In this document: in pieces, positions 1 through 64,000 of the stretch
Layout: every line of letters begins with the position of its first letter
Position numbering within the stretch: the first letter of the stretch is position 1
From: Halalkalicoccus jeotgali B3
GTDB taxonomy: Archaea; Halobacteriota; Halobacteria; Halobacteriales; Halalkalicoccaceae
Length of the DNA stretch: 64,000 nt
Assembly (NCBI RefSeq): GCF_000196895.1
Contig: NC_014297.1
Location: 1,722,295 to 1,786,294 of the forward strand
Reading direction: 5' to 3'
Made by a program: the position numbers and the translations under genes
The notes under the pieces: generated by a model
The model's database searches: none
The model's input: the letters and a program-made list of their open reading frames with translations, nothing else
Told to the model about the DNA's origin: nothing

Positions 1-291
1 GACGTCCCAACTGGCGTGGTTCTCCTCCTTGCCGTAGCGCTCTGTGAACTCGGTGTTGAGTGCACGGGCGTGCTCGCGAAGCCGGAGCCAGTTCGCCCGC
101 GACTCGCCAGCCCACTTCGTCACGGGGTGGCCGGTATGGGTCGACTTGTAGAGAAAGTCGGCCTCGTAGCCGTTCTCCCTGGCCGCGGTACAGAGGACCT
201 GTGCCGCCTCCAGCAGCATCTTGTTGACGTGCTGATCGCAGTGATAGCGAGCGGCCAGTCGCGGGTCCTCGTCGAGCCAGAAGACGTTCAT
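1..291 (-). CDS. Conserved hypothetical protein, N-terminal part (cut by window edge)
   Basis: Reading leftward from an ATG at 291-289, 97 codons stay open to the window edge, so the C-terminus is missing. The protein begins MNVFWLDEDPRLAARYHCDQ, followed by HVNKMLLEAAQVLCTAARE. A short hydrophobic start followed by CDxHVxKM and an LE(S/A)AQ(L/V)L helix is the pattern I associate with a small uncharacterised protein found in phages and haloarchaea. I know no function for it. The Cys and His residues could bind metal, but that is inference. It is transcribed away from nnr, and the 98-base gap between them must hold both promoters. The opposite strand is also open here but resembles nothing, and I regard it as a shadow. 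Confidence 0.7.
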   Translation of the reverse strand, partial: MNVFWLDEDPRLAARYHCDQHVNKMLLEAAQVLCTAARENGYEADFLYKSTHTGHPVTKWAGESRANWLRLREHARALNTEFTERYGKEENHASWDV

Positions 292-389
292 ACGTAGGGG
301 AGAGATCGGAGCGAAATGAGAGCGTCGTCCGGCCACTGTCCTATTCCGACGTCCGCAATCTTCAACGACCGTCCCCTCGAAGCCCGCGT

Positions 390-1808
390 ATGATCACGGC
401 AGCACGGATGGGTGCGGTCGACCGCAACGCCGAAGCGCTCGGCGTCTCACAGAAGCAACTCATGGAGTCGAGCGGCAACGCCGTCGCCCGCGCCGTCCGC
501 GAGGAGGCAAGTGAGGGCGATACCGTTACGGTGGTCGCCGGCCGGGGAAACAACGGCGGGGACGCACTGGTCGCCGCCCGGTTTCTCGACGCCTTCGATC
601 TCTCGGTTCACCTGCTTGGCAAGCCCGAGACGATCACGACCGAGATCGCCCGCGAGAACTGGGCGGCACTCGAGGCGGCGAACTATCCCTGCGAAACCGT
701 CGCCGACTCGGCGGACTTGGAGGTGGGCGATCCCGAGGTGATCGTCGACGCCATGCTCGGGACTGGGATCAGCGGCGATCTGCGAGAGCCCGAGGCGACG
801 GCCGCCCGCGAGATCAACGCATCCGACGCGACCGTGATCTCGGTCGACGTCCCCTCGGGTGTGGACGCCGACTCCGGCGAGGTCCCCGAAAACGCCGTTT
901 CCGCCGACCGCGTGATCACCTTCCACGACGGGAAGCCGGGACTGGCGGATCTCGACTGCGAGGTTCGGGTGGCCGACATCGGCATCCCGGGCGCCGCCGA
1001 GCGCTACGTTGGACCGGGCGACCTCGAACTGGGATCGCCGGCACCCGACGCCGAAACCCGGGTGTTCGTCATCGGCGGGGGCCCCTACACGGGCGCGCCG
1101 GCCCTCTCGGCGCAGGCGGCGCTTCGATCGGGTGCGGACCTGTCCTTTCTGGCCTGTCCCGAATCCATCGAAGACGTGCTCGCGGGCTACACGGAGGACC
1201 TGATCGTTCAGGCCTACGAGAGCGAGCGCCTGAGCACCGAGGAGGTAGACGGCCTGATCGAGACGGCGACGAAACACGACGACGTGGTCGTACTCGGTCC
1301 GGGCCTCGGTACCGCAGAGGAGACCCTCGAAGCGGCCCGTACGTTCCTCGAGGAGTTCGAGGGACCGATGGTCGTCGACGCCGACGCGCTCTCGGTCGTC
1401 CCCGAGGTCGAGACCGAGGCGACGCTGATCTGCACCCCGAACCGCAAGGAGTTGGCGGGAATGGGCGGGCCCGAACTCGACGATCTAGAGGCGGGAGCCG
1501 ACGATATCGAACGGTTTGCCGCCGAGTTGGGCCACGTCGTCATGGCGAAAGGCGAGGCCGACGTGGTCTCGGACGGCGAGCGAACCCGGATCTCGACGCG
1601 GGGCACCCCCGGGATGACCGTCGGGGGCACCGGCGATACGCTCGCGGGGATCACCGCCGCGTTCATGAAGGACAACGATCCCCTGAACGCCGCCGCCGCG
1701 GCCGCCTACGCCAACGGTCGGGCCGCAGAACGCCTCGATAGGGGCGGCGGTCTGCTCGCGTCCGACCTGCTCGACGAGGTGCCCGAGGTCGTCTGGGGGG
1801 AGCGATGA
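390..1808 (+). CDS. nnr: Bifunctional NAD(P)H-hydrate epimerase / ADP-dependent dehydratase
   Basis: This enzyme repairs NADH and NADPH damaged by hydration: the N-terminal half epimerises R-NAD(P)HX and the C-terminal half dehydrates S-NAD(P)HX using ADP. The N-terminal YjeF_N domain covers roughly residues 1-210 and shows the substrate loop GRGNNGGD at 51-58. The C-terminal ribokinase-like domain (about 220-465) carries the family signature GTPGMTVGGTGDTLAG at about 405-420. At 472 residues it has the usual length of the fused enzyme. The start has no clear upstream ribosome site, which fits a leaderless haloarchaeal message. The stop overlaps the moaC start (ATGA), so the two genes are probably cotranscribed. 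Confidence 0.95.
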   Translation: MITAARMGAVDRNAEALGVSQKQLMESSGNAVARAVREEASEGDTVTVVAGRGNNGGDALVAARFLDAFDLSVHLLGKPETITTEIARENWAALEAANYPCETVADSADLEVGDPEVIVDAMLGTGISGDLREPEATAAREINASDATVISVDVPSGVDADSGEVPENAVSADRVITFHDGKPGLADLDCEVRVADIGIPGAAERYVGPGDLELGSPAPDAETRVFVIGGGPYTGAPALSAQAALRSGADLSFLACPESIEDVLAGYTEDLIVQAYESERLSTEEVDGLIETATKHDDVVVLGPGLGTAEETLEAARTFLEEFEGPMVVDADALSVVPEVETEATLICTPNRKELAGMGGPELDDLEAGADDIERFAAELGHVVMAKGEADVVSDGERTRISTRGTPGMTVGGTGDTLAGITAAFMKDNDPLNAAAAAAYANGRAAERLDRGGGLLASDLLDEVPEVVWGER

Positions 1809-2299
1809 GCGACCCCGGTGACGACCACGACCTGACGCACGTCGACGAGTCGGGCGAGGCCCGAATGGTCGACGTCGGGGAGAAGTCCGACACCGCCCGG
1901 CGGGCGGTCGCCACCGGGGAGATCCACCTCCGGGAGTCGACGATCCGGGCGATCCGCGAAAACAGCACCAAAAAGGGTGACGTCCTCGCGACGGCTCGGA
2001 TCGGAGCGATCCAGGCGGTCAAACACACGTGGGAGACGATCCCCATGTGCCACCAGATCCCGATCACGAACGTTGAGGTCGAATTCGAGGTCGACGAGGA
2101 TCACGTCCGACTCGAGGTCGGCGTCGAAACCACCGGGAAGACCGGTTGCGAGATGGAGGCTCTCGAAGGGGTGACGACGGGGCTGAACGTGGTCTGGGAC
2201 ATGGTCAAGGCCGCCGAGAAGGACAGCGAGGGGCAGTATCCCGGAACCCGGATCGAAGACGTGCGGGTCGTGAGGAAAGAAAAACGGGCGCTCGAATAG
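1805..2299 (+). CDS. moaC: Cyclic pyranopterin monophosphate synthase MoaC
   Basis: MoaC completes the first step of molybdenum cofactor synthesis, turning the 3',8-cyclo-GTP made by MoaA into cyclic pyranopterin monophosphate. The 164-residue protein shows the family landmarks: MVDVGEKSDTARRAVA at about 21-36, the MCHQIPI active-site segment at 81-87, and the downstream CEMEALEGV motif. The length is normal. It starts inside the last codons of nnr, the only gene it is coupled to here; no other moa gene is visible in the window. Haloarchaea use molybdopterin in respiratory and aldehyde-oxidising enzymes, so a housekeeping role is expected. Confidence 0.96.
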   Translation: MSDPGDDHDLTHVDESGEARMVDVGEKSDTARRAVATGEIHLRESTIRAIRENSTKKGDVLATARIGAIQAVKHTWETIPMCHQIPITNVEVEFEVDEDHVRLEVGVETTGKTGCEMEALEGVTTGLNVVWDMVKAAEKDSEGQYPGTRIEDVRVVRKEKRALE

Positions 2300-2331
2300 C
2301 GGACCCGGCGGCGAGGAGTACCCGAAGTGCC

Positions 2332-3756
2332 TCAGACCGTCGGCGTGACGTTCTGGTTCGCCTGAAACAGGTTCGAGGGGTCGTACCTGTTTTTCACCTC
2401 GACCAGCCGGTCGTAGTTCTCGCCGTAGGCCGCCCGCGGGACGTCCTCTCGCTCGTCGAGGAACCCGGGGAAGTTCACGTAGATCGCATCGGAGGAGAAC
2501 GGCCGCATCTCCACCCAGACCTCGCGAGCCCACGCGACGTTTTCTTCCGCATCGTCGGGATCCTCCCAGTTGGCCTCGATACCGAGCAAGAACGGCTCCG
2601 AGCGGTGTGCGAACGCGGTGTGGTCGGGATCAACGCGGGCAATCGCACCCCCGAGTTGCCAGACGTCGACGGTCGAGAGCGCCGAGGGCGCGCGCTCGCC
2701 GGCGGCGAGGAGGCGCTCGATGCACTCGTCGCTCAGATCGGTCAGGTAGAGCGACTTCCAGTAGTAGTTCAATCCGTCGGGGTAGTCCTCGTCGAGAAGC
2801 GCCTGGAAGTCGGCGTACTCCGTCTCGCCGCTGAAATCGACGATCGGATCGGCGACCTCCCGAAGGGGTCGAAACACGTGTTCGCCGTCGACCCGATCGC
2901 CAGCGTAACATCCGAGGAAGACGAGGGCTGCCTCGCCCCACGCCTCCTCGGGGAACTCCGCCGTCTCGGGGACGACGGCGTGAAACGCCAACACGCTTGC
3001 CTCATCGGGGGCCGACGCGGCGTACTCGCGAAACAGTCGGAGCGCGTCGCCCACCCGATCCCCGGGGTGCCAGACGAAACACGTCGTCACCGTCGGACCG
3101 ACCGGGTACAGTCGGTACTCGAAGGCCGTGACGACGCCGAAGTTTCCGCCACCGCCCCGAACCGCCCAGAACAGGTCGGGGTTCGTCTCCTCGTCGGCGG
3201 TCAGAACCGTTCCCTCGGCGGTGACGACCTCGACGGAGACGAGCGCATCAGAGCTCAGGCCGTGCTTTCGCCGCAGGTGGCCGAGACCGCCGCCGAGGGT
3301 CAGCCCCGCGATCCCCGTCTCCGAGACCACGCCCCCGGGCGTCGCCAGGCCGAACCGCTGGGTCGCCCGGTCGACGTCGGCCCACGTCGCTCCGCCTTCG
3401 GCACGAACGACCCGGCGGTCGGGGTCGACGCGGACGGCCGTCATCCCCGAGAGGTCGATCACGATCCCGTCGTCACAGACGGCGGTACCCGAGACGTTGT
3501 GCCCGCCGCCACGCACCGCGACCGGCAACTCGCTCTCGCGGGCGAACTCGATAGCCACGAGAACGTCCTCGACGCCCGCACAGCCGGCGATGACGGCCGG
3601 GAACCGGTCGATCATCCCGTTCCAGACACTCCGGGCCTCGTCGTATTTCCCGTCCTCGGGGCCAATCAGCGCCCCGTCGAACCGCTCGGCCAACGCCCGC
3701 AGGCGCTTTTCGGGTACTCGTTCGCTCCCTTCGCCCGGTGGTGTCGTCGTTCCCAT
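2332..3756 (-). CDS. FAD-binding oxidoreductase of the berberine-bridge / PCMH family
   Basis: The protein has an FAD_binding_4 domain in its N-terminal half and a BBE domain at the C-terminus (NRYDPSNLFQANQNV). RGGGHNVSG at about 82-90 supplies the His that commonly links covalently to FAD. The second attachment Cys of bicovalent members is absent: that segment reads GIAGLTLGGGLGHLRRKHGL. Family members oxidise sugars, alcohols or amines with O2 as acceptor; the substrate here cannot be named. At 474 residues it is full length, with no signal peptide, so it is probably cytoplasmic. A TATA-like stretch lies about 38 bases upstream of the ATG, and the gene converges on moaC. Confidence 0.88.
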   Translation of the reverse strand: MGTTTPPGEGSERVPEKRLRALAERFDGALIGPEDGKYDEARSVWNGMIDRFPAVIAGCAGVEDVLVAIEFARESELPVAVRGGGHNVSGTAVCDDGIVIDLSGMTAVRVDPDRRVVRAEGGATWADVDRATQRFGLATPGGVVSETGIAGLTLGGGLGHLRRKHGLSSDALVSVEVVTAEGTVLTADEETNPDLFWAVRGGGGNFGVVTAFEYRLYPVGPTVTTCFVWHPGDRVGDALRLFREYAASAPDEASVLAFHAVVPETAEFPEEAWGEAALVFLGCYAGDRVDGEHVFRPLREVADPIVDFSGETEYADFQALLDEDYPDGLNYYWKSLYLTDLSDECIERLLAAGERAPSALSTVDVWQLGGAIARVDPDHTAFAHRSEPFLLGIEANWEDPDDAEENVAWAREVWVEMRPFSSDAIYVNFPGFLDEREDVPRAAYGENYDRLVEVKNRYDPSNLFQANQNVTPTV

Positions 3757-3990
3757 GGTTGAATGACACTACATCTAAGTCGATAAACCTATTCAAGTGT
3801 ACAGTAATAGTAGCTACCGTTCCTCGGACGTGTCGTTATAGCCGGTGTCGGGCGGATCGCGCGCCCGATACTCGGTCCCGTCCGTCGATCGTCCACGCTC
3901 GCTGTCGTCGATGGATCCGAGTGGGGCCGACGGCGGTCTACGAACGGACAGGCCGAACTGATACCGTAACGGCCGGCACTTGGGATCCGA

Positions 3991-5283
3991 TCAGGCCGAC
4001 TCCGGGATAGTCAACTCGCTCGCTTTCGACCGGGAGCGCTCGATCACCGACGGCCGGGCCGCAAACTCCACGAGCACCTGGTCGGCGTCGTAGGTTACCT
4101 CCTCGACGCAGGCGTTATCGTAGAGCCACGAGACGAGGCTCATGGTGTCTTCTGCCATCGGCAAGACGAGTCGCTCCTCGCGCAAGGGGGGTAGGTCCGC
4201 GGCGATCCGGTCCGTGAGTGCCTCCACGTTCAGTCCCTCCTTGCCGCTGACGGCGACGGGGTCGGGTGCGAGCGCCGACAGGGCCGCGCGTTTTTCTTCG
4301 AGCTCCGCTTCGTCCACGGCGTCGATCTTGTTCAACACGGTGACGATGGGCGCCTCGTTTCGTTCGTAGAGCGTGTCGTGACAGGTTACGACTTTCTCGC
4401 GGATCTCCTCGATCGGCTCGCTGACGTCCACGACCAGGAGAACGAGATCGGCTCGGTAGACCTCGTCAAGCGTCGAGCGGAAGGACTCGACGAGCCAGTG
4501 GGGCAGGTCGCTGATGAACCCGACCGTGTCGGTCAGGAGGACGTCCCGCTCCATGTCGGCCCGTCGGGTGGTCGTCCCCAGCGTGGTGAATAGCCGGTCT
4601 TCCGATTCCGCGGTGGTGTCGAGGTCCGGGTGGAGGTCCTCGTTCTCGTCGACCGCGAGGTCCGCAGCGAGGCGTCGCAGGAGCGTGGATTTCCCGGCGT
4701 TGGTGTAGCCCGCCAGCGCCACGAGGTCGAACCCCGACTCGCGGCGCTCTTCTCGCCTGTGTTCTTCGGTTTCGGCGATCGAGGCCAGTTCCTCCTTGAT
4801 CCGGCTGATCTGGGATTTGATGTCCCGTTCGCGGGACTCGTCGTACTCGCCGAGCCCCATGAACCCGGGGTGTTCCTCGCGTTTTGCGAGGCTGACCTTC
4901 GCGTCCACACGGGGCAGTTCGTAGCGCAACTCGGCGAGTTCGACCTGCAGTTGGGCCTTTCGAGTCTGGGCGCGCTGGCCGAAGATATCGAGGATCAGCG
5001 TAAAGCGGTCGATCACCTCGACGTCCTCGGGTATCTCCCGACCGATGTTGTAGATCTGGTAGGGGCCGAGCCGGTTGTCGAAGATCACGGTCTCGACACC
5101 CGTTCGGGCGACGAGACTCGACAGCTCGGCGACCTTCCCCTCGCCGATGTGGTAGGCGGCGTCCTCGGTGCGCGTCTGTGTCAGTTCATCGAGGACGGTA
5201 TAGCCCGCGGCGCGAGCCAGGTCCCGGATCTCGTTCGTGTCGGCTGTCCCCTCGTCTACTCGTTTGACGATGACCGTATTCAT
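3991..5283 (-). CDS. hflX: Ribosome-associated GTPase HflX
   Basis: HflX is a GTPase that binds the large ribosomal subunit and in bacteria splits stalled or stress-hibernating ribosomes. The N-terminal HflX domain covers about residues 1-170. The coiled linker (FMGLGEYDESRERDIKSQI) leads to the G domain, with G1 at GYTNAGKS (192-199), G3 in LTDTVGF and G4 in NKID. Length (430) is typical. Its ATG overlaps the stop of the DUF2209-like gene, suggesting one transcript. After the stop about 57 further codons stay open in the same frame, but they have no start codon and I do not call them a gene. Confidence 0.95.
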   Translation of the reverse strand: MNTVIVKRVDEGTADTNEIRDLARAAGYTVLDELTQTRTEDAAYHIGEGKVAELSSLVARTGVETVIFDNRLGPYQIYNIGREIPEDVEVIDRFTLILDIFGQRAQTRKAQLQVELAELRYELPRVDAKVSLAKREEHPGFMGLGEYDESRERDIKSQISRIKEELASIAETEEHRREERRESGFDLVALAGYTNAGKSTLLRRLAADLAVDENEDLHPDLDTTAESEDRLFTTLGTTTRRADMERDVLLTDTVGFISDLPHWLVESFRSTLDEVYRADLVLLVVDVSEPIEEIREKVVTCHDTLYERNEAPIVTVLNKIDAVDEAELEEKRAALSALAPDPVAVSGKEGLNVEALTDRIAADLPPLREERLVLPMAEDTMSLVSWLYDNACVEEVTYDADQVLVEFAARPSVIERSRSKASELTIPESA

Positions 5284-5645
5284 AGTATGAGCGCTCGTGT
5301 GGCGTAGGCGGCGTGGTGGGCGATCTCGATGGTCCGTCGCTCCCCGATCGACTCGACGTACTTGAACTCCGGGGCGAACGACGCCCCGACCGCCCGTTCG
5401 GGTTCCTCGTAGAACTCCCCGCGCTCGGCGACGACCGGGCCCTCGGGCAGGTCCGGAAGCGCCCCGATGGCCTCGTCGGCGATCGAGAGGGTGGCCTCGA
5501 GTGTGGGCTCAAGCCGGCTGGTCGCGAGCCCGATTCCGGTCACTTCACGGATCCGGTTCGAGCCGACGCTCGCGGCCACGGCGGCACCGACCATCAGGTA
5601 CTCGCCACGCTCCTCGTGACGGCCGCTGATATCGATGCCGACCAC
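5280..5645 (-). CDS. Conserved archaeal protein, DUF2209-like
   Basis: This 121-residue protein starts at a GTG (MVGIDISGRHEERGEYLMVG). It has alternating strands and helices with a conserved Asp near the N-terminus (GIDISGRH), a layout reminiscent of RNase H-like or UPF0215-type folds. By memory it matches DUF2209, an archaeal family of unknown function; I could not check this. It overlaps the hflX start by four bases and follows the SBDS gene on the same strand, so it may be cotranscribed with a ribosome-related block. A nuclease or translation-linked role would be inference only. Confidence 0.65.
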   Translation of the reverse strand: MVGIDISGRHEERGEYLMVGAAVAASVGSNRIREVTGIGLATSRLEPTLEATLSIADEAIGALPDLPEGPVVAERGEFYEEPERAVGASFAPEFKYVESIGERRTIEIAHHAAYATRALIL

Positions 5646-5766
5646 CTCAGCCGCGCCGGGCCTCCACCTCGGCGCCGAGCGGTTGCCACACGACCATAGA
5701 CGGAAGTACGGCCCCGGTCGACTTGAATCCCGCGCCGTCCTCGCGAGGGTCTTCGAGCGATCGGCG

Positions 5767-6492
5767 CTACCGGGTGCCGATCTCGTCTTCGTCCTTGATG
5801 ATGCGCGTTTCGGCGGTGCCGCTGGTGTGTTCGTTCACCAGATCGTAGAAGTCGTTTTGCATCCCCGCGGGGAACTCGAGTACCCCGACCCACGAGCCGT
5901 CGTTTTGCCACTCCTCGCGTTTGAGATCGCCGAACTGCCTGACCTGGGCCTGTGCGCTGCCGGCGTGCTCGGCAGGGATCTGGACCGCGACGATCACCTC
6001 GTCGAACCGAATGGGAATCACGGGCCTGAGAGCGTCGAGCGCGTCGTCGACCTGCTGTTCGACCGGTTCCATCGCGTCGATCCGAAAGTCCGTCTCCTCG
6101 AGGGCGCTTTCGATACGATCCGGCGGATGGGGCGCGTTGTCCATCTGGGGGTTGACCGCGTTTCGCGCGATGCGGTTGATCAACTGGCGGCGCTTCTGTT
6201 CTTGCATCTCGCGGCGCTGCTCGGCGGTGATCTGGATCTCCCCGCGCCGGATGACCTCGGGGATGATCTCCAGGGGGTCGGTCGTCTCGAAGACGTCCTC
6301 CAGATCCGTTTCGGCGGGGCGATCCCCGCGCGAGGCGTTCTCGAAGACCTCCTCGGCGGCGATCACCTCCTCTAGATCGCCGTCGAACTCCTCGCGTTTG
6401 ATCGCCAGTGCCGCGTCCGGATCGACGAGCACTTCGAACCGTGCACCGTGGGATTCGAGGCGTGCGGTCACCGCCTCGTCAAGCGATATCAT
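5767..6492 (-). CDS. sdo1: Ribosome maturation protein SBDS/SDO1 homologue
   Basis: Archaeal SBDS acts in late maturation of the large ribosomal subunit; its eukaryotic homologue works with EFL1 to release the anti-association factor. The N-terminal SBDS domain opens [20 protein letters not shown], the middle helical domain contains [18 protein letters not shown], and the C-terminal ferredoxin-like domain follows. I take the ATG at 6492 as start; an in-frame GTG two codons earlier is less likely. The length (241) is normal. It lies just downstream of psmA, the known archaeal link between the proteasome alpha subunit, SBDS and RNA-processing genes. Confidence 0.95.
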
Positions 6493-6537
6493 ACCCACGC
6501 GTTCGGGCCGGCGATAAAAGAGTGTTCGCGCTTTCGC

Positions 6538-7305
6538 CTATTCGGCCGCGTCGTCGGACTCCTCGTCGTCCTCGGCCGCCAGCAGGTCGAACTCCGCGAG
6601 ATACGAGTCGATCTCGTCGTCCTCGACCTCGGTGAACGTTTCGGTCTCGGTCGGGATCGTCGCCATGCCGATGCTCTCGGGGCGGAGTTCGCCGTCGTTG
6701 ACCTCCGCGAGCGCCCGGAGCGCGAGTTCGATCCCGCCCTCTAGGTCGGCCGCTTCCTCGTAGTTGGCCTCGAGGTAGTCCTCGATGTCGCCCCGGTCCG
6801 CACCCACGGCGAGGGCCTTCCACTCGTAGGGCGTCCCCGAGGGGTCGGTCTCGTAGAGGCGCGGCTCGCCGTCCTCGATGCCGCCGATGATCAACGCGAC
6901 GCCGAAGGGGCGCGCACCGCCGACCTGGGTGTACTGCTGGATGTGGTCGGTGACGTCCTTGGTCAGCGTCTCGACGCCGATGGGCTCGCCGTAGCGAAGC
7001 CGATTCACTTGCGCGTTCCGCCGGGCGAAGTCGATCAGCTGGCGAGCGTCGGCTACGTGGCCCGCACTGGCAATGCCGATGTGGTCGTCGGCCTTGTGGA
7101 TCTTCTCGACGCTGGTCCGTTCCATCAGCGGCGAGCGGATGCGCTTATCGACGGCCAAAACGACGCCGCCCTCGGTTCGAATGCCGATGCTTGCGGTGCC
7201 GCGCTTTACGGCCTCGCGGGCGTACTCGACTTGATAGAGGCGTCCGTCCGGGGAGAAGATCGTGATCCCGCGGTCGTAGGCCTGCTGTTGGGATTGTCCC
7301 TGCAT
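6538..7305 (-). CDS. psmA: Proteasome subunit alpha
   Basis: This is the alpha ring subunit of the 20S proteasome. It forms the gated outer rings through which AAA+ ATPases feed unfolded protein. The N-terminal gating and family signature is clear (YDRGITIFSPDGRLYQVEYA), followed by the alpha/beta Ntn-type fold. The 255-residue length and acidic C-terminal tail fit haloarchaeal PsmA1. It begins 4 bases after the rnp2 stop, so translation is probably coupled. A CDC48-type ATPase that could serve as a proteasome partner lies at 12045-14150. Confidence 0.97.
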   Translation of the reverse strand: MQGQSQQQAYDRGITIFSPDGRLYQVEYAREAVKRGTASIGIRTEGGVVLAVDKRIRSPLMERTSVEKIHKADDHIGIASAGHVADARQLIDFARRNAQVNRLRYGEPIGVETLTKDVTDHIQQYTQVGGARPFGVALIIGGIEDGEPRLYETDPSGTPYEWKALAVGADRGDIEDYLEANYEEAADLEGGIELALRALAEVNDGELRPESIGMATIPTETETFTEVEDDEIDSYLAEFDLLAAEDDEESDDAAE

Positions 7306-7309
7306 AGTA

Positions 7310-7795
7310 TCACACTGGAGTTACGTCGAAGTCCGTCGCGCCGGTGTACGCATCCCCGACCCGTACGTCGACGAGGCCGTCGCGCGTGACGGCGGCCCGG
7401 TCTGCGTTTTCGAACACGACGCGTTTCTCGCCCGAAACTTCCGGTCGGCGTCCTAAATACTTTTCTTCACAGCCTCTTACCGTCCCGCTCACGCCGCGGA
7501 CGGCGATGCCGACCTCCTGGCCCTCGATCTTGTCGAGACAGGCGAGCGCGGCCCGTGCCTCGCCCACCGTCTCGCGTCGGGTGCGCACGACCGCCTCGCC
7601 GACGCCCTCGTCGTGGTGAAACGCGAAGACGCTGAGGTCGGCGTCCGCACAGCCCGGATCCCCGAGCAGGTTCTGACCCGCATACCAGAGACGGCGCTGG
7701 AACGCCCGACGCGAGAGGTCGGCCTCGGGCCAGGATTCGATCCCGACCGCGAGGTAGCGCCACTTGGGACGCAGGTGTTTCGGGAGGTGTCTCAC
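7310..7795 (-). CDS. rnp2: RNase P protein component 2 (Pop5 family)
   Basis: Pop5 is a protein subunit of archaeal RNase P, which removes tRNA 5' leaders; it pairs with the Rpp30 subunit and activates the catalytic RNA. The recognisable segments are MRHLPKHLRPKWRYLAVGIE at the N-terminus, FQRRLWYAGQNLLGD, and RGCEEKYLG near residue 110. The start is a GTG. It is the first gene of the rnp2-psmA-SBDS run. In many haloarchaea the Rpp30 gene (rnp3) precedes rnp2 and a methyltransferase may follow it; neither is present here, and a low-GC patch begins just upstream. Confidence 0.9.
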   Translation of the reverse strand: MRHLPKHLRPKWRYLAVGIESWPEADLSRRAFQRRLWYAGQNLLGDPGCADADLSVFAFHHDEGVGEAVVRTRRETVGEARAALACLDKIEGQEVGIAVRGVSGTVRGCEEKYLGRRPEVSGEKRVVFENADRAAVTRDGLVDVRVGDAYTGATDFDVTPV

Positions 7796-8119
7796 GGCTC
7801 TACGAACGGTCCCCGCACGGATAGGTCCCCCGCCCCCGGCGAAGGAGGGTGGTTTCGAAACCCGATACGGGTCCGAAATCGAGTCGGTCGCAGTCTCCTC
7901 TCGGATACCACCGAGGCGCTACTGCAATCCTGCTCGTCGAATCGTGGTGTGCGCTATCTGTTCTCGCGTTGCTCGACCGTGTTCAGGTAGATACAGTCCG
8001 AGCTATAATATAAAGAAATAAAAGTATTTTCTGGGCTGAGAACTCTCGAATACACGCGTTACAGAGCTCTAATCGCGTTCTGGTACAAATACGATCAGAT
8101 ACGGTCCGATAATCGCGCT
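7796..8119. other. Intergenic stretch holding the rnp2 promoter side and an AT-rich tract
   Basis: I see no credible gene in these 324 bases. The half nearest rnp2 is GC-rich and should contain its promoter. From about 7990 the composition drops sharply: around 8003-8035 there is a run rich in A and T (ataatataaagaaataaaag), a likely promoter or junction sequence. This marks the left end of a lower-GC patch that continues to about 10.17 kb. No trace of an Rpp30 gene was found on either strand. Confidence 0.5.
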
Positions 8120-8449
8120 TCAGAACAGGCCGGTGATGAACCCGACTCCCATGATGATGAGAACGGCGGCGGAGAACGCCGGGAGGTACGGCGTGTACGT
8201 CTCGATTCTCTCTTCCGAGTGCTGGTACCCCGCTATCAACGGCATCGTCAGCCCGACGATACCGACGATGACGGTAATGGCGTACGCGCTCATCAGTTCG
8301 AGACAGTGGTTCGACCCGGCATAGAGCGCGATGATCTCGAACTCCTCCTCGTGAGCGAAGCCGAGGACAAACGCGAACCACGCGATACCGAGAAGGCCAC
8401 GTTCGGCGGCCTCGTCGGGGCTTCCATGTGAGTGGGAGCGACGTGACAC
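8120..8449 (-). pseudogene. NicO-type nickel/cobalt transporter, C-terminal fragment
   Basis: This 109-residue reading frame looks like only the last third of a haloarchaeal nickel/cobalt permease. It begins with the remains of a His-rich loop (RRSHSHGSPDE), then three membrane segments: LLGIAWFAFVLGFAHEEEFE, the helix around AYAITVIVGIVGLTMPLIAG, and FSAAVLIIMGVGFITGLF. The HEEEF pattern is typical of that family. The N-terminal membrane helices, including the metal-binding motif, are missing because the frame stops at the junction with the nikR fragment. It could be translated from the ATG at 8449, but transport activity is unlikely. Loss of the 5' half by deletion or rearrangement is inferred. 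Confidence 0.7.
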
Positions 8450-8646
8450 AGGAACTCCACGCTGTCCAGCACGACTATCGGGACGTCATCCTCAACACGA
8501 GTCACACACATCAGGGCGAGTGGTGTCTCGAATCGCTCTTTTGTCGCGGGGCCGCCGAGCGAATACGTGAACTAACGTACCGACTCCGAGACTTCGATGG
8601 TGTGCGACGAGTCAAGGTAATGGTGATTCGAGACAGTGTCGAATAA
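8428..8646 (+). pseudogene. NikR-type nickel regulator, C-terminal domain fragment
   Basis: The 72-residue frame starts at a GTG and matches only the metal-binding ACT-like domain of the nickel-responsive repressor NikR: HDYRDVILNTSHTHQGEWCL followed by ESLFCRGAAERIREL and YRLRDFDGVRRVKVMV. The His, His-x-His and Cys pattern used for square-planar nickel binding is retained. The ribbon-helix-helix DNA-binding domain that should precede it is absent. The break lies at about 8430, exactly where the transporter fragment on the other strand also breaks. I regard it as a relic, although a free metal-binding domain cannot be excluded. Confidence 0.7.
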
Positions 8647-8714
8647 ATGAATTAGAAGACAGCCGATCGATAGACCGAGGACAGTTTACCGATAGCCCAC
8701 AAAATGGACGGTAG

Positions 8715-9716
8715 ATGGATTCGAAGAGATGGCTTCAGCGGCATCAAGTCGTCGTCTATACGGCCTTCGTTTTCCTCGCCGTTAGCATCGGACTCGGTCG
8801 CCCGAACTCAGCCACAGTCTTCGAGCGACTCATCGACCCCGTGCTGGCCGTCCTGCTCTACGTTACGTTCCTCGAAATCCCGTTCGTTCGGCTCCGTCGC
8901 GCGTTTCGGAACCAGCGATTCATCGCGGCGGCGCTGGGGATGAACTTCCTCGTCGTCCCCGTCGTCGTCTGGGGGCTCACACGGTTTCTCCCCCGACGGC
9001 CAGTCATTCTCGTGGGTGCGTTTATGGTTCTTCTGACGCCGTGTATCGACTACGTGATTACCTTCACCGAACTTGTAGAGGGCGACTCCGAGCAAATTAC
9101 GGCGACGACCCCGGTCCTGATGCTCGTCCAACTGTTGTTGCTCCCGGTGTATCTGTGGCTGTTCATGGGTTGGGAAGTTGCGGAGGTCATCGAGCCGGAG
9201 CCGTTCGTCGAGGCGTTCCTGATAATCATCGCGCTGCCCCTGACGCTCGCGTGGCTGACCGAAGTGTGGGCGGAACGGTCGTCGAGAGGTAAAGTATGGG
9301 GAGAGACGATGGGGTGGTTGCCGGTTCCGATGATGGGTGCGACGTTGTTCGTCGTCATCGCGTCGCAACTCCCCCGGGTACAGAACTCGATCGGGCAGAT
9401 CGCGGTCGTCATCCCGGTGTACGTCGCCTTTCTCGCCGTTATGCCAATACTCGGACGACTCGCGGCGGGAGTACTGGAAATGGATGCCGGTGAGAGTCGC
9501 GCGCTCGTGTTCACGTCGGTTACCCGTAACTCGTTGGTCGTCTTGCCGCTCGCACTTGCGCTTCCGCCGGACTATCGATTGGCACCAGCCGTCGTTGTGA
9601 CCCAGACGCTCGTCGAACTTGTCGGAATGGTCACGCTCACCCGCATAGTTCCAGCGTGGCTCGTACCGGAGTCACCAAAGCGAACCGCACTTCCCGAACT
9701 CATGAGCCGTGAGTGA
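8715..9716 (+). CDS. Bile-acid:sodium symporter / ACR3-like membrane transporter
   Basis: The 333-residue protein has about ten hydrophobic helices, beginning with VVYTAFVFLAVSIGLG. The sequence VGAFMVLLTPCIDYVITFTE at about residue 100-120 resembles the conserved (L)x(A)PC segment of ACR3 arsenite exporters, and SVTRNSLVVLPLALALP near residue 275 matches the second conserved region of the BASS/ACR3 superfamily. Export of arsenite or uptake of an organic anion is possible; no arsR, arsC or arsA is nearby to settle it. It sits in a lower-GC patch beside broken nickel genes, which suggests a laterally acquired metal-related segment. Confidence 0.75.
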   Translation: MDSKRWLQRHQVVVYTAFVFLAVSIGLGRPNSATVFERLIDPVLAVLLYVTFLEIPFVRLRRAFRNQRFIAAALGMNFLVVPVVVWGLTRFLPRRPVILVGAFMVLLTPCIDYVITFTELVEGDSEQITATTPVLMLVQLLLLPVYLWLFMGWEVAEVIEPEPFVEAFLIIIALPLTLAWLTEVWAERSSRGKVWGETMGWLPVPMMGATLFVVIASQLPRVQNSIGQIAVVIPVYVAFLAVMPILGRLAAGVLEMDAGESRALVFTSVTRNSLVVLPLALALPPDYRLAPAVVVTQTLVELVGMVTLTRIVPAWLVPESPKRTALPELMSRE

Positions 9717-9767
9717 GTATTCAGTCCGATTTGAACGCTGGGGACTTGTTCAGGTCTCTGACTGACG

Positions 9768-10124
9768 TTACAGATTTCGCCCAAGTTGCCGCTTTTCTTC
9801 GGAGTCGGCTTCCACAAGAGCGATTCGCACCCAATCGCGCCCGCCGCTGATTATGACCACATCTAATCCATACTTCTCAGCAATTTGACGGACACTATCG
9901 GGTGCGTACTCCGGGTCAGTTGGAAGCGTCGTTCCGAACGGAAGCGAGTCAAGAACCTTCCATCGAAACGGGTGATTCTCTCGTTTCAGTCGTCCCTCGC
10001 GTTTAATTCTCCCAACGAGCCACGACCCGGACACGCCGGGCACCGCTGTCTCGCCCCTATCGAACTCGAAATCCGAATAGCCCTCCTCCGCCAAATCGAG
10101 TTCGACTTGCTTCCACTCGACCAT
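9768..10124 (-). CDS. Hypothetical protein
   Basis: A 118-residue soluble protein (starts MVEWKQVELDLAEEGYSDFE) that I do not recognise. It is a mixed alpha/beta sequence with no membrane segment, metal motif or signal peptide. The C-terminal half contains YGLDVVIISGGRDWVRIALV, a strand-turn-strand that could belong to a compact ligand-binding or nuclease-type fold. The base composition is near 50% GC around its 3' end, clearly below its neighbours, and it stands alone between the transporter gene and aroQ, so it probably belongs to the same acquired patch. Confidence 0.6.
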   Translation of the reverse strand: MVEWKQVELDLAEEGYSDFEFDRGETAVPGVSGSWLVGRIKREGRLKRENHPFRWKVLDSLPFGTTLPTDPEYAPDSVRQIAEKYGLDVVIISGGRDWVRIALVEADSEEKRQLGRNL

Positions 10125-10175
10125 TAATAGTCGATAGAACGCTGTCAGTAATGGTTCCGTATGTCGCGCTATTTG

Positions 10176-10481
10176 TTACCGATTGTCCCGTTGGTGGACC
10201 TTGTTCAGTTCGATCAACAACCGGAAGATCGCCTTCACGAGGTTCGAGTCGACCTCGAACTGCTCGGCGTTCTCACCGGCCCGGTCCATCACGCGCTGTT
10301 CTTGGCCCTCGTCGGTGGTGGGGAGGTCACGCTCGGCTTTCACCTCCGCGATGGTATCGGCTACGTACGTGCGTCGCGCGATCAGTTCGACGAGATCGCG
10401 GTCGATCTCCTCGATCTCCTCGCGCAGTTCGTCCAGACTCATCCCCTTTGTGCGCCCTCGGTCCGCGTCGTTGTCAGCCAT
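10176..10481 (-). CDS. aroQ: Chorismate mutase, AroQ class (archaeal)
   Basis: Chorismate mutase converts chorismate to prephenate, the committed step to phenylalanine and tyrosine. The protein is an all-helical AroQ domain: LRDEL-type start (SLDELREEIEEIDRDLVELI), ARRTYVADTIAEVK with the catalytic Arg and Lys, and QRVMDRAGENAEQF. It is a lone mutase domain without prephenate dehydratase. I place the start at the ATG 10481, which gives a short acidic leader; the ATG at 10442, which forms an ATGA overlap with the aroK stop, is an equally reasonable start and leaves the catalytic domain intact. It is the second gene of an aroK-aroQ operon. Confidence 0.93.
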   Translation of the reverse strand: MADNDADRGRTKGMSLDELREEIEEIDRDLVELIARRTYVADTIAEVKAERDLPTTDEGQEQRVMDRAGENAEQFEVDSNLVKAIFRLLIELNKVHQRDNR

Positions 10482-11296
10482 GTGGTTCCATCCCGTGTCT
10501 CCCACTCATCCCGGAGGTCCGCTAAAACCTGTCGTTCGCCGACCGCGACGTAGCTCGGACCGGTCCCCGACAGCGAGACGCCCGCGACGTCGGGCAGCGC
10601 CTCGAGCATCGGCTCGGTCGGGAAGCCGAGCGCCCCGCAGAACGCAAAGCCGTTGATCGACATGGCTTGCCCGTATCGGCCCTGCAAAGCGAGTTCGCAG
10701 ACGACGTCGGCGATCGAAGCGACCTTCCGGCAGGCCTCGACGTCCGCATCAGCGCTGAACGCCTGCTCTGGGGGCGTCCAGACCAGCACGTCCCATTCGA
10801 CGGTCTCGTGAGCGAGCAGTTCGTCGTCGGCGTTGTCCGTCACGGTGACGCCCCCCAACATCGATGCCGAGGCGTCGTCGAACGCGCCCGTCACCGTGAC
10901 CCCGACCTCGCGGGCCGCCCGCACGCCCAGCCGGCAGGCTTCGAGGGGCTCGACGTCGACCCTGAGCGCCTCGCAGGTCGCCAGTACCGTCGCGTTGGCG
11001 GCGGCACTCGAACTCTTCAGCCCCGCCGCGAGGGGTACATCGCTTTCGGTCCGCACCGTCCCGCCCGCTGTCCCCGCCGTCAGGTCGCCGTACTCGGCCA
11101 CGGCGAGTTCCACGCACCGTTCGATCAGCGCGGTGTCCGCGTCGGGCGCGCCGCCGATCTCGCCACGTACCTCCCGGGAGCCGTCGAGTTCGACGGTCGC
11201 GGTGGTTTCGAGGTCGATCGCGAAGGCCGCGCCCCGCTCGTTTGCGAGCGCGTTGAGGATCGTGCCCGCCGCGGGCGCGTGTGCTCGGCCGTCCAT
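10439..11296 (-). CDS. aroK: Archaeal shikimate kinase (GHMP family)
   Basis: This is the archaeal, GHMP-superfamily shikimate kinase, unrelated to the bacterial P-loop AroK. It phosphorylates shikimate in the pathway to chorismate. The GHMP ATP-binding motif is PLAAGLKSSSAAANA at about residue 90-104, and the C-terminal GHMP motif is VAGVSLSGTGPSYVAV. I choose the ATG at 11296 (MDGRAHAPAAGTILNALANE) because the segment before it has no family resemblance. Its stop overlaps the beginning of aroQ, so the two aromatic amino-acid genes are translationally coupled. Confidence 0.94.
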   Translation of the reverse strand: MDGRAHAPAAGTILNALANERGAAFAIDLETTATVELDGSREVRGEIGGAPDADTALIERCVELAVAEYGDLTAGTAGGTVRTESDVPLAAGLKSSSAAANATVLATCEALRVDVEPLEACRLGVRAAREVGVTVTGAFDDASASMLGGVTVTDNADDELLAHETVEWDVLVWTPPEQAFSADADVEACRKVASIADVVCELALQGRYGQAMSINGFAFCGALGFPTEPMLEALPDVAGVSLSGTGPSYVAVGERQVLADLRDEWETRDGTTWLTTTRTEGAQRG

Positions 11297-11370
11297 ACCG
11301 GACTCACTCGGAGTCCCCATTTATCGGCTTCGAACGCGGCGCTTTTCCGCCGGGGCACGTAGTGAGAGCA

Positions 11371-11805
11371 ATGAGCCAGCGAAGCAACGTCTCGCCCGCG
11401 ACGCTTGGGATCGAGTTACAGGAAAGCGGGATCGCAGTCAGATACATCGACGGCCGGGAAGTCTTCTATCACGGCGTGCCCGAGACCGTCTCGGGAACGC
11501 TCCGAACCCCGCCGGGAAAGGAGGTCCACGTCCTCGTGACCGATCCGACCGAAACCGAGGGCGTGATGGTGTACGTCAACGACCTGAAAACCCACGACGA
11601 CGTGCTCGAATCGACCGGCGTGGGGCGGGTACTCGTCGAATCCGGCGAGCGAGAGGAGGTCTTTCCGGGCGTCGAGGTCCGGTCGGAGGGCCACCGGGTG
11701 TTCGTCGAGGGCGATCCCGAGATCGCCCGCGGGCGGGTGTTCGTCTTCGCCGAGGACGAGATGAGCGAACACGCCTACGAGATGGTCAACGACGCCGAGG
11801 AGTGA
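11371..11805 (+). CDS. Conserved haloarchaeal protein, DUF5796-like
   Basis: A 144-residue acidic protein (MSQRSNVSPATLGIELQESG) made mostly of beta strands, with a hydrophobic strand VHVLVTDPTETEGVMVYVND near the middle and a conserved-looking end, SEHAYEMVNDAEE. From memory it belongs to DUF5796, a family limited to Halobacteria with no known function; this was not checked. The ATG at 11371 is preferred over an earlier in-frame ATG because the conserved sequence starts there and the earlier codons overlap the aroK promoter region. It is divergent from aroK. Confidence 0.75.
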   Translation: MSQRSNVSPATLGIELQESGIAVRYIDGREVFYHGVPETVSGTLRTPPGKEVHVLVTDPTETEGVMVYVNDLKTHDDVLESTGVGRVLVESGEREEVFPGVEVRSEGHRVFVEGDPEIARGRVFVFAEDEMSEHAYEMVNDAEE

Positions 11806-11820
11806 TCGCGGGGGCCAGGG

Positions 11821-11955
11821 CTACTGGATGTACGAGGGGTCTTCGGCGTCGCAGTTCGCCTCGTGCTGGCGGGCGTCCTCACGCTCGTCGAACATGAGTC
11901 CACAGCCCTCACACTCGTACCACGTCCCGTCCTCGCGCTGGGTCTGTACCACCAT
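11821..11955 (-). CDS. Small haloarchaeal zinc-finger protein (DUF7128-like)
   Basis: A 44-residue protein beginning MVVQTQREDGTWYECEGCGL and ending EDPSYIQ. It has a C2H2-like arrangement: CxxC in YECEGCGLMFD, then H and C in ARQHEANCD. This is a typical haloarchaeal micro zinc finger; several such proteins influence stress or biofilm phenotypes in Haloferax, but the target of this one is unknown. The start at 11955 gives the compact finger; the longer upstream frame has no family character. It is transcribed divergently from the CDC48-type ATPase gene. Confidence 0.8.
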   Translation of the reverse strand: MVVQTQREDGTWYECEGCGLMFDEREDARQHEANCDAEDPSYIQ

Positions 11956-12044
11956 AGCACACAGTCTGATGGGACGGACCAAATGCGTTGTGTCGACCCG
12001 GACGAGTCCGAACGGTAAAGACACCCCGACCCCCACGAACTGAC

Positions 12045-14150
12045 ATGAACGATCCCGAGGTGACCCTGACGGTTCGCGGCGCCGAGAAGCGCGATGCGGG
12101 TCGTGGGGTCGCCCGCCTGCCCGAAGCTGCCCGCCAGGCGCTCTCCGTGCTGAGTGGCGACACCGTTCTCATCGAAGGCGAGCGAATCACCGTTGCCAAA
12201 GTATGGCCCGCCGGCCCGAGCGCCGAAACAGGAACGATTCAGATCGACGCCGATACGCGCGCGAATGCCGGCGTGAGCATCGGAGATACCGTCTCGGTCC
12301 ACAAACAGACCGTCGAGGATGCCCGCTCGGTGACGATCACGCCGCCCGTCTCGATCTCCGCGGAGGACGCAGAAAGTGTCGAACGAGCCGTGAAACGCGA
12401 CCTGCGGGACCGGCCGGTTCGGGCCGGCGAACGCGTCCGGATCGAGCGCCTCGGGGTCGGCCCGTTTTCGATCACCGACACGAACCCGGACGGAACCGTC
12501 AGGATCACCGACTCGACGCGGGTGACGGTGCCGGCGGACGTCGAGGCCGCAGAAACCGCCGAGAGCACGGGTGACGGCCGGATCAGCTACGAGGACATCG
12601 GCGGGCTCGACGACGAACTCGACCTCGTCCGCGAGATGATCGAACTCCCGCTTTCGGAGCCTGAACTCTTCCGGCAGGTCGGCATCGACGCGCCCAAGGG
12701 CGTGTTGCTCTACGGGCCGCCGGGTACGGGGAAAACGCTGATCGCCCGCGCCGTGGCGAACGAGGTCGATGCGAGCTTCCACACCGTCTCGGGCCCGGAA
12801 ATCATGTCGAAATACAAGGGCGAAAGCGAGGAACAACTCCGGGAGGTCTTCGAGAGGGCCAGGGAGAACTCGCCGTCGATCGTCTTCTTCGACGAGATCG
12901 ATTCGGTCGCGGGAAAACGCGACGATTCGGGCGACGTCGAGAACCGCGTGGTCGCCCAACTGTTGAGCCTGATGGACGGCCTCGATGCCCGCGGGGACGT
13001 CGTCGTCATCGGCGCGACCAACCGCGTGGACTCGCTCGATCCCGCACTGCGCCGGGGCGGGCGCTTCGACCGCGAGATCGAGATCGGCGTCCCCGACGCC
13101 GTCGGCCGCCGAGAGATCTTCGAGGTTCACACCCGAGGGATGCCGCTCGCCGAGGAGGTTTCGCTGGACCGGCTCGCCGATCACACCTACGGCTTCGTCG
13201 GCGCGGACATCCACGCACTGGCGACCGAGGCGGGGATGAACGCCCTGCGGCGCTTTCGCTCCGATGGGGGGACGCTCGCCGACCTCACCGTCACTCGCGC
13301 GGATTTCGACGGGGCGCGCGCCGCGGTCGACCCCTCGGCGATGCGCGAGTTCGTCGCCGAAACCCCTCAAACGAGCTTCGCGGACGTCGGCGGGCTGGAT
13401 GAAGCGAAACAAACCCTCCAAGAAGCCATCGAGTGGCCGCTTTCCTACACTGAATTATTCGAGAAGACCGCGACCGAACCGCCATCCGGGGTGTTGCTCT
13501 ATGGGCCGCCCGGCACCGGAAAGACCCTGCTGGCGCGCGCCATCGCCAGCGAGAGCGGCGTCAACTTCATCCACGTCGCCGGCCCCGAACTGCTCGATCG
13601 CTACGTCGGGGAAAGCGAGAAAGCCGTCCGCAAGGTGTTCGAGCGCGCGCGCCAGACGGCCCCGTCGATCGTCTTCTTCGACGAGATCGACGCGCTGGCC
13701 GCCGAACGCGGCGGAGGACATGAGGTGACCGAGCGCGTCGTCTCGCAACTCCTGACCGAACTCGACGGGCTGGCGGACAATCCCAATCTAGTGGTGCTGG
13801 CCGCGACCAACAGGAAAGAAGCGCTCGACCGGGCGCTGATCCGACCCGGTCGTCTGGAAACCCATATCGAGGTACCCGCGCCCGACGAGGCCGGTCGCAG
13901 AGCGATTCTGGCGATCCACACCCGCGAGAAGCCGCTGGGCGAGGACGTCGACCTCGACGCGCTGGCCGCAGACCTCGACGACTTCACCGGTGCGGATCTC
14001 GCGGCGCTGTGTCGGGCGGCCTCGATGCGCGCGATCCGGGAGGTCGCAAGCGAATACGGTCCCGAGGAAGCCATCGAGCGCGCGGACGAAATCGAGATCA
14101 GAAAGGAACACTTCGAGGCCGCACGCGAGGGGATCGAACCCTCGCGCTAA
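12045..14150 (+). CDS. CDC48/VCP-type AAA+ ATPase
   Basis: A 702-residue unfoldase of the CDC48 family. The N-terminal double-psi barrel domain (about 1-175) starts [20 protein letters not shown]. Two AAA+ modules follow, each with Walker A GPPGTGKT and Walker B FFDEID and the arginine-finger region ([17 protein letters not shown] in the first, LIRPGRLE in the second). Such ATPases extract or unfold proteins and can feed the 20S proteasome. Haloarchaea carry several paralogues, so I give no numbered symbol. Its last four bases overlap the stop of the convergent decarboxylase gene. The ATG at 12045 matches the family start. Confidence 0.95.
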
Positions 14151-14818
14151 TCGGCGGGCTCGGCGTTTTCGGCGCCCTCGTCGTTCGTGTCGCTGTCGGC
14201 GGCGGGCCACTCCCACTCGTCGTTCGCGCCCGGTGGACTCGCGATCTTGGTCTCGCCCGCCGTGATTTTCTCGCCGCGTTCGACCCGCAGGTCGGGGTAG
14301 TGGATCTCCGGCGGGAGCAGAACATCGACGCGGCTCCCGAAGGCGATGTGGCCGAGTCGCTCGGCGCGTTCGAGTTCCTCGCCCTCCTCGACGTAGGGAG
14401 TGATCCGACGGGCGAAGGCGCCCGCGATGAGGGTTACCTCGCTCTCCTCAAAGCCGATCCGGACCTTCTCGTTTCTGTCCGACTCCTTCGAGAACGCCGG
14501 GCGATAGCCGCCCGACTCGTGCTCGACATGCTGAACGACGCCGTCGTCGGGCGCGCGCACGACGTGGACGTCGTGGACGTTCATGAAGATGCAGACTCGC
14601 AGCTGGTCGCCCTCCGTTCTGATCTCCGAGATCTTGCCGTCGGCGGGCGAGACGATCCCCGTAAAGGGCGGCGTGCGCTCGGGGTCCCGGAAGAAAAACA
14701 GCGTCCCGGCGGCACCGATCACGAACAGCCCTCCGAGCATCGGGCTGACGACGAACGCCGGAAAGGCGAGCAACAACAGGGGCACGACGTACCACCACGC
14801 TCCCGAGGCGAACTTCAT
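14147..14818 (-). CDS. Archaetidylserine decarboxylase (PSD family)
   Basis: This membrane enzyme decarboxylates archaetidylserine to archaetidylethanolamine. It has two N-terminal membrane helices ([20 protein letters not shown] and [15 protein letters not shown]), then the PSD domain with [21 protein letters not shown], and the self-cleavage site [16 protein letters not shown], where the GS bond is cut to make the pyruvoyl group. In Haloferax volcanii the homologous PssD is needed for archaeosortase-dependent lipid attachment of surface proteins, so a role in cell-surface maturation is likely. Its usual partner pssA is not in the window. The length (223) is normal. Confidence 0.92.
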
Positions 14819-14962
14819 GGCTCGCGATTCAACCCCCTGTCATACGGGTCTTTCGCTTGCGCTAAGTGCTGTCTGAGGCCCTTTTCAGCACAGCATCCGA
14901 ACCGACCGACGGTCGCCAGCAGATATATGTATGTTGTATGATGATAATACACCGAGTCTCAG

Positions 14963-15208
14963 ATGGATCACGAGCATGATATCGTCGAACGAGCCGTCGA
15001 AGACGTCCTCAGGGAGAAGGCGAAAGCGAGCCTCCTCGCCGTTGTTTTCGCGTTTTCGTCCGTCTTCGGACTACTGATCGTCGCGTCCTCGTTCAACAGA
15101 GGGGTCCTCCTCATGGCGCTCGGCGTCGTCTTCGGTCTCACCATCGTCGCCTCCAGTCTCCGATATCTCGGGCGGAACGTCTCGGTCCTCGTCGGCTATC
15201 GTCCCTGA
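14963..15208 (+). CDS. Small two-helix membrane protein
   Basis: An 81-residue protein with an acidic amphipathic N-terminus (MDHEHDIVERAVEDVLREKA) and two hydrophobic helices: LLAVVFAFSSVFGLLIVASS and VLLMALGVVFGLTIVASSLR. I do not recognise the family. It is followed by seven bases and then the end of the convergent lhr gene. A good TATA-like tract (gcagatatatgtatgttgta) lies at about 14919-14938, roughly 25-45 bases upstream of the start, which supports real expression. A role in membrane organisation would be guesswork. Confidence 0.65.
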   Translation: MDHEHDIVERAVEDVLREKAKASLLAVVFAFSSVFGLLIVASSFNRGVLLMALGVVFGLTIVASSLRYLGRNVSVLVGYRP

Positions 15209-15214
15209 ACGGAG

Positions 15215-18055
15215 CTACCAGAACGCCTGCGTCCGGGCGTACTCGCGTTCCTTTTCCAAAATGTCCCGATAGAAGTCGTCCTCGCTCTCGCGGTGGTTGT
15301 TGATGATGTAGGCGGCGTTGCGAGGACCGACACCGCGTGCGGCGAGTGCGATCACGGCCTGCTTACCGTGGCCCTGGACGAGACTGGCGGCCGTGTAGGC
15401 CCGCCGGGTCGCCTTCTCCTCCTCGGTGTCCTTTTCGTTCTTTCGGACGGCCTCGACGACCTCCTCGGCCCACGGGTTGAGCGCGGCGACCATCGTCGAC
15501 CCGCAGTTGGGACACTCGGGCTGCTCCGCGACGCGCTCGACCTTCTGGGTACGGTCCCATTCCTTGCAGTGCAGACAGGCCAACAGTACCCGGTCCTCCT
15601 TGATCCGCTCTCGCACCGTCTCGATCACGCTCGCGTCGGCGTTCTCCGGCGAGAGCAGTTCCGTACTCGACGATCGGCCCCCGATTCCGAGCGGCGTGCG
15701 CTCGCCGACCCGGGACAGGGCGAGTTCGCCCGACTGAACCCGTTCGAGCACGCGGGCCGCACTCGGGACGTCAAGGTCCTCGTGAAAGACCTCCCGCACC
15801 GCCTCCTCGTACATGGGGGTGTCTTCGAGCGCACCCAACAAGCGGTCCATCGAGATCCGCTCTCTGGATCCCTGCCAGGATTTGAGCGCGCCGAACTTCG
15901 CGGCGACCTGCGCGAGGCGGAACTTGAGCGCGTCGGAGTTCTTCAGACTCAACTCGATCAGCGCCTCGACGTGTTCGGGGTCCGTCCCTTCGAGAACCTC
16001 GACGACGTCCCGGGCAGCGATCCCCGAGGGAACCGTCAGCTCGATCCGGTAGGGGTCGGTTTCCAACCCGACCGACGAACCGGTTCGCTGGCCCAAAAGG
16101 GCAGAGAGCAACCTCCCCAAAGTCTCGTTTACCTTGTGGCCGAAGCAGGCGTTCACCACCACCGTGCCGCCCGAGAATTCGATCAGCAGGCGGTCCTCGT
16201 CGGGGATCGGGTGGCCGGTCTCGACGTGGCGTTCGATCGGCGAGAGCGCCTCGCTTGCGGTGTGGCGGTCGGTCGGGTAGCGCGAGACGAACTCACGGGC
16301 GACCGACTCGCGTGTCGCGCCGCCCTCGAACTGCGGGGCGGCCACCCGCCGGAGCTCGCCGACGTTCTCGGCAACCGCCTGGGGAACGGGGATCTCCTGG
16401 CCGACCCAGGAGGGGATCTCGCCGGTCGGGTTCTCGACGGGGCTCACTCGGACTTTTTCCTCTTCGTCCTCGATCTCGACGATCCGCCACATCTCGCCTC
16501 GCTGGATGAACGTCGCACCCGGCTCGGCGAAGGTGGTGACGAAGCGCTCGTCAAGGGTGCCGACCCCGCGGCCGCTCGCGACGTCGCGGACCTCGAAGGT
16601 CGCCTCGTCGGGGATCATCGAGAGGTTCGCGTAGACGTACTGCCAGGTGCCGCCCGATTTCTCGAGGCTGTCGCTTTCCTCGTCGAGCCAGATGATCCGG
16701 TTGTTCGAGAGCTCCCGGACGACCTCCCGAAACGTCTCCTCTGGCAACTCGGCGAACGGTGAGGCGTGGGTAACGATCTCGTAGGCTTTTCTGGCGCCGA
16801 TCTCGCCGTGGCCCATTACTAACCCACTGATCTGGTTCGCGAGCGTATCGAGACTGCCGGTGTGGATCGCCGCCCGCTCGACGTCGCCCCGACGAGCGCG
16901 GTCGACGATCGCGAGCGCTTCGAGCGCGTCGTCGGGGCTGGTGGCGATCACGGTCCCCTGTGAGACCTGGTCGCTTCGGTGGCCCGCCCGCCCCACGCGC
17001 TGGAGCAGCCGCGAGACCTCCCGGGGGCTCGAGTACTGGACGACGTGATCGACCTGCCCCACGTCGATCCCGAGCTCCATCGAGGACGTACACAACAATC
17101 CGTCGAGTTCCCCGGCTTTGAACGCGTCCTCGACCTCGATTCGGGCGTCCTTCGCGAGCGAGCCGTGGTGCACCCCGATGTTCGCCTCTAGGACGTTGAA
17201 CCGCGACCCCAGCGCTTCGGCGGTCTGGCGCGTGTTGACGAAGATCAGTGTGGACTCGTTCTCCTCGACGACTTCTCGAATCGCTCGCACGTGGCTCGCC
17301 ATCTCGGGTTCGGTGACGAGTTCGCTTGCGAGCCCCTCGTCGCCGGGTTCGATCTCGGGAGTAAGCACGCGCAGATCGAGCCGGCTCCCCGCCTCCACCT
17401 CGCAGATCTCGCAGGGCCGGTTCCCCGTCAGGAAGGCGCCCACCGACTCGGGATCCCCGACGGTCGCCGAGAGGCCGATTCGCTGGAAGTCGCCCGCGAG
17501 TTTGACCAGCCGTTCGAGGGCGATCGCCATCTGCGCGCCGCGTTTCGAGGCAGCGAGTTCGTGGACCTCGTCGACGACGACGAATTCGATGTCCGAGAGG
17601 GCCTCCCGGAGCTTCGAGCCGGTCAGCATCGCCTGCACCGTTTCGGGAGTCGTCACGAGCACGTCCGGCGGGTCGTTGGCCTGTTTCTGGCGCTGATAAT
17701 CCGAGGTATCGCCGTGGCGCACCGCGATTTCGATTCCCAATCGCTCGCCCCACCAGTCAAGGCGTTCGCGCATGTCGCGGTTCAGCGCCCGCAGCGGCGT
17801 GATGTACAGTGCCGAGAGCCCGAAGGGAGTCTCCGAGCGGGTGATCGAATCGAACACCGGCAACATGGCGGTCTCGGTCTTGCCGGTTCCAGTGGGCGCG
17901 ATCACGAGCGCGTTCTCCCCGGCGGCAAGCGGCGCGATCGCTGCGCGTTGGGGCGCTGTCGGCGTCTGAAACCCTCGCTCGGAGAGCGCTGCCCGGACCT
18001 CGCTGCCGAGGTGTGTGAAGGTCGCAGAACCCGACACGGCCCGCTGTTCGCTCAT
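15215..18055 (-). CDS. lhr: Lhr-type superfamily 2 helicase
   Basis: Large helicase-related proteins are 3'-5' translocating SF2 helicases linked to DNA repair. The 946-residue protein shows Walker A APTGTGKTETAML, motif II VDEVHEL, motif V SSMELGIDVGQVDHVV and motif VI QRVGRAGHR. The long C-terminal part (from about residue 400) carries the winged-helix and Lhr-specific domains. Near the end a pair of CxxC units (LACLHCKEW and CPNCGSTM) could form a zinc site. Haloarchaea have two Lhr groups; I did not decide which this is. The start MSEQRAVSGSATFTHLGSEV is well placed. Confidence 0.92.
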   Translation of the reverse strand: MSEQRAVSGSATFTHLGSEVRAALSERGFQTPTAPQRAAIAPLAAGENALVIAPTGTGKTETAMLPVFDSITRSETPFGLSALYITPLRALNRDMRERLDWWGERLGIEIAVRHGDTSDYQRQKQANDPPDVLVTTPETVQAMLTGSKLREALSDIEFVVVDEVHELAASKRGAQMAIALERLVKLAGDFQRIGLSATVGDPESVGAFLTGNRPCEICEVEAGSRLDLRVLTPEIEPGDEGLASELVTEPEMASHVRAIREVVEENESTLIFVNTRQTAEALGSRFNVLEANIGVHHGSLAKDARIEVEDAFKAGELDGLLCTSSMELGIDVGQVDHVVQYSSPREVSRLLQRVGRAGHRSDQVSQGTVIATSPDDALEALAIVDRARRGDVERAAIHTGSLDTLANQISGLVMGHGEIGARKAYEIVTHASPFAELPEETFREVVRELSNNRIIWLDEESDSLEKSGGTWQYVYANLSMIPDEATFEVRDVASGRGVGTLDERFVTTFAEPGATFIQRGEMWRIVEIEDEEEKVRVSPVENPTGEIPSWVGQEIPVPQAVAENVGELRRVAAPQFEGGATRESVAREFVSRYPTDRHTASEALSPIERHVETGHPIPDEDRLLIEFSGGTVVVNACFGHKVNETLGRLLSALLGQRTGSSVGLETDPYRIELTVPSGIAARDVVEVLEGTDPEHVEALIELSLKNSDALKFRLAQVAAKFGALKSWQGSRERISMDRLLGALEDTPMYEEAVREVFHEDLDVPSAARVLERVQSGELALSRVGERTPLGIGGRSSSTELLSPENADASVIETVRERIKEDRVLLACLHCKEWDRTQKVERVAEQPECPNCGSTMVAALNPWAEEVVEAVRKNEKDTEEEKATRRAYTAASLVQGHGKQAVIALAARGVGPRNAAYIINNHRESEDDFYRDILEKEREYARTQAFW

Positions 18056-18103
18056 CGGATCTCGTACGTGTCGGAGGAAAGTAAGCGCGTTGCCTGCCCA
18101 CTC

Positions 18104-18874
18104 TCAAACCGCCTCGTAAGGTCCTAGCCGCGTTCCGTCGAGCAGGTACGCCTCGCCCCCGTCCAACCCATCAGGCAAAAACGGACAAAGAAAGTCCTGA
18201 CCGACATTGACCCACGTCCCACCCATCAGTTCGTTGAACGCCGGGAACACGACCAGATCGGTGTCCGTCCACGCACCCACACGATCCGCGAACGGCTCCC
18301 GGGAAAGCGCGCCCCGGAGCCACACCCGTTCGGTACGAGTGCCGCCGACCTCGTCGGTCAGCCTGACCTGCGGGTGTTCGTGACCCACACAGACCACCCG
18401 GGCACCGAGCACCTCCGGTGCGGGCCAGCTGTGACCGTGGCAAAAGCCCACGTCGCCGAGCCGACAGCCCCCACCCGAGGTAACGGTCACCGCGGGGATC
18501 GACCCGGGCGTTCGGGGCGAGCGGGCGTTCTCGACGATTGACTCGATGTCGCCGTCGTGGTTACCCTTGACGATCGTCACGGGAACAGTGAGGGATTCGA
18601 GGAAGACCTCGATCTCGCCGCGCTCCGCGCCGCCCGGCCCGCCGATCGAGTGCATGAAGTCACCGAGGATCACGAGCCGGTCGGCGTCCGTCTCGCCCAA
18701 CAATTGTTGGACACGTTCGCGGCGTTGTTCGGCGCGGCTCGCGACCTCAACGCCGTTCTCGTAGCGAAGCGCCCCCTCGATCCCGGCGTGGAAGTCCGCA
18801 AGCACGACCGCGCGTTCCGTACCGAGATCTACGCGTGCGGCGGGTTCGCCCGGAATCGGCTCGACGAGCGCCAT
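18104..18874 (-). CDS. rpe: RPA-associated metallophosphoesterase Rpe
   Basis: A calcineurin-like phosphoesterase of the archaeal MJ0037 type. Metal-binding motifs in order are LADFHAG, LGDFMHS, KGNHDGD, CHGHSW and CVGHEHPQ. In Haloferax volcanii the equivalent gene lies in the rpa1 operon and was named rpe; deletion studies tied that operon to DNA repair. Its biochemical substrate is not established. The preferred start is the ATG at 18874 (MALVEPIPGEPAARVDLGTE), which overlaps the rpap1 stop as TGATG. It is the third gene of rpa1-rpap1-rpe. Confidence 0.9.
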   Translation of the reverse strand: MALVEPIPGEPAARVDLGTERAVVLADFHAGIEGALRYENGVEVASRAEQRRERVQQLLGETDADRLVILGDFMHSIGGPGGAERGEIEVFLESLTVPVTIVKGNHDGDIESIVENARSPRTPGSIPAVTVTSGGGCRLGDVGFCHGHSWPAPEVLGARVVCVGHEHPQVRLTDEVGGTRTERVWLRGALSREPFADRVGAWTDTDLVVFPAFNELMGGTWVNVGQDFLCPFLPDGLDGGEAYLLDGTRLGPYEAV

Positions 18875-20400
18875 CAAATGGGCTTCAACACGTCGTCCTG
18901 GGGCTCGTAGCACCGCCCGCTCAACAGCGCGCTGTCGATGGCCTCGTCGACTGTCTCGGGGCCGACGCCGGCCTCGTTCGCGACCCGCTCGATCACTTGC
19001 TCGCGGTCCGCGCCGTCGCCGTCGGCGAGCTCTTTCATCACGGCCATGGCCCGGTCTTCGACGTCGACGTCCTCGTCGGGCGATTCGTCCCCGGTGGTTT
19101 CGTCCACGCCGGACGTGGGCTCGGTCCCCGAGTCAGCGACGCCCTCGGTGTCCGTTTGCCCGGCCGGTTCCGTGACGTCGGTTGTCTCGTCGCTCGGCCC
19201 GTCAGGCTCGGGAACCTCGATATCCGCCTCGCCGGGGTCGTCGACCTCGTTGCCCGAGGAGAAGTCCATGTCGAACTCGGATTCGATCTCGGCGCGCTCC
19301 TCGGCGTCGAACTCGTAGAGTTCGTTCTCGTCGGCCGCGGCTTCGGTCGGCTCGTCGTCCGCTTGATCCGTCCCGGACGTCTCCGAGTCCTCGACGTCTA
19401 ACCGGTCGCTCGGTTCCTCGGTCTCCGAGGGCGACGCCCCGGTCGCGTCGGCCGTCCCGGTCCCGTCGACCCCCGTCTCACTCGTTTCGGACGGCGTTTC
19501 AGTCGGCTCTCCCTCGCCACCCTCCGCCGCCTCAACCGCACCGGTGTCCGGTTCGGATTCGCTGTCGAGTTCGGTCTCCGGTTCTTCCTCGGCGTCCGCC
19601 GTTGTCGGCTCGGCTACGGGAGAGGGTTCGGACGGTTCGCTCGTCTCGGCCGTCTCCTCGGCTTCGCCGGTGTCGGACCCGGCGACCGTGGCGTCCCACA
19701 ACTCGCCGAGAATGACGGCTCGACCGTCGTCTTCGCCGGGGGTGATCCCCGGCGGCGTCACCTCTTCGGCCTCGCCGGCGACGAGGCGGGCTGTATCGAG
19801 CGCCGTGTCGCGAAGCGCCGACAGATACGCGGGCGTCGTCGCGTACTCCTCGCGCGCCAGCCCGACTCCGCTCGTCGGATCGCTCTCCCCGCCGTCGAGG
19901 ACGCGGGCGAACTCGCCCACCCGTCCGAGAGTGTGTTCGGCCGCCTGGACGGTCCAGCGATCGCGCGTCTCGGCATCGACCTCCGCGATGCTCTCTGGGC
20001 GAACCGAGGTGTAGACCCGATCCGAATCCTCGGGCTGGAAGGTGTTCGCCTTCCCCGTCACCGCGACGAACATGGGCGGGTCGGCCCGTTCGAGAAAGGC
20101 CAGCGCGTCGGGCTGGTACTGGCCGGCATACACGACAAAGGCGCCCGTCGGGTCGACCACTCGTGCGCGGACGACCTCCTCGTTGACCCGCTCGACCTCG
20201 GTGAGGACGCCGACGACGAACAGCCGGTTGACCCGCGCGCCCGACGGCGTGATTACGTATTTCGGGGCGCGTTCCTCGTCGCTGTCGGCGTATTCGAGGC
20301 TTGCAGCATCGAACTCGCAGGCGAACAGTCGGTGGGCGATCTCGCGGGTTCCGGGTCCGGAATCGCCGCTCGAAGCGCCCCCGTTCTGGTTCGAACTCAT
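18874..20400 (-). CDS. rpap1: RPA-associated protein Rpap1
   Basis: Partner of replication protein A1 (COG3390 type). The first roughly 290 residues form an OB-fold region beginning MSSNQNGG and containing RLFACEFDAASLEYADSDEE and FVGVLTEVERVN-like strands. A long acidic Ser/Thr/Glu-rich linker follows (about 270-430). The C-terminus (VMKELADGDGADREQVIERV, then GVGPETVDEAIDSALLSGRC) looks like a winged helix. In Haloferax the rpap1 and rpa1 products interact and act in DNA damage repair. It overlaps rpa1 upstream (ATGA) and rpe downstream. The linker makes this member longer than many homologues. Confidence 0.9.
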   Translation of the reverse strand: MSSNQNGGASSGDSGPGTREIAHRLFACEFDAASLEYADSDEERAPKYVITPSGARVNRLFVVGVLTEVERVNEEVVRARVVDPTGAFVVYAGQYQPDALAFLERADPPMFVAVTGKANTFQPEDSDRVYTSVRPESIAEVDAETRDRWTVQAAEHTLGRVGEFARVLDGGESDPTSGVGLAREEYATTPAYLSALRDTALDTARLVAGEAEEVTPPGITPGEDDGRAVILGELWDATVAGSDTGEAEETAETSEPSEPSPVAEPTTADAEEEPETELDSESEPDTGAVEAAEGGEGEPTETPSETSETGVDGTGTADATGASPSETEEPSDRLDVEDSETSGTDQADDEPTEAAADENELYEFDAEERAEIESEFDMDFSSGNEVDDPGEADIEVPEPDGPSDETTDVTEPAGQTDTEGVADSGTEPTSGVDETTGDESPDEDVDVEDRAMAVMKELADGDGADREQVIERVANEAGVGPETVDEAIDSALLSGRCYEPQDDVLKPI

Positions 20401-21665
20401 TCGCTCACCTCCGCGAGCAGCGCCGTAGCACGCTCGGCCGGCGGTTCTGTGACCTCGTGGAATTCGCTCGCGTTGAGGTTCGCGCCGTACTCGTCGATGC
20501 TCAGCGAGCCCCGCACTGCGTACTCCCGACCGACGAGCGTCTCGCGGATCGAATCCGCGACGACCTCCTGGTCCATCGCATCGCGGGCCTGCTCGCGCGC
20601 GTCGTCGATGTCCCCGCCGTAGATCTCGCGGGTCAGCTCGGTCCCCAGGATCGCGGTCACGGTACCGGTTCCGTCGTCGAGGATCGCCTTCACCCGGAGG
20701 TCGTCCTCGCCCTCGACCTGCCCGTGGCTGCGACACTGCCCCTTCTGAACCATTCGACCGCACTCGGGACAGCGCTGGATGAGTCCCGAGCCGTCGCGCA
20801 CGGCGACGATCGTTCCGACTAACTCGACGTCGAACGCCCCGCCGCTTTCGACCGCCTCGCCGATGGGTTTTCGGGGGGCCGAGTCGCTGACCGCGATCTC
20901 CCGGTCGAGCGCCGAGACGGTCGTGAACTCGGAACAGTTGACCGAGGGGGCGCCCCTGAACTCGCGGATGTAGACGTTCTCGAAGCGCAGGTCGGCACCC
21001 TCGCGGATCTCCTCGCGTGGTTCCCAGTCGGTAAACGGCAGTCTGGCGCTCTCGTCGCCGAGCACGCCCGAGAGGATCTCGGTCTCGCCGTCCCGTCCGT
21101 CGATGGTCCGGGTCTCGACTTCGAGGATACGGGCCTCGACTGTCAGCCCCCGGTCGCCCGGTTCGACGCCTACGAGATCGCGTTCGCCACCGATCTCGTG
21201 GGGCACGTCGAGAGTCTCGTCCTCGAAGGCGAGCGACGTCGATTCGCCCAGGTTGAGTTCGGGGTGGCCGTCCCACTCCCGTACCCCGGCGTTACCCGCC
21301 GTGACCGTATCGCCGGGCGAGAGGCCGAACTCCTCCCAGGCGGTGTAGTCGATGGAGCCGCTTGAATCCGCGAGCACGCCTTCGGTGATCACCTGCTCGT
21401 TACCCTGATAGCGGATCGAGCGTTTCCCGGCCGTCAGCACGCGGGCGGTGACGGTGACGTTGCTGTCTGCGGTCGTGATCTCGCCGATAGCCTTCGATTC
21501 GGGTTCGCTCCCCGTCGAGGCGCCGCCGTACTTCCGGCGGAGACTCTGGACGGCCTCGTCCATCGGCACGCTGTAGGAAACGAGGTTTTCGAGATCCTGT
21601 TTGACCTCCTCTTTGTCGATACCGAGGTCGGAGGCGAGCGCCTCGGCACGTTCGTCTACGCTCAT
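20397..21665 (-). CDS. rpa1: Replication protein A, Rpa1-type single-stranded DNA-binding protein
   Basis: Archaeal RPA coats single-stranded DNA in replication and repair. The N-terminus (MSVDERAEALASDLGIDKEE) is a short helical region, followed by three OB folds, each beginning with a GEI/VEARI/VELVGTIVAV-type strand. A zinc finger with CPECGRMVQKGQCRSHG lies at about residues 299-315. Operon order with rpap1 and rpe downstream identifies it as the Rpa1 branch and not Rpa2 or Rpa3. I choose ATG 21665 although a GTG directly precedes it. Its promoter side faces the divergent arfC gene, only 84 bases away. Confidence 0.93.
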   Translation of the reverse strand: MSVDERAEALASDLGIDKEEVKQDLENLVSYSVPMDEAVQSLRRKYGGASTGSEPESKAIGEITTADSNVTVTARVLTAGKRSIRYQGNEQVITEGVLADSSGSIDYTAWEEFGLSPGDTVTAGNAGVREWDGHPELNLGESTSLAFEDETLDVPHEIGGERDLVGVEPGDRGLTVEARILEVETRTIDGRDGETEILSGVLGDESARLPFTDWEPREEIREGADLRFENVYIREFRGAPSVNCSEFTTVSALDREIAVSDSAPRKPIGEAVESGGAFDVELVGTIVAVRDGSGLIQRCPECGRMVQKGQCRSHGQVEGEDDLRVKAILDDGTGTVTAILGTELTREIYGGDIDDAREQARDAMDQEVVADSIRETLVGREYAVRGSLSIDEYGANLNASEFHEVTEPPAERATALLAEVSE

Positions 21666-21748
21666 CACCCCCCATTTGAGCGCGGTCAGGCATAAACGGT
21701 CGCCCAGCGGACCGGAACTGGTTTTCGCCGTCCCCGACAGGAGCGGGT

Positions 21749-22405
21749 ATGGACGTCGTCGTCAACGCCGCGACCAGCGCCGACGGGAAGCTCTCGAACC
21801 GACGGCGCGAACAGATCGCGATCAGCGGCCCCGACGATTTCGACCGGGTCGACGACCTCCGGGCCGAATCCGACGCCGTCATGGTCGGGGTCGGGACCGT
21901 GCTGGCCGACGATCCCCACCTCACGGTCGACGAGTCCACCAGTGCGGTCCGTACCGAACGCGGCGAACCACCCCAGCCCGCCCGAGTCGTCGCGGACTCG
22001 CGGGCGCGCACGCCGCCCGATGCGAGGATCCTCGACGGGGTGGCCAGAACTTACCTGCTCGTGAGCGAGGCCGCCCCCACGGAACGGGTCGAACGCCTCG
22101 AAGCACAGGATGCGCGGGTCATCACGGTAGGTGATGACCGGGTCGATCTCGAAGACGGGTTCGAAACGCTCGCCACCGAAGGTATCGACCGCCTCCTGGT
22201 CGAGGGCGGGGGCGAGCTCATCTTCTCGCTGTTCGAGGCCGATCTGGTCGACGAACTCTCGGTGTTCGTCGGCCCGACGATCATCGGCGGGCGCGAGGCG
22301 CCGACGCTGGCAGACGGTGACGGGTTCGTCGAAGGGTTCCCGGAGCTGTCGCTCGAATCGGTCGAGCGGCTCGATCGCGGTGTCGTGCTCCGCTGGCGCG
22401 TCTGA
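21749..22405 (+). CDS. arfC: 2,5-diamino-6-ribosylaminopyrimidinone 5'-phosphate reductase
   Basis: RibD C-terminal-type reductase of archaeal riboflavin synthesis. It uses NAD(P)H to reduce the ribosyl side chain of the diaminopyrimidine phosphate before deamination. The 218-residue protein begins MDVVVNAATSADGKLSNRRR and contains VMVGVGTVLADDPHLTV (substrate and NADPH site) and DRLLVEGGGELIFSLFEADL. There is no deaminase domain, as expected for the archaeal and fungal pathway. It is monocistronic: a hairpin (22421-22440) follows the stop. The family call is firm; the cofactor preference is not visible. Confidence 0.92.
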   Translation: MDVVVNAATSADGKLSNRRREQIAISGPDDFDRVDDLRAESDAVMVGVGTVLADDPHLTVDESTSAVRTERGEPPQPARVVADSRARTPPDARILDGVARTYLLVSEAAPTERVERLEAQDARVITVGDDRVDLEDGFETLATEGIDRLLVEGGGELIFSLFEADLVDELSVFVGPTIIGGREAPTLADGDGFVEGFPELSLESVERLDRGVVLRWRV

Positions 22406-22420
22406 ACCGGTACAGAAGAA

Positions 22421-22440
22421 GGGACGAGCGGTCTCGTCCC
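22421..22440 (+). terminator. Hairpin after arfC
   Basis: GGGACGAG-CGGT-CTCGTCCC forms a perfect 8-base-pair stem with a 4-base loop, 16 bases after the arfC stop. No T-run follows, so it could be a terminator-like or mRNA-stabilising structure. The remaining 250 bases up to the next gene hold AT-rich tracts near 22493-22510 and a GTCCG-TATAC-CGGAC inverted repeat at 22605-22619, but no gene I can support. Confidence 0.5.
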
Positions 22441-22690
22441 CATCCACCTTCGTAGTTCGCGCCGGTCGAAACCAGCGCACGCTTCCATCGTAATTATAAC
22501 ATGATAAATAGTTCGATGTTCGTTCGTCGGACGCCGCGTTCGCTCGGTATCACGCAGACTCCCGTCGGTACGGACGGACTCCGGTTCGAGACGTCGACTG
22601 ACCTGTCCGTATACCGGACCAATTGGCGGCGTTCGAAGGCGGCGGGGAAACGACCGACAGCCTATTCGTCCGGTTGTCCCACATCGAACC

Positions 22691-24286
22691 ATGAGCGACG
22701 ACGGGCTGATCGAGCGGGCCATCGACGAGGCGCCGATCGGGATTACGATCGCGGACGCCACGCGGGAGGACGACCCGCTGATCTACATCAACGACGCCTT
22801 CGAGCGGCTCACGGGCTATCCACCCGAGGAGACCCTCGGCACCAACTGTCGATTCCTGCAGGGAGAGCGGACCGCGGCCGAACCCGTCGCGACAATGCGC
22901 GAGGCGATCGAGGCCGAGGAACCGACCTCCGTCGAACTGCGCAACTACCGCAAGGACGGCACCGAGTTCTGGAACAAGGTCGACATCGCCCCCATCCACG
23001 AGGACGGCGACGTGACCCACTTCGTCGGCTTTCAGACCGACGTGACGGCGCGAAAGCGCGCCGAGCGCGAGGTCAAACGCCGGGTCCGGGAGGTCGAACG
23101 CGAGCGGCGCAAACTCCAGGACGTGCTCGATCGCATCGAGGGCCTGCTGGAAGACATCACCCGAACCCTCGTCGGCGCGACCACCCGGGAGGGGATCGAG
23201 CGGGCCGTCTGTGACAGGCTGGTCGCGGAGGGAGTCTACGACGCCGCCTGGATCGGGGAGCGCGACCCGACCACCGAGGAGATCGTCCCCGAGACGTGGG
23301 CAGGGGCGCTCGACCCTGCCGCGAGCGCGCTCCCGACCGACCGCCGGGAGGATCCCGCCGCGTGCGCGCTTGTGAGCGGGGACGCTCGGTTCGTCGCCGG
23401 CGAGGACGTCCCGGCGTGGCACGAAACCGTCAGAGAGCAGGAGACGCGGGCGATGGCCGCGCTGCCGCTGATTTCGGGCGAGACGGTCTACGGGGTATTG
23501 GTCGTCTACGCCGCCCGCCCCGACGCGTTCGACGACCACGAGCGGGTGGTCTTGGAGTCGATCGGACGGGCCATCGCCAACGCCTGTAACACCCTCGAGA
23601 GCCGGCGGATCCTGACCGCCGACAGCGCCGCCCAACTGACGTTCGACTTGGGGAGCGAGGACCTGTTTTTCGTCTCGCTGTCGGCCCGGACGGGCTGTCG
23701 CTTCGAGTACGAGGGATCGGCCACCGACGGCGACTCGCTGCTGTTTTTCACCGTCGAGGGGCTCGATCCGACCGCGATCCTCGACCTGGCTGCCGACTAC
23801 GAGTCGGTCACGGAGACGACCGTATTGACCGCAAACGACACCACCGGCCTCGTCGAGTTCCGGCTGTCGGGCATCTCGCTGGTGACGAAACTGGCAAACA
23901 GGGGCGTGCGCATCCGGTCGATGCACGCCGACCGGGGGTCGGGCCGTCTCGGACTCGTCGTCCCCGGGGGCGTGAACCCGCGCTCGGTCGTCGAACTGAT
24001 CACCGAGTCGTGTCCGAACGCGACGCTCGTCGCCTCCCGGGAGTACAACCGCCCGCCCCAGACCGACGACGAGTACCGCCTCTCCGTGGAGGGCGAACTC
24101 ACCGACAGACAACGCCTCGCGCTCAGGAAGACCTACGTCAGCGGCTACTTCGATCCCGATCGACGGATCTCGGGCCAGGAGATCGCCGCTTCGATGGGCA
24201 TCAGCCGCTCGACGTTCCATCAACACCTCCGGGCGGCCCACCGGAAGCTGCTGGGGGAGTTCTTCGATCGGGAGTTACCCGACTAG
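22691..24286 (+). CDS. LOV/PAS-GAF transcription regulator with bacterio-opsin-activator HTH
   Basis: A 531-residue regulator. The N-terminal PAS domain (about 5-125) is a LOV-type photosensor: it has GTNCRFLQGER with the adduct-forming Cys at residue 53, and the flavin-contacting segment NYRKDGTEFWNKVDIAPIHE. A coiled linker (about 125-155) and a GAF domain (about 165-300) follow, then the BAT-type central region. The C-terminus is an HTH_10 domain (LTDRQRLALRKTYVSGYFDP, then ISGQEIAASMGISRSTFHQH). Blue-light control of transcription is inferred; targets are unknown. The next gene downstream encodes a Tat-exported DUF4397 protein. A 5-base-arm inverted repeat with a TATAC core lies 72-86 bases upstream. 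Confidence 0.88.
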   Translation: MSDDGLIERAIDEAPIGITIADATREDDPLIYINDAFERLTGYPPEETLGTNCRFLQGERTAAEPVATMREAIEAEEPTSVELRNYRKDGTEFWNKVDIAPIHEDGDVTHFVGFQTDVTARKRAEREVKRRVREVERERRKLQDVLDRIEGLLEDITRTLVGATTREGIERAVCDRLVAEGVYDAAWIGERDPTTEEIVPETWAGALDPAASALPTDRREDPAACALVSGDARFVAGEDVPAWHETVREQETRAMAALPLISGETVYGVLVVYAARPDAFDDHERVVLESIGRAIANACNTLESRRILTADSAAQLTFDLGSEDLFFVSLSARTGCRFEYEGSATDGDSLLFFTVEGLDPTAILDLAADYESVTETTVLTANDTTGLVEFRLSGISLVTKLANRGVRIRSMHADRGSGRLGLVVPGGVNPRSVVELITESCPNATLVASREYNRPPQTDDEYRLSVEGELTDRQRLALRKTYVSGYFDPDRRISGQEIAASMGISRSTFHQHLRAAHRKLLGEFFDRELPD

Positions 24287-24293
24287 TCGGGTA
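24276..24293 (+). terminator. Perfect palindrome spanning the stop codon of the LOV regulator
   Basis: TACCCGACTAGTCGGGTA at 24276-24293 is an uninterrupted 18-base palindrome that includes the TAG stop. It could fold into a tight terminator-like stem or serve as a protein-binding site 47 bases upstream of the DUF4397 gene. Its perfect symmetry without a loop favours a DNA-binding role slightly. Confidence 0.4.
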
Positions 24294-24339
24294 GATCGTT
24301 CATTATCCCTGCGCTCTTACCAGTAATCGGAGTTACATC

Positions 24340-25110
24340 ATGCCACAACGATCGGGTATCTCACGGCGGCGGTTCGTACAGCTCGGGGGCGGCGTCGCGG
24401 TCGTCGGCCTCGCCGGAGGATTTGCGAGCGCGGACAACCACAGCGACGATCAGGCGGAGGGCGGCGACTCGATGGACGACGGCGGGGAGACCGCCAACGT
24501 CCGGGTGGCCCACCTCTCGCCGGACGCCCCGAACGTCGACGTCTTCGTCGACGACGAGGCGGTACTGGAGGACGTTCCCTTCAAGGCCGTTAGCGACTAC
24601 CTCGAACTCCCCGCCGGCACCTACAACGTGAAGGTCGCACTCGCCGGCGAGGGCGCCGACGCGGCGGTGCTGGACGAGGATCTGGACGTTCCAGCGGCCG
24701 ACCTGACGGTCGCGGCTGTCGGCGAGGTCGCAGACGAGAACCAGTCCCTCGAACTCGCGGTACTGGAGGACGACAACAGCGATCCGGGCGAGGACACGGC
24801 CCGCGTGCGCGCGGTCCACGCCTCGCCGGACGCCCCCGCGGTCGACGTCGTGGTGGCCGAGACCGGTGACGCCCTCTTCGAGGGCGTCGAGTTCGGCGAT
24901 GCGGCCTACGCGGAGGTGCCCGCCGGGGAGTACCGCCTGTGTATCTACCCCGCCGGCGAGCGCGAGGAGGCCGTGCTGGGTGCAGACGTCGAGGCGATGG
25001 GCGGGACCGTCGCCTCCGCGTTCGCGACGGGCTACGTCATGCCCGAGGAGGCTCCCGCAGACGAGGCGTTCGACATCGTTCTCGCCGTCGATTCCGACGG
25101 CGAGAACTGA
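24340..25110 (+). CDS. Tat-exported DUF4397 domain protein
   Basis: A 256-residue secreted protein. The twin-arginine signal is SRRRFVQLGGGVAVVGLAGG at about residues 7-27, with a cleavage region around ASADNHSDD. Two DUF4397 repeats follow: VRVAHLSPDAPNVDVFVDD and ARVRAVHASPDAPAVDVVVA, each ending in an LPAGTYNVKV or VPAGEYRLCIYPAG strand. DUF4397 is an immunoglobulin-like extracellular domain of unknown binding partner. There is no C-terminal membrane anchor, so it is probably released or lightly held at the surface. The acidic spacer after the signal is typical of haloarchaeal exported proteins. Confidence 0.88.
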   Translation: MPQRSGISRRRFVQLGGGVAVVGLAGGFASADNHSDDQAEGGDSMDDGGETANVRVAHLSPDAPNVDVFVDDEAVLEDVPFKAVSDYLELPAGTYNVKVALAGEGADAAVLDEDLDVPAADLTVAAVGEVADENQSLELAVLEDDNSDPGEDTARVRAVHASPDAPAVDVVVAETGDALFEGVEFGDAAYAEVPAGEYRLCIYPAGEREEAVLGADVEAMGGTVASAFATGYVMPEEAPADEAFDIVLAVDSDGEN

Positions 25111-25198
25111 CGGCTCCGTTCGATCCGTTTTTTCGTACCTGCCGAGCCAGCGACGTCCAGTCCCGCTACGTTAACTGTCGGACCCGCCTACGAACCGT

Positions 25199-26353
25199 AT
25201 GAAGGAACTCGAGTACGCGATCGAGGCGGCCGACGAGGGGACCTTCGAGAACGTCGCGGCGGCTTTCATCCGCTCGCGGGGCTACCGGACCAAGGAGTTC
25301 CGTGCCGACACCGGCGAGTGGAGCGCGCGGATCTGGATGCGTTCGCGCCCCGGCATCGCCTGTGCGAGCGTCGCCGCGGACTGGCGGGAGGCGCTTCGCG
25401 CCTCGGCCCGGAAAGTAAAACGCATCGAGCGCGAGCGCGGCGAAGAGTACGGCCTGTTCGTCTTCGTCACCAACCGGGACGTCACCGGCCTCCAGGAGTT
25501 CGACATGGAAGACGAGATCTGGAAGGAGTACGGCTGGCGCCTCCGGCTCTATCACCGCCAGGACCTCATCGGCGAACTCTACAACACCGCTCCAGGGCTG
25601 GCCAAACACCACCTCGACATCAACCTCGGGTTCGACACCGACCACCTCGCGACCCTCGAGGAACTGCGCGACGAGCGCCTCGACGGAATTCGGGCGCGGG
25701 ACGGCGCGGCGACCGAACTCGCCCCCGGTCCGGCCGTGGCCCTCCACGTCGTCCCGAACGGGATCTTCTCGTTCGAGCGCCGGTGGGCTTCCTCGGAGAT
25801 CCCCGACCCGAGCGTCCTCGCGGCGACCGACACGCCGGCCGTCGACGCCCGCGAGACCCTGAAGATCGCCTACGACCGGGACGACGACGAGTACGCGGGG
25901 TACGGGCTGATCCGACACGACGGCCTCTACGAGTCGGCGACGACGCGGCTGTTTCGCTTGTCCGGGGACGAACTGCTGGTGCGGACCGCGGGCGAGACGG
26001 CCGGACTGGACGCCGCGGTCGTCGCCGCCGTCCGCGAGGCGCTCGCGGCCCTCTCGTCGATGGGATTTTCGGCGACGGCCTCGGTCTGGATCTCGGTGCT
26101 CGACGCCGCCGACGCGCGGCTGGATCACGACGACGCCCACGGGCCGACCGGTCCGTTCGGGTTCGACCGCTACTCGACCCGGGTCGCGACGGCGTCGATC
26201 GCCGACCGTGAGCACGCCACGGTCGTCCGGGACCTCGAACCCGCCCTCTCGGAACTATGGCGGGCCTTCGGCCATCCCGACGGCACGCCGAACGTCGAGG
26301 ACGGCGAGTGGCGCGGGAGGACGATCCCCATCGAAGGAGGACGGTCATCTTAA
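25199..26353 (+). CDS. Restriction-endonuclease-like fold protein, possibly inactive
   Basis: The 384-residue protein begins MKELEYAIEAADEGTFENVA followed by AFIRSRGYRTKEF, an opening typical of haloarchaeal proteins with a restriction-endonuclease-like N-terminal domain. The middle of that domain has VFVTNRDVTGLQEFDMEDEI and YGWRLRLYHRQDLIGELYN, also typical. The catalytic D...ExK residues I would expect are not evident (the segment reads TGEWSARIWMRSRPGIACAS), so this copy may not cut. The C-terminal half (from about 180, VALHVVPNGIFSFER) resembles the region after AlbA-type domains in other predicted regulators. No partner methylase is present. Function unknown. Confidence 0.6.
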   Translation: MKELEYAIEAADEGTFENVAAAFIRSRGYRTKEFRADTGEWSARIWMRSRPGIACASVAADWREALRASARKVKRIERERGEEYGLFVFVTNRDVTGLQEFDMEDEIWKEYGWRLRLYHRQDLIGELYNTAPGLAKHHLDINLGFDTDHLATLEELRDERLDGIRARDGAATELAPGPAVALHVVPNGIFSFERRWASSEIPDPSVLAATDTPAVDARETLKIAYDRDDDEYAGYGLIRHDGLYESATTRLFRLSGDELLVRTAGETAGLDAAVVAAVREALAALSSMGFSATASVWISVLDAADARLDHDDAHGPTGPFGFDRYSTRVATASIADREHATVVRDLEPALSELWRAFGHPDGTPNVEDGEWRGRTIPIEGGRSS

Positions 26354-26432
26354 CGAAACGATACATGCAGCACACATATTGGTCGATACACTTTTCACAT
26401 CGTATTGTTTAGTAGATTCAAACGCCGTGTCC

Positions 26433-27107
26433 ATGGGAACTGTTCAAGCAACTGATGGGTCTGACGACGCGCACCTCGCCGCCACCGCGTTGCTCGGCGC
26501 GTATTACAGACAGGACGAGCGCGAGAGACACCTCCTGTCGGGGGACGCAAAACGCGCGAGGGAGGCGGGCGCGGCGGCGCTCGACGAAATGGCGAGGACC
26601 TACGAGGTGGAGTTCCCGTGGCTCGATCGCTCGCGGGCGCGGGCGGCCGGCGAGGCGTTCATGCACGGGCTGTTCGTTCAGGACGAGATCGAGAACTGGC
26701 CCGTACTGCGGGCGGTCGCGGGCGACGACGTCCTCGACACGCTCGTGAGCGACCCGGGCGCGTACGGGCCGGACCTCGAAGACGATGGTCGCTGGAAGTG
26801 GGTCGAGGCGTCCCTCCTGCGGGCGTGTCGGGAGGCCGGCATCGACGAGCGATACGCGCGACGCCAGACCCGCTTTTGGCAGTTACACGGCCAGTCGGAT
26901 CCGGAGTGGGAGCGGGCCGCGCTCGGGGCTCACGAACTCAAGTTGCGGGCGCTGGTCGAGAACCCATCCGAGAGCGCCATCGAGCGACTGGGGCGGCGGT
27001 TCGTCGAGGGGGTTCGCATTCACGACGAGTCGAGACTCGACGAGGCGGTCGCGGTCGTCACCGAATACTACGACGAGATCTTCACATTGCGCTCCGGGAG
27101 GCGGTGA
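26433..27107 (+). CDS. Hypothetical helical protein coupled to a histidine kinase
   Basis: A 224-residue protein that I do not recognise. It starts MGTVQATDGSDDAHLAATAL and appears almost wholly helical, with many Arg and Glu residues and two central tryptophan-bearing segments (FPWLDRSRARAAGEAF and DDGRWKWVEASLLRACREAG). There are no signal or membrane segments. Its stop overlaps the GTG start of the histidine kinase gene, which implies coupled translation and a shared task, perhaps a sensory or output partner. The ATG at 26433 follows an AT-rich promoter-like stretch (26380-26415); earlier in-frame starts overlap the previous gene. Confidence 0.65.
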   Translation: MGTVQATDGSDDAHLAATALLGAYYRQDERERHLLSGDAKRAREAGAAALDEMARTYEVEFPWLDRSRARAAGEAFMHGLFVQDEIENWPVLRAVAGDDVLDTLVSDPGAYGPDLEDDGRWKWVEASLLRACREAGIDERYARRQTRFWQLHGQSDPEWERAALGAHELKLRALVENPSESAIERLGRRFVEGVRIHDESRLDEAVAVVTEYYDEIFTLRSGRR

Positions 27108-28132
27108 GTCTGGGCGACCTCGACTTGCGGATGTACGAGGAGGCGTTCCGAAGCATCGACGCTCCGGCGCTGATCACCGACACGAACATGCTCATCAGGG
27201 ACGTCAACGAGGCGGGGCTCTCGTTTACGGGCTACGAGTACGAGGAGTTCGTCGGACGGTCCGCGACGATCGTCGCGGGCGACGAGGACACCTATGCCGA
27301 GATCGTCGAGACCGTCCTCGAGGGCAAGGCCTGGAGCGGGGACTTCGAACTCCGGACGAAGACGGACGAGGGGGTCTTCGGACGCGGGTCGGTCGCGCCG
27401 ATCGTCCTCGACGGGGAGACCCGCGGGTACCTGGCGATCTTCATCGACACGACCAAACAGCGACGCTACGAGAACACCGCCGAGGTTCTCAACCGCCTCC
27501 TGCGACACGACCTGCGAAACGAACTGAACATCGCCTACGGGAACCTCCAGAACGCCCATTCGCGGATCGGCGACGACGAGATCGGTGCCTACCTCGAACG
27601 GGTCGACGAGGCGCTGACCCGCCTCATCGCGAAAAGCGAGCGCGCCCACAGCCTCGGCGAACTCCTCGAGGACAGCTACGAGGCCGAGAACCACCTCGTC
27701 CGGCTCGACTACGTGCTCCACGAGGCGATGGTCGAGACCATCGACTCCTTCGAGGACGCGCAGTTCCGCTTCGAGGAGTTCCCCCCGATCCGGGTCGTCG
27801 CCGATCACCTCCTCACGACCGTCTTTACCGTCGTCCTCGAGAACGCCGTGGTCCACAACGACGCGCCGACTCCGGTGGCCGAAATCGAGATCGAGGACCA
27901 TGAGGACGACGTAATCGTGCGCATCGTCGACAACGGTCCGGGTATCGCGGAGGGGGAGGTGGACCTGATCTTCGGACGGGAGGAACAGGACCAGCTCCAC
28001 CACGGCAGCGGGATCAGCCTCTTTTTCGCCGACAACGTGATCAAGAGCTACAACGGCGACATCGGGGTCGACACCGACAGGGAGGAGGGTGCGGCCTTCG
28101 AGATCAGGCTGAAGAAGTCGTCCGACGGCTGA
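27104..28132 (+). CDS. PAS-domain sensor histidine kinase
   Basis: A 342-residue soluble kinase. One PAS domain (about 10-115; LITDTNMLIRDVNEAGLSFT, GYEYEEFVGRSA) precedes the HisKA region with the phosphorylatable His in NRLLRHDLRNELNIAYGN. The HATPase part shows the N box VLENAVVHND, the G1 box VDNGPGI, and a G2 region HHGSGISLFFADNVI. There are no membrane helices and no receiver domain, so the signal is probably cytoplasmic and the response regulator lies elsewhere. I favour the GTG at 27104 because of its GTGA overlap with the upstream gene; ATG 27131 is the alternative. Confidence 0.88.
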   Translation: MSLGDLDLRMYEEAFRSIDAPALITDTNMLIRDVNEAGLSFTGYEYEEFVGRSATIVAGDEDTYAEIVETVLEGKAWSGDFELRTKTDEGVFGRGSVAPIVLDGETRGYLAIFIDTTKQRRYENTAEVLNRLLRHDLRNELNIAYGNLQNAHSRIGDDEIGAYLERVDEALTRLIAKSERAHSLGELLEDSYEAENHLVRLDYVLHEAMVETIDSFEDAQFRFEEFPPIRVVADHLLTTVFTVVLENAVVHNDAPTPVAEIEIEDHEDDVIVRIVDNGPGIAEGEVDLIFGREEQDQLHHGSGISLFFADNVIKSYNGDIGVDTDREEGAAFEIRLKKSSDG

Positions 28133-28139
28133 GTCGGAC
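28120..28139. terminator. Hairpin between convergent kinase and lipoprotein genes
   Basis: GTCCGAC-GGCTGA-GTCGGAC forms a 7-base-pair stem with a 6-base loop that spans the kinase stop codon. Because the next gene ends only about 20 bases away on the other strand, the hairpin can act in both directions. No T-run is present. Confidence 0.45.
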
Positions 28140-28158
28140 TAGACCGACCCGGTCGCAG

Positions 28159-29448
28159 TCACTCCCAGAACTCCGGGACGGTCGCGTCGATCTGGTAGCC
28201 GCCCTCGAGGAAGCTATCGGAGACGAGCGTCCGCCGGTCGCCGTCCATCGACAGCGGGCCCATGACGTTCGAGAGCAGAATGTCGCGGGTCTCGGTCCGG
28301 TGGAGTTCGTACCACTCGTCGCCGTCGACGCTCGCGAGTACGACCGAGTCCGCGGCGCTGTCGAGCATCGTCGAGTATCCGAACGGCATGAGACAGAGCT
28401 CGCGGCCCGTTTCGAGGTCCTCGCGGATGTGCCAGCGCCGCCGGGCGTACAGTTCCATGACGTCGTCGTCGGGGTCGGTCCGGATCTCGACGTGGGCGCG
28501 CTCGAAGGCGTCGGCGCCGCTCGGTTCGTCGTGCGGGCCATCGCGCTCCCAGCGCATGATCCCTTCGGGCACGCCGTCAGTACCCAGGACGACACAGTCT
28601 TTGAACGCGGCGACCTGCGTGACCATCGTAATCGCACCCCGGTCGTCGATCTCACTCCAGGACTCGCCGTGATCGTCCGACCAGTACAGTTGGGAGTTAC
28701 CGTGATCGCCGATCGCGACCCAGATCCGCTCGGCGTACGGGTCGTACTCGACGTCGTGGATGTGGTGGTTCGCCGCGTCAGTGGTGTGGAGTTCGCGTTC
28801 GAGGACCTTCTCGAAGGACCGGCCGCCGTCGGTCGAGAGGATCACTTCGTTGGCGTGGCGTCCCGCCCCGAAATCCGACAGGTGGTAGGTCCCGATGACG
28901 ACGATGTCCCCGTGGACGGCGTGACCGAACTCGCTCGAAACGCGCCCGTAATCGAACTGGTAGAGCAGCTCCGAACCCTTGAGGTCCTCGTCGATGAGGT
29001 GGACCTTCCCGCCGGTCTCACCTCGTCCCCCGGTCGCGGCGATGATCCGGCCGCTGTCGGGGACGATGACCATCTGGACGTACTCCTCTTTGGTCCCCTC
29101 CTCCTCGAAGGAGTAGAGCGTCTCGGTGGTCTCCCACCAGTCGTCGCTGACCACCACGCGGGGACTGTCGCGCCCGTAGATGCGTCCGTCCCGGTCGATC
29201 CAGACGGGGTAGCCCGCCTCCTGCTCGTTGTGGATCTCGAGGTCGTAGTGGTAATAGGGTTCGCCGTCCCCGCCCTCGGGTTCCGGCCCCTCGGCTTCGG
29301 GTTCGGTCTCCATTTTCGTCCCTTCCGGGTCAGTGTCGTCGACGGCCGTCCGTGCCTCTTCGGGGTCCTCGTCGGCCGTACAGCCCGCGAGCGCGACGCC
29401 GAGTCCCGCCGTCGCGGCCGTCCGCTCGATGAACCGTCTCCTATCCAT
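28159..29448 (-). CDS. Exported lipoprotein with a BNR/sialidase-type beta-propeller
   Basis: A 429-residue surface protein. The signal MDRRRFIERTAATAGLGVAL ends in a lipobox (LAGC, Cys at about 23), so it is a Tat-dependent lipoprotein candidate. An acidic spacer to about residue 65 precedes repeated blades with Asp-box-like turns: LSTDGGRSFEKVLERE and WSDDHGESWSEIDDR. Such folds bind or hydrolyse glycans, or act as scaffolds; no sialidase active-site arginine triad is obvious to me. A TATA-like tract aaatttatgtg is about 30 bases upstream of the start on the minus strand. It converges on the kinase gene. Confidence 0.8.
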   Translation of the reverse strand: MDRRRFIERTAATAGLGVALAGCTADEDPEEARTAVDDTDPEGTKMETEPEAEGPEPEGGDGEPYYHYDLEIHNEQEAGYPVWIDRDGRIYGRDSPRVVVSDDWWETTETLYSFEEEGTKEEYVQMVIVPDSGRIIAATGGRGETGGKVHLIDEDLKGSELLYQFDYGRVSSEFGHAVHGDIVVIGTYHLSDFGAGRHANEVILSTDGGRSFEKVLERELHTTDAANHHIHDVEYDPYAERIWVAIGDHGNSQLYWSDDHGESWSEIDDRGAITMVTQVAAFKDCVVLGTDGVPEGIMRWERDGPHDEPSGADAFERAHVEIRTDPDDDVMELYARRRWHIREDLETGRELCLMPFGYSTMLDSAADSVVLASVDGDEWYELHRTETRDILLSNVMGPLSMDGDRRTLVSDSFLEGGYQIDATVPEFWE

Positions 29449-29519
29449 AACATAGATGATATTTTACAGACACATAAATTTATTGATGTATTCGGACGAA
29501 CAGGTCGAGCGCCGGCGGT

Positions 29520-30779
29520 TCAGTCGACGACCGGGACGTCGTCCCGGATCACGTTCCGCCGGCGCTCGCGGAGTTTCGAACCCGTCGCCGCACCGCATCG
29601 ACGAGTGCCCACGAGGGCAGCCTCGCCGAGGGCGACGGCGGTCGGACGGGGGTCGTCGACCGAGACGAAGGTGTGTTTCGGCCCGACGAATGCCCGTAGG
29701 AACGGTCCGACCGCCCCGACGTTCCCTTCCGCGAGGTGATGACCCAACCAGTTGATGTCGCCGTACAACAGTCGTCGCTGTAGTACGTCGGTTCGGTACG
29801 TCGGCGGCGGGTCCGGTCGCTCGCCCCGCAGGAGTTGGTAATGATACCACGGGAAGTCGACGCCGCTGTTGATCGCAAGCGGGAGCGAGCCCCAGTAGCG
29901 ACCGTTCATCTCGATGAGCCGGTACTGGCCCCCGGGCGTGCGCATGAACTCGACCTGTGCCGGCCCGGTCCACTCGAGGGCCTCGATCAACTCACGAGCG
30001 TGCTCGAACATCCGCCGGTTTCGAACGCCCGACAGAAGCGTCGAGTTCCCGCCGCTCGGGGGGTCGGTCCGCAGTCGCCGCTCCTGGAAGTGGACCAGAA
30101 CCTCGCCCCGATCCGCCAGCACGACCGTGGTCTGGGTCTCGCCCGGAACGTACTCCTGAATCAACGGCGGGTGTGCCTCGAAGGCCGCGCTCGACTCGGA
30201 TATCGTCCGGTAGACGCTGTCGAGTTCGTCGGGCGAGTCGGCGTAATGGGAGTCGTCGACGCGGCTCAGTTCGTGGGTGCCGTCCTCGGTCCAGATGCTC
30301 TTGCTGCGGGATTTCACTACGACCGGATACGAGAGATCCCCCCGTATCCGGTCGAGGTCGGCCGGCGACGTCGGTGCGACCGTCGTGGGTGCCGGAACGT
30401 CGAGTCCCTCGACGATATCGAACGTCCTCGATTTGTCGTACGCGAGCGAGAAGGTCTCCCAGTCCTCGGTGGCGACTTTCGTCCCGGTCCGTTCGAGGTC
30501 GACCTTGTGCCGTGCGAGAAGCGCCGTCGTCTTGTCCGTCGCCGGGACGACGGCGGCGTAGTCCTCGTCGGTCAGATGGTCCGTCAGGTGATCCAGAAAG
30601 GCGTAACAATCGACGTCGGGGTCCGGATAGACGTAGCTATCGGCGGCGTATTTCGATTGCGGCCCGAGAGCGAACGTGCTGTCCGCCCCGGCGGTGACGC
30701 TGACGTCGTGTCGTCCGAGCGATCGAACGATGCTGAGGGCCGAGTGTCCGTGGCTGTCGAGTACGAGTACCTTGTTCAT
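29520..30779 (-). CDS. ATP-grasp family ligase
   Basis: A 419-residue protein beginning MNKVLVLDSHGHSALSIVRS. Its N-terminal Rossmann-like part is followed by an ATP-grasp fold: YPVVVKSRSKSIW, LIQEYVPGETQTTVV, and the metal-binding stretch AQVEFMRTPGGQYRLIEMNG. This is the carbamoyl-phosphate-synthase-like carboxylate-amine ligase type often found beside polysaccharide or lipid-modification genes. The amine and acid substrates are unknown. The start at 30779 removes an upstream run with no similarity. It lies downstream, on the same strand, of the acetyltransferase and MprF-like genes, separated by a 358-base gap with repeats. Confidence 0.82.
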   Translation of the reverse strand: MNKVLVLDSHGHSALSIVRSLGRHDVSVTAGADSTFALGPQSKYAADSYVYPDPDVDCYAFLDHLTDHLTDEDYAAVVPATDKTTALLARHKVDLERTGTKVATEDWETFSLAYDKSRTFDIVEGLDVPAPTTVAPTSPADLDRIRGDLSYPVVVKSRSKSIWTEDGTHELSRVDDSHYADSPDELDSVYRTISESSAAFEAHPPLIQEYVPGETQTTVVLADRGEVLVHFQERRLRTDPPSGGNSTLLSGVRNRRMFEHARELIEALEWTGPAQVEFMRTPGGQYRLIEMNGRYWGSLPLAINSGVDFPWYHYQLLRGERPDPPPTYRTDVLQRRLLYGDINWLGHHLAEGNVGAVGPFLRAFVGPKHTFVSVDDPRPTAVALGEAALVGTRRCGAATGSKLRERRRNVIRDDVPVVD

Positions 30780-30922
30780 CGTTAATGTCTCCCTGTAGAA
30801 GCGACCGTGATAGCGCTTGACCACTCGATCACGCGTCTGCTGGACGACAAACCTGGTACGACCGTTCGTCCCATTGTAATGGCGGGATTGTTCCCGACCC
30901 GGGGGGCCGAACCCGGTAAGGG

Positions 30923-30959
30923 GACCGTACGACCGGTTTAGGGTGACCGTACGATCGGT
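30923..30959. repeat. Tandem 15-base repeats in the ATP-grasp upstream region
   Basis: GACCGTACGACCGGT (30923-30937) is repeated as GACCGTACGATCGGT (30945-30959), with one mismatch and a 22-base period, about two helical turns. A third, weaker copy (GTACGACCGTTCG) lies near 30854. Each core contains the palindrome CGTACG. They lie 144-180 bases upstream of the ATP-grasp start inside a 358-base gap (30780-31137) where I see no gene. Two operator sites on one face of the helix are a plausible reading. Confidence 0.5.
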
Positions 30960-31060
30960 AGGGTCGGCCTATCCGTCGTCGTCCCGGGTCGGCCGGCCTA
31001 CACCGCATCCGCCCGCATCACTCCGTTGTGGCGGTCTCTGCCCCGGTTCGCTTCGCGAGT

Positions 31061-31082
31061 GGGGGTAACGGGACGTACCCCC
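31061..31082 (-). terminator. Hairpin after the acetyltransferase gene
   Basis: GGGGGTA-N8-TACCCCC makes a 7-base-pair GC-rich stem, located 56 bases past the acetyltransferase stop on the minus strand. No T-run is seen. It probably ends or stabilises that transcript. Confidence 0.4.
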
Positions 31083-31137
31083 GTCGTCGTGACGGAACCG
31101 TCCGGGTGATTCGAGTCACTTCGTGGGGCGTGCGACA

Positions 31138-31776
31138 TCACCGATACGCGTCAGCGAGATCGTCCGCGAGGACGACCTCGTGCTCGGCCGCGAGCGCTCG
31201 GGTCTCCTCCTCGGAGAGGTGGGACTTAAACCGGCGGACGCGTGCGGGCACACCGGCCGCGATGGCGTGAGGTGGGAGATCGTCAGTAACCACCGCGTTC
31301 GCACCGACGACGGTGTTTTGCCCGACCGAGACGCCCTCGGTCAGAAACGCGAACGCTCCGATCCAGCAGTGATCCCCGATCGCGGTATCGCCCTCGCTAA
31401 CCGCGAGGCCGTCGTTGGTGTTGGGCGCGGTGCTCATGTCCTGATCGGCGATCCGGTTTCGCGTATAACAGAACACGAAGTGACTCACGGCCGTGTTCTC
31501 GCCGATCCGGACCGTCCCGCCCTCGGCCTGAAGCCGCGAGTGGCGCCCGATGTAGGAGTTCGCCCCCAGTTCGATTCCGCCGTCGCCGTACAGGAGGATC
31601 CCCGGCCCGTTGAACTCGAAGGTCCGGTCGATGTCGTAGTCATTCCTGTAGCGGGCGTACTCCCGTCGATAGCGGGCCGCCTCGAAGAACTGGCCGACGG
31701 ACCCAGTCAGGTCGTTGAACAACAGCGCGTTCGTCACGGGGTTCTCGACCAACTGCCGTTCGAGTGCGCGGAGCAT
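31138..31776 (-). CDS. Left-handed beta-helix (hexapeptide-repeat) acyltransferase
   Basis: A 212-residue member of the LbH transferases. The hexapeptide coils are visible in LYGDGGIELGANSYIGRHSR, VRIGENTAVSHFVF and the C-terminal GVSVGQNTVVGANAVVTDDL followed by PPHAIAAGVPARVRRF. CoA-dependent acetylation of a sugar or amino-sugar is the usual activity; the substrate is unknown. The ATG at 31776 fits the family start; codons before it overlap the next gene's downstream region without similarity. The gene is 106 bases after the MprF-like membrane protein, so cotranscription is likely. Confidence 0.85.
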   Translation of the reverse strand: MLRALERQLVENPVTNALLFNDLTGSVGQFFEAARYRREYARYRNDYDIDRTFEFNGPGILLYGDGGIELGANSYIGRHSRLQAEGGTVRIGENTAVSHFVFCYTRNRIADQDMSTAPNTNDGLAVSEGDTAIGDHCWIGAFAFLTEGVSVGQNTVVGANAVVTDDLPPHAIAAGVPARVRRFKSHLSEEETRALAAEHEVVLADDLADAYR

Positions 31777-31882
31777 ACCCGACACACGGGCGGCCGTCCG
31801 ATTGTTACGCCTCGATTTCCGAGCGACGAGGTCCCCCGTACGAAAGTCCGCGGACGTCCCCCTCGCGGGCGAGCCTGCGTCG

Positions 31883-33454
31883 CTACCGCGGTCGGCGAGT
31901 TCGGTCTGCCGACCGCCCCCCACGGAGAGCGATCCTCCAGAGGACGACACAGGCGATGGCGAGGACGGCCAACACGACTGCACCGAGACGTCGAACCGCA
32001 CGCGGAGGGAGAGCGCCCAACTGATCGGCTACGGATGGCGATTGATAGACGACGATTCCGAGCCAGAGCGCGGCCGCCGCGACGATCGCCACGGTGGCGA
32101 GCCACTCGGGGGTAATCCACGTATCGTCCGGTCGCAACCGATCGGAGAAGTGAGCACGTGCGGGAACGACCGACAGCAACACCCCCGTGAAGACGATCGC
32201 AACCGCGTAATCGCCGCGTCGAAGCATCGAGAGGGCCGCCCCCGCCGTGAGCAGCACTACCGTCCAGGTGTGTGCCCTCCGAAGTCGAAGCTGCAGCCCG
32301 CGAGCGAGAACGAGCAATCCGACACCGAGGAGGATCGAGACGAGATGCGACGCCTCGACGACCGACAGGGGAAGCAGCCGATCCAGCGGCGCGAGTCGCG
32401 TCACCCCATCGGGTAACACACCCACGAGAACCAGTATCGCCCCGGCAACGGTCGTCACGCCGGCCAGGAGATCCGGGACCGTTTGCGCCGCCCACGTCCC
32501 GAACGCGTTGAGGTCGCCGATCTCGTTCGAACGTCGGTCGATGCCGAGCCGTACGCCGACGATCACGACGGCGACGGCGAGCGGGAGCAGGTAGTAGAAC
32601 AGGCGGTACACCAACAGCGCCAGCACCGCCGTCGGGAGCGGGATCGAGTCCGGCCGGAGCGCGAGAAACGTCGCCTCTAGCGCGCCCAGACCGCCGGGAA
32701 CGGGAGCGACCGCGCCGACGAACTGGGCACCGAGGATGGCGGCTAGGACGGTCGTGACCTCGGAGAGTGATGGCGAGAGGAAGACGAGCAGGATGGCGCT
32801 CGTAAACAGCCAGTTGCACGCTCCGAGCAGCAACTGTCCGATCGCGAACCGCCGCGACGGGACGACCATTCGAATTCGTCCGCGACCGATCGCGTCCCAT
32901 CGCCCGCTGATGAACACGTACCCGGCGACCAAGGCGAGCAACGCGACTCCTAGAACGCGACCGTCGCCGACGCCCGCCGGTTCGATCACGGTCGGATCGA
33001 CGAGTACCAGGGGGCCGAACAGCGCGAAGAACCCCAGCCAGTTCGCGACGAAGGAGAAGGCGACGATCCTCGCGGCGTCGCCCGCGGAGACGCCGAACGT
33101 GGCGTAAATCCGGTACCGGATCGATCCGCCGACGACGAACGAGATGCCGACGTTGTTGCTCACCGCCAGACTGACGAACGAGGGAAGCGCGACCCGACGA
33201 ATCGCGTGGGGCCGCTCGATATACCGAAACCCGAGGACGTCGAACCCGATTAGGGTCGCGTACGTTGCGGCGGTCAATCCGACGGCCCCGACGAGGACGA
33301 CCGGACTGTAGGCCTCGACGCCGTGAAGGAACCCCTCGGGGGAGACCAACCTGAACTCCCGGTAGAGCGCGACGAGAGCGACCCCGAAGACGACGAGTGC
33401 GAACAGCACCTTGAGGACGGTGAGGGCCGAACGGAGTAGCGGGCTGTCTCGCAT
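31883..33454 (-). CDS. MprF-like / UPF0104 multi-pass membrane protein
   Basis: A 523-residue integral membrane protein with about 12-14 helices. The first two-thirds match the lysylphosphatidylglycerol-synthase transmembrane (UPF0104) region: SNNVGISFVVGGSIRYRIYA, LGACNWLFTSAILLVFL, and the signature GAVAPVPGGLGALEATFLAL. In bacterial MprF this part flips modified lipids; the aminoacyl-transferase domain is absent here, so lipid flipping without charging is the likely job. I choose ATG 33454 because an AT-rich TATA-like stretch (ccataaatattgg) sits about 30-40 bases upstream. It probably heads a transcript with the acetyltransferase. Confidence 0.82.
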   Translation of the reverse strand: MRDSPLLRSALTVLKVLFALVVFGVALVALYREFRLVSPEGFLHGVEAYSPVVLVGAVGLTAATYATLIGFDVLGFRYIERPHAIRRVALPSFVSLAVSNNVGISFVVGGSIRYRIYATFGVSAGDAARIVAFSFVANWLGFFALFGPLVLVDPTVIEPAGVGDGRVLGVALLALVAGYVFISGRWDAIGRGRIRMVVPSRRFAIGQLLLGACNWLFTSAILLVFLSPSLSEVTTVLAAILGAQFVGAVAPVPGGLGALEATFLALRPDSIPLPTAVLALLVYRLFYYLLPLAVAVVIVGVRLGIDRRSNEIGDLNAFGTWAAQTVPDLLAGVTTVAGAILVLVGVLPDGVTRLAPLDRLLPLSVVEASHLVSILLGVGLLVLARGLQLRLRRAHTWTVVLLTAGAALSMLRRGDYAVAIVFTGVLLSVVPARAHFSDRLRPDDTWITPEWLATVAIVAAAALWLGIVVYQSPSVADQLGALPPRAVRRLGAVVLAVLAIACVVLWRIALRGGRSADRTRRPR

Positions 33455-33808
33455 GGGACTGCAGTGGTATCCGGTGTAAGCATCCATAAATATTGGCCAG
33501 TTGAAATTTGTGAGCGGGCCTACCAACCCGTCGACGACAGCATGGTCGCTACCACCATTGAGCCTGATTGACACGCCAGCACGTGGGACACCGGCGTTGG
33601 CAGCGACTTTCTAGTCGTTCCGTTTCCAGTAGAGATCAGCCGGTGTAACCTCGCCGATCGGTGTCGACTCGATACTCACGCTGGTCTACCCTCATTACAC
33701 TGCACTAGTGAGTTGACGTGGGTCAACCACCGGTAGAGATGCGTCGCGAACAGATATTTCTTCTCAGATTTATCTCTAGTGAATAATGGGAAAGAATTAA
33801 TTTCAGAG
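33455..33808. other. Intergenic region between the MprF-like gene and tRNA-Trp
   Basis: I find no supported gene in these 354 bases. The left end holds the promoter of the membrane-protein gene. A 22-codon frame at 33611-33679 (minus strand, GTG start, ending LYWKRND) could be the tail of a lost gene. The segment next to the tRNA (33750-33808) is distinctly AT-rich with T-tracts on the tRNA sense strand (attaattctttccc), which would serve as its termination region. Confidence 0.45.
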
Positions 33809-34010
33809 TGGGGTCGGAGGGATTTGAACCCCCGATCGACTGATATCTCCGGTCGCGTCTCGGTACTCCAGAGGGTCGTCAACGCGGCGCGATGATCAGT
33901 CGGCCGCTCCGTATATCAGTCTGGAGTCTCGTCACCGAACGCGTACGCCGTAGCGTACCACGGCGTATACCTCTGGAGTCAGTCGCCATTCCGGGCTTGG
34001 CCACGACCCC
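33809..34010 (-). tRNA. tRNA-Trp (CCA) with a roughly 128-base intron
   Basis: The 5' exon starts at 34010 with GGGGTCG, and the 3' exon ends at 33809 with CGACCCC plus discriminator A, giving a perfect acceptor stem. The anticodon loop is CTCCAGA with anticodon CCA, and its stem is ACTGA/TCAGT. The T arm is GGGGG-TTCAAAT-CCCTC. The intron interrupts the loop after G37 (about 33845-33972), as in other haloarchaeal tRNA-Trp genes, where it also acts as a box C/D guide RNA. It contains CTCTGGAGT and GACTGATAT, complementary to the anticodon region and the 3' exon junction respectively, consistent with guiding methylation of positions 34 and 39. Confidence 0.92.
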
Positions 34011-34050
34011 GCGCCCCGACGTACGCCCAAATCACCTAAAGGGGTTTCGA

Positions 34051-34278
34051 TTACTCCCGGTCGGTCTCGTGCCACTCGCAGTTCTGGCACTTGTAGCCGG
34101 TGACGAACTCGCTGACGCTCGGCATGTAGCCCACCTGCAGGACGTCCCCGCCACAGTCGGGACACGTGCGCTCGGCGTCCTCGATCTCCGTGGCCTCCAT
34201 CGGTCGCTCGCCCTCGATGAGTTCGGCGAGTCGCACGGCGTTGACCATGCGACCCTCGACGACGCGGTTCTGGCTCAT
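34051..34278 (-). CDS. Small zinc-ribbon protein (DUF5795-like)
   Basis: A 75-residue protein starting MSQNRVVEGRMVNAVRLAEL. It has two CxxC knuckles, CPDCGGDVLQVGYMPSVSEF and YKCQNCEWHETD, that together form a zinc ribbon. By memory this is DUF5795, a Halobacteria-only family usually next to a DUF5794 gene, as here. Its function is unknown; nucleic-acid or protein binding would be typical. The start at 34278 gives the conserved N-terminus. It lies between tRNA-Trp and the DUF5794-like gene on the same strand. Confidence 0.8.
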   Translation of the reverse strand: MSQNRVVEGRMVNAVRLAELIEGERPMEATEIEDAERTCPDCGGDVLQVGYMPSVSEFVTGYKCQNCEWHETDRE

Positions 34279-34315
34279 GGGTCCTTTCAGACGGGGCGGC
34301 CACAAAAGCACCGCG

Positions 34316-35170
34316 CTACAGCCAGGGTTCGCGCTCGCGTTCGGGTGCCTGCCCGCGGTCGGACCCGTTTCGCTCCTCGTCGGTTCCGCCGTCCGCGGCG
34401 GCGCCGTCGGGTGCTGGTCCGCCGATCCCGTCGGCGGGGTCGAACGCGAGCACGCCGGCGACGATCAACACTGCGAGGGGCGCCTGCTCGAAGACGACCC
34501 CCAACAGCGCAAGCGGGAGGACGCCGAGTGCGACCGCGCTCCCGAAGCGAAACGAGTCGATATCGAGGTTCTGGCGCAGCCACGGGCTAGCGAGCGCAAC
34601 GACGAGCGCGAAGGCGACGCCGACGCCGGCGGCCGCGACCGCCCGGCCGACCAGCGCAGGATCGGGCAAAACGACGACCTCGAAGCCAGAGGGATCGACA
34701 CTCGCGACGAACCCGAGGCCGACGATCACGGCCGGCGAGGGGAGATACTCGCCGATCCGGGCGCTTGCGGTCTTGGCGGCGATGGCGACGATGACCAGTG
34801 CGGCAAAGCGCTCGAAGATCGCGAGATCGATCACGCTCGCGATGGTCGGCGCAAGCGTGGCCTCCAGTGCGGCGAGCGGTATCAGCCCGGCCGCGACGAG
34901 GAGGACGACCTTCATCTGTTCTTTCGGGGCGTCGTCCATCTCCGCGAGGATCACCGCAAGCACCGCACTGCCACCGAAGACCAGCAGGCCGACCTGCAGG
35001 ATCCCCGCGACTGAGTCGATCCCGCCGGCCAGTATCAGCGCCGGGAAGATCCCGTCGATCAGCGGGAGGAACATCACGATCGCAAGCAGCTTCGCGGGGC
35101 CCGAAACCGCCTCCCGGAGACCGAGCGCCCGTTCGAGTCTGAGCGCGACGGGGTGTCGGGAGCTACTCAT
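34316..35170 (-). CDS. Multi-pass membrane protein (DUF5794-like)
   Basis: A 284-residue protein with about seven hydrophobic helices, beginning MSSSRHPVALRLERALGLRE and including KLLAIVMFLPLIDGIFPALI, GILQVGLLVFGGSAVLAVIL and AVALGVLPLALLGVVFEQAP. A charged, disordered C-terminal tail (from about 250) follows. From memory it matches DUF5794, a conserved haloarchaeal membrane family of unknown function, normally paired with the zinc-ribbon gene just downstream (38 bases apart here). The pairing suggests one unit. Transport is possible but no signature supports a substrate. Confidence 0.8.
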   Translation of the reverse strand: MSSSRHPVALRLERALGLREAVSGPAKLLAIVMFLPLIDGIFPALILAGGIDSVAGILQVGLLVFGGSAVLAVILAEMDDAPKEQMKVVLLVAAGLIPLAALEATLAPTIASVIDLAIFERFAALVIVAIAAKTASARIGEYLPSPAVIVGLGFVASVDPSGFEVVVLPDPALVGRAVAAAGVGVAFALVVALASPWLRQNLDIDSFRFGSAVALGVLPLALLGVVFEQAPLAVLIVAGVLAFDPADGIGGPAPDGAAADGGTDEERNGSDRGQAPEREREPWL

Positions 35171-35433
35171 GACGATAGCGTAACGACTCTCGTGGTTCCC
35201 GGTCGCTGCCGACCGCTGGCGCGAGAACCCGTTTGAACCCCATCAAAGTCGCGAAGCCGGTGAATGTGGCGCCGAAGTCGGTTCGCTGTCGACTCACATT
35301 CCATCCGGTCGCGCTGATAGCGTCCATACATCGTATAACGTTGATGAATATTCATAAGCGTTGTGTGGGTGATGTCGTCATCCAGCAGTACGCACGTCCG
35401 ATCATCGGCGTACATTCCCGGTCGAACGTCCAC
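35167..35433 (-). pseudogene. Possible vestige of a NikR-like C-terminal domain
   Basis: The 88-codon open frame fills most of the 360-base gap upstream of guaB and overlaps the DUF5794 start. Only one stretch looks meaningful: ECESTANRLRRHIHRLRDFD followed by GV, which resembles CLES...AERIRELTYRLRDFDGV in the NikR fragment at 8428-8646. Nickel ligands and the rest of the domain are missing and the remainder is low-quality sequence. It may be a decayed copy or chance. The guaB promoter must lie in or just after this stretch (a candidate is cgcaacccttttgggc at about 35488-35503). Confidence 0.3.
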
Positions 35434-35530
35434 AATTCTGTGCCGGTGGAGCGACGGATTCCCCGGATCCGACCGTCATTCGCTTTTCCTGTCTCGCAAC
35501 CCTTTTGGGCGGGCGTGGCAGACGATTTAT

Positions 35531-37012
35531 ATGGCGAGTACCGCTTTCCTCGACAAACTCGACGTACCGGAAGCGCTGACGTTCGACGACGTGTTGCTTC
35601 GACCCAAGGAGAGCCGCGTCGAACCCGACGACGCCGACCTTTCTACACGCGTGTCGACGAACGTCTCGCTCAACGTTCCCGTCCTCTCGGCGGCGATGGA
35701 CACCGTCACCGAGAGCGAACTGGCCACCGAGATGGCCCGCCAGGGCGGGCTGGGCGTGCTCCACCGGAATATGGACGTCCCCGAAATGGTCGACTCGATC
35801 GAGCGCGTCAAGCGTGCCGACGAACTGATCATTCGGGACGTCGTGACCGCGAGCCCCGAGCAGACAGTCCGAGACGTCGACGCGATGATGGAACGCGAGG
35901 GAGTCAGCGGCGCCCCCGTCATCGACGAGGAGCAGGAAGTCCTCGGCATCATCTCGGGCACCGACATCCGGCCGTATCTGGAGGTCGGCGAGCGCGACGC
36001 GGTCCGGGAGGCGATGACCGACGAGGTCATCACCGCCCCCGAGGACGTCTCGGCGCGGGAAGCCCTCGAACTGATGTACGACCACAAGATCGAGCGCGTC
36101 CCCATCGTCGACACCGAGAACCGACTCCAGGGACTGGTCACGATGCAGGGGATCCTCCAACGCCGGGAGTACGGAAACGCGATCCACGACGCCGAGGACC
36201 GACTGCGAGTCGGGGTCGCCGTGGGCCCGTTCGACGATGAGCGCGCGGTCGCCGCCGACGAGGCCGGCGCGGACGTGCTCTTCATCGACTGTGCGCACGC
36301 CCACAACATGAACGTCATCGACAGCGCGCGGGCGATCACCGAGAACGTCGAGGCCGACGTCGTCGTCGGCAACGTCGGGACCCGCGAGGCCGCCGCCGAG
36401 ATCGTCGAGTTCGCCGACGGCCTCAAGGTCGGGATCGGTCCCGGCTCGATCTGTACCACCCGCGTGGTTTCGGGCTCGGGCATGCCCCAGATCACCGCCG
36501 TCGCACAGGTCGCAGACGTCGCGAGCGAGTACGACGTCCCCGTGATCGCCGACGGCGGCATTCGTTACTCGGGCGACGCGATCAAGGCGATCGCCGCCGG
36601 CGCCGACGCCGTCATGCTCGGGTCCTATTTCGCGGGCACCGATGAGGCACCCGGGCGCGTCATCACCATGAACGGCAAGCGCTACAAACAGTACAGAGGA
36701 ATGGGCTCGGTCGGCGCGATGCGCTCGGGCGGGGGCGACCGCTACCTGAAGGACGAACCCGACGAGGAAGACGAGTACGTCCCCGAGGGCGTCGAGGCCG
36801 CGACACCATATAAGGGCAGCCTCGAAAGCGAACTCCACCAACTGACGGGCGGGATGAAAAGCGGGATGGGCTACGTCGGCGCGGGGACGATCCCGGGGTT
36901 CAAGGAGCGCGCGGAGTTCGTGCGCGTCTCCTCTGCCGGCCAGGCCGAAGGCCACGCTCACGATGTCGTGATCACCGACGAGGCACCCAACTACAGCCCG
37001 ACACAGGAGTAG
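35531..37012 (+). CDS. guaB: Inosine-5'-monophosphate dehydrogenase
   Basis: IMPDH oxidises IMP to XMP with NAD, the rate-limiting step of GTP synthesis. The 493-residue protein starts MASTAFLDKLDVPEALTFDD. Two CBS domains lie at about 90-205 (LIIRDVVTASPEQTVRDVDA). The barrel follows, with the catalytic loop GPGSICTTRVVSGSG containing the active Cys, the GGIRYSGDAIKAIAAGADAV phosphate site, and the mobile flap near GMGSVGAM. The length is normal. The ATG is directly preceded by tttat, and the gene is monocistronic. The ATG at 35531 is the family start; earlier in-frame codons show no similarity. Confidence 0.97.
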   Translation: MASTAFLDKLDVPEALTFDDVLLRPKESRVEPDDADLSTRVSTNVSLNVPVLSAAMDTVTESELATEMARQGGLGVLHRNMDVPEMVDSIERVKRADELIIRDVVTASPEQTVRDVDAMMEREGVSGAPVIDEEQEVLGIISGTDIRPYLEVGERDAVREAMTDEVITAPEDVSAREALELMYDHKIERVPIVDTENRLQGLVTMQGILQRREYGNAIHDAEDRLRVGVAVGPFDDERAVAADEAGADVLFIDCAHAHNMNVIDSARAITENVEADVVVGNVGTREAAAEIVEFADGLKVGIGPGSICTTRVVSGSGMPQITAVAQVADVASEYDVPVIADGGIRYSGDAIKAIAAGADAVMLGSYFAGTDEAPGRVITMNGKRYKQYRGMGSVGAMRSGGGDRYLKDEPDEEDEYVPEGVEAATPYKGSLESELHQLTGGMKSGMGYVGAGTIPGFKERAEFVRVSSAGQAEGHAHDVVITDEAPNYSPTQE

Positions 37013-37068
37013 GGTCGCCGCTCGTCCGGTTCGTCCCCAACGTTTATTTTTAATTTCGTACGTAATCT

Positions 37069-37275
37069 ATGGATCAGAGCCGTTGGACCCGTTTTCTCGT
37101 GACGACCGTCGTGTCGGTCGGCGTCGGGTTCGCGGTCGGGACACTGTTGGTTCCTCCCGACCCGTCGACTTAACTTCCGGTCACTATCGCGGTGGCACTC
37201 CTCTCGGTTCCGCTCTCGTACTGGCTCGTCTATAGGGGTGGGATGGCGCGTCTCCGGGGCCGATCCGGGACCTGA
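37069..37275 (+). pseudogene. Small membrane protein gene interrupted by an in-frame stop (DUF7534-like)
   Basis: Starting at ATG 37069 the frame encodes MDQSRWTRFLVTTVVSVGVG followed by FAVGTLLVPPDPST, then hits TAA at 37171-37173, and continues in the same frame as LPVTIAVALLSVPLSYWLVY and RGGMARLRGRSGT before a TGA at 37275. The two halves together make the two-helix layout I recall for the haloarchaeal DUF7534 family, in which a Gln (CAA) would fit at the TAA position. A single C-to-T change explains it. A good promoter-like tract (gtttatttttaatttcgta) precedes it. Sequencing error or readthrough remain possible. Confidence 0.65.
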
Positions 37276-37440
37276 ATGTTGAGTCCAGCCCGCTGCTATA
37301 CTATTGACCGCGGACGAGCGAAGCGAGTGAGCGGCTTCCTCGCGGCGACGTCGCGACGGTTTTTGGAGGAGATCTTTCGAGGAGTGGTGCCCACAGCGCG
37401 CCACAGGCGCGCGAGGACACCCGACGAAGAAAAAGGTCCA
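37276..37440. repeat. Candidate dispersed intergenic repeat
   Basis: This gap contains gacgagcgaagcgagtgagc, an inverted palindromic GCGCGCC/GGCGCGC pair at about 37396-37416, and the block gaagaaaaaggtcc directly after the protease stop. Sequences of this type recur downstream of genes in many haloarchaeal genomes, from memory. Only one copy is in this window, so repetition cannot be shown here. No gene is supported. Confidence 0.35.
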
Positions 37441-38571
37441 TTAGAAGGTGTAGCCGTACTCCTCCTGAAAGACGTAGGCGGCGGTCCCCCAGACGTAGTC
37501 CTCGCCGGGCCACCACGTCCGGGCGTTGTTCAGCCCGCAGACGAGCACCTGTTCGGGGTTCGCGGGGTCGGGGGCGAACGAAACCGAGCCGCTGTCGCCG
37601 TCGGTGAAATCCGATGCGCTGCCCCACTTCAACTGGCCGCGCTTGCAGGGATCGCCGTAGACGCAGGTGACCCCGTCGATCGCCTGGATCTCGCCGGTGG
37701 AGTGGCCGGTCATCGCGCTGATCTTGTGGATCTCGGCGCCGCGGGCCTTGAGGGCCGCGAGTCCCATGCGCGTGAACTGGCCGGCGACCGGACGAGGCTC
37801 CTCGCCGTCGAGTGCGTGGGCGGGCGTAAAGTCGCCGGTCGGCTCGACCAGCGCGAGGTCCTCGCGGCGGTAGTGGCGGGTGGCCTCGCCGATCGGGACC
37901 CGCCCCTCGTCGGTGACAAGCGTGAGTTCGGGGTCGTCGACGCCGGCGTAGAGGTGGTCCGCCGTCGCGAAGTACCGACTCCCGGTCTCGGGATCGTAGA
38001 CGGCGGGTGCGAGCGTCGCGAGCCCGCCCGTATCCCCACAGGCGACACCGCCTGGGACCGCAAAGCCCCCGTCGGGGTCGAACCGGCGCGTGGGTTCGAG
38101 GTCGTCGCGAGAACCGTCCGCGGTCGGCTCGACCACCGATCCCTCGACCGGCGTCCCTTCGAGCAGGTCGCTAACGGTCGAGACGATCCCTTCGTCCGTG
38201 ACGTTTACCGACACCCGCGTCCGCTCCTCACCGTCGCCCGGGACGATCGAGGCGTCGATCACGCCCTCGATGGCGGTCGGGTCGAACGTCTCGTAGCTCG
38301 ACAGTGCCGCCTGCAGGTCGTTGTACCATTCGGCGCCGACGGTCGTGATCTGCGGTGCGATCGAAGCCGGGTCCCCGGGATCGTCGCGCGCATACGCGTA
38401 GACGATCGGCACCTCGTCGGTCCCCACCGCCTCGAAGTGGCTCGCCGACAGGCGACTCGCGCTCGCGACGCTGAACCCCGCAGCCACGAGCGTCTTGACG
38501 AACCGTCGGCGCCCCATCCTCGAGAGAGGCCGCTCGTGTACCCGCTCTACTTCCGGCCCCCGTTCCTCCAT
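37441..38571 (-). CDS. Tat-exported trypsin-like serine protease
   Basis: A chymotrypsin-fold peptidase. The Tat signal is GRRRFVKTLVAAGFSVASAS at about residues 20-40 of this start. The catalytic triad can be read as His in FATADHLYAG, Asp in YRREDLALVEP and Ser in FTDGDSGSVSF. Two Cys (VTCVYGDPCKRG) may form a disulfide near the active site. The middle insert before the His is larger than in minimal trypsins, and the mature N-terminal part (about 50-190) may be a propeptide. I use the ATG at 38571; the ATG at 38511-38517, directly before the RRR, is a reasonable alternative. It is probably secreted. Confidence 0.8.
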   Translation of the reverse strand: MEERGPEVERVHERPLSRMGRRRFVKTLVAAGFSVASASRLSASHFEAVGTDEVPIVYAYARDDPGDPASIAPQITTVGAEWYNDLQAALSSYETFDPTAIEGVIDASIVPGDGEERTRVSVNVTDEGIVSTVSDLLEGTPVEGSVVEPTADGSRDDLEPTRRFDPDGGFAVPGGVACGDTGGLATLAPAVYDPETGSRYFATADHLYAGVDDPELTLVTDEGRVPIGEATRHYRREDLALVEPTGDFTPAHALDGEEPRPVAGQFTRMGLAALKARGAEIHKISAMTGHSTGEIQAIDGVTCVYGDPCKRGQLKWGSASDFTDGDSGSVSFAPDPANPEQVLVCGLNNARTWWPGEDYVWGTAAYVFQEEYGYTF

Positions 38572-38712
38572 TCCCACCCCCCCATTGACCCGCTCTACGA
38601 CCTCCTCGTACTTCAGTCAAACTGAATGAGTGACAGTAACACACACGGGAGTACGACCGCGATCCGCCCGCCGACGGTCGAGTTATAGCGGTCGTGTCCC
38701 TCGTCGTGAAAA

Positions 38713-38786
<74 letters not shown>

Positions 38787-38990
38787 TCGCTCATCAGTTC
38801 CGCCGAGTGCATAAAGAGACTTTCCTTTTTCGGGACGTCTGCTCGGGGTTCCAATCGACCAACTTACCGCGTGGGAGTGGAGCGACTCCCGGTGCCCCTG
38901 AGCCGGCGGTTCGACCGCAGACGCGGACGTATCGCCCTATCTGAACCGAAAGGCGGGGGATTAAGTACGGTCCGTGGCAAGGAATTGGCG

Positions 38991-40469
38991 ATGAGTACCG
39001 GCGTTACGATCTCCTCAATGTCTCGCTATGCGATTCTGGGCTGTGGGAGCGTGGGACACGCGGTCGCCGACGAACTGATCGAACAGGGAAAGGACGTGCT
39101 GATCGTCGACCGGGACGACGACCGCGTCGAGACCCTGCGCGACCGGGACATGAACGCCCAACTGGGGGACATCCGCGACGAAGAGGTCGCAGAGAGCGTC
39201 GCCGAGCGCGACGTCGTGTTGATCCTCTCCTCGGACATCGGGGCCAACAAGGCCGCCGTCTCGAACGTTCGTGCGTTCGACGACGACCTCTTCGTCATCG
39301 CTCGCGCGAGCGACCCCGTCTCGGGCGACGAACTCGCCGATCTCGGGGCCAACAGCGTTATCAACCCCGCTGCGGTGATCGCCGAATCCGCCCTCAGGCT
39401 GCTCGAATCGGGCGAGCTCGAACACCGCGCACAGCACCTCTCGGAGATCATCACCACCACCCAGCAGAAACTCGCGATCGTCACCCACGACAACCCCGAC
39501 CCCGACGCGATCGCGAGCGCTGTCGCGCTCCGGGCGATCGCCCAGTACCTCGACGTCGAGGCCGAGATCTTCTACTTCGGGGACATGGGCCACCAGGAAA
39601 ACCGGGCGTTCGTCAACCTTCTGGACGTCGAGATGACGCCCGTCTCGCGCGAGGACGACGACGCCTTCGTGGGGTTCGATACGATCGCGCTGGTCGATCA
39701 CGCGATGTTGACCGACACCAACGAGGAGTTCGATCAGCCCGTCGACATCCTCATCGACCACCACGACATCGATATCGAGCGCGACCTCCCACAGGATCTG
39801 CCGTTTATCGACATTCGCCCGCAGATGAACTCCACCTCGACGATCCTCACCAAGTACGTCCAGGAGTTCGATCTGAGTCTCGAGGAGTCGGTCGCGACCG
39901 CCCTGCTCTATGGGATCCGCGCCGAGACGCTCGATTTCAAGCGCGACACCACGCCCGCCGACCTCACCGCCGCCGCGTACCTCTACCCGTTTGCGAACCA
40001 CGACACCTTAGAGCAGGTCGAATCGCCCTCGATGAGCCCCGAAACACTGGACGTGCTCGCAGAGGCCATCACGAACCGCGAGGTTCAGGGCAGTCACCTC
40101 GTCTCGAACGCGGGATTCATCCGGGATCGTGAGGCGCTCGAACAGGCCGCCCAGCACCTCCTCAATCTGGAGGGGATCACCACGACCGCCGTCTTCGGCA
40201 TCGCGAACAACACCATCTACCTCGCGGCTCGCTCGAAGGACATCCGCCTGAACATCGGGCGCGTGCTGCTGGACGCCTTCGAGGAGATCGGCGAGACGAT
40301 GGGGCACTCGACACAGGCCCGCGTCGAGATTCCACTGGGTATCTTTACCGGCATCGAGACCAGCGAGGACAACCGCGAGACGCTCCTCCATCTCACCGAG
40401 GAGGCGGTCCGAAAGAAACTCTTCGCTGCGATGGGCGTCGAGAGCGAGGGCGGAAACGGCGGCTCGTAA
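38991..40469 (+). CDS. Rossmann (TrkA-N)-DHH-DHHA1 family phosphoesterase
   Basis: A 492-residue fusion. The N-terminal TrkA-N-type nucleotide-binding domain (about 10-140) has YAILGCGSVGHAVADELIEQ. The DHH domain follows with metal motifs VTHDNPDPDAIAS, ALVDHA and LIDHHDID, and the C-terminal DHHA1 domain ends the protein. This places it with NrnA- and RecJ-like phosphodiesterases that degrade short oligonucleotides or cyclic dinucleotides. Haloarchaea make c-di-AMP, and a DHH enzyme of this type is a candidate hydrolase, but that is inference. A TATA-like box (ggattaagtacgg) lies about 25-35 bases upstream. It converges on the PRC-barrel gene. Confidence 0.88.
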   Translation: MSTGVTISSMSRYAILGCGSVGHAVADELIEQGKDVLIVDRDDDRVETLRDRDMNAQLGDIRDEEVAESVAERDVVLILSSDIGANKAAVSNVRAFDDDLFVIARASDPVSGDELADLGANSVINPAAVIAESALRLLESGELEHRAQHLSEIITTTQQKLAIVTHDNPDPDAIASAVALRAIAQYLDVEAEIFYFGDMGHQENRAFVNLLDVEMTPVSREDDDAFVGFDTIALVDHAMLTDTNEEFDQPVDILIDHHDIDIERDLPQDLPFIDIRPQMNSTSTILTKYVQEFDLSLEESVATALLYGIRAETLDFKRDTTPADLTAAAYLYPFANHDTLEQVESPSMSPETLDVLAEAITNREVQGSHLVSNAGFIRDREALEQAAQHLLNLEGITTTAVFGIANNTIYLAARSKDIRLNIGRVLLDAFEEIGETMGHSTQARVEIPLGIFTGIETSEDNRETLLHLTEEAVRKKLFAAMGVESEGGNGGS

Positions 40470-40471
40470 CG

Positions 40472-40771
40472 CTACGCGACGACCTCTTCGCCCTCCTCTT
40501 CGGGGGTTTCGAGGCGCTCGACGACGTCGTTTACGAGTACCACGTCGCCGACCGCCCGAACCCATCGGTAGGGGATGAGGACGCCACGGGTGCCCCGGAC
40601 GTCCGCTCCGAACAGCTCTTCGTTGGGGTCGCGCAGCGCGAGACCCGTGACGATCTCGGTCCCGAGATCGAGTTTGATGTCGTCGACTTCGCCGACGAAC
40701 ACGCCGTTGTTCGAGTAGACCTCGCGGCCCACGAGCGACGTGATCTCTTGGGACGTTCGCTCCTGATCCAT
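40472..40771 (-). CDS. PRC-barrel domain protein (CdpB-like)
   Basis: A 99-residue protein consisting of one PRC barrel: ITSLVGREVYSNNGVFVGEV, DDIKLDLGTEIVTGLALR and RGVLIPYRWVRAVGDVVLV. In Haloferax volcanii the PRC-barrel proteins CdpB1 and CdpB2 help assemble the division ring with SepF and CdpA. The convergent DHH gene next door matches the neighbourhood I remember for CdpB1, but this was not checked. Start at ATG 40771, with a TATA-like ggtataatacc about 20-30 bases upstream, suggesting a short leader. Other PRC-barrel roles (RNA binding or membrane association) remain possible. Confidence 0.8.
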   Translation of the reverse strand: MDQERTSQEITSLVGREVYSNNGVFVGEVDDIKLDLGTEIVTGLALRDPNEELFGADVRGTRGVLIPYRWVRAVGDVVLVNDVVERLETPEEEGEEVVA

Positions 40772-40904
40772 ACACGCACGTCGAACGGCGGGGTATTATA
40801 CCCTCGGATGTCACCCCTCGACACGCCCGTCCGTTCCCGGCGGCCGACCCGGCTAATATATAAATAACAAAAACTTTTATATACTATCACACACCTTCCG
40901 AGGA

Positions 40905-41023
40905 GATTCCCACCCCGTGATGTAAAGAGGCTTCCCGAATAACCCCCAGTCGCCGGGTGCCTCTGACAGACCGGCAACGCCGACGACCGTCCTTGCCCGG
41001 GACTCGGTCGTCGGGGATTTTCG
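40905..41023 (+). ncRNA. Candidate structured non-coding RNA with its own promoter and terminator hairpin
   Basis: A strong TATA-like box (cttttatata, 40874-40883) within an AT-rich tract predicts a start near 40905. Downstream there is no credible reading frame, but two clear stems: AGAGGC/GCCTCT (40926-40931 with 40959-40964) enclosing CCCG/CGGG (40934-40937 with 40954-40957), and a terminal 10-base-pair stem CCGACGACCG/CGGTCGTCGG (40980-40989 with 41005-41014) followed by GGATTTT. GTGATG at 40918 and CTGA at 40963 resemble box C and box D, so a guide RNA is one option. I do not recognise the family. It occupies the 294-base gap between two divergent or unrelated genes. Confidence 0.55.
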
Positions 41024-41065
41024 ACACCACTGCGTTCACAGACCGGATGGTCGATACCGCTCCCG

Positions 41066-41983
41066 TCAGTCACGTCTGATCGTCGCCCGAACCCTCGGGA
41101 TCGGATCGTAGCGTTCCTCCGTATCGCCAAGCACGAACAGTCCGACGTACCGGAGGTAGGTCACGAACGGGACGTGAACCAGCAGGATCAGCAACAGGAC
41201 CACGAGCAGGTACGGCCCCAACAGGGTGCCGATGATCGCCTGATCGACGACGGAACGCGACAACCCCTGAGCGACGAGCGCGCCGCCGACGGCCGTTCCG
41301 AGGGCTCCGAAGGGAACGAGAACGACGAGCGCTACCAGCGCGCCGAGCAGGCCGCCCCCGAGCGCAATCGCCGCCCAGAGGGCCGCCGCGATCAGCAAGT
41401 AGAGCGCGTACTCGCGCCATTCGGCACCGAGCGCCGGCGAGAACGCCCGCCACCCCGCCGCCAGCGAACACCCCTCCAGAAGCATGATCGGGACGACGAA
41501 CGCGCGCGTCAGGTGATCGATGGCGAGACACGCGAGCGCGAGCACGAGCGCGCAGACGGCGAGCGCCGCCGGAGGCTCGAACGAGAGGACCGCGACTGAC
41601 AGGCCCCCCGCGAGCGCCACGAGGACGACACGCAGCGCGAACACCTGTAGACCGGCCCGAAAGCGCCGGGCGCTGTCCGCAACCAACCGTATCCGTTCGC
41701 CGCGAAGCGCGTCGAGAAAGACGAACTCGAAGACCGAGCCGACACAGAGCGCCGCCGCCCCGAGGACCACCGCCGCCGCCAGCAGGCCGGCCGTCGCCGT
41801 CTCCGGGAGGGCCGCAAGCACTGACCCGCCGCGGTTGAAGTCGGTGAGAAACGGCGTGATCAGCGTTCCGACAAACGACGCGAGGACCGCAAAGCGGAGC
41901 CACGCCGAGAGCGACGCCCCCGCGAGCAGCCGTCGGGCCGCACTCACTGACTCGCCGACCGCCCGGAGTGCGTACCACGCCAT
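41066..41983 (-). CDS. Multi-pass membrane protein (DUF7544-like)
   Basis: A 305-residue integral membrane protein of about six helices, starting MAWYALRAVGESVSAARRLL. The helices include FAVLASFVGTLITPFLTDF, AAVVLGAAALCVGSVFEFVF and ALYLLIAAALWAAIALGGGL. The layout (a cytoplasmic amphipathic start, then a glycerophosphodiester-phosphodiesterase-membrane-domain-like repeat) resembles a haloarchaeal family I recall as DUF7544. No catalytic motif is visible. ATG 41983 is preferred; a GTG-type start further upstream adds unconserved residues. It precedes no coupled gene, since the znu operon ends 38 bases upstream on the same strand. Confidence 0.7.
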   Translation of the reverse strand: MAWYALRAVGESVSAARRLLAGASLSAWLRFAVLASFVGTLITPFLTDFNRGGSVLAALPETATAGLLAAAVVLGAAALCVGSVFEFVFLDALRGERIRLVADSARRFRAGLQVFALRVVLVALAGGLSVAVLSFEPPAALAVCALVLALACLAIDHLTRAFVVPIMLLEGCSLAAGWRAFSPALGAEWREYALYLLIAAALWAAIALGGGLLGALVALVVLVPFGALGTAVGGALVAQGLSRSVVDQAIIGTLLGPYLLVVLLLILLVHVPFVTYLRYVGLFVLGDTEERYDPIPRVRATIRRD

Positions 41984-42020
41984 ACGACCCGTACCCGTGG
42001 CGAACACTTATGCGTGCGGA

Positions 42021-42992
42021 TCAGCGCGCGCCCGATCCGGCCCGGTTCGGCGCGGCGATCGAGAGCAGGTAGATCCCGATGGCGACGACGACGATCGTCG
42101 CGCCGGGTGCAAGCGAGTAGCGCCACGAGAGCAACAGGCCCGCGACCGCCGCACACTCGCCGACGAGGACCGCCGCGAACAGCGAGTCCCGGAACCCGTT
42201 GGTGAGCTGTGCGGCCGCCGCGACGGGCACGACCAGCATCGCCGCCACGAGGATGACTCCGAGGATCTGCATCGAGCCGACGACGACCATCGCCGTCAGG
42301 ACGATCAGCAGGGTGTTGTACGCCGAGACGTTGAAGCGGGCGACGCGGGCGGCCTCCTCGTCGAACGTGATGTACAAAAGCGGCTTGTAGGTCAGCGCGA
42401 CGGTTCCGACGACGGCGATGCTTAAAACCGCCATCAACAGGACGCTCCCGCCGCCGACGGTCGCGATCGAACCGAAGAGGATGCTGTTGATGTCGACGGT
42501 CGCAAAGCCGCCGCCCAGACTGATGACGAGTGTGCCGAGCGCGAAACTGCCTGTGAGCATGATCGCGATCGGAACGTCGCCGTAGGAGCCGGTGCGGTCG
42601 GCCAGAAACTGCACGGCGAGCGCGCCGACGATCCCGGCGACCAGCGCCGAGAGCAAGAGCGGGGTGCCCCACCCCGACCCGGCAAACAGCAAGGTACCGA
42701 CCGCGACGCCCGCGAAGGCGGCGTGGGCGAGGGTCTCGCCGATCAGCGCCATCTCACGATGGACGAGGTAGGTGCCGATGACGGGGCCGACGATCCCGAT
42801 AAACACCGCCGTCGTCAGGGCGTTCCAGACGAACCCGTAACAGGCGATCGAGGTCCCGAACGACCGGCCGGCCGAACAGGAGGCCTCGAAGAAGACACGG
42901 GGCATGATCCCGAACGCGATCGGGACGAACAGACCGAGGACGGCGACCCCGAAGACGACCAGAAGGATCTGCCGAAGGCGTTTCGAGACCAT
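42021..42992 (-). CDS. znuB: Zinc/manganese ABC transporter permease
   Basis: An ABC-3 family permease with about eight to nine helices (323 residues). Conserved parts are MALIGETLAHAAFAGVAVGT, FGSIATVGGGSVLLMAVLSI and LLIVLTAMVVVGSMQILGVI with LVAAMLVVPVAAAAQL. An extra N-terminal segment (FGIMPRVFFEASCSAGRSFG) carries two Cys-bearing loops outside the core. It forms one importer with the ATPase and binding protein encoded just upstream; its ATG overlaps the ATPase stop (TGATG). The His-rich binding protein points to zinc, though manganese cannot be ruled out. Confidence 0.92.
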   Translation of the reverse strand: MVSKRLRQILLVVFGVAVLGLFVPIAFGIMPRVFFEASCSAGRSFGTSIACYGFVWNALTTAVFIGIVGPVIGTYLVHREMALIGETLAHAAFAGVAVGTLLFAGSGWGTPLLLSALVAGIVGALAVQFLADRTGSYGDVPIAIMLTGSFALGTLVISLGGGFATVDINSILFGSIATVGGGSVLLMAVLSIAVVGTVALTYKPLLYITFDEEAARVARFNVSAYNTLLIVLTAMVVVGSMQILGVILVAAMLVVPVAAAAQLTNGFRDSLFAAVLVGECAAVAGLLLSWRYSLAPGATIVVVAIGIYLLSIAAPNRAGSGAR

Positions 42993-43738
42993 CAGTGGCC
43001 GTGTTCGATCAGTCGACTGTTTGTTCCGTACGCGCGTGCGAGCGCGTCGCTCTCGACGAACCCCGCCGGATCGCCGTGGTGGTACAGTTCGCGGTTGATG
43101 CAGGCGATCCGGTCGGCGTGGTCGGTGACGACCCCGATGTCGTGTTCGATCAGGACGACCGTGATCCCCCGATCGGTCAACTCGTCGAGCAGAGTGTAGA
43201 AGGCGTCCCGGGAGTCGGCGTCGACCCCGACCGTGGGCTCGTCGAGTGCCAGCAGGTCCGCCTCGCCCGCCAGCGTCCGGGCGATGAAGGCGCGCTGTTT
43301 CTGCCCACCGGAGAGCTCGTTGATCCGGCGGTCCGATAGTTCGGCGATCTCCACCCGTTCGAGGGCCTGCTGGACCATCTCGCGGTCGTGACGTCCCAAC
43401 CGTCCGAAGCGCGTATGCGGGTACCGCCCCATCGTAACGACCTCCCTGACCGTGATCGGCATCGTCCGCTCCGCGCCCGTCGAGTGCTGGGAGACGTAGC
43501 CGAGGCGCTCGCCGTCGTCGAACGCGTCTACCGGCTCGCCGAACAGCTCGACCCGCCCGGCGTCGGGGGCGACCAGCCCCAGCATCAGCTTCAACAGGGT
43601 GGTCTTGCCCGAGCCGTTGGGCCCGACGAGCCCGAGGAACTCGCCGTCCTCGACGGTTAGCGAGACGTCCTCGACGGCGGGCCGGCCGTCGTAGGCGAAG
43701 GTCACGTCCTCGAGACGGACGATCGGCGACTCGCTCAC
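42992..43738 (-). CDS. znuC: Zinc/manganese ABC transporter ATP-binding protein
   Basis: ABC ATPase of 248 residues. Walker A GPNGSGKTTLLKLMLG, Q-loop VSQHSTGAERTMPITV, signature LSGGQKQRAFIARTLAGE and Walker B LLALDEPTVGVD are all intact, with the H-switch in VVLIEHDIGVV. It starts at a GTG (VSESPIVRLEDVTFAYDGRP) that overlaps the znuA stop as GTGA; an earlier in-frame start would run into znuA. It is the middle gene of a znuA-znuC-znuB operon and powers metal import. Confidence 0.94.
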   Translation of the reverse strand: MSESPIVRLEDVTFAYDGRPAVEDVSLTVEDGEFLGLVGPNGSGKTTLLKLMLGLVAPDAGRVELFGEPVDAFDDGERLGYVSQHSTGAERTMPITVREVVTMGRYPHTRFGRLGRHDREMVQQALERVEIAELSDRRINELSGGQKQRAFIARTLAGEADLLALDEPTVGVDADSRDAFYTLLDELTDRGITVVLIEHDIGVVTDHADRIACINRELYHHGDPAGFVESDALARAYGTNSRLIEHGH

Positions 43739-44802
43739 GACCCCGCCCCCAGTGCCGCCCGGAGCGCCGGGAGGTTGATCTCGCCCATCTGGCCGACGTA
43801 GTCGAGCCCCTCCGCGTCCCATTCGGTGGTAATGCTCTCGGCGGGCGAGAGCGCCGCCACGTCGCGTACGGTTCCGGCCTCCTCGGCGATGGTTCGAGCG
43901 AGGCTGTCACCCTCGAAGTGGTCGTAGAGGACGACCTCGATCCCCTCGCGCTCGATCAGATCGACCGTCTCGGCGATCTGGGACGGGGTGGCCTCGGTCT
44001 CGGGGGAGACGCCCTGTGGGGTGTGGATCTCGAATCCGTAGCGCTCTCCGAGATAGCCATACGAATCGTGACCCGCGACGACGACGGTGTCGTGGTCCCG
44101 ACCCGCGAGCCCCTCCTCGAAGCGTCCGTGAAGCTCCTCGAGGTCCGTGAGGTAGGAGCCGGCGTTCTCCTCGTAGGTCTCGGCGTTCTCGGAGTCGGCC
44201 TCCATCAGCCCGTCCCGGATCGTCTCGACGACCTGCCGGGAGCGCACCGGATCGACCCAGACGTGGGGGTCGTAGTCGCCCTCCCCGTGGTCGTGGCCAT
44301 GCTCGTGATCGCCGTGATCATGGTCGTGATCGCTTTCGTTATCGTGGTCGTCGCTGTGACTGCCTTCCCCGCCGCCGTCGTGGTTATGGTCGTGGCCGCC
44401 GTATTCGGAGAGTTCGACGTCCTCGGCGGCGGCGATTGACGCCACGCCCTCGTGGTTACGCTCGATCTCGCCGACGACCTCGTCGGCCCAGCGCTGGAAC
44501 CCCTCGATCCCGAGGTGGACGAACGCGTCGCGCTCGACGATCTCGACGGTGATGTCGGAGCGAGGCTCCCAGCCGTGTCCGTGCTGGCCCATCGGAACCG
44601 CGTTCTCGACGGAAAGCGCCTCGCCAGCGACGTTCCGAGCGAAGTCCGCGAGCGTGAAAAACGAGGCCGTCGCTGCGGCGCTGTCGTCCGATTGGCCCCC
44701 CACGCTCGGCGCGCCGCTGCCCAACGAGTCCAAACAGCCGGCAGTTGCGGTGGCGAGTGCGCCGGCTCCCCCCGTCAGGAATCGGCGCCGTGTTCGGTTC
44801 AT
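43735..44802 (-). CDS. znuA: Zinc ABC transporter substrate-binding lipoprotein with His-rich loop
   Basis: A cluster A-I metal-binding lipoprotein (355 residues). The Tat signal MNRTRRRFLTGGAGALATAT ends in a lipobox (AGC). The central metal-site region shows MGQHGHGWEP-like His residues and GDYDPHVWVDPVRSRQVVET. Between them is a long Asp/His loop (about residues 135-195, for example DHDNESDHDHDHGDHEHGHD), the hallmark of zinc-specific binding proteins. VVVAGHDSYGYLGERYGFEI and the terminal EGDSLARTIAEEAGTVRD region complete the fold. It is the first gene of the operon, with a putative promoter in the 75-base gap upstream. Confidence 0.93.
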   Translation of the reverse strand: MNRTRRRFLTGGAGALATATAGCLDSLGSGAPSVGGQSDDSAAATASFFTLADFARNVAGEALSVENAVPMGQHGHGWEPRSDITVEIVERDAFVHLGIEGFQRWADEVVGEIERNHEGVASIAAAEDVELSEYGGHDHNHDGGGEGSHSDDHDNESDHDHDHGDHEHGHDHGEGDYDPHVWVDPVRSRQVVETIRDGLMEADSENAETYEENAGSYLTDLEELHGRFEEGLAGRDHDTVVVAGHDSYGYLGERYGFEIHTPQGVSPETEATPSQIAETVDLIEREGIEVVLYDHFEGDSLARTIAEEAGTVRDVAALSPAESITTEWDAEGLDYVGQMGEINLPALRAALGAGS

Positions 44803-44877
44803 ATCGAATCAAGGGCCCGACAGCCCTAAAAGAGTTGTTATTGGTGGTGGAAGATTTAATAACTCGCGGCGCGGGCC

Positions 44878-45348
44878 TCAGACAGTCACGTCGTGTTCGG
44901 TCGCGTCGGCGAGTCGTTTCAGGCGCTCGGGATCGACGGGGAAGACGGCCTGGGGGGTGCCGGCGGCGGCCCAGACGGTTTCGAACCCGCTCAGGGTGGG
45001 ATCGAACAGTACCGGGAGTTGCGAGTCGTGACAGATCGGCGGGACGCCGCCGATAGACCAGCCGAGCGTCTCCCTGATCCGGTCGGTACCGGCCATTCCG
45101 ACCGAGTCGGCCCCGAGCGCCCTGGCGAGGGCGTCCTCGTCGACGCGGTTTGCGCCGCTGGTGACGACCACGATGGGGTCGTCGTCGGCCAGAAAGACCA
45201 GGCTACTCGCGATCTGCGCGACCTCACAGCCGACGGCCGCGGCGGCGTCGGCAGCCGTCTTCGTGCCCTCGGGGAACTCCTCGACGTCGATCTCGAGTCC
45301 GTGCTCCTCGGCCGCCCGTTCGCGGAACTCGGCCGCGCGTGGATGCAT
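44878..45348 (-). CDS. YbaK/EbsC-type aminoacyl-tRNA deacylase
   Basis: A 156-residue single-domain protein of the YbaK/ProX editing family, which hydrolyses mischarged aminoacyl-tRNAs such as Cys-tRNA(Pro). Conserved elements are EFPEGTKTAADAAAAVGCEV, AQIASSLVF, VTSGANRVDEDALARALGA and SIGGVPPICHD. The lysine in the GTKT segment lies where the catalytic region is expected. Specificity cannot be read from the sequence. It stands alone between znuA and the sugar kinase gene. Confidence 0.88.
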   Translation of the reverse strand: MHPRAAEFRERAAEEHGLEIDVEEFPEGTKTAADAAAAVGCEVAQIASSLVFLADDDPIVVVTSGANRVDEDALARALGADSVGMAGTDRIRETLGWSIGGVPPICHDSQLPVLFDPTLSGFETVWAAAGTPQAVFPVDPERLKRLADATEHDVTV

Positions 45349-45382
45349 GGAGTGGCTGCGTACTGGAGGGAAAAAGAGTTGG

Positions 45383-46339
45383 CTACTCGCGTTCAGCCCG
45401 GAAGCGCTCGACGCGCTCGCGCTCGGGCAACGCCGTCATCGCGCCCTCGGCGGTCGTCGTCGTCGCCGCGACCGCGTTCCCGAACCCGATGGCCTCCCCG
45501 AGGTCCCCGCCGCCCGAGAGCGCCGCGATCGCCCCCGCGGTGAAGGCGTCCCCTGCGCCGGTCGTATCGACGGGATCGACCCGATAGCCCGGGTGGGTCG
45601 CCTCGCCGCTCCACGGCGCTCGATCGGTCGCGACCGCGAGCGCGCCCTCGCCACCGAGGGTCAACAGCGTCGTGTGCGGGCCCCGGTCGCAGGCCGCACG
45701 CGCGAGGTCCGTCCCGTCGCCGTCGATTCCCGCCTCCGCGAGGTCCTCGGGGGTCGCCTTCAACACGTCGACGTGCGGAAGGATCTCCTCGATCAGTCGT
45801 TCGAACTCCTCGCGGTCGGGCCAGAGTTCGGGCCGGGCGTTCGGGTCGAAGGAGACGGTACAGCCCGCATCGCTCGCGCGCTCGGCCAGTTCGAGGGTCG
45901 CCGTCCGCGAGGGCTCGCTCGCGAGGGTCACACCGCCCAGGTGGACCCACGAGACGCCCTCGACGAGGTCGTCGTCGAGTGATCCGGGCTTCATGCGTGT
46001 ATCGGCCGTCCCGTCCCGATAGAAGCTGAACTGGCGGTCGGCGGTTTCGTCGTGGGAAACGAACGCCAGTGTGGTCTTCGCGTCGGGGTCGCGCTCGACG
46101 AGGTCGTCGGGGAGACCGTACTCGACGAGCGTCCCGACGAGGGCCTCCCCGAACGGGTCGTCCCCGACACGCGTCCAGAACCAGGGAGTTTCGTCGAGAA
46201 CCGCGAGGCCGACGGCGACGTTCGCGGGTGCGCCGCCGGGCCTACGAGTGAAGGTCTCGACCTCCCGAAGCGATCCGGGGTGTTCGGGGAGGAAGTCGAT
46301 CAGCGTCTCGCCCGCGACGAGGATGTCCGGGTCCGACAT
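45383..46339 (-). CDS. PfkB-family carbohydrate kinase (fructokinase-like)
   Basis: A 318-residue ribokinase-fold kinase. The N-terminal PfkB signature is in VETFTRRPGGAPANVAVGLA, and the C-terminal signature with the catalytic Asp is VDTTGAGDAFTAGAIAALSG. SFDPNARPELWPDREEF and VLKATPEDLAEAG are also typical of fructokinases. The likely substrate is fructose or another keto sugar; 2-keto-3-deoxygluconate is an alternative used by haloarchaea. It starts MSDPDILVAGETLIDFLPEH. No sugar transporter or regulator is adjacent. Confidence 0.85.
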   Translation of the reverse strand: MSDPDILVAGETLIDFLPEHPGSLREVETFTRRPGGAPANVAVGLAVLDETPWFWTRVGDDPFGEALVGTLVEYGLPDDLVERDPDAKTTLAFVSHDETADRQFSFYRDGTADTRMKPGSLDDDLVEGVSWVHLGGVTLASEPSRTATLELAERASDAGCTVSFDPNARPELWPDREEFERLIEEILPHVDVLKATPEDLAEAGIDGDGTDLARAACDRGPHTTLLTLGGEGALAVATDRAPWSGEATHPGYRVDPVDTTGAGDAFTAGAIAALSGGGDLGEAIGFGNAVAATTTTAEGAMTALPERERVERFRAERE

Positions 46340-46522
46340 ACTTCGTGTCCGACCGAGACGACCAAAGGCGTAGCGAATCGGCTACCGATGTCTCGATACC
46401 GGGCGGGGGTGCAAACGGCCTGCACCGACCCGTTCGACCCTCGATGGCCGACCGGTCACACGACCGTCTTTCCGAACGGAGTGTCACTCGATGGCAAACC
46501 GAAAACAAAATTTTAGGTGAGA

Positions 46523-46538
46523 CGAAAACGAGTTTTCG
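46523..46538 (+). promoter_or_regulatory. Palindrome in the dpsA promoter
   Basis: CGAAAACGAGTTTTCG (46523-46538) is a near-perfect 16-base inverted repeat with 7-base arms, ending about 10 bases before the TATA-like box of dpsA (atctttaagg, 46546-46555). A further CCGAAAAC copy lies at 46499-46506. A weak iron-box-like half-site (TTAGG) is at 46513-46517. The position suits an activator or redox/iron regulator. The remaining bases of this 242-base gap (46340-46581) show no gene. Confidence 0.5.
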
Positions 46539-46581
46539 GAAACCAATCTTTAAGGGGGAGGGCGTCGTAGACGGAGGTGAG

Positions 46582-47130
46582 ATGAGCACCCAGAAATCCG
46601 TCCGTCAGCAGGCCGACGAGGTAGAGGAGAACCCGATCCGGTTGGACACCGAGAAGGCAGAGCAGGTCATCGACGCGCTGAACACCGACCTGTCGAACCT
46701 CTACGTCATCTACCACCAGCTCAAGAAACACCACTGGAACGTCGAGGGCGCGGAGTTCCGCGACCTGCACCTGTTCCTCGAAGAAGCCTACGAGCACGCC
46801 GAGGAGCACGCCGACGTCATCGCCGAGCGCGCCCAAGCCATCGGCGGCGTCCCGGTTGCCGGCCCCTCGAACCTCGAGGAGCGTGCGACCGTCGAATTCG
46901 AGGGCGAGGACGTCTACGACGTGCGTACCTCCCTGTCTAACGATCTGGAGATCTACGCCGAGACGGTCGAGCGCATGCGCGAGCACGTCCAGCTCGCGAG
47001 CGATCTGGGCGACTACGGCAGCGAGGAGATCCTCCGCGAGGCGCTCGTGGAGATCGAGGACGACGCCCACCACTTCCACCACTACCTCGAGGACGACAGC
47101 CTCGTCGTCGAGGAAGCGGTCCACAAGTAA
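46582..47130 (+). CDS. dpsA: Dps-family ferritin-like DNA-protection protein
   Basis: DpsA forms a 12-subunit cage that oxidises and stores iron and protects DNA from peroxide. The 182-residue protein starts MSTQKSVRQQADEVEENPIR and has the inter-subunit ferroxidase motif KKHHWNVEGAEFRDLHLFLE with HADVIAERAQAIGGVPV downstream. The start has a good ribosome site (ggaggtga) just upstream. The C-terminal HHFHHYLEDD His cluster is characteristic of haloarchaeal DpsA. Monocistronic. It is likely induced by iron or oxidative stress, given the upstream palindrome and half iron box. Confidence 0.96.
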   Translation: MSTQKSVRQQADEVEENPIRLDTEKAEQVIDALNTDLSNLYVIYHQLKKHHWNVEGAEFRDLHLFLEEAYEHAEEHADVIAERAQAIGGVPVAGPSNLEERATVEFEGEDVYDVRTSLSNDLEIYAETVERMREHVQLASDLGDYGSEEILREALVEIEDDAHHFHHYLEDDSLVVEEAVHK

Positions 47131-47181
47131 GACCGGTTCCGAGTTTTTTACGACACGCCGGAAACGCCGGGAGCGACGCGT

Positions 47182-47346
47182 CTATTGGGTAAGCGAGACG
47201 GTATAGTCCGTCGCGATCCATCCCTCCGAGTTCCCGTCCTCGGTGAAGACGATCCGATCCGGAGAGGTTCGGAGAGCGGAGACGAACGCGGCAGGCTCTT
47301 CGTGCTCGTCGATTGGTTCGATGTCGTGTCCGTCCGTGACTGCCAT
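47182..47346 (-). CDS. Very small conserved-type protein under an iron-box-like palindrome
   Basis: A 54-residue frame starting MAVTDGHDIEPIDEHEEPAA and ending SEGWIATDYTVSLTQ. Small acidic haloarchaeal proteins with a DxxNxxxWIxxD(Y/S)xVSL ending are common (I recall a DUF7331-type family), and this shares that ending. The TATA-like cctatatggg at about 47369-47378 would start transcription at or next to the ATG, giving a leaderless mRNA. The palindrome TTAGGTGGGCCTAA (47355-47368) lies between them. Iron-regulated expression is inferred; the function is unknown. Confidence 0.65.
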   Translation of the reverse strand: MAVTDGHDIEPIDEHEEPAAFVSALRTSPDRIVFTEDGNSEGWIATDYTVSLTQ

Positions 47347-47354
47347 GTCTCGAC

Positions 47355-47368
47355 TTAGGTGGGCCTAA
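47355..47368 (-). promoter_or_regulatory. Iron-box-like palindrome TTAGG-N4-CCTAA
   Basis: TTAGGTGGGCCTAA matches the TTAGG-N4-CCTAA inverted repeat that I associate with DtxR/SirR/Idr-type metal regulators in haloarchaea. It sits between the TATA-like box and the start codon of the 54-residue gene, the position expected for repression. A degenerate second copy (TTAGGCCGACCAAA on the minus strand) overlaps the stop of the Nif3-like gene at about 47382-47395. Two further perfect copies occur at 57907 and 60031. Confidence 0.65.
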
Positions 47369-47390
47369 ACCCATATAGGTTTTGGTCGGC

Positions 47391-48221
47391 CTAAGCCCGT
47401 CCGATCGAACAGCCCGAGATGGGAGTGCACTCGACGCCCCGCTCCTCGAGGGCGTCGATCAAGGCGTTCAGCCCGATCGCGTCCGAGGCGATGTGGCCCG
47501 TGACGACGAGGTTCTTCTCCTCGTAGGCCTCGCGCAGTTCGCGGGCGTCGCCCGCGCCGACGTGGATATAGAGTAGCGTATCGACCCCGTTCTCGAAGTA
47601 CGCGCGCGCGACGTCCGCGCCGCCGTTGGTTCCGGCGGCGTGGTGGACGGCGACCTCGCCCAGTTCGTGTTCCCCGTTTCCAACCCGTATCTCCACGTCG
47701 GTTTCGGCCGCGGCGAGTTCGGGGATCTCCTCGAGGGCGGCGACGAACTCCGCCACGGAACTCTCCGAACCTATCCCCTCTGCGACGTCGATAAAACGCC
47801 GACGGCCGATCTCGTCGGGGGCCAGATGAATGTTCATATAGGGCTGGTCGAGCAGTTCGGCCACGCTGGGGTCGTGCCGGTAGTTCGCGCTGTGGGCACC
47901 GAGTTCGACGCGCTCGCGGAGGTCGGCGACGGCATCTTCTGCCTGCGATTCGGGGACGCCGTGGTCGGTCATGAACTCGATCTGGCGGTTGAGCACGTCG
48001 GGAAAGTCGAGACGGGCGCGCTCGCCGGCCGGATGGTGGGCGAGCACGAGATCGTAGCCCTCGCGCTCGGCGAGTTGGACCTCGGGGCTTTCGAGGTCGA
48101 TTCCCACGAGCGCGCTCTCGATGTTCTCGCCGGGGACGTAGATCGTGCTGTCGGCGGGGACTTCGTCCCACTCGACCAGATCGAGACTGAGCTGCATGAT
48201 TTCGTCCGTGGTGAGTGCCAT
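47391..48221 (-). CDS. Nif3-like dinuclear metal centre protein
   Basis: A 276-residue protein of the NIF3/DUF34 family, starting MALTTDEIMQLSLDLVEWDE. The expected metal ligands are in VLAHHPAG, NIHLAPDE and the C-terminal AVHHAAGTNGGADVARAYFE with LLYIHVGAGDAREL and VTGHIASDAIGLNAL. DUF34 proteins are widespread; GTP cyclohydrolase-like, metal-insertion and repair roles have been proposed but none is settled. ATG 48221 is used; a longer frame to 48293 lacks similarity. Its stop overlaps the degenerate iron-box copy and the gene precedes the iron-box-controlled small gene on the same strand. Confidence 0.85.
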   Translation of the reverse strand: MALTTDEIMQLSLDLVEWDEVPADSTIYVPGENIESALVGIDLESPEVQLAEREGYDLVLAHHPAGERARLDFPDVLNRQIEFMTDHGVPESQAEDAVADLRERVELGAHSANYRHDPSVAELLDQPYMNIHLAPDEIGRRRFIDVAEGIGSESSVAEFVAALEEIPELAAAETDVEIRVGNGEHELGEVAVHHAAGTNGGADVARAYFENGVDTLLYIHVGAGDARELREAYEEKNLVVTGHIASDAIGLNALIDALEERGVECTPISGCSIGRA

Positions 48222-48337
48222 GCCCCTCCGTTCTTCCCGCCCCCTTTGGAACCCCTCGATGCCGGCAATCGCCACTACCCCCGGCAACCCCATCCGATGC
48301 CGAGCGGCCTTTTCCCGTCCGTCCCCTAGAGAGACCG

Positions 48338-49429
48338 ATGACAGCCGACCTCTTCAGCTCTCTCGCGCTTCGGGAGACCGAACTCCCGAACCGCGTCATG
48401 GTCTCGCCGATGTGTCAGTACTCCTGTGAGGACCGCGACGGTCTGGCCACCGAGTGGCACCGCGTCCATCTGGGCTCGCGCGCAGTGGGCGGGGCGGGCG
48501 TCGTCATGGCCGAGGCGACCGCCGTCTCGCCCGAGGGACGGATCACGCCCGAGGACCTCGGAATCTGGAGCGACGAGCACAAAGAGCGCCTCGCCCCGAT
48601 CGCGGAGTTCATCGCCGAGCAGGGCAGCGTTCCGGCGATCCAGCTCGCCCACGCGGGCCGAAAGGCGAGCAAGAGCCGCCCGTGGGAGGGCAGCGAGCCG
48701 CTCCAGCCCGACGAGGGCGGCTGGGAGGTGCTCGCCCCGAACGAGGACCCCTGGCCCTACGAGAACGAGTCACCACCGCAGAAGGCGATGACTCAGGCCG
48801 ACATCGAGGGCGTCGTCGAGGACTACCGCGCGGCCGCAAAACGCGCACTGGAGGCGGGCTTCGAGGTCGCGGAGGTCCACGCCGCTCATGGATACTTACT
48901 CCACGAGTTCCTGTCTCCCGTGACCAACGACCGCACCGACGAATATGGGGGAGACTTCGAGAACCGCACCCGACTGGTCCGGCAGGTCACCGAGGCCGTC
49001 AGAGACGTGTGGCCCGACGACAACCCCGTCTTCGTGCGGATCTCGGGCACCGACTGGCTGCCCGAGCGCGAGTCGTGGACCATCGAGCAGTCGGTCGACC
49101 TCGCGGACGAGCTCTACGAACTGGGCGCGGACCTGATCGACGTCTCCAGTGGTATGCTCCACCCCGACCAGCAACTGCCCCAGGAGGGCTCTGCGAGCCA
49201 GCTTCCGCTGGCGGCGCAGGTCCGCGAGGAGCGCGAAACCGACATCGCGGTCGGCGCGGTCGGCGGGATCACCGACGCCGAGCAGGCCGACGAACTGATC
49301 CGCGAGGGCGATGCGGATCTGGCGATCGTCGGTCGCGAGCACCTCCGAGACCCCTACTTCGCGCTGCACGCTGCTGCCGAACTCGGCGAGGACGTCGAGC
49401 CGCCGGTCCAGTACGATCGCGGGTTCTGA
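48338..49429 (+). CDS. Old-yellow-enzyme family NADH:flavin oxidoreductase (YqjM-like)
   Basis: An FMN-dependent ene-reductase of 363 residues, start MTADLFSSLALRETELPNRV. Features of the YqjM class are SPMCQYSCEDR (the flavin-tuning Cys), IQLAHAGRKAS and HAAHGYLLHEFLSPVTNDRT with DEYGG. The FMN phosphate site is in AVGAVGGITDAEQADEL and AIVGREHLRDPYF. Such enzymes reduce activated C=C bonds in enones and detoxify electrophiles; the physiological substrate is unknown. The gene is divergent from the Nif3-like gene (116-base gap) and 37 bases upstream of the coiled-coil gene. Confidence 0.92.
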   Translation: MTADLFSSLALRETELPNRVMVSPMCQYSCEDRDGLATEWHRVHLGSRAVGGAGVVMAEATAVSPEGRITPEDLGIWSDEHKERLAPIAEFIAEQGSVPAIQLAHAGRKASKSRPWEGSEPLQPDEGGWEVLAPNEDPWPYENESPPQKAMTQADIEGVVEDYRAAAKRALEAGFEVAEVHAAHGYLLHEFLSPVTNDRTDEYGGDFENRTRLVRQVTEAVRDVWPDDNPVFVRISGTDWLPERESWTIEQSVDLADELYELGADLIDVSSGMLHPDQQLPQEGSASQLPLAAQVREERETDIAVGAVGGITDAEQADELIREGDADLAIVGREHLRDPYFALHAAAELGEDVEPPVQYDRGF

Positions 49430-49466
49430 GTCGACCCTTTTTCCGCTCGCCACTCCAAAGGGGTCT

Positions 49467-50093
49467 ATGACAGATGAGGACGACCTGGAGGAGCGCGTCG
49501 ACGATCTCCAGCGCACCTTGGAGGAACTTCGCCGGGAGATCGAACCGCGACCGCCCCGCGGTCCCGGCGGGCTGCCCCGACCGCCGACGCCCGGCGAGTT
49601 GATCCGGTTTGCTGATCAGCAGGCGATTCCCACGGCTATCGCGGTGTTGGAGGCGAACGTCCGCGCACTCGAACTCCTACAGGGGGCGCTTCGGCTTGCG
49701 GACACCGGTCGGGCCGCGGGCGAGGAGGTAGAGCGCACCCGACGACGCGCTGCGGACGCCAGCCGCCGGAGCCTCGATCGACTCGACCGGGTCCTCGACG
49801 ATCTGCAGGAGGCGACGCGGGGCGATACGCTCCCAGAAAACGGCGACGCCCGCGACATCCTGCAGGAAGCCCGCGACCTGCGCGAGGAGATCGCAGATCG
49901 CATCGGCGAGGCCGAGCGCGACCGCGAGCGCGCTCGCGATGTCGAGCGTGAGAACGGTACGCAAGTCGATTCGACCGCCGACGGCGGCGTCGAGATCGAC
50001 GTCGAGGACGAACTCGATTCGATCCGCGCGGAGATGGAGGACGACGAGGACGCTGACGAGAAATCGGACGAGGACGGAGACGAGGAGAACTGA
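49467..50093 (+). CDS. Coiled-coil haloarchaeal protein (DUF7547-like)
   Basis: A 208-residue, very acidic protein, MTDEDDLEERVDDLQRTLEE. After an N-terminal coil and a proline-rich turn (RPPRGPGGLPRPPTPGELIR) it is helical: AIPTAIAVLEANVRALELLQ, then long Arg/Glu/Asp heptads to about residue 165, and an acidic C-terminal tail. From memory it resembles DUF7547, restricted to Halobacteria and of unknown function. No membrane span is convincing, though the helix at about 50-72 is the most hydrophobic and could be a peripheral anchor. It follows the OYE gene by 37 bases and may be cotranscribed. Confidence 0.7.
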   Translation: MTDEDDLEERVDDLQRTLEELRREIEPRPPRGPGGLPRPPTPGELIRFADQQAIPTAIAVLEANVRALELLQGALRLADTGRAAGEEVERTRRRAADASRRSLDRLDRVLDDLQEATRGDTLPENGDARDILQEARDLREEIADRIGEAERDRERARDVERENGTQVDSTADGGVEIDVEDELDSIRAEMEDDEDADEKSDEDGDEEN

Positions 50094-50214
50094 TCCGAGC
50101 GGCGGTTACTCCATTTATACCTACCCTTCGAAGTCCCGATCGGTGGGGGATTTCGGCGTCGGCCCTGTCACGGGCGATCCCGTAGGGCGAGCCATCGGCG
50201 GTCCGCGCGGGAGC

Positions 50215-50577
50215 TTAGCCCGTGGGTTCGAACCGGTAGCCGTCCCAGTCTTGGCTCTCGGGCTCGCGCATTCCCGCACCCGGCTCGCGCAGCTCCTCGA
50301 CGTAGGTCGGACGGACTTCGTCGCCGATCTCGATCTCGCCGGTCGTGAGCTGCCCGAGGACGCGCACGGCCTGTCCATCGATATCGAACTCGACGATCGC
50401 GAGGTGGTTGGGCTGGCGAACCCCCGGCGGAGTGGCCGTCGAGGTCGTCCACGTCACCACGGTCGCGGTTCGTTCCGTGAGGTCGATCTCCTCGACCGGT
50501 TCGCCGCCCTCCAGTCCACGGGGATGGGCGGGGTAGCTGATCGTGCCGTCGTCGTACTTGATCGCGTTCATGCTCAT
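50215..50577 (-). CDS. DUF35 / OB-fold acyl-CoA-binding partner of the thiolase
   Basis: A 120-residue OB-fold protein of the DUF35 family, starting MSMNAIKYDDGTISYPAHPR. Strands such as RTATVVTWTTS, NHLAIVEFDIDGQAVRVLGQ and GDEVRPTYV fit the C-terminal OB fold. The zinc-ribbon Cys residues found in many DUF35 proteins are not present. In archaea DUF35 proteins shuttle acyl-CoA between thiolase and HMG-CoA synthase. Its ATG overlaps the thiolase stop (ATGA), so the two are made together and probably form a complex. Confidence 0.85.
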   Translation of the reverse strand: MSMNAIKYDDGTISYPAHPRGLEGGEPVEEIDLTERTATVVTWTTSTATPPGVRQPNHLAIVEFDIDGQAVRVLGQLTTGEIEIGDEVRPTYVEELREPGAGMREPESQDWDGYRFEPTG

Positions 50578-51728
50578 CGTGCTGCCTCCAGGATGGTTGT
50601 GATCACGCAGTTACCGAACCCGCCGACGTTGCAGGCGATACCCGTCTCGGCGTCGACCTGGCGCGCGCCGGCTTCGCCACGGACCTGCTGGTAGAGTTCG
50701 TAGATCTGTGCCACGCCGCTTGCCCCCAGTGGATGCCCCTTCGATTTCAGCCCGCCGGACGTGTTCACCGGGAGGTCGCCGTCCTTCTCGGTGAGGCCGT
50801 CCTCGACGGCCTTCCAGCCCTCACCCTTCTCGAAGAAGCCAAGATCCTCGCTCTGGAGGAATTCGAGGATCGTGAACATGTCGTGAAGCTCGGCCACGTC
50901 GATGTCCTCCGGGCCCATATCGGCCATTTCGTAGGCGTCCTTTCCGCTCTCGACGACCCCACCCATCACGGTGGGGTCCTCGCGCTCGTGAACGACGTGG
51001 GTGTCGGTCGCCCCACCCACGCCCGCGATCACGGCGTAGTCGTCGGTGTACTCCTCGGCGACGGATTCGGGGCACATGAGCAACGCCCCCGAGCCATCGG
51101 TGATCGGACAGAAGTCGTAGAGCCTGAGGGGGTCGGCTACGATCGGCGATTCGAGCACCTCCTCTAGACTCACCTCCTTCTGGAACTGGGCGTGGGGGTT
51201 GTCGACGCCGTTCTTGTGGTTCTTCACCGCGACCTTCCCCAAACTCTCGCGGGGCGCGTCGTACTTATCGAGGTAGTGACGCGCGGTCAGCCCCGCAAAG
51301 CTCGGGAGGGTGACACCCTGTTTGTACTCGTAGGGATGCGTGATCGAGGCGATCACGTCGGTGGCCTCCGCGGTCGAGCGATGGGTCATCTTCTCGCCGC
51401 CGACGAGCATTGTCAGATCGCTCGCGCCGCTGGCGACCGACTGCCAGGCAGCATAGGTGCCCGCCCCGCCCGAGGAACTGGTCTGATCCACCCGCTGGGT
51501 GTAGGCGGGCACCGCCCCGATGTCGTGGGCAAGCATGTTCGGTACCCCGGTCTGGCCCTCGAACTCGCCGCTGGCCATGTTCGAGACGTACAGGTGATCG
51601 ATCTCGCCCGCTTCGATCTCCCCGTCGTCGAGACAGTCGAGTGCGGCTTCCACGAGCAGATCGCGGAGCCAGCCCTCCCGTTTCCCGAACTGGGTCATCG
51701 ATGCGCCGATGATCGCTACGCGGTCCAT
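50574..51728 (-). CDS. Thiolase-fold protein lacking the nucleophilic Cys
   Basis: A 384-residue thiolase-superfamily protein (MDRVAIIGASMTQFGKREGW). The fold and most of the active site are conserved: GGEKMTHR, YDFCPITDGSGALLMC, HDMFTILEF, GHPLGASG (catalytic His) and IACNVGGFGN (second Cys). At the usual nucleophile site, however, the sequence reads RVDQTSSSGGAGTYAAW, with Ser in place of the Cys of NxxCxSG. Normal Claisen condensation would be impaired; an SCP-x- or KAS-like acyl-binding role is possible. I recall the same TSSSGGAG in other haloarchaeal copies. A TATA-like gatatagt lies about 20-30 bases upstream. HMG-CoA synthase is absent here. Confidence 0.9.
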   Translation of the reverse strand: MDRVAIIGASMTQFGKREGWLRDLLVEAALDCLDDGEIEAGEIDHLYVSNMASGEFEGQTGVPNMLAHDIGAVPAYTQRVDQTSSSGGAGTYAAWQSVASGASDLTMLVGGEKMTHRSTAEATDVIASITHPYEYKQGVTLPSFAGLTARHYLDKYDAPRESLGKVAVKNHKNGVDNPHAQFQKEVSLEEVLESPIVADPLRLYDFCPITDGSGALLMCPESVAEEYTDDYAVIAGVGGATDTHVVHEREDPTVMGGVVESGKDAYEMADMGPEDIDVAELHDMFTILEFLQSEDLGFFEKGEGWKAVEDGLTEKDGDLPVNTSGGLKSKGHPLGASGVAQIYELYQQVRGEAGARQVDAETGIACNVGGFGNCVITTILEAAR

Positions 51729-51800
51729 ATCAACGACTCTCACGGGGGGACTATATCTGCTATGTTATGCCATCGGCCGCACGAGGAGGCCGACCCGATG

Positions 51801-52352
51801 TCAGCCGACGAGATAGCGCAGCCGGGGGTAGCGCTCGATCGCCGGCTCTCCGTCGACCTCGTGGCGCGCGAGCAGCGCGTCGAGTCCCCAGTATCGACCC
51901 GCCGCCAGCACGACCAGCGCGAGAAACACCACCAGATAGACCAGATCGGCGTTGACGAGGCCGTTTGCGACGTCCCAGTTGCCGACGTAGAACGCCCCCA
52001 TCATGAGCGTGCCGAAGAACGCGGCCAGTCGGACCAGCCCGCCGACGAGCAGGCCCACCCCGATCAGCACCTGTCCCCACGGAACCGCGACGTTGATCAG
52101 GTCCATCACGACCGGATTCGCGGCCATCGCGCCGTAGATCCCCGCCGCAGGACTGGCCGGATCGACGTTCGCGAGGTAGCCCGCGGCGTCGAACGGTTCG
52201 CCCGTCAGTTTCCCGATCCCGGCGGTCAGGAAGATCCAGCCCATGAGAAGTCGGAGCCCGACGGCGACGCCGGCGACCCTCGATTTCGTGTCTTCGGTCG
52301 GTACGTTCTCGATCCGCCGCGTGGTTCGTGTCGTGGTTTCCATCGTGTTCAC
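51801..52352 (-). CDS. DoxX-family membrane protein
   Basis: A 183-residue protein with four membrane helices: GLRLLMGWIFLTAGIGKLTG, VAVPWGQVLIGVGLLVGGLV, LAAFFGTLMMGAFYVGNWD and LVYLVVFLALVVLAAGRYWG. This is the DoxX/DoxD pattern. Bacterial DoxX proteins form a membrane oxidoreductase or respiratory accessory unit; the archaeal role is unclear. The charged N-terminus (about 1-28) precedes the first helix. It is followed on the same strand, after about 70 bases, by the thiolase gene, but a coupled transcript is not evident. Confidence 0.85.
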   Translation of the reverse strand: MNTMETTTRTTRRIENVPTEDTKSRVAGVAVGLRLLMGWIFLTAGIGKLTGEPFDAAGYLANVDPASPAAGIYGAMAANPVVMDLINVAVPWGQVLIGVGLLVGGLVRLAAFFGTLMMGAFYVGNWDVANGLVNADLVYLVVFLALVVLAAGRYWGLDALLARHEVDGEPAIERYPRLRYLVG

Positions 52353-52458
52353 CTCACGTGTACTCGTCGTGTGGCTCGACGAATAGATCCCGACGACGGT
52401 TCCCGACGGCCGAGAACTGGCCCCGCCCTTCTAAGGGGCGAAAAACGGCCGACGCGCG

Positions 52459-53202
52459 CTATAAGTCCATTCCACCGTTGACGTCGAGTACCTCGCCGGT
52501 GATGTACGAGGCGTTCGGGCTGGCGATAAACGACACCGCACAGGCGATCTCCTCGACGGTGGCGAAACGCCCCAGCGGGATCTCTGCCTGGATCCGTTCT
52601 CGCACCCGCTCGGGGATCCCCTCGACCATCTCCGTCGCGGTAAAGCCGGGGGCGACGCAGTTGGCCGTCGAACCGCTGTCGGCGAGTTCGAGCGCGAGCG
52701 TCCGCGTCAGCCCGAACATCCCGCTTTTCGCGGCCGCGTAGTTGGCCTGTCCGAGGTTGCCCTGCTTGCCGACGATCGAGGAGATGTTGATCAGACGGCC
52801 CTCCTCGGCGTTTGCAACGTCGTCGAAGAACTCCTTGGTGCAGACGAACGCGCCCGTCAGGTCGACCTCGATGACGCGGTCCCATTCCGCCCGCGTCATC
52901 TCCGAGAAGAGGGTGTCGACGTTGATACCGGCGTTGTTGACGAGGATGTCCACGGACCCAAACCGGTCTTCGATCTCCTCGTGCATCGCCTCGACTTCCG
53001 CCTCGTCGGTGACGTCGGCCTGGGTCGCCATCGCGGACCCGCCGGCCGTATTGATACCGTCGACGACCTCCTCTGCCGCACCCGACGACGCCCGGTAGTT
53101 GATCGCGACGCTCGCACCCTCGTTCGCGAGTTCTTCAGCGATGCCGCGACCGATACCCCGTGACGAGCCTGTGATCAGGCAAGTGCGATCTTCAAGTTTC
53201 AT
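52459..53202 (-). CDS. phaB: Acetoacetyl-CoA reductase (short-chain dehydrogenase)
   Basis: A 247-residue SDR. The NADPH-binding Rossmann motif is ITGSSRGIGRGIAEELANEG, the NNAG motif is ILVNNAGINVD, and the catalytic residues are Ser (ISSIVG), Tyr and Lys (YAAAKSG). Position next to phaC makes reduction of acetoacetyl-CoA to (R)-3-hydroxybutyryl-CoA the most likely task, supplying monomers for PHA. A FabG-type role in other acyl pathways is the alternative. The start at ATG 53202 gives the standard N-terminus MKLEDRTCLITGSS. It lies 88 bases downstream of phaC on the same strand. Confidence 0.9.
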   Translation of the reverse strand: MKLEDRTCLITGSSRGIGRGIAEELANEGASVAINYRASSGAAEEVVDGINTAGGSAMATQADVTDEAEVEAMHEEIEDRFGSVDILVNNAGINVDTLFSEMTRAEWDRVIEVDLTGAFVCTKEFFDDVANAEEGRLINISSIVGKQGNLGQANYAAAKSGMFGLTRTLALELADSGSTANCVAPGFTATEMVEGIPERVRERIQAEIPLGRFATVEEIACAVSFIASPNASYITGEVLDVNGGMDL

Positions 53203-53290
53203 ATGTATCCGGAGTCGGGCGCCCCGCTCCGAATGATACATGTTATCGTCCCCTCCTAAGTGTTGTCCCGCTGAAGACCGTACGAAGGGC

Positions 53291-54736
53291 CTACCGGTCG
53301 GCCGCGGCCTCGACCCAGTCGCGCACCCGCTCGGTCGAGAGGTCCGTTCGCTCGGCGAGATCGGCCGGGTCGGCCGCTTCGAGGTCCGCGATGGACTCGA
53401 TGCCCGCCTCGCGAAGTCGGTCGGCGTACGACGGGCCGATTCCCGAGATCGATTCGAGGGTGTCTTCGTCGTTTTCGTCGTCCTCGTCGTCTCCCTCGGC
53501 CCCGTTTTCGCTTTCGGCCGCCGCCGTCTCGACGGTGTGCTCCTCGTCGGTGCCCGTCTCGTCGCCCGCGACGTCCTCCGCGAGTGCGGCGTCGGGCTCT
53601 TCGGGTTCGGTGACGGATTCGGCCTCGGTATCGGGCTCGTCGTCCTCGACCGTCGAGCGCTCGGCGTACCACTCACAGACGCTCGGCCAGAGTTCGGCAT
53701 GGGATTTCGAGGAGACCGAGAGGCCGATGTGGCCCGTCGGGAACTCCATGGTGGTCGTGTCGTCGCTCGCGACCAGGTCGTTGAACGGTTTGCTGGCCTC
53801 CGGTGGGATCAGGTGGTCGTACTCGCCCATGATCTGCAGGATCGGCATATCGACCTTCGAGAGATCGATGTGTTTCTCACCGAGATACAGCTCGTTTTCG
53901 GCGAGCTTGTTCTCCTGATAGATATCGGTGAGGAACTGCTCGTAGGTCTTGCCCGCGACGTCGATCCCGTCGCCGATCCACCGCTCCATGCGCGCGAAGT
54001 TCTCGACGAACTCCTCGTTTTCGATGTTGTCGTAGAGCTGGACGTACTTCGTGAGGAAGTTCTGGACGGGATCCATCACCGCAAAGCCGATGTCGAGGAA
54101 ATCGGCCGGAACGTTCCCGAAGGCGTCGGTGACGGCCTCGGGCGAGTAGTACTCCTCGTCGCCCCACTGTTCGAGGACACCACCCGTACCCGTGAAACAG
54201 AGCCCGGCGGCCATCAGCCCGAGGTTTCTGACTTTCTCCGGGTGGAGCGCGGCGTACATGACGCTCATCGTCCCGCCCATACAGTAGCCGAGGAGGTTGA
54301 TCGACTCCTGCCCGGAGCGTTCACACACCACGTCGACGCAGTTGTCGATGTAGCGATCGACGTAGTCCTCGAGGGTGAGGCTCGCGTCCATCGTCGAGGG
54401 CTCGTTCCAGTCGATCATATACACGTCAAAGCCGTTCTCGAGAAGGGTGCGGATGACGCTGCGATCCGGCTGGAGGTCGAGTATATACGGCTTGTTGATC
54501 AGCGCATAGGCGATAAGGATCGGGACGTCGTGTTGTTCGTCGGTCTGGGACTCGTAATGGAGGAGTTCGAGCTTGTTCTCCTCGTAGACGACCTCGCTCG
54601 GGGTCCCTCCGACCTCGACTTCGGCCATCCGTTCGAGCTGTTCGGGCGCGTCAGTGTTCTTCTCGATGGTTTCGGTCGCCTGCTCCCAGCTCTGACGGTA
54701 GAGATCGAATCCCAGCGTGAACGGGTTCGACGTCAT
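53291..54736 (-). CDS. phaC: Class III PHA synthase with a helix-hairpin-helix tail
   Basis: PhaC polymerises (R)-3-hydroxyacyl-CoA on the surface of growing granules and needs PhaE. The alpha/beta-hydrolase core (about 1-360) has the nucleophile elbow GYCMGG (Cys), [11 protein letters not shown] (Asp) and [17 protein letters not shown] (His). Beyond about residue 361 a roughly 70-residue acidic linker leads to a C-terminal helix-hairpin-helix domain ([20 protein letters not shown]), ending in [16 protein letters not shown]. Class III synthases are usually about 355-360 residues, so this is a long variant (481). The start overlaps the phaE stop (ATGA). Confidence 0.95.
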
Positions 54737-55290
54737 TCCTCGTCCTCGAGGTGCTCGATGACGGTGTCGAGTTTGTTCTCGACGGCGTGCTGGCGGCGTT
54801 CGAGTTCGATCAGGCGCTCACCGACCTCCTGGACGTCGCTTTTGGTCGCGAATCCGAGGTTGTGCAGGGTCTCGTCGGCCATCTCGTCGATCTCTTGGCG
54901 GTAGTCGAGGGCTTCCTCGACGGTCTGTCCGGTGGCCGCGGCGAAGGCCGTGGTGTCGGTGACGTCCTTGAACGCCTCGTTGGCGGCGTTGAGCCAGATG
55001 TCGCGGAACTCCTCGGTGGCGACCTCCTCGCCCGAGACCAGATCCATCGAGCGCTCGTAGGCCCGCTGGGAGGCGTCCATCCACGTCGCGTACGCGTTCG
55101 CGTAGCCCTCCGCGCCCTCCTCGAACTGCTCGGGGTCGGTCGTCTCCTCGACGGCCTCGACCCACGATTCGACGAACGAGGCCTGGGCCTCGACGTTCTG
55201 TTCGAGCGATCGGGCGAACTGATCGTTCATCGACTGCATAAACTCGTTCCACTGCTCGGCACCGGCCATCGGCGTGTTCATCTCTGTCAT
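54733..55290 (-). CDS. phaE: PHA synthase subunit PhaE
   Basis: PhaE is the second subunit of the haloarchaeal class III synthase and is required for PhaC activity. The 185-residue protein starts [20 protein letters not shown] and is helical, with [20 protein letters not shown] and the C-terminal coil [20 protein letters not shown]. The ATG at 55290 is preferred over an upstream in-frame start because the next codons match the known N-terminus. It overlaps phaC by four bases and follows phaP by 43 bases. Confidence 0.92.
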
Positions 55291-55333
55291 GGTGTGTACT
55301 GGGGGGTCTGGTATCAAAAAGGTACGTAACTTC

Positions 55334-55801
55334 CTACTGATCGACGGCGTCCTCGGCGGACTCGACGGCGATCTCGGTCTGCTCTTCGGCCTGCTGGCTG
55401 GCCTCGACGGCCATCTCCGTCGAGTCGTCGGCCATCGATTCGAGCTGCGAGACGAACTCGTCGTAGGCCTCGGCGTTCTCCTCGGCGAGCTGCTCGAAGG
55501 CGTCCCAGGACTGCTCGTGGAGTTCGAGGAAGACCGAGAACTGCTCGTCGATGGTGTCGTGGACCTCGCGAACGCCCATCGCGTCGCCGCCGGCGTCCTC
55601 GATGGCCTCGAAGTAGCTGTCGACGGCGCGCTGGGTCGCCTCGACGTTGCGGCGCTGGGTCGACTTCTGCGTATCGAAGGTGCCTCGGAACGCCTCGAAG
55701 GCGTCGTGCTGGAGCTTCAGTCCGCGCTTGAACGTCTCGTTGCTCTGGTTGATCATCGTGCGCTGTGCGTCGAACATCGGGGTCATGAGTGTATCAGTCA
55801 T
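55334..55801 (-). CDS. phaP: PHA granule-associated phasin PhaP
   Basis: A 155-residue amphipathic helical protein that coats PHA granules. It starts MTDTLMTPMFDAQRTMINQS and is built of long coiled segments rich in Gln and Glu (ENAEAYDEFVSQLESMADDS, TEMAVEASQQAEEQTEIAVE). The gene overlaps phaR by eight bases, as in the phaRPEC cluster of Haloferax mediterranei, where PhaP is the major granule protein. The family call rests on context plus composition, since phasins share little sequence. Confidence 0.88.
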   Translation of the reverse strand: MTDTLMTPMFDAQRTMINQSNETFKRGLKLQHDAFEAFRGTFDTQKSTQRRNVEATQRAVDSYFEAIEDAGGDAMGVREVHDTIDEQFSVFLELHEQSWDAFEQLAEENAEAYDEFVSQLESMADDSTEMAVEASQQAEEQTEIAVESAEDAVDQ

Positions 55802-56117
55802 TGTCTTCACCTGTGTCGAGGGGGATGACGATCGTCTGGACGATATCGCCCTCGTCGATTCCGAGCGCCTCCCGTTCCGCGTCGGGAATGGAGATCCGAC
55901 CGCCGCTCTGGACGCGCGTCTTGAACGCCGCAGCACCCATGCTCATCGCCGAGAGCTGCGACAGCCCGCCCATGCTTCGACCGCCGGCCGGGTTCATTCC
56001 CGAGACCCACTGAGCGAACAGCTGCTGCTGTCGTTTGGCGGCTTCTTCGCTGGCCTCCTGCATCTGATCCGCGAACATCGCGGGCGGCCACCACGCTCCG
56101 TCGGCGTCGTTCGTCAT
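55794..56117 (-). CDS. phaR: AbrB-type regulator of PHA synthesis
   Basis: A 107-residue protein with a C-terminal AbrB/SpoVT swapped-hairpin domain: FKTRVQSGGRISIPDAEREA followed by LGIDEGDIVQTIVIP. The N-terminal part (about 1-60, MFADQMQEASEEAAKRQQQL) is helical and may bind granules. In Haloferax mediterranei the matching PhaR binds its own promoter and the granule surface, repressing phaRP and sensing PHA content. It is the first gene of phaR-phaP-phaE-phaC. A TATA-like acacttatgtg lies about 25-35 bases upstream of the start. Confidence 0.9.
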   Translation of the reverse strand: MTNDADGAWWPPAMFADQMQEASEEAAKRQQQLFAQWVSGMNPAGGRSMGGLSQLSAMSMGAAAFKTRVQSGGRISIPDAEREALGIDEGDIVQTIVIPLDTGEDND

Positions 56118-56226
56118 CTACTCGGTGAAACGGGCGCCGATCACATAAGTGTTACCTCTCAAAACCATTCTGTGCCATCGAGTGGTTCGTGACACCAGCC
56201 AGTGTATGAAACCGGTTCTTCGCGGG

Positions 56227-57825
56227 TCACGATCCCATCTCTCCCTCCACGAGTAGGACGACCATCGACAGTCCCGAGACACCCACGAGCAACAGTGCGG
56301 GGACGGCGGCGTGCTGGAAGTAGGCGGCCTCCTGTGCGCGCCAGATCTGGGTGACGAGCGTCTCGAAGCCCGTCGGCCGCAGGATGAGCGTCACCGCCAG
56401 TTCCTTCATCGTCGTCAAGAACACGAGCGCCATTCCGGCGATCACGCCGGGGCGGATCATCGGCAGCGTCACCCGGCGAAACGTCGCCAGCGGGCGGGTG
56501 CCGAGCGTACGCGCGGCCTCGAGCAGCGTCGGATCGACCTGGAGGGTCGTCGTCCGGATCGAGCCGATCGCCTGGGGCATGAAACGCACGACGTAGGCGA
56601 ACACGAGCAGCGGGATGGTCTGGTAGATCGCGGGGGCGTAGCCGGCCCCGAAGTACACCAGTGCCAGTCCCAGAACGACCCCGGGGACGGCGAAGCCGAC
56701 GTAGGTCGCCCGCTCGAAGACCACAGAGAGCCGCGAGTCGTGGCGGGCGGCAAAGTACGCGACCGGCAGGGCCGCTAGGGCGGCGACCAACGCGGCTGCG
56801 GCCGACACCGAGACGGAATTGACGGCGTAGCTCCACTCGAAGGCCATCGAGGGCCGCGTCGGCGCGTCGGTCCTAACGAGCCACAACAGGAGGATCCCGA
56901 TCGGGACGAGCAGTCCCATCCCGGCGACCAGCGCGGGCAGGGCCATCGCCGGCCACCGCCACGCGCCAAGCGGGACGACGGCCTCGCCCGAGCGCTTGCT
57001 CAGATCGCTGTGGACCGTCTCCCCCGACCGGACCCACCACTCGAGGGCCAGTACGACCACGACCACCGCAAGCAGTTGCAAGGAGAGCAGCGCCGCGTAG
57101 TCCTGCCCGAAGGAGTTGTATTCGACGTAGATCTCGCGGGTGAACACCGACAGGCGCATGATCGAGGGCGTGCCGAAATCGGAGACCGCATACAACGCCG
57201 CCAGCAACCCGCCCGCAGCGATCGCCGGGCGGATGTGGGGCAGAGTCACTCGACGAAACGCCGCCCACCGGCCGTGGTTCAGGGTCCGGGCGGCGTCGAC
57301 CAGCGACGTATCGAACGACAGCAGGGCGGCGCGGGTCGTCAGGTAGACGTAGGGGTACGTATAGAGCGTGATCACGAGCGTCGCGCCCGGCAGCCCGTAG
57401 ATCTCCGGCAGGCGCTCGATCCCCAGCGGCGCGAGTACGGTATGAAACTCCCCCTGCGGGCCGAACGCCGAGACGAACGCGAACGCGCCGATGTAGCTCG
57501 GGATCACCAGCGGCAAGGCGACGACGACCGACCAGAAGCGCCGGAACGGCAGGTCCGTCCGGACCGTCAGGTAGGCCAGCGGGACACCCAGAAGCACCGA
57601 AAACACGGTTACGAGCCCCATCAACAGCAGGCTGTTGGTCAGGACCTCGACGGTCGTCGGTCGCGTGAGCATCCCCCACGCACGGGCGGGGTCGATGTTC
57701 GCCGCCCGGACGAACAGCCACGTCAGGGGAAACACCGTGCCCGCGGCGATCGCCCCGCACAGAAGCGCCAGCCCCACCGGTAGTCGATCGGTTCGCGCAC
57801 CCGTCGTCGTCGAAAGCGATCTCAT
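56227..57825 (-). CDS. fbpB: Iron(III) ABC transporter permease (FbpB type)
   Basis: A 532-residue double permease with about 12 helices and two EAA-type loops, VDAARTLNHGRWAAFRRVTL and LEAARTLGTRPLATFRRVTL, which contact the ATPase. This duplicated layout is typical of the ferric-iron FbpB/SfuB/AfuB permeases. No ATPase gene is adjacent in the window, so it may be encoded elsewhere; the substrate-binding lipoprotein lies at 62919-64000, separated by other genes. The perfect iron-box palindrome at 57907 lies 82 bases upstream and is shared with the divergent oxidoreductase pair. The start MRSLSTTTGARTDRLPVGLA is plausible. Confidence 0.9.
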   Translation of the reverse strand: MRSLSTTTGARTDRLPVGLALLCGAIAAGTVFPLTWLFVRAANIDPARAWGMLTRPTTVEVLTNSLLLMGLVTVFSVLLGVPLAYLTVRTDLPFRRFWSVVVALPLVIPSYIGAFAFVSAFGPQGEFHTVLAPLGIERLPEIYGLPGATLVITLYTYPYVYLTTRAALLSFDTSLVDAARTLNHGRWAAFRRVTLPHIRPAIAAGGLLAALYAVSDFGTPSIMRLSVFTREIYVEYNSFGQDYAALLSLQLLAVVVVVLALEWWVRSGETVHSDLSKRSGEAVVPLGAWRWPAMALPALVAGMGLLVPIGILLLWLVRTDAPTRPSMAFEWSYAVNSVSVSAAAALVAALAALPVAYFAARHDSRLSVVFERATYVGFAVPGVVLGLALVYFGAGYAPAIYQTIPLLVFAYVVRFMPQAIGSIRTTTLQVDPTLLEAARTLGTRPLATFRRVTLPMIRPGVIAGMALVFLTTMKELAVTLILRPTGFETLVTQIWRAQEAAYFQHAAVPALLLVGVSGLSMVVLLVEGEMGS

Positions 57826-57906
57826 GACTCTCGTGGTGGCGGGCGTCGGGCGCTGGTCCGGACGCCCGCCGATCGTCCGCCGGTTGCGTTTCGACGGGTA
57901 TAAGTT

Positions 57907-57920
57907 TTAGGTTTGCCTAA
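57907..57920. promoter_or_regulatory. Perfect iron-box palindrome between fbpB and the GMC operon
   Basis: TTAGGTTTGCCTAA lies just downstream of a TATA-like box (gggtataagt, about 57895-57904) for the rightward gene and close to the expected start site. A metal-loaded DtxR-like repressor bound here would block the rightward promoter directly and could also affect leftward transcription of fbpB. Iron control is inferred from the motif and from the iron permease next door. Confidence 0.75.
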
Positions 57921-57929
57921 TCCGCTCTC

Positions 57930-58439
57930 ATGGAGCTGACCAGGCGCGACGCGATCGCCGCGCTCGGGGCGCTCGGTGCCGCCGGAGCGCTGACGGTCGG
58001 CACCCGCGAGCGGGGGAACGACGACGAGCGCGTTCGCGAGACGTTCGTCGCCGCCAGCGAGGTGGTCTTCCCCACAGAGGTCGAAGGCATCGAGGGATTC
58101 GTCGAGACGTTTCTGGACGGACGTCTCGACCGGCCGGCCCACGCCACCGGTCTGCGCCGGACCGTCGCGGAACTCGACGACCGCGCGGCCGACTGGTACG
58201 GCGATCGGTTCGCGGCGCTGGCACCCGACGACCGGGATCGACTGCTGCGGGAAGTCGGCGCGGACACTGCAGAGGAGGACCCCGAGGGGACGACCGCGGA
58301 GCGGGTGCGCTACTACGTGGTCAACGAACTGCTGCTCGGGCTCTATAGCTCGCCGACGGGGGGAGAGCTGGTTGGGATCGAGAACCCGCAGGGTCACCCC
58401 GGCGGGATCGAGAGCTACCGGCGGGGGCCGGGGGAGTGA
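57930..58439 (+). CDS. Gluconate 2-dehydrogenase subunit 3-like protein (Tat)
   Basis: A 169-residue member of the GADH subunit 3 family, which accompanies GMC-type flavin dehydrogenases and contributes to their export and assembly. The Tat-like start is MELTRRDAIAALGALGAAGA. The body has VRETFVAASEVVFPTEVEGI and YVVNELLLGLYSSPTGGELV, family features. It overlaps the GMC oxidoreductase start by four bases. The TATA-like box and iron-box directly upstream suggest leaderless, iron-controlled transcription. No cytochrome c subunit is present nearby, unlike bacterial gluconate dehydrogenase. Confidence 0.88.
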   Translation: MELTRRDAIAALGALGAAGALTVGTRERGNDDERVRETFVAASEVVFPTEVEGIEGFVETFLDGRLDRPAHATGLRRTVAELDDRAADWYGDRFAALAPDDRDRLLREVGADTAEEDPEGTTAERVRYYVVNELLLGLYSSPTGGELVGIENPQGHPGGIESYRRGPGE

Positions 58440-60022
58440 CCGCGCGGACCCCGATCGGGAACGCGGCGGTCTGTGTGATCGGCGCGGGACCGGCCGGGGC
58501 GCTGATCGCGGATCGGCTCGCGGACGCGGGTCGGGAGGTGGTGGTGTTGGAGGCCGGCCCGCGCTTCGACCCGGCCGACCGGCTCGAACGCATGGAACGA
58601 TCGATCCGGCCCGCACACGGCCCGCCGGACGTCTGGGAGACGGGCGGGAATCGGGACGCCTACTCGGACTCCGGGGAGCGACCCTACCCGCTGAATCACG
58701 CCCGCGTGAAGGGCGTCGGCGGTACGACGCTGCACTGGCAGGGGATGGTGATGCGGCTGCACGAGGACGACTTTCGCTCGGAAAGCGCCCGCGGGGTCGG
58801 GGTCGACTGGCCGATCTCCTACGAGGAGCTCCGACCCCACTACGCCGGGGCGGAATCGGAACTGGGCGTCGCCGGGGCCGACGACAACCCCTTCGGACCG
58901 CCTCGCGAGGAGCCGTTTCCCATGCCGGCGTTTCCCCCGTCCTACAGCGACTCGCTGTTCACGTCGGCCTGCGAGGATCTCGAGATCGCGACTCACTCGG
59001 TGCCAAACGCCCGCAACTCCGCGCCCTACGACGGCCGGGGCGCCTGCGCGGGTTACGGGACCTGTCAGCCGGTCTGTCCCTCGCGCGCGAAGTACGACGC
59101 TACGGTTCACGTCGAGCGTGCCGAAAAGAAGGGTGCGACGGTGATCGACCGCGCGCCCGTCCGCCGGCTCGAACACGACGCCGACCGGATCACGGCCGCA
59201 CGCTATACGATCCCCGGGGGCGAGACGCACAGACAGGAGGCAGACGCCTTCGTGGTGGCCTGTGGCGGCGTCGAGACGCCCCGGCTGCTGTTGCTCTCGG
59301 CTTCACAACAGTATCCCGACGGCCTCGCAAACACCAGCGGTCTCGTCGGCCGGTATTTCACCGAGCACCTCTTTGCGGGTATGGGCGGTACACTGGACGA
59401 GCAGACCCGACAGAACCACGTCGGGTTCCTGACGAGCGAGAGCCACCAGTTCTACGACGAGGCCGACGACGAACTCGCCCCGTTCAAACTCGAATTCCTC
59501 AACTACGCCGGCCCATCGCCGGTCGAGGAGGCCCTTGCGGGCGACGACTGGGGCGACCCGCTGCTCGAACGGCTGCGCGGGAGCTACGGCACCCACCTCG
59601 GCGTTGGCGCGCTGGTCGAACAGCTCCCCAGCGAGGACAGCTACGTCGGACTCGATCCCGATGTGACCGACGACCGCGGCGACCCGGTCCCCGAGATCCA
59701 CTGGTCGATCGACGAGCGTGCGCTCCGGACGCTCGAACGGGCCAACGACCTCCAGCGTGCGATCCTCGAGGAACTGGACGCGGAGATCACCTGGCGGGTC
59801 GGCCCCGAGAACACCGGACCGGCCTTTCACCACATGGGCACGACACGGATGGGGGCCGATCCCGCCGACAGCGTCGTCGACCCGGACCTGCGGACCCACG
59901 ACCTCTCGAACTGCTGGATCGTCTCCAGTAGCGTCTTCCCCACCGGCGGCGCGCTCAACCCCACACTCACCATCGCGGCGCTTGCGCTGCGGGCCGCCGA
60001 TCGGATCGACGTGGCGCTGTGA
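58436..60022 (+). CDS. GMC-family FAD oxidoreductase
   Basis: A 528-residue glucose-methanol-choline-type flavoprotein. The FAD Rossmann motif is VIGAGPAGALIADRLADAGR, followed by VVLEAG. GGTTLHWQGMVMRL and the C-terminal HHMGTTRMG with FPTGGALNPTLTIAALALRA are typical of the gluconate/sorbitol dehydrogenase branch. A cluster of Cys (RGACAGYGTCQPVCPSRAKY) at about 200-220 could form a disulfide or metal site, perhaps an Fe-S cluster. No Tat signal of its own is visible; it is probably exported with the subunit 3 partner. The substrate is a sugar or polyol acid, not identifiable here. Confidence 0.9.
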   Translation: MTARTPIGNAAVCVIGAGPAGALIADRLADAGREVVVLEAGPRFDPADRLERMERSIRPAHGPPDVWETGGNRDAYSDSGERPYPLNHARVKGVGGTTLHWQGMVMRLHEDDFRSESARGVGVDWPISYEELRPHYAGAESELGVAGADDNPFGPPREEPFPMPAFPPSYSDSLFTSACEDLEIATHSVPNARNSAPYDGRGACAGYGTCQPVCPSRAKYDATVHVERAEKKGATVIDRAPVRRLEHDADRITAARYTIPGGETHRQEADAFVVACGGVETPRLLLLSASQQYPDGLANTSGLVGRYFTEHLFAGMGGTLDEQTRQNHVGFLTSESHQFYDEADDELAPFKLEFLNYAGPSPVEEALAGDDWGDPLLERLRGSYGTHLGVGALVEQLPSEDSYVGLDPDVTDDRGDPVPEIHWSIDERALRTLERANDLQRAILEELDAEITWRVGPENTGPAFHHMGTTRMGADPADSVVDPDLRTHDLSNCWIVSSSVFPTGGALNPTLTIAALALRAADRIDVAL

Positions 60023-60030
60023 ACCGCACT

Positions 60031-60044
60031 TTAGGCGAACCTAA
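60031..60044 (+). promoter_or_regulatory. Perfect iron-box palindrome upstream of the GT2 gene
   Basis: TTAGGCGAACCTAA lies 34 bases before the ATG of the glycosyltransferase gene and just after the GMC stop. The following aaaagaataagt could serve as a TATA box. It is the third perfect or near-perfect copy in the window (others at 47355 and 57907). Confidence 0.7.
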
Positions 60045-60077
60045 AAGAATAAGTCCCCCCGGACGAAAGGGCGCTCA

Positions 60078-60827
60078 ATGAGTCAGGTTTCTCGGGGCGG
60101 GAACGTGCCGCTCGACCGACCGGGGGCGGAGGCGGCGTCGGCCGAGGAGGGATACACGTTCGAGGACGTCAGCGTCGTGATGGGCACCTACAACGAGGCC
60201 GCGGCGATCGGGTCGGTGCTCGCCGATATCGAGCGGGTCACCGACGGGAACGCCGAGGTCGTCTGTGTCGACGGCTCCTCGGATCGCACCCCCGAGATCG
60301 CCCGGGAACACGGCGCGCGGGTGATCGAACAGGAGCCCCAAGGCTACGGCGTCGCGGTCCGGGCGGCGATCCTGGCGCCCGACCGACCCGTGGTGGTGAC
60401 GACCGACTGTGACGACACTTACCCGATGGAGCGACTGCCCGCGTTCCTCGAATCGATCAACGCGGGCTACGACGTCGTCAGCGGCGACCGACTCTACCAC
60501 GGGGCCGAGGCGATGCCGACGGTCAATCGGCTGGGCAACGCGACCTTCGCGCTGCTGGCGAGCGCCCTGATGGGCCGGCGTGTCCACGACACTACAACAG
60601 GGATGCGCGCGTACCGACGCGAGGTCGTCGAGTCCATCGAGTGGACCGAGAATACCGGTCTCTCAGCGGAGCTATTGATCCGGTCACTGATGCGTGGCTA
60701 CGCAGTCCGGGAGCTGCCCATCGAATACCGCGAGCGCGCGGGCGAGACGAAACTCGACCCGCTCTCGGGCGGCGCGGCCATCGCGAAATCGATCCTGCGG
60801 GTCGGCCTCGGGGAACACCTGCGTTAG
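60078..60827 (+). CDS. Family 2 glycosyltransferase
   Basis: A 249-residue GT-A-fold transferase of the dolichyl-phosphate-sugar synthase type. It starts MSQVSRGGNVPLDRPGAEAA; the catalytic domain begins at about 30 (VSVVMGTYNEAAAIGSVLAD). The donor-site aspartates are in VCVDGSSDRTPEI and VVTTDCDDTYPMERL, and the product-release region is YRERAGETKLDPLSGG. It has no membrane segment, so it probably makes a lipid-linked sugar for transfer by another enzyme. The convergent membrane glycosyltransferase, overlapping its 3' end by four bases, is a plausible user. The iron-box at 60031 suggests iron-dependent expression. Confidence 0.9.
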   Translation: MSQVSRGGNVPLDRPGAEAASAEEGYTFEDVSVVMGTYNEAAAIGSVLADIERVTDGNAEVVCVDGSSDRTPEIAREHGARVIEQEPQGYGVAVRAAILAPDRPVVVTTDCDDTYPMERLPAFLESINAGYDVVSGDRLYHGAEAMPTVNRLGNATFALLASALMGRRVHDTTTGMRAYRREVVESIEWTENTGLSAELLIRSLMRGYAVRELPIEYRERAGETKLDPLSGGAAIAKSILRVGLGEHLR

Positions 60828-62905
60828 GCTGGTTCGATCCGTGTCTCGAAGGCGACGCCCTCGCGGTGGGCGTCGGGGGTGTCGGGGAGGTACGTGCCCT
60901 CCGATCCACACCGAGTCACGAGCGGACAGACGGTGCGCTCGGGTGGCGCGATCGCCTCGACGCGCTCGCCGTCTCCCCGGACGGCCGTCTCCTGTCGGTA
61001 CGTCAGCGTCGAGCCGTCGGGCTGAACCAGCGTGATCGACAGCACTACCTCCTCGGTAGCCCCGAGGCCCACGGGCGAGTCGACTGCCCCCAATCGGGCC
61101 GCACCCGGTTCGAGCGTCCAGTCCACGACGACCTGCTCGCCGGGGTCTTCGATGCCGTACTCGGCGACCTCGCCGTCGGCCTCCAGGCGGACCGTCGCGC
61201 GGTCGACGTTCGCGGGCACGCCGACCGTCGTCTCGCCGGCGAGCGCCTCACCCGAGCGCACCGAGAGCGCCTCGAGTTTTGGGGTGACGCGGTCGTCGGG
61301 GTCGGGCGTCCACTCGCCGCGGTAGGCGTATCGGTAGTTGTCACGGTCGGGGTACGCATCGAGCACGGCGAAGTCCTCGGCGGGCTCGCGATCGAGCGCG
61401 TAGACGACCTCGCCGTCGAGGCCGGGATCGTTGCGGAGATACTGGAACGGGTGGTTCTGCCACTCGCCGTAGGGAGTCGGCAGGAAGACCAGCGCCCCGT
61501 CGAAATCGGTCGCCTCGATCGGTTCGTAGGCGGTCTCGTACTTCTCGGTGTGGGCGGCGTTTCGCTCGATCGGTTCGGCCACCGGTGGGGCGGCCGCGAT
61601 TCCGGCGAGCGCGAGACCCACGAGAAGCGCGAGCGCGAGCACCGCGCGGGCCACCGACGGGCCACTGAGAGCCCGGACCCGCGTCGCGAACCGTCGCCAG
61701 CCGGTGACGATCGCCAGCGCGGCGAAGATCGACAGTGGGGCCAGCAGGTCGAAGTGATAGAGCGGGCCGAACTCCGCGATCAGGCCGTCGGTTGGGTCTT
61801 CGAACGTCGCGAGCACGTTGTAGTTGCCCCAGAAAAGGAGGTTCCCGACCGGGATCGAGACGAACAGCCCAACGAGGAGGAGACCGGGGGTTCGGTCCGT
61901 GGACACGGACGCCGAGCCGTACCACCGGCGGATCGAGAGCGCCAGCCCACAGACCGCACACGCGGTTCCGAGCGCACCGGCGGTGAACCACCGAGTCAGA
62001 AGGTACCACAGCACGTAGCCGTTGGCCTCGGCGGCGAGTGCGGGCGTGTACTCGACGGCGTGTTCGAGGAGCCGTCGCCGACCGAACCCAGGTCCGTCCA
62101 TCGGCGCGAACGCCGCGTACGGAAAGACGAGCGCCGATCCCGTGAGAGAGGCGTTGTACGCAAGCGTCAGTCCGACGAAGGCCAGCCCACCGCCGGCGGT
62201 GAGCGCGTTTCGCACCAGCGGGTCGGGAACCGGGCCGCCCTTGTGCTTGCGAACCGTCGTCACGACCGACCACAGCGCGTGGGCGATGAAGGGCGCGGCG
62301 AACAACACGGCGGTGTAGGGCCGGGCGAAAAAGGCCAGCCCGATCGCCACTCCCGCGAGGGCCGCACTCGTCCGGCTTCCCGTCCGGACGCCGGAGAGAT
62401 AACAGACGGCAAAGAGCAGGTTTAACAGCGTCGTCGGGGCGTATGGCAGGAACACCGACGTGGTCACGAGCGCCATCGGCGCGGCCGCGAAGATCGCCGC
62501 GGCCGCGACGCCGACCGACCGGTCGAACGCCATCGCGCCCAGCGCATAGACGCACAACGCGTTGCCAGCCGCGACGGCCGCGAGCGTCACGCGGGGCTCG
62601 CCGAACAGCGCCATCGAGGCGGCGTACATCGCTGCGGGCACCGGCGAGTACTTCGGATACAGGGTCCCGCCGTCCTCGACGAAGAACCACGGCCGGAACG
62701 CCCCCGATAGCTCGCCGGGGAACAGCCGCAGTTGCTCCTCCAACAGCATCGCGGCCTGCTGGAGGTAGACGCCCTCGTCGTGGTTGATCGAGTGATAGGG
62801 GAAGACTCGGGTCGCGATCGCGAACACCGCGACGCCGGCGACGAGTGCGACCAGAAGGGCCGCGATCCGCCGGCGCTCGGGTGGATCCGTCGGGAGGGAT
62901 CTCAC
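60824..62905 (-). CDS. Large membrane glycosyltransferase (PMT/ArnT, GT-C type)
   Basis: A 693-residue protein. The first about 420 residues hold 11-13 helices; the loop after the first contains HSINHDEGVYLQQAAMLLEE, whose Asp-Glu pair is the catalytic signature of GT-C enzymes such as PMT and ArnT. The C-terminal about 250 residues form a beta-rich outer domain ending in a basic/acidic tail. It would transfer a sugar from a lipid donor to protein or lipid on the outer face. It begins 13 bases after the iron-binding protein gene, so the two are probably cotranscribed. The acceptor is unknown. Confidence 0.82.
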   Translation of the reverse strand: MRSLPTDPPERRRIAALLVALVAGVAVFAIATRVFPYHSINHDEGVYLQQAAMLLEEQLRLFPGELSGAFRPWFFVEDGGTLYPKYSPVPAAMYAASMALFGEPRVTLAAVAAGNALCVYALGAMAFDRSVGVAAAAIFAAAPMALVTTSVFLPYAPTTLLNLLFAVCYLSGVRTGSRTSAALAGVAIGLAFFARPYTAVLFAAPFIAHALWSVVTTVRKHKGGPVPDPLVRNALTAGGGLAFVGLTLAYNASLTGSALVFPYAAFAPMDGPGFGRRRLLEHAVEYTPALAAEANGYVLWYLLTRWFTAGALGTACAVCGLALSIRRWYGSASVSTDRTPGLLLVGLFVSIPVGNLLFWGNYNVLATFEDPTDGLIAEFGPLYHFDLLAPLSIFAALAIVTGWRRFATRVRALSGPSVARAVLALALLVGLALAGIAAAPPVAEPIERNAAHTEKYETAYEPIEATDFDGALVFLPTPYGEWQNHPFQYLRNDPGLDGEVVYALDREPAEDFAVLDAYPDRDNYRYAYRGEWTPDPDDRVTPKLEALSVRSGEALAGETTVGVPANVDRATVRLEADGEVAEYGIEDPGEQVVVDWTLEPGAARLGAVDSPVGLGATEEVVLSITLVQPDGSTLTYRQETAVRGDGERVEAIAPPERTVCPLVTRCGSEGTYLPDTPDAHREGVAFETRIEPA

Positions 62906-62918
62906 GGCGGCGGGACGA

Positions 62919-64000
62919 TCAGACGTCGGCTCCGGCCTGGCGCATCAGGTCGATCGTCGGTTCGAGGTTCGACAGCTGTGTCAGGTCCAGTTCCGAGGGC
63001 GGGTTGAGTTCGTCGATCGTCGGTAGGTCGCCGATCGGCTGGACCTCTGGGTGCAGCGGGTACTCGAAGGTCGTCCGGGCGAAGTAGTCCTGGGCCTCGG
63101 CCGACAGCAGGTGCCGAACGAAGTTCGCCGCCAGATCCGCGTCGGCGGCGGCGTCCAACACGGCTCCGCCCGCGACGTTGAAGATCGCGCCGGCGTCGCC
63201 CTCGGTGAAGGCCGTATCGATCGGGGCCCCGGGTGAGCCGTCGAGGACGCGCTGGATGTAGTAGTGGTTGGTGAACCCGGCATCGATCTCGCCGTCGGCG
63301 ATCGCCTGACAGACCGCGAACTCGTCGGGGTAGCTGGCGATGCCGTTCTCGACGACGCTCTCGACCCACTGGCGGGCCCGTTCCTCGCCCTGTAACAGTC
63401 GCATCGCGGTGACGAACGCCTGGCAGGAGCCATACGAGGGCGCCCAGCCCAGGTCCGCGCCGAACTCCTCGTAGGCATAGATGTCACTCGGCATCTCCTC
63501 GGCCGACAGTGCCTCCGTGTTGTACGGGACCGTCCGGGCGCGCCCCGAGATTCCGATCCAGTCCTCCGTGGCGAACTCCTCGGGAACGACCCCGACCAGG
63601 TCCTCGGGAAGCGACTGGGTGCGTCCCTCGTCAGCCAACACGCCGAGCGAACCGGCGTTGACCGAGTAGAAGACGTCCGCCGGGGTGCCCGACCCCTCGC
63701 TGAGGATCTGGTTGACCAGGTCTGCGGAGTTACCGTAGCGCACCTCCATCGAGAAGTCCCCGTAGAGGTCGTCGATGTAGTTCACGAGGTCGCCGATGAG
63801 GAACTCGTTGCGACCCGAGTACAGCGTCAACTCGCCCTCGAGTGCTGGCATCTCCTCCATGGGGGTGCCGCCGGGCGCGCCCCGACCCTCGCGTCCCGAG
63901 CCGATCTGGCCGATGTCGGAGTCCGGGGATCCACCGTCCTCACCCCCGTCGCCGCCACCGCCGAACAGACCCGTACAGCCCGCCGCGCCGGCCGCGCCGA
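62919..64000 (-). CDS. fbpA: Iron(III) ABC transporter substrate-binding lipoprotein, 5' end cut off
   Basis: A transferrin-type periplasmic-binding protein of the FbpA/AfuA family. The visible frame continues to the right edge; the last visible residues include a lipobox (AGAAGCTG) followed by a Gly/Asp/Ser-rich linker (FGGGGDGGEDGGSPD), so the signal peptide lies mostly outside. The domain starts at about 63845 (LTLYSGRNEFLIGDLVNYID) and includes ADVFYSVNAGSLGVLADEGR, GISGRARTVPYNTEAL and FTEGDAGAIFNVAGGAVL, all typical of iron-binding members. It is the likely partner of fbpB (56227) although unlinked, and is cotranscribed with the GT-C gene. Confidence 0.88.
   Translation of the reverse strand, partial: GAAGAAGCTGLFGGGGDGGEDGGSPDSDIGQIGSGREGRGAPGGTPMEEMPALEGELTLYSGRNEFLIGDLVNYIDDLYGDFSMEVRYGNSADLVNQILSEGSGTPADVFYSVNAGSLGVLADEGRTQSLPEDLVGVVPEEFATEDWIGISGRARTVPYNTEALSAEEMPSDIYAYEEFGADLGWAPSYGSCQAFVTAMRLLQGEERARQWVESVVENGIASYPDEFAVCQAIADGEIDAGFTNHYYIQRVLDGSPGAPIDTAFTEGDAGAIFNVAGGAVLDAAADADLAANFVRHLLSAEAQDYFARTTFEYPLHPEVQPIGDLPTIDELNPPSELDLTQLSNLEPTIDLMRQAGADV

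Follow-up and report, generated by a model that had tools for sequence, protein, structure and literature searches.

Genomic Context and Elements of the RNA Gene

The stretch of Halalkalicoccus jeotgali B3 DNA that was analysed (the window) is 64,000 nucleotides long. The element described here lies on its + strand, in a gap between a PRC-barrel gene (40472–40771, − strand) and a gene for a DUF7544 membrane protein (41066–42007, − strand). A first-pass annotation made from the sequence had described this gap as lacking a coding frame, and the absence of a long frame was confirmed for the + strand. A small protein-coding ORF was also considered and rejected: of 91 homologues, 39, 91 and 84 have stops in the respective three reading frames that run through the seed region, and none is generally open. 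Near the element, on the − strand at 42021–44802, ORF translations indicate metal ABC transporter-like genes encoding a His-rich binding protein, an ATPase and a permease.

Homology searches and covariance models place a small RNA (sRNA) of about 115–120 nt at 40904–41021 on the + strand. Judging by the position of the TATA box, its 5′ end would fall at about 40902–40910; the 3′ end would lie at about 41021. The TATA-like box noted in the first-pass annotation is present as TTTATATA at 40876–40883, with an A-rich tract upstream, and a second TATA-like stretch lies at 40856–40866. A similar box is found between −130 and −40 relative to the seed in 78 of 91 homologues, mostly near −80 to −85. 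The 5′ part of the RNA carries a conserved motif, RTGANGTAAAG (40917–40927); in the alignment its loose form occurs in 67/91 sequences and GTAAA in 41/91. Hairpin 1 consists of a 5′ arm GCCGG (40952–40956), a 12-nt seed loop GUGCCUCUGACA (40957–40968), which is exact in 84/91 homologues, and a 3′ arm CCGGC (40971–40975). Hairpin 2 (40981–41013) has an outer stem, 40981–40988/41006–41013, an inner stem, 40989–40992/41000–41003, and a conserved UUGCCCG loop (40993–40999); TGCCCG lies no more than 190 nt from the seed in 84/91 homologues. A terminator-like TTTT closes the element at 41018–41021, and TTTT is present downstream of the seed in 32 of the 91 homologues.

Structure of the RNA

Folding of a 124-nt segment gave z = −2.36, with 3 of 200 shuffles equally or more stable, and by itself constitutes only modest evidence of a structured RNA. 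In the consensus structure, 90% of cells are paired overall, and none of 500 shuffles matched the covariation score of the whole structure. All 11 of 11 pairs of hairpin 2 show compensatory changes; comparison thus strongly supports this terminal stem and its loop. The stem is followed by GGATTTT, as described in the first-pass annotation. The arms of hairpin 1 are kept in all 91 sequences; since its inner pairs are invariant, this hairpin cannot be proved by covariation.

The same annotation had proposed a nested core stem, AGAGGC/GCCTCT around CCCG/CGGG. The letters of AGAGGC/GCCTCT are present (40926–40931/40959–40964) and the stem is favoured by single-sequence folding of the window, though it is not kept in homologues: 45.3% of the cells of the nested structure are paired, as in shuffles, and there are no double changes. 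In the RNA of the window, AGAGGC can pair with the seed, for which the predicted unpaired probability is 0.19, versus a family median of 0.60. If formed, the AGAGGC/GCCTCT stem would mask half of the seed in this species, which may reflect self-inhibition or an error of the folding model at high salt.

GTGATG and CTGA had been suggested as possible box C/D elements. A box C/D guide sRNA was rejected: box C (RTGATGA) is exact in 0/91 homologues and found with at most one mismatch in 29/91, while CTGA lies inside the invariant seed, in the loop between GCCGG and CCGGC, and not at the 3′ end. In the consensus fold, the flanks of the putative boxes show no pairing that could form a kink-turn stem.

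At least one TGCCCG module is present in 84/91 homologues and at least two in 26/91, compared with 2 of 89 control regions. In these 26 homologues (for example L023, L092, L112, L135 and L142; the window has the module at 40993–40999), there are two to four UUGCCCG hairpins, whose stems differ and whose loop is the same; they resemble protein-binding modules. The loop of hairpin 2 was also considered as a second antisense element to the rosR gene discussed below. Of 108 rosR genes, 25, which belong largely to one clade, contain CGGGCA or CGGGTA within their initial 66 nt, and such a role is not general.

Conservation and Distribution

A BLAST search found the RNA in the same genus and beyond; three of its 14 matches (L010, L012 and L014) were dropped as chance. 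A first covariance model, built from 11 sequences, matched 93 of 292 genomes of the class, in 34 of 77 genera. The second model, built from 91 sequences, matched 99 of the 292 genomes and 36 of the 77 genera, six of the genomes weakly (E > 1e-4). Its alignment was made from 91 of 104 distinct loci; from 64 homology matches, four bacterial ones (L102, L114, L116 and L139) were discarded as chance, and L128 was left out, its upstream part being cut off. Phylum-wide, 10 of 246 genomes match, and the two outside the order, at E ~1e-3, are probably chance. Three matches to viral sequences in IMG/VR represent one coding sequence and were likewise put down to chance.

Named carriers include Haloferax (several species), Halogeometricum, Halobellus, Natrialba, Halonotius, Haloquadratum and Halalkalicoccus; the records covered do not include H. 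volcanii itself. The RNA usually lies in a conserved neighbourhood with DHH and PRC-barrel genes; many families retain this arrangement, which is missing from Haloferax and some other groups. In longer gaps, the gene of a FilR1-type regulator often lies just upstream of the RNA, in divergent orientation. Such a divergent winged-helix regulator gene was observed at L087, L098, L104 (H. sulfurifontis), L105 and L112, which belong to several genera, its FilR1 type (PF08350) being tested on L087; this regulator could control the sRNA. In the genus that includes Haloferax (g38; genomes G110, G279, G264 and G077), up to four model-family copies per genome were observed, some with another hairpin 2 and weaker promoters.

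When the window was compared with Rfam 15, the gathering score was reached only by a tRNA elsewhere in the window, and the two Rfam matches within the element itself are at chance level. A known Rfam RNA was therefore rejected as its identity, in agreement with the earlier statement that it matches no known RNA class. An independent small RNA gene, as first proposed, is well supported by its conservation, promoter, covarying terminal hairpin and conserved location, as far as comparison of genomes can tell. The first-pass annotation was thus right about the gene and, judging by the homologues, wrong about the core fold that it named.

The Proposed rosR Target Site

The seed GUGCCUCUGACA is the exact reverse complement of UGUCAGAGGCAC, positions 2–13 of the apparently leaderless mRNA of rosR, which begins AUGUCAGAGGCAC. 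RosR, a master regulator of oxidative stress and cell shape, is a winged-helix protein of the PadR type. The protein encoded by the proposed target gene is a RosR orthologue (PDB 6ez1, E = 2e-44; 6qfd, E = 1e-43), related to hsRosR of solved structure, with a PadR domain (PF03551). It is the same conserved PadR-family regulator (PMC3443676) whose regulon is known from Halobacterium RosR (VNG0258H) and from H. volcanii RosR. In the genome of the window, the sRNA gene (1763.2 kb) and rosR (2603.4 kb) are encoded apart on the same contig. A TTAAAT-type box opens 28–30 nt upstream of the rosR ATG in 97 of 108 genes, and this spacing is what suggests a transcription start at the start codon, and so an apparently leaderless message.

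RosR is present in all 194 class genomes searched, from which 110 rosR starts were obtained (108 accepted by an automatic read, the remaining two inspected manually). The canonical 12-mer site stands at the start of 96 of these 110 genes. Codon choice at this site is strongly skewed. Ser2 is encoded by TCA in 106/106 genes, compared with 1.4% of the serine codons further down the same genes; GAG encodes Glu3 in 106/108 (50% usage) and GCA encodes Ala4 in 99/102 (17.8% usage), while CAA is used in 94/103 (12.5% usage). ACA at codon 6 (35/46, versus 8.8% usage) continues the A-rich preference past the pairing region, and the codon bias must therefore be partly of another cause.

Predicted Pairing of Seed and Site and Their Concerted Changes

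The duplex of the seed with rosR has a predicted energy of −23.8 kcal/mol, the best among the 71 gene starts of the window being −17.2 kcal/mol, in a search that covered only rosR and these 71 starts; none of 2000 shuffled seeds did as well. In 43 genomes, both a model-family sRNA and rosR could be read. Seed and site pair 12/12 in 33 of them and form 10–11 Watson–Crick pairs in the other ten, two of which gain one G–U pair and one of which gains two; the loop search behind this set used near-canonical patterns, and strongly divergent loops fall outside it.

Where the site differs, the seed may differ with it. In G118 (genus g47), a hairpin loop reads GTGACTCTGACA and rosR reads TGTCAGAGTCAC, the match to the model being weak (E = 0.17). 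In all four genomes examined of genus g40 (G079, G106, G122 and G215), rosR reads TGTCAGAGGCAG, copies of CTGCCTCTGACA are present and GTGCCTCTGACA is absent from all four. These genomes hold 13 further copies of CTGCCTCTGACA. One locus with two hairpins is common to three of the genomes (L375, L377 and L402) and a second is common to all four (L374, L376, L397 and L399), its nearest TATA being on the opposite strand. The concerted change in g40 is clear in the sequences, while it is uncertain which copy represents the orthologue of the sRNA; as the four genomes are of one genus, the change may be a single event. Conserved complementarity with compensatory changes, as in a trans-acting base-pairing sRNA, is thus seen in the 33 perfect pairs, in G118 and in the four g40 genomes.

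Pairing is kept through a G–U wobble in G062 and G095, and genus g76 loses its last pair (loop ATGCC in G207 and G294; site ...GGCAA in G294). For eight of the 14 deviating rosR sites (G093, G142, G012, G192, G202, G166, G071 and G084), no matching seed was found. In two of these genomes, G071 and G084, the rosR site is lost and there are no exact copies of the seed.

Seed Copies beyond the Model Family

About two-thirds of the class genomes are missed by the covariance model, and the seed occurs there in other scaffolds, whose status as sRNAs is less certain. In the 194 genomes, the exact 12-mer was found 614 times, versus 75 for a backward control; at least one copy is present in 173/194, the commonest count being two. 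A sample of 14 model-missed genomes with exact 12-mers was examined, 30 of 32 listed sites being read. Twelve of the 30 are rosR starts, and G078 and G080 carry the rosR site only. Some further sites are shared by genomes of one genus and lie in new scaffolds (L428/L430/L441; L432/L433; L443/L444; L438/L439), which suggests, at the level of sequence, that the seed outlives its scaffold.

The genome of H. jeotgali contains 20 exact copies of the seed and 33 with at most one mismatch, compared with eight for the backward control; four of the 20 exact copies are start codons of PadR-like genes opening ATG TCA GAG GCA C. Each Halalkalicoccus genome was seen to hold about 12 further exact copies, mostly outside long frames and many on plasmid-sized contigs (L156–L168, on C2 and C3 of the window's own genome; L208–L221, in G002). 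Many extra copies look stem-enclosed by eye, an impression that the shuffle test does not support. Among 75 non-rosR sites, hairpin loops with at least six enclosing pairs are not above composition-matched shuffles: 12/16 versus 10.2 expected in the window's genome, 11/15 versus 11.6 in G002, 16/26 versus 18.2 in five other genomes and 10/18 versus 12.9 in further genera. In genus g20, several loci have two seed copies in inverted orientation, about 154 bp from each other (L222 and L223 in G179; also G090, G134, G147 and G212), perhaps a small mobile or regulatory element.

A broader reading can be offered only tentatively, and it is rather doubtful. The seed may belong to an ancient, class-wide network, in which several unrelated RNAs per genome would share a 12-nt code for leaderless messages of the rosR type, replaceable genome-wide in concert, as in g40. 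On this view, a dedicated protein partner would dock on hairpin 2, whose UUGCCCG loop is invariant and present in up to four copies. Within the window's own genome, this reading builds on the 20 exact seed or anti-seed copies, counting the four at start codons of the RosR family.

Proposed Function and Alternative Explanations

The element is best explained as a stand-alone gene for a trans-acting sRNA of Halobacteria, whose hairpin 1 seed would pair with the start of the rosR mRNA and most likely repress its translation initiation; a probability of roughly 0.8 is given to this reading. Its location away from the target, the promoter box kept in most homologues and the covarying 3′ hairpin are what would be expected of a trans-acting base-pairing sRNA, and the sRNA very probably controls the production of RosR. 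Hairpin 1 would present the 12-nt seed to bases 2–13 of the message. Because the rosR mRNA is apparently leaderless, this pairing would cover both its start codon and its 5′ end, and initiation of translation would be blocked. Comparison between genomes supports the conservation of the RNA, its perfect or near-perfect complementarity, the constraint on rosR codons and the paired changes of seed and site. It may be inferred that the RNA is transcribed, that the rosR message is leaderless, that the two pair directly in the cell and that the outcome is repression rather than stabilisation or activation.

The sign of the effect is where the closest alternative departs from this. The sRNA might pair with the rosR mRNA and protect or activate it, for instance by shielding its 5′ end from decay, as Methanosarcina sRNA154 reportedly does for an mRNA. 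The complementarity would be the same, and the sign cannot be read from its place on the mRNA alone; sequence leaves repression and protection undecided, with repression the predicted and most likely outcome. As the rosR mRNA is apparently leaderless, a duplex over its start codon should hinder ribosome entry, and protection is considered unlikely. In H. volcanii, oxidative stress reportedly left the RosR transcript unaltered (PMC5892119), an observation that favours neither sign.

The 12-mer could also be a double-stranded DNA site for a transcription factor, perhaps RosR itself, shared by the sRNA gene and the start of rosR, with RNA complementarity as a by-product. Its genome-wide excess over the backward control (614 versus 75) would fit, and copies that change together within a genus are what operators would show; coordinated change is also expected if one DNA-binding protein has sites in the two genes. 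Against such an operator, the motif in the sRNA family is always the loop between the GCCGG and CCGGC arms (91/91), and at rosR it always has the opposite orientation and lies exactly on the start codon (96/110). RosR is dimeric, whereas the 12-mer is not palindromic. Taken together, a DNA site appears quite improbable. Least credible of all, and highly improbable, is a start of rosR shaped solely by the translation efficiency of leaderless mRNA, its match to the sRNA loop being coincidental: the rare A-rich codons do run on to codon 6, but codon 3 is GAG and not GAA in 106/108 genes, the identity extends over 12 nt and co-changes are found in two genera.

Comparison with Known Systems and Implications

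Trans-acting intergenic sRNAs known from archaea, such as H. volcanii sRNA132 and SHOxi and Methanosarcina sRNA162 and sRNA154, are likewise stand-alone and base-pair with mRNA encoded elsewhere. Unlike in these, the seed and target described here are conserved class-wide with paired changes, and the target is the extreme 5′ end of an apparently leaderless mRNA. The target of sRNA162 codes for a transcription factor, according to one study (PMC5892119). The CcsR1 family (RF02791) is an example of bacterial sRNAs with C-rich hairpin loops; these show no homology to the present RNA, CcsR1 scoring 10.4 bits against the element with a cut-off of 65.3. In such bacterial sRNAs, the unpaired loop serves as a seed near the translation start and loop modules are repeated. 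As compared with the known systems, the element represents a new RNA family that, on sequence evidence, behaves like known trans-acting sRNAs; its unusual features are the deep, co-changing target and the use of a leaderless 5′ end as the site.

According to published reports, RosR is needed for the dynamics of gene expression under oxidative stress in Halobacterium (PMC3443676), its function differs among species (PMC12482152), and H. volcanii loses rods and motility when rosR is deleted (PMC13286277). No post-transcriptional regulator acting on rosR itself was found in the accessible text of the RosR regulon work. Neither an sRNA acting on rosR nor the seed printed in an archaeal context was found in the literature searched, which excluded supplementary tables with sRNA coordinates and most subscription papers.

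To our knowledge, archaeal regulatory RNAs are mostly single-species finds with loosely predicted targets. Here, sRNA and rosR can be compared throughout an entire class, and both partners show sequence changes, so that genetic models offer a direct test of the mechanism. If the proposed function is true, the RNA would be a post-transcriptional brake on RosR. It would also clearly exemplify an sRNA that targets the outermost 5′ bases of a leaderless message, in which there is no Shine–Dalgarno site to mask.

Follow-up and report, generated by a model that had tools for sequence, protein, structure and literature searches.

Why should a ferric-iron permease, an exported flavoenzyme and a glycosyltransferase stand behind copies of one palindrome in a haloarchaeal genome? 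The question is raised by a locus at one end of a 64,000-nucleotide stretch of the Halalkalicoccus jeotgali B3 genome (the window), in which an earlier note had placed perfect TTAGG-N4-CCTAA boxes at 57907, in the gap between fbpB and a GADH3-GMC pair, and at 60031, before a GT2 gene. Both coordinates are borne out, and the features on which the argument rests are these:

47355..47394, no strand: regulon member, perfect box 47355-47368 plus a one-mismatch copy 47381-47394
56227..57825, minus strand: fbpB, ferric ABC transporter permease, two fused BPD_transp_1 halves (Pfam), kept with fbpA in relatives
57907..57920, no strand: iron box TTAGGTTTGCCTAA, perfect TTAGG-N4-CCTAA, between fbpB and GADH3
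57930..58439, plus strand: GADH3, small subunit with Tat signal, hitch-hiker type (PF13618, Gluconate_2-dh3, 1.9e-10)
58436..60022, plus strand: GMC, FAD dehydrogenase catalytic subunit, GTG start, 4-base overlap with GADH3
60031..60044, no strand: iron box TTAGGCGAACCTAA, perfect TTAGG-N4-CCTAA, immediately 5' of a TATA-like AATAAG and the GT2 (DPHT) gene
60078..60827, plus strand: DPHT, dolichyl-phosphate hexose transferase (NF041391, 1.6e-122, 406 bits against a cut-off of 375)
60824..62905, minus strand: GT-C membrane glycosyltransferase (PMT_2 + DUF7846, Pfam)
62919..63998, minus strand: fbpA, ferric-binding lipoprotein, its start just beyond the window end (L019:7214-8356)

The unit runs past the interval 56227-60827 first singled out, adding the GT-C enzyme, fbpA, a GT75-type protein and fbpC, and three further boxes of the same fbp locus lie immediately beyond the window end. 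The full order is fbpB (minus), box, GADH3 and GMC (plus), box, DPHT (plus), GT-C (minus), fbpA (minus), box, GT75/RGP-like gene (minus), two boxes and fbpC (plus). The gene calls for fbpB, GADH3, GMC and the plus-strand gene at 60078-60827 all hold, the product of the last being more exactly a dolichyl-phosphate hexose transferase than the GT2 glycosyltransferase first named. A third perfect box in the window, at 47355 (C1:1769649), was absent from the earlier note; it lies 5' of a 54-aa open reading frame (47182-47346, minus strand) that adjoins a DpsA-like ferritin gene.

Sites with at most one mismatch number four in the window against 0.12 expected, and no shuffle gave four. Across the 3.7-Mb genome there are 15 perfect copies of TTAGG-N4-CCTAA and a single copy of the reversed control pattern, and a search that tolerates one mismatch gains just six more, of which three adjoin perfect boxes. 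The same holds in 80 named haloarchaeal loci (1.63 Mb) picked by GMC and not by box, where the palindrome matches 189 times, each of 29 letter-permuted palindromes at most twice, and the half-sites at spacings of 0-3 and 5-10 not once. Chance palindromes are ruled out by these shuffles, letter permutations and spacing controls. A perfect box accompanies 72 of 79 GADH3-GMC units, with a one-mismatch box in five of the other seven, and at 37 of 42 GMC loci a box lies within 250 bp of DPHT.

What the box controls can be read from the genes in the stretches surrounding its copies in the genome. Those at C2:106849/106884 stand before a cluster of siderophore genes (diaminobutyrate decarboxylase, IucA/IucC, N-monooxygenase), and those at C1:480505-482721 and 785929-791239 stand at genes for periplasmic iron/siderophore-binding proteins, a FecCD permease with its ATPase, a thioredoxin-reductase-like flavoprotein and a protoglobin; apart from the box at 47355 beside the ferritin gene, all other genomic boxes mark the fbp locus. 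Because the boxed genes are of siderophore, Fhu, fbp and ferritin type, the set is an iron regulon, and the fbp/GADH3-GMC locus almost certainly belongs to it. The reading of the locus as an iron-starvation unit is thus strongly supported: the genes marked by the box speak for it, and so does the conservation of boxes and gene set across haloarchaea.

A palindrome shared ahead of siderophore, fhu and fbp uptake genes is the mark of a DtxR/FerR-type regulon, and what it shares with the haloarchaeal system is that fhu and further genes of iron uptake have a signal in front of them. A ferR signal before the fhu genes of Hfx. volcanii has been credited to Leyn and Rodionov 2015 (PMC11349517), and it is probable that TTAGG-N4-CCTAA and the ferR signal are one motif. 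Control of the boxed genes by a DtxR-type protein is predicted, with indirect support. Three DtxR-family genes score above cut-off in the genome. Autoregulation was considered and rejected, since none of the three best candidates has a box next to it, even when one mismatch is allowed. At GADH3 the order is TATAAG, box 57907, ATG, with the leader nearly absent, a layout that relatives repeat, and a repressor on this box would cover the transcription start.

We propose the following scheme for the locus. In iron-replete cells, a DtxR-family repressor would sit on TTAGG-N4-CCTAA over the core promoters and keep the module silent. When iron runs low, the ferric-iron ABC importer FbpABC would be made together with a glycan set comprising the GT75-type sugar-nucleotide enzyme, DPHT and the GT-C enzyme, of which DPHT would form a dolichyl-phosphate hexose and GT-C would move the hexose onto an acceptor outside the cell. 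GADH3-GMC would fold with FAD and a [3Fe-4S] cluster and leave the cell by virtue of the Tat signal on GADH3. At the cell surface it would then oxidise the sugar so exported, or else a free one, and the oxidised sugar, in keto or acid form, would bind or mobilise Fe3+ and pass it to FbpA. We put the probability of this full sequence, from iron starvation through exported glycan and surface oxidation to Fe3+ delivery, at roughly 45%. Its regulation and linkage are well supported; the regulon, the gene set, the export signal, the cofactor residues and the ferric-type FbpA all find support in sequence, and we infer the chemistry of the module, namely which sugar and acceptor it uses and that its product chelates iron, as well as the identity of the repressor.

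Linkage can be followed through the relatives in three arrangements. Arrangement A (fbpB / GADH3-GMC / DPHT / GT-C / fbpA / GT75) is found in Halalkalicoccus, Natrinema, Halorubrum, Natronomonas and others, and arrangement B, with GT75-fbpA-fbpB-fbpC-GT-C in series and GADH3-GMC and DPHT nearby, in Halomarina, Halolamina and others. In arrangement C, seen for example in Haloferax and Halobacterium, a boxed GADH3-GMC unit stands beside hisC and other housekeeping genes, and the series GT75-fbpA-fbpB-fbpC-GT-C remains contiguous elsewhere in all 20 dispersed genomes sampled. DPHT adjoins the series in 17 of them; fbpA is preceded by a perfect box in all 20 and GT75 in 18. The outcome that had been named as telling against the unit, neighbours unlinked in all relatives, does not occur, and synteny of fbp with GADH3-GMC in several families rules out an accident of a single genus. 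Four genomes (G059, G091, G097 and G108) carry GMC alone with a box, and in these GADH3 follows GT-C in the fbp operon and retains its twin-arginine signal; the presence of GADH3 in the iron operon when apart from GMC would be hard to explain unless they shared a job. It is very likely that fbp, the glycan genes and GADH3-GMC form a functional module.

The solitary GADH3-GMC of Haloferax and Halobacterium would also suit a reading in which a common regulon serves separate pathways and the enzyme spares iron by sending sugar electrons to a copper-protein/quinone route while iron-rich respiration drops, and respiratory iron proteins do decrease in iron-starved Hfx. volcanii (PMC11349517). We regard this as quite improbable because linkage to fbpABC and the glycan genes recurs across many families and GADH3 has been transferred into the fbp operon; moreover, GMC needs iron itself. 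That last point also weighs against the scheme that we prefer, sugar oxidation for ferric delivery, since a [3Fe-4S] enzyme is costly under iron starvation.

The importer at the end of that scheme is of a familiar kind. FbpA finds its best matches among solved ferric-binding proteins in the PDB (8e-58), and Y210, Y267 and Y268, aligned to the Fe3+-binding tyrosines of solved FbpA structures, are kept in 37 of 38 sequences. With the fused permease and the ATPase (fbpC) both at the locus, the system resembles the FbpABC/HitABC ferric-iron ABC importers, from which it differs in that genes for glycosylation and for a sugar dehydrogenase lie in between the haloarchaeal fbp genes. Assignment of FbpAB to aminoethylphosphonate transport was rejected, TIGR03261 and TIGR03262 falling far under their cut-offs and FbpA matching ferric-binding structures at 8e-58.

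GMC matches the Burkholderia FAD-glucose dehydrogenase (FAD-GDH; 5e-89) and the Gluconobacter fructose dehydrogenase (9e-83) over its full length. Its cysteine cluster CAGYGTCQPVC (residues 204-214), at first taken to be unusual, is the [3Fe-4S] motif of a known family and so no novel site, since C204, C210 and C214 align with Cys212/218/222 of the Burkholderia enzyme, which are its [3Fe-4S] ligands (PMC6719666); these three cysteines and the catalytic H465/N508 are invariant in 61 of 61 sequences. The description of the flavoenzyme as exported also stands as a prediction, because GADH3 has a twin-arginine start, RRD, invariant in 33 of 33 sequences and corresponds to the hitch-hiker subunit of such complexes; a fold search with GADH3 gave no confident PDB match. 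The pair thus resembles the membrane-bound FAD dehydrogenase complexes (Burkholderia FAD-GDH, Gluconobacter fructose dehydrogenase, gluconate 2-dehydrogenase) in full-length match, [3Fe-4S] cysteines, catalytic His/Asn and Tat-borne small subunit, and differs from them in its iron box, in its linkage to fbp and glycan genes, and in that the module has no cytochrome c subunit. That no cytochrome subunit is nearby had already been remarked, and a scan of the module proteins found no CXXCH haem-c motif in any of them; as the module holds no multihaem cytochrome c, GADH3-GMC is filed as a cytochrome-less relative and not as a full DET-type complex.

The missing cytochrome would be explained if GADH3-GMC were a sugar-driven ferric reductase, its electrons running from a sugar outside the cell through the [3Fe-4S] cluster to Fe3+ chelates and freeing iron for import. 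This is the main rival to our scheme, and it draws further on the Burkholderia enzyme, whose cluster is situated at the surface of the protein, and on the boxing of GADH3-GMC together with iron import genes. We nevertheless consider it unlikely: FbpA keeps its Fe3+-type tyrosines, so that Fe2+ is not the expected cargo, and the conserved glycan genes are left unexplained. Of the two roles first suggested for the flavoenzyme, reducing ferric iron or processing a chelating sugar acid, the ferric-type tyrosines and the recurrence of glycan genes thus speak more for the second.

As for those glycan genes, the predicted fold of the GT-C enzyme resembles OST/AglB, ArnT, ALG9 and EmbB (E 7e-8 to 5e-4, TM about 0.4-0.5), and an acidic motif in its first outer loop, D43/E44, is invariant. 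DPHT and GT-C recall, in kind and in predicted fold, the pairs of dolichyl-phosphate sugar synthase and GT-C enzyme of the ArnT, ALG9 and EmbABC type, but differ from these in being apparently iron-controlled and coupled to a dehydrogenase. The GT75-like protein (PF03214, 2e-16) keeps the DDD motif, the catalytic Arg, D195, R257, D260 and the Mn-ligand His in 37 of 37 sequences, while relative to the NDP-pyranose mutase MtdL it has His for D87, Met for Q229 and Arg for H292. Positions 87 and 229 are required for the mutase activity of MtdL (PMC9937993); within the GT75 family (reversibly glycosylated polypeptides; MtdL) the haloarchaeal protein therefore retains most key residues with mutase activity not assured, and the apparent want of two residues that the MtdL mutase needs counts against our scheme.

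Since the GT-C gene lies directly 3' of fbpA (arrangement A) or of fbpC (B and C) on the same strand, and the predicted fold is like that of protein glycosyltransferases, the glycan genes might instead decorate FbpA, a different protein of uptake or the S-layer so that it works in high salt, with oxidation by GMC finishing the sugar and no sugar-iron ligand involved. We find this improbable, as a general stabilising glycan would need neither an iron-controlled pathway of its own nor a dehydrogenase.

The module is widespread. Among 146 genomes of the order, GMC occurs in 97 and GT75 in 100, both being present in 95, GMC only in two, GT75 only in five and neither in 44 (Fisher p = 4e-29, uncorrected for kinship). 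Joint absence points the same way: in three genera that otherwise have both genes (g1, g8 and g27), the two are missing together. NIS siderophore genes are found in 41 of the 146 genomes, in 27 of 100 with the module and 14 of 46 without it, and are therefore independent of it. With the module in about 100 genomes, 73 of them lacking NIS genes, the question bears on how most haloarchaea obtain iron.

Each part of the module is a member of a known family. For the union of ferric import, glycan genes and GADH3-GMC we found no account in the literature searched, which takes in neither of the two regulon papers that bear most on the point (Leyn and Rodionov 2015; the 2024 TroR paper, Martinez Pastor 2024), so that these genes may already have been listed within a FerR regulon. 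A gene set kept across haloarchaea even when scattered suggests an undescribed route of iron gathering. In its boldest form, which we hold to be doubtful, this would be a pan-haloarchaeal system in which an iron-repressed glycan leaves the cell by the dolichyl-phosphate route and a FAD/[3Fe-4S] dehydrogenase, itself exported through Tat, turns it by oxidation into a ligand that brings ferric iron to FbpA, a counterpart of siderophores made of carbohydrate, more widespread than NIS synthesis and independent of it. If true, glycosylation would be linked to metal uptake in archaea, and as Haloferax and Halobacterium species carry the module, the route is directly testable in tractable genera.

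Two further genes recur around the module. A UPF0104-type membrane protein (PF03706) flanks GT75 in 27 of 37 linked loci, usually with a box of its own; in the genome of the window it seems to have been lost, leaving behind two boxes at a distance of 43 bp. The second is an NAD-dependent epimerase, met close to the module in three different positions. In Hfx. volcanii, iron starvation raises a UPF0104 protein 11.6-fold and a GalE-type epimerase 12.7-fold (PMC11349517), and the neighbouring genes are candidate orthologues of HVO_1859 and HVO_0655, both more than 10-fold up in iron starvation, a correspondence that is suggestive.

Several Peripla_BP_2 iron/siderophore-binding paralogues, together with one adjoining FecCD permease and ATPase, are found in two stretches of the B3 genome around iron boxes (L017:6750-13072 and L016:6608-9948), and several of these paralogues have an iron box of their own. 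Another box lies directly before a protoglobin gene (PF11563; L017:13240-13880), and this position suggests that a haem gas sensor is under iron control. Within the window, the minus strand carries an ORF of 54 aa (47182-47394, boxes included) next to a DpsA-like ferritin, and tandem iron boxes stand 11 bp ahead of the ATG of this ORF; its product is possibly a small iron-regulated protein.

Beside the module that contains FbpABC and GADH3-GMC, a membrane protein of UPF0104 type recurs, as does an NAD-dependent epimerase (L053:16194-17288 and L119:18677-19603, loci of relatives); the two share their family names with two Hfx. volcanii proteins increased more than 10-fold in iron starvation (PMC11349517). 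A pair of iron boxes 43 bp apart (L019:9562-9618) occupies the place where a sister genome, L053, has the order box, UPF0104 gene, box, fbpC; the twin boxes look like the scar of a lost gene. Left of the module (window 53291-56117, minus strand) are genes resembling those for a polyester (PHA) synthase and for granules, accompanied by an AbrB-type regulator; some of the relatives (L053, L201 and L202) likewise have the AbrB-like gene next to the module.
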